From Desulfobacteraceae bacterium (GTDB lineage: Bacteria; Desulfobacterota; Desulfobacteria; Desulfobacterales; BuS5): 9,630 nt of DNA. Position numbers and translations under genes: made by a program. Location of the stretch: assembly GCA_030592105.1 (NCBI GenBank), contig JAUVKE010000070.1, forward strand, positions 1 to 9,630, given 5' to 3'. The notes beneath the pieces were generated by a model. The model saw nothing but the letters and a program-made list of their open reading frames with translations, did not search any database and had not been told where the DNA came from. This document shows positions 1 through 9,630 of this stretch, one piece after another; position 1 is the first letter of the stretch; each line of letters starts with the position of its first letter.

Positions 1-144
1 AAAGCTTCAGAAGGTTACCGAATTTTCAATACCCTTGGCAGCTATATTCATCTTCATTTTGGCAGCCAGCCTGAATGTGCAATAAATTTTGCAGAGAATT
101 GCCTTGCATACAGACATGAAAGGATAATAACAGATGAAACCTGA
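1..144 (+). CDS. cbiA: Cobyrinate a,c-diamide synthase, C-terminal end (partial)
   Basis: The open frame enters from the left edge of the window and ends at TGA 142-144, giving 47 visible residues. The motif EGYRIFNTLGSYIHLHFGSQ (residues 4-23 of the visible part) matches the C-terminal end of the CbiA/CobB glutamine amidotransferase domain, where a typical form is EGY...ASYVHLHFGSNP and the His belongs to the class I amidotransferase active site. In the anaerobic pathway CbiA uses ATP and glutamine to amidate the a and c carboxylates of cobyrinate in the cytoplasm. The stop codon overlaps the cbiC start by 11 nt, so the two genes are translationally coupled. The tail after the conserved block (about 25 residues) is family-variable. 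The N-terminal ATPase domain and most of the amidotransferase domain lie outside the window, so completeness cannot be judged. Confidence 0.88.
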   Translation, partial: KASEGYRIFNTLGSYIHLHFGSQPECAINFAENCLAYRHERIITDET

Positions 145-745
145 TGAGATAGAAACTTTAAGCTTTAAAATAATTGACAAAGAAGCAGGACAACACAATT
201 TCTCACCACAGGAATGGCAAATTGTACAAAGAATGATTCATACTTCAGCCGATTTTGAATATATCGAATCAGTACGTTTTCATCCTGATGCCATATCCTG
301 TGGAATAAATGCCCTGCGTGCCGGTAAAAAAATTATTACTGATACCAATATGGCAAAAGCAGGGATTAGAAAAAGCGATCTTGAGCGATTTGGCACACAG
401 GTAAAATGTTTTATGACTGATCCTGAAATTGGACGGATTGCATTAAAAAACGGAATTACAAGAGCAAAAGCAGCTGTTGATGCAGCAATAACTGATATGC
501 AAGACGGTATTTATTTGATTGGGAATGCACCTACTGCCCTCTTACGACTTATTGAGCTGATAAAAGAAAAAAAAGCAAGCCCTGCTTTAATTATCGGACT
601 TCCAGTAGGTTTTGTAAATGCCGCAGAATCAAAAGCAGCGCTTATTGATCTAAATTACCCGTATATAACAAATAATGGAAGAAAAGGTGGTTCAAATATT
701 GCTGCAAGTGTGGTAAATGCATTGATAAAGCTTGCTTTATTATAA
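134..745 (+). CDS. cbiC: Cobalt-precorrin-8 methylmutase
   Basis: This gene encodes 203 residues, the normal CbiC/CobH length. The enzyme moves the methyl group from C11 to C12 of the corrin ring, converting cobalt-precorrin-8 to cobyrinate, the direct substrate of CbiA encoded upstream. Visible hallmarks are an N-terminal MKPDEIE...SFKIID block, the RMIHTSADFEY motif with the putative catalytic His36, TDTNMAKAGI, IGNAPTALLRL, LPVGFVNAAESK, and the C-terminal NNGRKGGSNIAASV. The ATG at 134 is chosen because GAAAGGA at 118-124 lies 9 nt upstream and the protein start fits the family. The gene overlaps the end of cbiA. A 139-nt gap to cbiD, the only real gap in this operon, follows it. Confidence 0.95.
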   Translation: MKPDEIETLSFKIIDKEAGQHNFSPQEWQIVQRMIHTSADFEYIESVRFHPDAISCGINALRAGKKIITDTNMAKAGIRKSDLERFGTQVKCFMTDPEIGRIALKNGITRAKAAVDAAITDMQDGIYLIGNAPTALLRLIELIKEKKASPALIIGLPVGFVNAAESKAALIDLNYPYITNNGRKGGSNIAASVVNALIKLALL

Positions 746-884
746 ATATATCAACGGATTTAGTGCTTTATGGAGAAGAAGTTGGTTTTATCTTCGGCCG
801 CATCATTTTTTATTATGGGTCAAAGCTTCAGGATAATAAGTCTTGTAATTATTGGAGTCATTTATTATTTAACTGGATGATTTT

Positions 885-1988
885 ATGCCTGTAAAAAAAA
901 AACTGAGAACAGGTTTTACAACTGGAACAGCAGCGGCTGCTGCTGCAAAGGGTGCCCTTTTTCTGATTTTAAACAGAAAAAAACCTTCCAGTGTTCAGAT
1001 AGAACTTTTAACTGGAGAGAAAATCAAAATTCCTGTGTATACCTGTAAATCTCAAGGCCACAATAAAGCAGAATGTATGGTTATAAAAGATGCAGGAGAT
1101 GATCCTGATATTACTCATAAAGCAAAGATCGGAGCAAGAGTCACCCTTTTTAATTATAAAAATCAAAAAAAAATATCTATTACAGGCGGAGAAGGTGTCG
1201 GGACTGTCACAAAGCCGGGGCTTGAAGTTAAGCCCGGAAAAGCTGCAATAAACCAGGGGCCTGAAAAAATGATTACCCAGGCTGTCATGGAGTCACTATG
1301 TAATGATTCAAACAAATCTGTACAAATTGAAATTTTTGTACCTGAAGGGGAAAAACTTGCTAAAAAGACATTAAATGCCAGATTAGGAATTATAGGCGGT
1401 ATATCTATTCTCGGAACCACAGGTCTTGAAAGACCGATGTCCCATGAAGCTTATATTGCAACGATTAAAGCTGCATTATCAGTTGCAAAGGCATCTAACG
1501 TAAAAAGAATAATTTTTACAACTGGCCGCAGGAGCGAAAGATTTTCCCAGGCTTTATTTAAGAATCTATCTGAAGAAGCTTTTATACAGATTGGTGATTT
1601 CTTCAAAGTATCGTTAGAAGCAGCATTAGAGAATGGTTTTAACAAGATTACTATCGCTGTTTTTTTTGGAAAAGCTGTAAAAATGGCTCAAGGCGTACCA
1701 CATACTCATGCAGCCAGGTCTGGTCTAAGTTTACAGAAACTCTCAGCCTGGTCATTTGAGGTTACAAATAATCAGGAACTTGCAGAAAAGATATTATCCG
1801 CAAATACAGCACGTCATGCATTTGATTTTATAAATACTGCTTATCCTCAAATTATATCTTATGTTGGAAAATTAATAATTAAATCTGCGAAAGTATTTAC
1901 AGGTAAAGATGTTCAAATACAAAGTATTATTTTTGATTATAGTGGCAATCTTATTTTCAATTCAGAAAAAAATAAAAAAATATTATGA
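885..1988 (+). CDS. cbiD: Cobalt-precorrin-5B C1-methyltransferase
   Basis: The product is 367 residues, the usual CbiD size. CbiD is the SAM-dependent methyltransferase that methylates C1 of cobalt-precorrin-5B to give cobalt-precorrin-6A. It is specific to the anaerobic branch and is not related to the tetrapyrrole methylase fold of CbiE, CbiF and CbiH. Diagnostic blocks are LRTGFTTGT followed by an alanine run (residues 7-21), ITGGEGVGTVTKPGLEVKPG (from residue 99) followed by AAINQGP, TTGLERPMSHEAY (from residue 178) and TTGRRSE. The N-terminal motif begins only seven residues in, which supports the ATG at 885. The ribosome binding site is weak (a GGAT at 875-878). The stop overlaps the cbiET start by 4 nt (ATGA), so the genes are coupled. 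Confidence 0.95.
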   Translation: MPVKKKLRTGFTTGTAAAAAAKGALFLILNRKKPSSVQIELLTGEKIKIPVYTCKSQGHNKAECMVIKDAGDDPDITHKAKIGARVTLFNYKNQKKISITGGEGVGTVTKPGLEVKPGKAAINQGPEKMITQAVMESLCNDSNKSVQIEIFVPEGEKLAKKTLNARLGIIGGISILGTTGLERPMSHEAYIATIKAALSVAKASNVKRIIFTTGRRSERFSQALFKNLSEEAFIQIGDFFKVSLEAALENGFNKITIAVFFGKAVKMAQGVPHTHAARSGLSLQKLSAWSFEVTNNQELAEKILSANTARHAFDFINTAYPQIISYVGKLIIKSAKVFTGKDVQIQSIIFDYSGNLIFNSEKNKKIL

Positions 1989-3205
1989 AACCAGTATCTA
2001 TAATAGGAATGGGGATTTCCCCCGACGATTTAACCGCAAAATATCTAAAATTAATTAAGCAGGCTGATATCCTTGTAGGAGGAAAACGGCATCTTGATTT
2101 TTTCAAGGATTATCCGGCAGCCCAAAAAAAAATCATCGGAAAAATTGATGAAACAGTCAAATTCATAAAAAAACGAATGGAGAACGAATTTATCGTGGTG
2201 CTTGCATCTGGTGATCCGTTATTTTTCGGCATCGGTTCCTTGCTAATTAAATCGCTTGGTCACAAAAATGTTGTAGTATATCCTAATATTTCGGCAATTG
2301 CAGCCGCATTCTCCCGTATTAAAGAGCCCTGGCAGGATATTCATGTTCTCAGCATGCACGGCAGAGATAATGAGCATTTGCTCTTAAAAGCACTGACAAC
2401 CAAAGATACGATTGCAGTATTTACGGATCCTGACAAAAACCCTTCCTGGCTTGCAAAATTTCTTCTTGAAAATGGTATAACTGATTTCAATATATCTGTT
2501 TTTGAACAACTTGGAGCGCCTTCTGAGCGTATTGACCAGTATAATCTCGTCAGGGCTGCTGAAATGAAGTTTGCCGAACCGAATCTCGCAGTATTAAAGC
2601 GGATACCTTCCCAGCCTGAAAAAACAGAGAATATTTACCTTGGGATGCCGGATAATTACTATGAACGCCAAAATGAAGTGGTCACTAAACCGGAGGTAAG
2701 AGTTGTTACACTTTCCAAACTTCGTCTTTCACCAGACCATATTATGTGGGATCTTGGAGCAGGAAGCGGCTCCATCTCTATAGAAGCTTCATTTTTTATA
2801 AAAAATGGAAAAATATTTGCAGTTGAGCAAAAACCTGAAAGAATAGAGCAAATCAAAAACAACAAAAACCGCTTTAATGTGAATAATCTGGAAATAATAA
2901 ATGCCACTCTCCCTTCCGGTCTCGACAAACTCCCTCTGCCTGATCGTATATTTATAGGTGGAGGCGGCAGAGAGCTTAAAACAATAATTAGAGCCGCAGG
3001 TAAATATTTAAAAAAGAACGGAATCATAGTAATAAATACGGTTCTTATACAAAACCTGGAAGCTGCTCTTGATACACTAAAACAGATCGGATTACAAACA
3101 GAAGTTATCCAGATTCAAATCAACCGTAGCAAAGATATGCCGTGGGGACAACGACTTAATGCACAAAATCCTGTCTGGATTATTTCCGGAAGAAAGGAGT
3201 TTTAA
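1985..3205 (+). CDS. cbiET: Fused precorrin-6Y C5,15-methyltransferase, CbiE-CbiT
   Basis: This is a 406-residue fusion of two enzymes that are separate in many anaerobes. Residues 1 to about 210 are CbiE, a tetrapyrrole-methylase-fold enzyme that methylates C5; the fold's GDP motif is ASGDPLFFGIG at 74-84. After a short linker, residues of about 220-406 are CbiT, a Rossmann SAM methyltransferase that methylates C15 and decarboxylates the ring-C acetate. CbiT shows motif I WDLGAGSGSISIEA at 255-268 and the DRIFIGGGG block at 320-328. The whole is co-linear with aerobic CobL, but the neighbouring cbiD and cbiG place it in the cobalt-early pathway. The ATG overlaps the cbiD stop by 4 nt. Its TAA shares one base with the cbiF ATG. 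Confidence 0.95.
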   Translation: MKPVSIIGMGISPDDLTAKYLKLIKQADILVGGKRHLDFFKDYPAAQKKIIGKIDETVKFIKKRMENEFIVVLASGDPLFFGIGSLLIKSLGHKNVVVYPNISAIAAAFSRIKEPWQDIHVLSMHGRDNEHLLLKALTTKDTIAVFTDPDKNPSWLAKFLLENGITDFNISVFEQLGAPSERIDQYNLVRAAEMKFAEPNLAVLKRIPSQPEKTENIYLGMPDNYYERQNEVVTKPEVRVVTLSKLRLSPDHIMWDLGAGSGSISIEASFFIKNGKIFAVEQKPERIEQIKNNKNRFNVNNLEIINATLPSGLDKLPLPDRIFIGGGGRELKTIIRAAGKYLKKNGIIVINTVLIQNLEAALDTLKQIGLQTEVIQIQINRSKDMPWGQRLNAQNPVWIISGRKEF

Positions 3206-3969
3206 TGATAATAACTCATCCTGTTATATTTGCCGGTGCAGGCCCGGGGGATCCTGAATTAATCACTGTAAAAGCTCAAAATGCCTTAAAAGAAGCGGAT
3301 CTCGTTATTTATGCAGGGTCACTGGTTCCTGAAGCAGTATTAAAGTGGACCAAACCTGAAACAACAAAATCAAACAGCGCTTCTTTGCATCTTGAAGAAA
3401 TAATTACAGCAATGGCAAATGCTTATAAAAAAGGCCAGAAAGTTGTGCGTCTTCATACTGGCGATCCAAGTCTGTATGGTGCTATTTTTGAACAAATGGT
3501 GGAATTAAAAAAAAAATCGATACCATATACGGTTATTCCTGGAGTAACCGCTGCCTTTGCTGCGGCTGCGTCCATGGGTATTGAATACACTCTTCCTGAA
3601 ATATCCCAGACCCTGATTTTAACCCGAATGGCCGGTCGAACACCTGTTCCTGAAACTGAAAAACTGGAGTTGCTTGCAAGCCATCAAAGCTCAATGGCGA
3701 TTTATCTGAGTATGTCACTTATTGATGATGTGGAAAAGATACTGAAAAAAGCTTATGGGGCAGATGCAGTCTGCGCAATAGCATTTAAAGTAAGTCAACC
3801 TGAAGAAAAGATTATATACACACATCTGAACGAACTAACTGATACAGTCAGGAAAAATAAAATTACCAGCCATGCTCTTCTCATTGTTGGAAAAATTCTC
3901 AAATTAAACCAAATAGAAGCAAAATCAAAGCTTTACGATAAAAATTTTTCCCATGGATATCGAAAATGA
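3205..3969 (+). CDS. cbiF: Cobalt-precorrin-4 C11-methyltransferase
   Basis: The 254-residue product is a single tetrapyrrole methylase domain that transfers a methyl group from SAM to C11 of cobalt-precorrin-4. The sequence shows the N-terminal FAGAGPGDPELITVKAQNAL loop, the YAGSLVPEAVL block typical of CbiF/CobM, RLHTGDPSLYGAI (from residue 82) with the GDP substrate-site motif, PGVTAAFAAAASMGIEYTLPE, and QTLILTRMAGRTPVPE. These last two blocks separate it from CbiH and CbiE. An AGGAG at 3195-3199, inside the end of cbiET, serves as its ribosome binding site. The stop overlaps the cbiG start by 4 nt (ATGA). Confidence 0.95.
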   Translation: MIITHPVIFAGAGPGDPELITVKAQNALKEADLVIYAGSLVPEAVLKWTKPETTKSNSASLHLEEIITAMANAYKKGQKVVRLHTGDPSLYGAIFEQMVELKKKSIPYTVIPGVTAAFAAAASMGIEYTLPEISQTLILTRMAGRTPVPETEKLELLASHQSSMAIYLSMSLIDDVEKILKKAYGADAVCAIAFKVSQPEEKIIYTHLNELTDTVRKNKITSHALLIVGKILKLNQIEAKSKLYDKNFSHGYRK

Positions 3970-5030
3970 TAAAGCCGGATAGAAAAAACGGACTGGCAAT
4001 ATGGGCATTAACACCAAAAGGCGCTAACCTTGCCGCAAAATTAGCCAAAGGATTGCAAAATGTAGACCTGCACTTTTCTTCCAATTTAAAAAAATCTGCT
4101 GCCAGTGCTTTGAGATTCAACAAATTATCCGATGCATTACAAAATTACTTTAATAAATATCACGGGCACATCTTTATCATGTCTGCTGGCATAGTGGTTC
4201 GTATGATAGCACCACTGATCAAAAGTAAAATCAATGACCCTGCGGTTGTAGTGGTAGATGAAGCAGGACAGCATGCTGTCAGTCTTCTTTCCGGTCATAT
4301 TGGCGGCGCCAATGATCTTGCAAAAAAAGTCGCCCTGTTAATCGGGGCAGATCCTGTAATAACTACTGCCACAGATGTAAACGATCTTCCTGCCATTGAT
4401 ATTTGGGCTCAAGAAAAAGGCCTTTTTATTGAAAATCCAGAGGCAATAAAAAAGATCAATATGGCCTTTTTAACTGACCAAAAAATAAATATTTATGATC
4501 CATCAGGCTTTTTACACAAGTCTGAAACCATATCGAATTTTCTGCAGGATTCAGATTCTAAAGAAGAACAGTTCAATAAAGATACTCCTGGCATTTATAT
4601 TAACCATTTAAAGACTGATCTTTATCCAAATATTCTGGTATTGCGCCCCAAAGTTTTAGTTGCCGGCATTGGATGCAATCGTAATACAACCATGGAAGAG
4701 ATAATCTTATTCCTTGACGATGTGTTAAATCGCTTTTCCCTGGCATCAGGAAGCCTGGCGTGGATTGCAAGCATAGATTTAAAAAAAGATGAATCAGGAC
4801 TGATAGCTCTTGCAAAAAAGCTTGAACTCCCATTAAAATTTTTTGACAAAAAAGAATTAAACAGTGTAAAAAATATTAAAACACCATCTGTTATGGTTGA
4901 AAAACATATAGGAGTAACTAGCGTATGCGAAGCAGCAGCAATACTGGCAGCAAAACAGGGGAAACTGATTGTGCCCAAACAATCGACCAGGAACGTAACC
5001 GTGGCCATTGCCAAAACAGCCTCTATGTAG
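3966..5030 (+). CDS. cbiG: Cobalt-precorrin-5A hydrolase
   Basis: The 354-residue product is of normal CbiG length. It opens the delta-lactone of cobalt-precorrin-5A and releases acetaldehyde (the lost C20 unit), making cobalt-precorrin-5B for CbiD. The N-terminal domain shows LAIWALTPKGANLA, MSAGIVVRMIAPLI (from residue 72), VVVVDEAGQHAVSLLSGHIG followed by GAN, and TTATDVNDLPAIDIWA. After a variable middle of about 60 residues, the C-terminal CobE/GbiG-like domain starts at VAGIGCNRNTT (from residue 232) and includes ASIDLKKDESGL, TPSVMVEKHIGVTSVCEAAA, and the terminal GKLIVPKQSTRNVTVAIAK. The last 106 nt also encode the start of cbiH in the -1 frame. CbiG-CbiH fusions are known in other organisms, in line with the close linkage here. 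Confidence 0.94.
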   Translation: MIKPDRKNGLAIWALTPKGANLAAKLAKGLQNVDLHFSSNLKKSAASALRFNKLSDALQNYFNKYHGHIFIMSAGIVVRMIAPLIKSKINDPAVVVVDEAGQHAVSLLSGHIGGANDLAKKVALLIGADPVITTATDVNDLPAIDIWAQEKGLFIENPEAIKKINMAFLTDQKINIYDPSGFLHKSETISNFLQDSDSKEEQFNKDTPGIYINHLKTDLYPNILVLRPKVLVAGIGCNRNTTMEEIILFLDDVLNRFSLASGSLAWIASIDLKKDESGLIALAKKLELPLKFFDKKELNSVKNIKTPSVMVEKHIGVTSVCEAAAILAAKQGKLIVPKQSTRNVTVAIAKTASM

Positions 5031-5815
5031 TAGGCATAGGTCCAGGCAGCCTGGATCATATGTCAAGGCGGGCATATGAGGTTCTTGAAATGGTTGATAC
5101 CATTGCCGGTTATACTACTTATACAGATCTGATACACCCTTTAATAAAGAATAAAAATATTATCAGCACATCAATGACAAAAGAAGTTGAAAGGGTTACG
5201 GCAGCAATTGATATCGCTCTTAAAGGAAAACCATGTGCTGTAATTTCGAGCGGAGATCCTGGAATTTACGCTATGGCTGCCCTTGTCCTGGAAGTCTGTC
5301 AGACAAAAAAAATTACGGTTGCCTCCCCTACCCTGTCGAATATTGCGCTATCAAGTAAATCCTATCTTACTGTTGAAATCGTGCCAGGCATACCAGCTCT
5401 ATGCTCAGGCGCTGCTCTTTTAGGAGCCCCTTTGTCTCATGATTTTGCAGCTGTAAGCTTAAGCGATCTGTTGACTCCCTGGGATTTAATTGAGCAGCGT
5501 ATTAAAGCAGCGGCCAAAGCCGATTTTGTGATAGTTATATATAATCCCAAAAGTAAAAAAAGAAACCAGCATCTTGAAAAAGCTCAAAAAATTATCCTCA
5601 GATACAGAGATAAAAATACGCCAGTCGGCATAGTAACCGGTGCCATGAGAAAAAATCAGGATGTCCAGATTACAACCCTTGAAAATCTTCACTCTGCACA
5701 TGTAAATATGCAAACTACAGTATTTATAGGGAGCAAAGCCTCGACAGTTTATAGTAACTATATGGTTACTCCAAGAGGATATTCAAGCAAATATGCATTT
5801 GACTGCAAAAAATAA
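4925..5815 (+). CDS. cbiH: Cobalt-precorrin-3 C17-methyltransferase
   Basis: This tetrapyrrole methylase (296 residues from this start) methylates C17 with ring contraction. Motifs are SLYVVGIGPGSLDHMSRRAY (from residue 33), ISSGDPGIYAMA (from about 107), EIVPGIPALCSGAALLGAPL, HDFAAVSLSDLLTPW, ADFVIVIYNPKSKKR, TPVGIVTGAMR, and TTVFIGSKAS. The family normally starts just before SLYVVGIGPG, but no ATG, GTG or TTG exists there in frame. The ATG at 4925 has a good GGAG at 4911-4914, 10 nt upstream, so I take it as the start despite the 106-nt overlap with cbiG and the resulting extension of about 32 residues. A stretch of about 18 residues before EIVPG looks like a lineage-specific insertion, and PGIPAL replaces the common PGVTA. 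It is the last gene of the operon and converges on yedF 29 nt away. I see no clear terminator hairpin between them. Confidence 0.9.
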   Translation: MRSSSNTGSKTGETDCAQTIDQERNRGHCQNSLYVVGIGPGSLDHMSRRAYEVLEMVDTIAGYTTYTDLIHPLIKNKNIISTSMTKEVERVTAAIDIALKGKPCAVISSGDPGIYAMAALVLEVCQTKKITVASPTLSNIALSSKSYLTVEIVPGIPALCSGAALLGAPLSHDFAAVSLSDLLTPWDLIEQRIKAAAKADFVIVIYNPKSKKRNQHLEKAQKIILRYRDKNTPVGIVTGAMRKNQDVQITTLENLHSAHVNMQTTVFIGSKASTVYSNYMVTPRGYSSKYAFDCKK

Positions 5816-5844
5816 GGTAACTATTCAGTTAGTGTATCCCATGT

Positions 5845-6441
5845 TTAAATATTGATTATCTTATCTGCTATTTGCATTGCTGTGACGATGTCCAGCATAT
5901 TGGTGGTTTCACCAACCTGCTTTTTATCAAGCAAATTAAAATGGGTCAGGCATGTCCCACAGACCAGAATACAAAGTCCATTCTTTTCATATTTTTTTAA
6001 AACTGATAGTACCTTAGAATTTTCAATAGTAAGCTTAACTCCATTGTTAACAAAAACCAGGCGCCACAATTCAGAACCCATCTCATTTAACGTCTTTATG
6101 AAGCTGATCATGAGTTTTAAGCCAAGTTTATCATCACCATGGCCCATGCAATCCGTAGACAGCATCACCATAATTTTTTTTGTATCATTTTTTGACTCTT
6201 TATCAGAAGAGATTTCAGAGGAAATACTCCCTTTCCGTTTTCCAATAATATGAAAATCAACTCCTTTATTTTTAACAGAAGTTTCAAAATTCCGAGATTC
6301 TAAAAACCGACAAACATTTTGTTTTGAAGCATCATTATCAACTATGACTCTGATAAGATTCGGATTTATTTCTTCAATAACTGCTTTTGTCTGTAATACC
6401 GGAGCCGGACAGGCTAACCCCCTGACATCTATTTCTTTCAT
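5845..6441 (-). CDS. yedF: Selenium-metabolism-associated protein YedF (TusA-like + DsrE-like)
   Basis: The 198-residue protein has two domains. Residues 1 to about 70 are a TusA/SirA-type sulfurtransferase domain with the signature RGLACPAPVLQTK (Cys11 in the CPxP motif). Residues of about 89-198 are DsrE-like, starting KIMVMLSTDCMGHGDDKLG, with ILVCGTCLTHF (Cys157, Cys161, Cys164) and VGETTNMLDI. The linker at about 70-88 is charged and low complexity. This architecture matches the family called selenium metabolism protein YedF, found next to selenium-utilisation genes; its biochemical role (S or Se carrier or transfer) is not firmly known. The start is set by the conserved MKEIDVRG opening; the ribosome binding site is weak (AAAGAGAGA on the minus strand). 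It converges on the cbi operon. Its expected neighbours upstream are broken remnants, so its pathway context here may be incomplete. Confidence 0.9.
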   Translation of the reverse strand: MKEIDVRGLACPAPVLQTKAVIEEINPNLIRVIVDNDASKQNVCRFLESRNFETSVKNKGVDFHIIGKRKGSISSEISSDKESKNDTKKIMVMLSTDCMGHGDDKLGLKLMISFIKTLNEMGSELWRLVFVNNGVKLTIENSKVLSVLKKYEKNGLCILVCGTCLTHFNLLDKKQVGETTNMLDIVTAMQIADKIINI

Positions 6442-6462
6442 ATCTATCTCTCTTTATTACAA

Positions 6463-6615
6463 TTAGAAGTACATTAAATTATTGGCAGACACAAAACTTT
6501 TTGTACAGTACATGCCTGACAACAAAAAACAATTATTTTCAGCTGTCAGCAATGCATCATGTGCCGCAAGATCTGAGCCTAATGTTTCCCATATGTTTTT
6601 GTAATCTGCGCTCAT
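6463..6615 (-). pseudogene. N-terminal remnant of YjiM-type double-cubane-cluster reductase
   Basis: The ATG at 6615-6613 has a proper upstream AAAGGAAA on the minus strand. Its first 25 codons read MSADYKNIWETLGSDLAAHD then ALLTA, which closely resembles the start of the 2-hydroxyacyl-CoA dehydratase-like reductase family (YjiM; double-cubane-cluster anaerobic reductases), where a [K/Y]-x-IW-x-x-LG-x-DLxxHDxLL opening is typical. After that the frame continues for 25 residues of unrelated sequence and stops at 6463-6465, whereas the full protein is about 380-430 residues. The natural reading is a deletion that removed nearly the whole gene. A longer in-frame start at 6669 exists but has no family resemblance. 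YjiM-type genes sit beside yedF in selenium-associated clusters, which supports the assignment. The match is short and made by eye. Confidence 0.55.
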
Positions 6616-6620
6616 ATTTT

Positions 6621-6752
6621 TTATTTTCCTTTTGTTGCTTTCCGGTCTGTTTCTCGATCTGGTACACAATTTGATAAAATCACCGCGGCATTAAGGTCAT
6701 TCATAAATTTTTCCATATCCAGATCATATTTTGTTGAACAAGCTACTTGAGC
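6621..6752 (-). pseudogene. C-terminal gene remnant, possibly DUF1858-like domain
   Basis: On the minus strand a 43-codon open stretch runs from just after an in-frame TAA (at 6755-6753) to TAA 6623-6621. It includes CSTKYDLDMEKFMNDLNAAV. That phrase resembles the last helices of DUF1858 / hybrid-cluster-associated redox-disulfide domains, where forms like A..YG[IL]D.[ED].[LFM]..LNAA are common. There is an internal ATG (6702-6700, MEKFMND) but no convincing ribosome binding site. The stretch ends 5 nt before the YjiM remnant, in the same orientation, as the 3' end of an upstream operon partner would. I treat it as a decayed gene end; the family match is weak and made from memory. Confidence 0.28.
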
Positions 6753-6822
6753 TTATATCAAATATCCAGGTTAACAGCGTCACGTAAGCACGTAAGCAGC
6801 AAGTAAACATTATAACAAAAAT

Positions 6823-6850
6823 TTAATACCATCCTAATAGAATCGTAATA
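6823..6850 (+). promoter_or_regulatory. Three TTAATA-like hexamers at 11-bp spacing (PhoB/OmpR-type operator, site 1)
   Basis: TTAATA (6823-6828), CTAATA (6834-6839) and GTAATA (6845-6850) repeat with exact 11-bp spacing, separated by CCATC and GAATC. Direct repeats with an 11-bp period are the usual footprint of tandem PhoB/PhoP/OmpR-family winged-helix regulators. The set lies 60 bp upstream of the TTG start of the small membrane-protein gene, with a possible -10 (CATTAT, 6867-6872) in between. The same arrangement recurs at 7230-7257. Which regulator binds is an inference. Confidence 0.5.
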
Positions 6851-6910
6851 TTAATGTGAAATAAAACATTATGTTCAATTATTCAAGCGTTTAATAAGGA
6901 TAATAAAAAA

Positions 6911-7063
6911 TTGAAAGAGATACTTTTTATAATTTCCGCACTTTTTTTTGTAGTGGGTTTAATCGTTTTAAGGCTCAAATTCATCAAAGGTCTAAACCCT
7001 GATGCTGAGCTGTTAATTGAATTGTTAAGAGGTATCAGTGTGGATAAAAAAACAAAATTTTAA
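6911..7063 (+). CDS. Small single-pass membrane protein, 50 residues
   Basis: This short gene starts with TTG at 6911 and has AAGGA at 6896-6900, 10 nt upstream, so initiation is well supported despite the rare start codon. Residues 4-20 (ILFIISALFFVVGLIVL) form one strong transmembrane helix after a short KE start. The following RLKFIKG is positively charged, predicting a cytoplasmic C-terminal side (residues 21-50, containing LNPDAELLIELLRGISVDKK, which could form an amphipathic helix). I do not recognise the family. It stands alone, divergent from the yedF remnants, and is preceded by three 11-bp-spaced TTAATA-like repeats that also occur before the PHP gene. A membrane-associated accessory or stress-response role is possible, but nothing in the sequence proves it. 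Coding status rests on the start signal and the coherent membrane-protein composition. Confidence 0.6.
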   Translation: MKEILFIISALFFVVGLIVLRLKFIKGLNPDAELLIELLRGISVDKKTKF

Positions 7064-7076
7064 AATAATAGATCAA

Positions 7077-7222
7077 TAGTGTCTGATTAGAATCTTGCAC
7101 AGGGACGTTTCGTATTTTTGGCAAAGCAAACTTAGGAATTCAAGAAATTTATTCGGTAATAGCGGGAAAAAACAACTAAACTTCCCGTATTTTCGTTCAC
7201 TCAATTTCCTAAACGGTCACTA
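7077..7222. mobile_element. Putative 146-bp inverted-repeat element (MITE-like or IS remnant)
   Basis: The left end TAGTGTCTGATTAG (7077-7090) and the reverse complement of the right end, TAGTGACCGTTTAG (from 7209-7222), match at 11 of 14 positions. Internally, CTTAGGAATT (7130-7139) and AATTTCCTAA (7203-7212) are also nearly complementary. CGGGAA (7163-7168) pairs with TTCCCG (7182-7187) around a 13-nt loop. The segment has no coding capacity. Ends of the TAGTGTC... kind occur in several DDE insertion sequences, so it may be a non-autonomous copy or a solo remnant. I see no target-site duplication, which keeps confidence low. Confidence 0.33.
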
Positions 7223-7229
7223 CTGATTA

Positions 7230-7257
7230 TTAATAAAAGATTAATCTTATCTTAATA
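7230..7257 (+). promoter_or_regulatory. Three TTAATA-like hexamers at 11-bp spacing (PhoB/OmpR-type operator, site 2)
   Basis: TTAATA (7230-7235), TTAATC (7241-7246) and TTAATA (7252-7257) repeat with exact 11-bp spacing, as in the set at 6823-6850. A plausible -10 (TATTTA, 7267-7272) follows at about the distance seen in activator-dependent Pho-type promoters that lack a good -35. A 12-bp palindrome, AAGATTAATCTT (7237-7248), lies across the middle unit but is probably a by-product of the repeats. The next gene downstream is the PHP-domain gene. The regulator identity (PhoB, or another member of the family) is inferred from spacing only. Confidence 0.5.
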
Positions 7258-7435
7258 AACATTCTTTATTTAGTACTTGGTACTTGAGCTTATTGACTCT
7301 TTCCATATCAAGCTAAGGAATTAGGAAAACAGGCTGTTTGCAGTTTATTATTACAAAGCGCTCTCTAAAAAAAATCAGAATTTTAAAAAAAAAGCGGGGA
7401 GTAATCAATAAAGAATAAAAACGGAGTATTTGCAT

Positions 7436-8338
7436 ATGAAAGGCATATTATTAAAGGCGGATCTTCATGTTCACTCCAAATATTCGAAACGGCCTTCAGA
7501 ATGGATTCTCAGAAAAATAGGCTGTTCCGAGAGCTATACTGAACCTGAAAATCTCTATGCACTGGCGCGGAACAGAGGGATGGACCTTGTCACGATTACC
7601 GATCATAATACCTTAGCCGGAAGTCTGGAAATCGCCCACCTGGAAAACACCTTTTTAAGTGAAGAGATCACAACATATTTTCCTGAGGACCGTTGCAAAA
7701 TCCATGTCCTAGCATACGATATAACTGAAAAGCAGCACGAGGATATTTCTATTTTCAGGAGTAATATATTTGAACTCATCAAATATCTTACTCATGAAAA
7801 GATCATTTATGCTCTGGCCCATCCGCTCTTCTCAATAAATGACAGGTTGACTATTAAACATCTGGAGCAGACCGTTCTTCTGTTTAATAATTTTGAAATA
7901 AACGGTTCACGTGACGATCAGCAGAACTCTGTTCTTCAAAAAATTTTGAAAAATTTAACCCGGGCAGATATCGATTATCTCTCCAATAAATATGATTTAG
8001 AGCCTGTGGGTCATGAACCCTGGAACAAAACATTGACAGCGGGATCGGATGATCACTCCTCACTTTATATTGCCACAACCTATACTGAGGTAGAAGGAGT
8101 TTCCTCGGTAAAAGAATTTATGGCCGGGATAGAGCAAAACAGGGCTAAGGTAAATACTGTTGCACCCAGCCCCCGAACTCTTGCTCATCATTTATGCAGC
8201 ATTGCCTATCAGTTTTATTCCAACAAATTTGAACTCGACCGTTATGTCGATAAGGAACTGCTCATAAAGTTTATTGATCATACACTGATCCATTTTTCTG
8301 AAAAAAAACAGGGCTTGGAAAACGGATCCGAAAAATAG
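7436..8338 (+). CDS. PHP-domain metallohydrolase (probable N-terminal half of a PHP-glycosyltransferase protein)
   Basis: The 300-residue product shows PHP-family metal ligands in order: ADLHVHSKYS (His11, His13), VTITDHNTL, ALAHPLF, and a late GSDDH. PHP domains are metal-dependent phosphoesterases (histidinol phosphatase, polymerase-associated and others); the substrate here is unknown. I choose ATG 7436 because GGAG at 7423-7426 lies 9 nt upstream; an in-frame TTG at 7430 is too close to it. The frame ends at TAG 8336-8338. Just before, codons GAA AAA AAA form a slippery heptamer A AAA AAA at 8302-8308, and the -1 frame opens at 8302 and leads straight into the glycosyltransferase. The gene is preceded by three 11-bp TTAATA repeats. 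A phosphoesterase linked to a lipid- or polysaccharide-type GT4 enzyme suggests work on an activated sugar or glycolipid intermediate, but that is inference. Confidence 0.85.
   Translation: MKGILLKADLHVHSKYSKRPSEWILRKIGCSESYTEPENLYALARNRGMDLVTITDHNTLAGSLEIAHLENTFLSEEITTYFPEDRCKIHVLAYDITEKQHEDISIFRSNIFELIKYLTHEKIIYALAHPLFSINDRLTIKHLEQTVLLFNNFEINGSRDDQQNSVLQKILKNLTRADIDYLSNKYDLEPVGHEPWNKTLTAGSDDHSSLYIATTYTEVEGVSSVKEFMAGIEQNRAKVNTVAPSPRTLAHHLCSIAYQFYSNKFELDRYVDKELLIKFIDHTLIHFSEKKQGLENGSEK
8301..8338 (+). other. A8 tract / -1 frameshift point between PHP and glycosyltransferase frames
   Basis: The PHP frame reads TCT GAA AAA AAA CAG here, so bases 8302-8308 form A AAA AAA in the register needed for -1 tandem slippage. 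The -1 frame is closed by TGA at 8299-8301 and open from 8302. It reads TGLGKRIRKIVNSRMSGYLF directly into the glycosyltransferase. The zero frame ends 28 nt later. There is no internal Shine-Dalgarno stimulator upstream and only a tiny CGGATCCG palindrome (8323-8330) downstream, so a one-base loss in the tract (mutation or sequencing error) is at least as likely as programmed frameshifting. Confidence 0.5.
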
Positions 8339-8349
8339 TAAACAGCAGA

Positions 8350-9549
8350 ATGTCCGGGTACCTTTTCAAATCAATGCCCGAGGCAATGCGGGATATATTC
8401 CGAAAAAACGCTGCCAAAATTATCCTTGAAAGTCCAAGTATGAGAGAATTGTTAAAAGATTCCAATCATAATCTCGAAGAGATGAACAAGGCATGGTTTC
8501 AATTTGCAAATCAGATATCTGAGGAGGTTCTCAAACAGTTTGCCGATTCAATTATCAAAAGTCTTAACAGTGCAAATCTGTTTAATATTTTTCATACTAT
8601 CGGTTCTGTTGGATCACTTTATACCATGCTTGCCCCTTATTTTGTCTCATACAATCTGTTTGTCAAAAACCGGCAGTTCTGCAATTATTGCCTGGAACAT
8701 TTCAGCAGTGGCAGGAAACCAACCCGCCTGTCACAACGAAGCGCGCTCATGCAAATAAAAAAGCCAAGGCTTAATATAGCCCATTTTACTGACACATTCT
8801 ATGATATAAACGGCGTTGCCATGACACTCAAAATGCAGATGAAAATGGCTATCAAAAATAAAAAACAGCTCACAATCATTACCTGCGTTCCCGAATCAGA
8901 AATTTTAGAGCCGCCTGCCACAGCAAGGCACGAACGGACAAGTGTAATAAATTTTATGCCTGCGGGTATATTTGAAATGCCGGAGTATCCGGATATGAAA
9001 CTCTATTATCCATCATTATTAAAGATGCTTGATTACTGTTATGAACAGCAATTCAGTCATATTCATTCCGCAACTCCGGGACCAATCGGCCTGGTTGCGC
9101 TTGCCATTGCCAGTATATTGAAAATTCCTATTTATGGCACCTATCACACAGCCCTGCCTCAGTATGTAAATCATCTCACTGATGACCAATTCATGGAGGA
9201 TATTATGTGGAAATATCTTATCTGGTACTATAACCAGATGGACGCGCTGTACGTACCATCCATAGCCACTGGCAATGAACTTAAAAAAAAAGGCATCCCT
9301 AAAGAAAAGATAAGGTTTTACCCACGGGGTACTGATATTGAGCGTTTTCATCCTTCCAAAAGAAACGGGTTCTTCAGCAAAAAATTCAACGTAAGCGAGA
9401 ACGGATTCAAACTCCTTTATGTGGGCCGCATATCCAGGGAAAAGAATCTTTCCGATCTCGTGGATACATGCAAGAGTATGGCAGAGATCAGAAACGATTT
9501 CCATCTTATCATAGTGGGCAGCGACCCCTATCTTGTATATTGCAAGTAA
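8350..9549 (+). pseudogene. GT4-family glycosyltransferase, 5'-split and 3'-truncated by an insertion
   Basis: From the ATG at 8350 the frame encodes 399 residues. Residues 1 to about 137 are a helical region with a hydrophobic patch (LFNIFHTIGSVGSLYTMLAP, from about 77) that is not part of the GT fold and probably continues the linker of the PHP protein. The GT-B acceptor domain starts at RLNIAHFTDTFYDINGVA (from 140), where DTF...NGVA is typical of GT4 lipid and mannan glycosyltransferases. It continues through HIHSATPGPIG, GTYHTALP and the interdomain FYPRGTDIERFHP. The donor domain begins with LLYVGRISREKN (Lys365) and stops at LIIVGSDPYL. The E-x7-E motif and the last 100 or more residues are missing because the frame runs into an IS21-like end at 9541. 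No ribosome binding site precedes 8350. The product should be inactive. Confidence 0.8.
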
Positions 9550-9630
9550 AAAGTGTACCACTGTGTTAATTGAAAAGTATACCAGTTAATAAAATATTGT
9601 TATGCTTTTTTGTTCGCTTTATCCTCCTCC
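9541..9630. mobile_element. IS21-family insertion sequence, terminal end (partial)
   Basis: The glycosyltransferase frame ends abruptly at a sequence beginning TGCAAGTAAAAAGTGTACCA (9541-9560). AAAAAGTGTACCACT (9548-9562) recurs 24 bp later as GAAAAGTATACCAGT (9572-9586), with 12 of 15 matches. Multiple spaced copies of an AAAAGTGTACCA-type motif next to a TG tip are typical of IS21-family ends, where the IstA transposase binds. On the minus strand a frame enters from the right edge (EEDKANKKA then TAA at 9602-9600) and could be the tail of an element-encoded protein. The exact tip, the target duplication and the transposase genes are outside the window or uncertain. Confidence 0.62.

Follow-up and report, generated by a model that had tools for sequence, protein, structure and literature searches.

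Direct repeats as the target of PhoB are established in E. coli and have been mapped in D. vulgaris: the E. coli Pho box is described as CTGTCAT repeats, and that of D. vulgaris (DVU1083) as 6-bp repeats, (c/t)GT(n)AC, separated by 4-bp spacers (PMC3333781). In marine bacteria, PlcP-Agt gene pairs are described, together with Pho boxes before the plcP clusters (PMC4796936), and in Oleidesulfovibrio alaskensis an agt mutant (Dde_3613) is reported to be without glycolipids under phosphate limitation (PMC5193443). For small proteins, the E. coli protein YoaI, which according to a meeting report has 34 residues, is regulated by PhoR-PhoB and activates EnvZ-OmpR (PMC11853020), may serve as a precedent for a Pho-controlled small protein acting on another system.

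The locus described here shares the plan of these boxes. Both of its repeat sets consist, like the E. coli and D. vulgaris boxes as described in PMC3333781, of direct 6–7-bp repeats about 10–11 bp apart, and the boxes found here are, like those described, placed before phosphate transport and phoU genes. The letters differ, being YTAAYA-like, with three or four consecutive units, and the targets differ in that they include a gene for a PHP phosphoesterase domain with a GT4 glycosyltransferase (PHP-GT4) and a gene for a small membrane protein.

The window, that is, the whole stretch of 9,630 nucleotides that was analysed, reads from left to right: cobalamin genes, a TusA-DsrE gene on the minus strand, set 1, a 50-residue ORF, set 2, a PHP ORF and a GT4 ORF (Table 1). 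The cobalamin-biosynthesis ORF run (134–5815) holds a CbiC and a tetrapyrrole methylase recognized by Pfam, as well as CbiD, CbiE/T, CbiF and CbiG look-alikes recognized by eye. The single ORF at 5845–6441 (minus strand) has a TusA domain followed by a DsrE/F-like domain (Pfam), which we take to be the domain make-up of YedF-like proteins, and the short ORF at 6463–6669 (minus strand), which has no Pfam match, is possibly the start of a broken gene. An Rfam scan gave no match at gathering scores.

Table 1. Coordinates of the predicted Pho boxes and associated features in the window.
Feature	Position	Strand	Basis
Set 1, predicted Pho box, four hexamers ATAACA/TTAATA/CTAATA/GTAATA at 11-bp steps	6812..6850	+	sequence and pstS-derived matrix
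AAGGA, likely ribosome-binding site of the small gene, 10 bases 5' of the TTG start	6896..6900	+	sequence; inference
50-residue protein, TTG start, one hydrophobic span (by eye), core R..P-N/D-A-E-L-L	6911..7063	+	family alignment
Set 2, predicted Pho box, three hexamers TTAATA/TTAATC/TTAATA at 11-bp steps, 178 bases 5' of the PHP start	7230..7257	+	sequence and pstS-derived matrix
PHP phosphoesterase domain, N-terminal part of the PHP-GT4 gene	7436..8338	+	
GT4 glycosyltransferase part, frame differs from the PHP part	8350..9549	+	Pfam Glyco_transf_4 E 3.8e-19
Repeat-like sequence ending the GT4 gene, probably a mobile-element end	9535..9630	.	first 51 bases 98% identical to a stretch of G004

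The initial annotation had reported two sets of three TTAATA-like hexamers at 11-bp intervals, and all six are found where it placed them: TTAATA at 6823, CTAATA at 6834 and GTAATA at 6845 in set 1, and TTAATA at 7230, TTAATC at 7241 and TTAATA at 7252 in set 2, the steps being exactly 11 bp throughout. A fourth in-step unit, ATAACA at 6812, brings set 1 to four units. Both sets are oriented rightward, toward the 50-residue ORF and the PHP/GT4 genes. With up to three mismatches allowed, the pattern TTAATA-n5-TTAATA-n5-TTAATA has four matches in the window, which overlap or fall on both strands and are confined to the two set locations, against 0.14 expected (200 shuffles, none reaching four); with up to two mismatches and spacings of 8–10 and 12–14 bp, there is no match within the stretch 6670–7435.

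That stretch is 70% A+T, and the repeats might be a chance arrangement of AT-rich intergenic DNA. Such triplets are, however, not as common in random AT-rich sequence as a chance origin would have it, a point on which the initial annotation had been prepared to give way: among 4000 random sequences with the dinucleotide make-up of 6670–7435, at least one forward set (up to two mismatches) occurs in 0.275%, and two separate sets occur in 0/4000. We also scanned the window with a weight matrix built from 14 boxes found ahead of pstS genes in relatives (the box of L156, which is the same as that of L154, was left out). Set 1 is the best match at 19.87, above the largest score of 18.0 among 60 random whole windows, and is followed by an overlapping register of set 1 (13.80) and then by set 2 (13.75). 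The score of set 2 is just over the 99th percentile of its null (13.54; largest 17.23; 500 random sequences for the 760-bp intergenic stretch), and set 2 by itself is only moderately significant, which leaves some room for chance, as does a count of loose matches (up to two mismatches) over two whole genomes, where the pattern shows no excess over its reversed form (20 versus 26 in G001, the closest relative, and 19 versus 22 in G009). Our argument is built on best matches and period controls, not on these loose genome-wide counts, and since two sets appear in none of the random sequences and period 11 stands out ahead of PHP-GT4, pstS and the small genes (see below), we regard chance as extremely improbable.

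The upstream regions of relatives were scored by their best YTAAYA triplet with a threshold of 15 of 18, a rule written after viewing the boxes of L001, L002 and L010; the pstS regions are independent of the boxes from which the rule was drawn. Upstream of pstS, 15/30 regions reach the score at period 11 compared with 0–4 at other periods, the sample being the 30 best pstS-family matches, taken from matches in 41/46 genomes, and including four regions whose pstS starts are doubtful (L153, L158, L162 and L178). The same is true of five of the eight phoB upstream regions, and of phoU and phoB in Desulfobacter latus; the phoB regions of G002, G010 and G163 fall below the score, that of G163 being only 107 bases long, and in G288 a phoB score of 15 occurs at period 13 as well.

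The genome scan that the initial annotation proposed was run in relatives, and its outcome is divided: while the loose counts given above do not exceed the control, the sole exact triplet match in the whole genome of G001 stands ahead of a PhoB-like and PhoR-like pair. The best NCBIfam model for this PhoB-like regulator is PhoB, at 251 bits, below the cut-off of 296. Sites with one mismatch in G001 include the PHP-GT4 box as well as the sites C121 and C281, at which no pho gene was found within the 3 kb examined. One contig of G001 carries, in transcription order, a cation transporter, a box with a truncated PHP copy, an 807-residue protein, phosphatidylserine decarboxylase, a box, PHP-GT4, a radical SAM gene, an LGT-like gene, a box, a porin, pstS, pstC and pstA, the pst genes exceeding curated cut-offs. 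The 807-residue protein (L180 11453–13873, minus strand) is matched by no model of Pfam or NCBIfam; its homologues in L261 and L255 lie, respectively, next to phosphatidylserine decarboxylase and PHP-GT4 and near a small gene.

Regulators of the OmpR family other than PhoB bind direct repeats too, and the boxes could belong to one of these, likewise with 11-bp repeats. Such an assignment would suit the letters, which differ from the Pho boxes of E. coli and D. vulgaris as given in PMC3333781, and the scores of the PhoB-like proteins, which lie under the cut-off of the PhoB model. What argues for PhoB is the company the motif keeps: the same motif stands ahead of phoB, pstS, phoU and OlsF-like genes, a set that PhoB fits best, and we consider another regulator very unlikely. 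The suggestion of PhoB-type repeats in the initial annotation thus gains support from relatives, where the same motif is found ahead of the pst, pho and phoB genes of the lineage, and both repeat sets of the window are very probably Pho boxes, as judged from motif, period and placement.

Ahead of PHP-GT4, 25/80 regions score at least 15 at period 11, the rest falling below the score, in comparison with 0–2 at periods 8–10 and 12–15. The 80 regions are 79 loci and the window, which was given 700 rather than 350 bases; L062 was excluded as too short. On the reverse strand of these regions, period 11 is also in excess (8/80 versus 0–1 at four other periods). When only intergenic DNA is considered, boxes are found ahead of PHP-GT4 in 23/61 cases (61/79 loci passed the length filters; 38/61 regions are below the threshold score) and ahead of other genes of the same loci in 23/302 (Fisher p = 1.5e-8), while periods 9, 10, 12 and 13 give 0/61 for PHP-GT4 and 1–2/302 for the other genes. 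Ten of the 23 boxed other genes were inspected: two are phoU, one encodes a PstS-type binding protein, two are OlsF-like, and the remaining five, which are neither pho nor lipid-synthase genes, encode a DksA/TraR-type protein, a polyketide-cyclase-like protein, a chemotaxis receptor, a kinase with a receiver domain and a PAS protein. The box excess ahead of other genes may thus partly reflect further Pho targets. The OlsF-like ornithine-lipid synthase genes of L011 (3059–4921, minus strand) and L047 (3889–5688, minus strand) are divergent from PHP-GT4, each gene having its own box; they score 417 and 396 bits with NCBIfam, below the cut-off of 620.

The bacterium of the window is close to Desulfobacteraceae genomes: the PHP protein of the window is 86% identical to that of L001 (a Grevelingen Desulfobacteraceae genome) and to that of L002 (contig EthSRB1). 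The initial annotation had spoken of a GT4 enzyme with a phosphoesterase partner. Both are indeed present, but relatives carry them as one fused gene, in L001 a single 838-residue ORF, and in the window this gene is broken. Its PHP and GT4 parts lie in different frames, with one gap in the DNA alignment of 8201–8450 to L001, and its GT4 homology to L001 stops at about 9534, in the repeat-like sequence. The bases 9535–9585 recur in one of eight genomes searched and are probably the end of a mobile element cutting the GT4 gene; a comparison of the window end with plasmids gave no match. The PHP-GT4 copy of the window may be dead, or the frame break may be an assembly error; as the gene is broken, set 2 may be driving a dead gene here.

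The PHP part shows the PHP fold, with D9, H11, H13, D56, H57, E77, H129 and D205 invariant in an alignment of 20; these His/Asp/Glu residues presumably include the metal ligands of the family. No Pfam PHP model matches the PHP part of the window at E 0.001, and viral contigs hold no relative of the PHP protein. The GT4 part has, by Pfam, a GT4 domain, as would be expected of an Agt-type synthase. For the fusion, the best NCBIfam model is N-acetylglucosaminyl phosphatidylglycerol synthase, at 157 bits of 480, and the matches listed, all far below their cut-offs, include both diacylglycerol glucosyltransferases and exopolysaccharide enzymes. Because GT4 families are broad and exopolysaccharide enzymes are among these matches, PHP-GT4 could under phosphate control make a surface polysaccharide or a lipopolysaccharide sugar rather than a glycolipid. 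The best model, the diacylglycerol glucosyltransferases among the matches and the neighbouring genes, which include phosphatidylserine decarboxylase, LGT-like and OlsF-like genes, point the other way, as does the agt phenotype reported for O. alaskensis (PMC5193443), and we think a polysaccharide product unlikely.

The same fusion is found in O. alaskensis as P0132, a full-length homologue with 412/833 aligned positions identical to L001 (among the best 120 of 3208 matches). P0132 is probably agt, the phosphate-limitation glycolipid synthase (Dde_3613), an identity that we infer rather than match by locus tag, and Dde_3613 is then a probable PHP-GT4 fusion. From the accounts in PMC5193443 and PMC4796936, O. 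alaskensis Agt, the PlcP-Agt pairs and PHP-GT4 have in common a glycosyltransferase and a phosphoesterase partner tied to phosphate shortage; in contrast to the PlcP-Agt pairs, the partner in the relatives described here is a PHP domain, fused to GT4 in one chain. The link to phosphate starvation and replacement by glycolipids, at which the initial annotation had guessed, is supported by pstSCA standing in line with PHP-GT4 in the closest relative and by a family that includes the probable O. alaskensis agt. Keyword searches of the open-access literature found no paper on a PHP domain with a glycosyltransferase and phosphate, or on PlcP/Agt in sulphate reducers; the sole study of these genes in a sulphate reducer that we found there deals with O. 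alaskensis.

The other unit concerns the 50-residue ORF behind set 1, which, judged from profile searches and alignment, is a member of a family of small membrane proteins that has no Pfam or NCBIfam model and is new here. Its members, found by six-frame profile searches, have in common a short N-terminus, one hydrophobic span (by eye) and a PNAELL-like core (alignment of 14). A four-sequence profile (the window, L009, L070 and L032) found the family at E 1e-4 or lower in 18/291 genomes of the order, among them two that had supplied seeds, and a 14-member profile in 23/389 genomes of the class and 7/395 of the phylum (E 0.001). Against curated models, no match of the 14 members fell below E 0.015 in Pfam or 0.019 in NCBIfam, and a search of 5.8 billion proteins, which needs shared 5-residue words, gave no candidate for the 50-residue ORF. 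At the aligned start position, 14/30 genes (window included) have TTG, 15 have ATG and one has TTA. The family was probably overlooked by annotation because its genes are short and often start with TTG. A keyword search of the open-access literature for small membrane proteins of the Pho regulon in sulphate reducers found no paper.

Boxes scoring at least 15 stand ahead of 10/30 small genes at period 11 versus 0–1 at other periods, the other 20 genes scoring below 15; three of the 30 are G227 copies and one is the gene of the window. With PHP-GT4, this makes two groups of orthologues upstream of which the repeats are conserved, a lack of conservation being the second observation that the initial annotation would have held against itself. 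The neighbourhoods agree: strong pst, pho or PHP-GT4 matches are found in 15/20 small-gene regions (4.8–19 kb) and in 0/20 control stretches (17 kb, taken at fixed positions from six genomes), with bit-score limits set after part of these neighbourhoods had been viewed. The count draws on 20 of the 28 genomes in which a small gene was matched, leaving out G010 and G029 (the seeds' own), G034, G171, G206, G282, G589 and G742; two of the 15 positives depend on weak PstS-like matches (L253 and L256), and L260, which has the same length as L033 (4786), is apparently the contig of L033, the twin of a seed, and without L260 the count is 14/19. In G002, G306, G288, G238 and G283, less than 2 kb separates the small gene from the phoR 3' end. 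In Desulfoferrobacter (L009), a relative of 48 residues comes after PHP-GT4, and others adjoin PHP-GT4 in L070 and L032.

Two further loci show the range of arrangements. L244 has three small-gene copies within about 8 kb (near 7355, 9982 and 15225); one copy has a stop within its match, and two, which lie 5–13 kb from pstSCA, are followed by a pstS-like gene. Ahead of the small gene of L070, three TTGTCA-like hexamers at 11-bp steps (8647–8674) are of the E. coli Pho box type; these escape scoring by the YTAAYA rule.

Boxes resembling set 1 are found both ahead of small genes in G002, G227 and G289 and ahead of PHP-GT4 in L001 and L002, whose boxes are closer to set 1 than to set 2. The small-gene boxes of G227 and G289 and the PHP-GT4 boxes of L001 and L002 are alike even in some of their flank, which suggests a shared promoter ancestry; the window is without that flank. 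L001 also has, at 1668–2314 and upstream of its full PHP-GT4 gene, a partly duplicated promoter and gene, made up of a second box and, behind it, a truncated PHP copy and a remnant of the small ORF. By the same token, set 1 and the 50-residue ORF could be a rearrangement relic, in which a second copy of the PHP-GT4 promoter happens to be followed by an open frame: set 1 resembles the L001 and L002 boxes, the truncated copy of L001 has its own box and small-ORF remnant, and the PHP-GT4 gene of the window is itself broken. For a chance frame one would, however, hardly expect relatives in other genera that share the PNAELL core and have a similar span, many of them beside pho genes and some with the same box, and we judge a relic to be highly improbable.

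Our preferred reading, in which we place considerable confidence, is that low phosphate activates the small gene through set 1 and PHP-GT4 through set 2. On phosphate shortage, PhoR would phosphorylate PhoB, which would then bind head to tail along the 11-bp direct repeats and turn on two separate rightward transcription units. From set 2 would come PHP-GT4, an Agt-type enzyme expected to make phosphorus-free glycolipids in place of phospholipids, and from set 1 a 50-residue single-pass membrane protein, most likely tuning PhoR, the Pst transporter or lipid enzymes. The small family as proposed here would resemble YoaI in being tiny, in being membrane-bound, as YoaI is by the account in PMC11853020, and in being under PhoR-PhoB, a likeness of description and not of sequence; in contrast to YoaI as described there, it adjoins phoBR, pst and lipid genes.

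A wider proposal, which we put forward tentatively and at somewhat less than even odds, is that the Desulfobacterota have a previously undescribed family of PhoB-controlled small membrane proteins acting on PhoR, Pst or lipid enzymes, and that PHP-GT4 is a single-chain counterpart of PlcP-Agt, the PHP domain stripping the phospholipid head group and GT4 glycosylating the diacylglycerol. That one protein might here do what PlcP-Agt does in two is, by analogy with those pairs, our boldest suggestion. The box itself can serve as a motif with which to search for the Pho regulon in the Desulfobacterales; it ties PHP-GT4 to that regulon and adds to it, we believe, a family of small membrane proteins.
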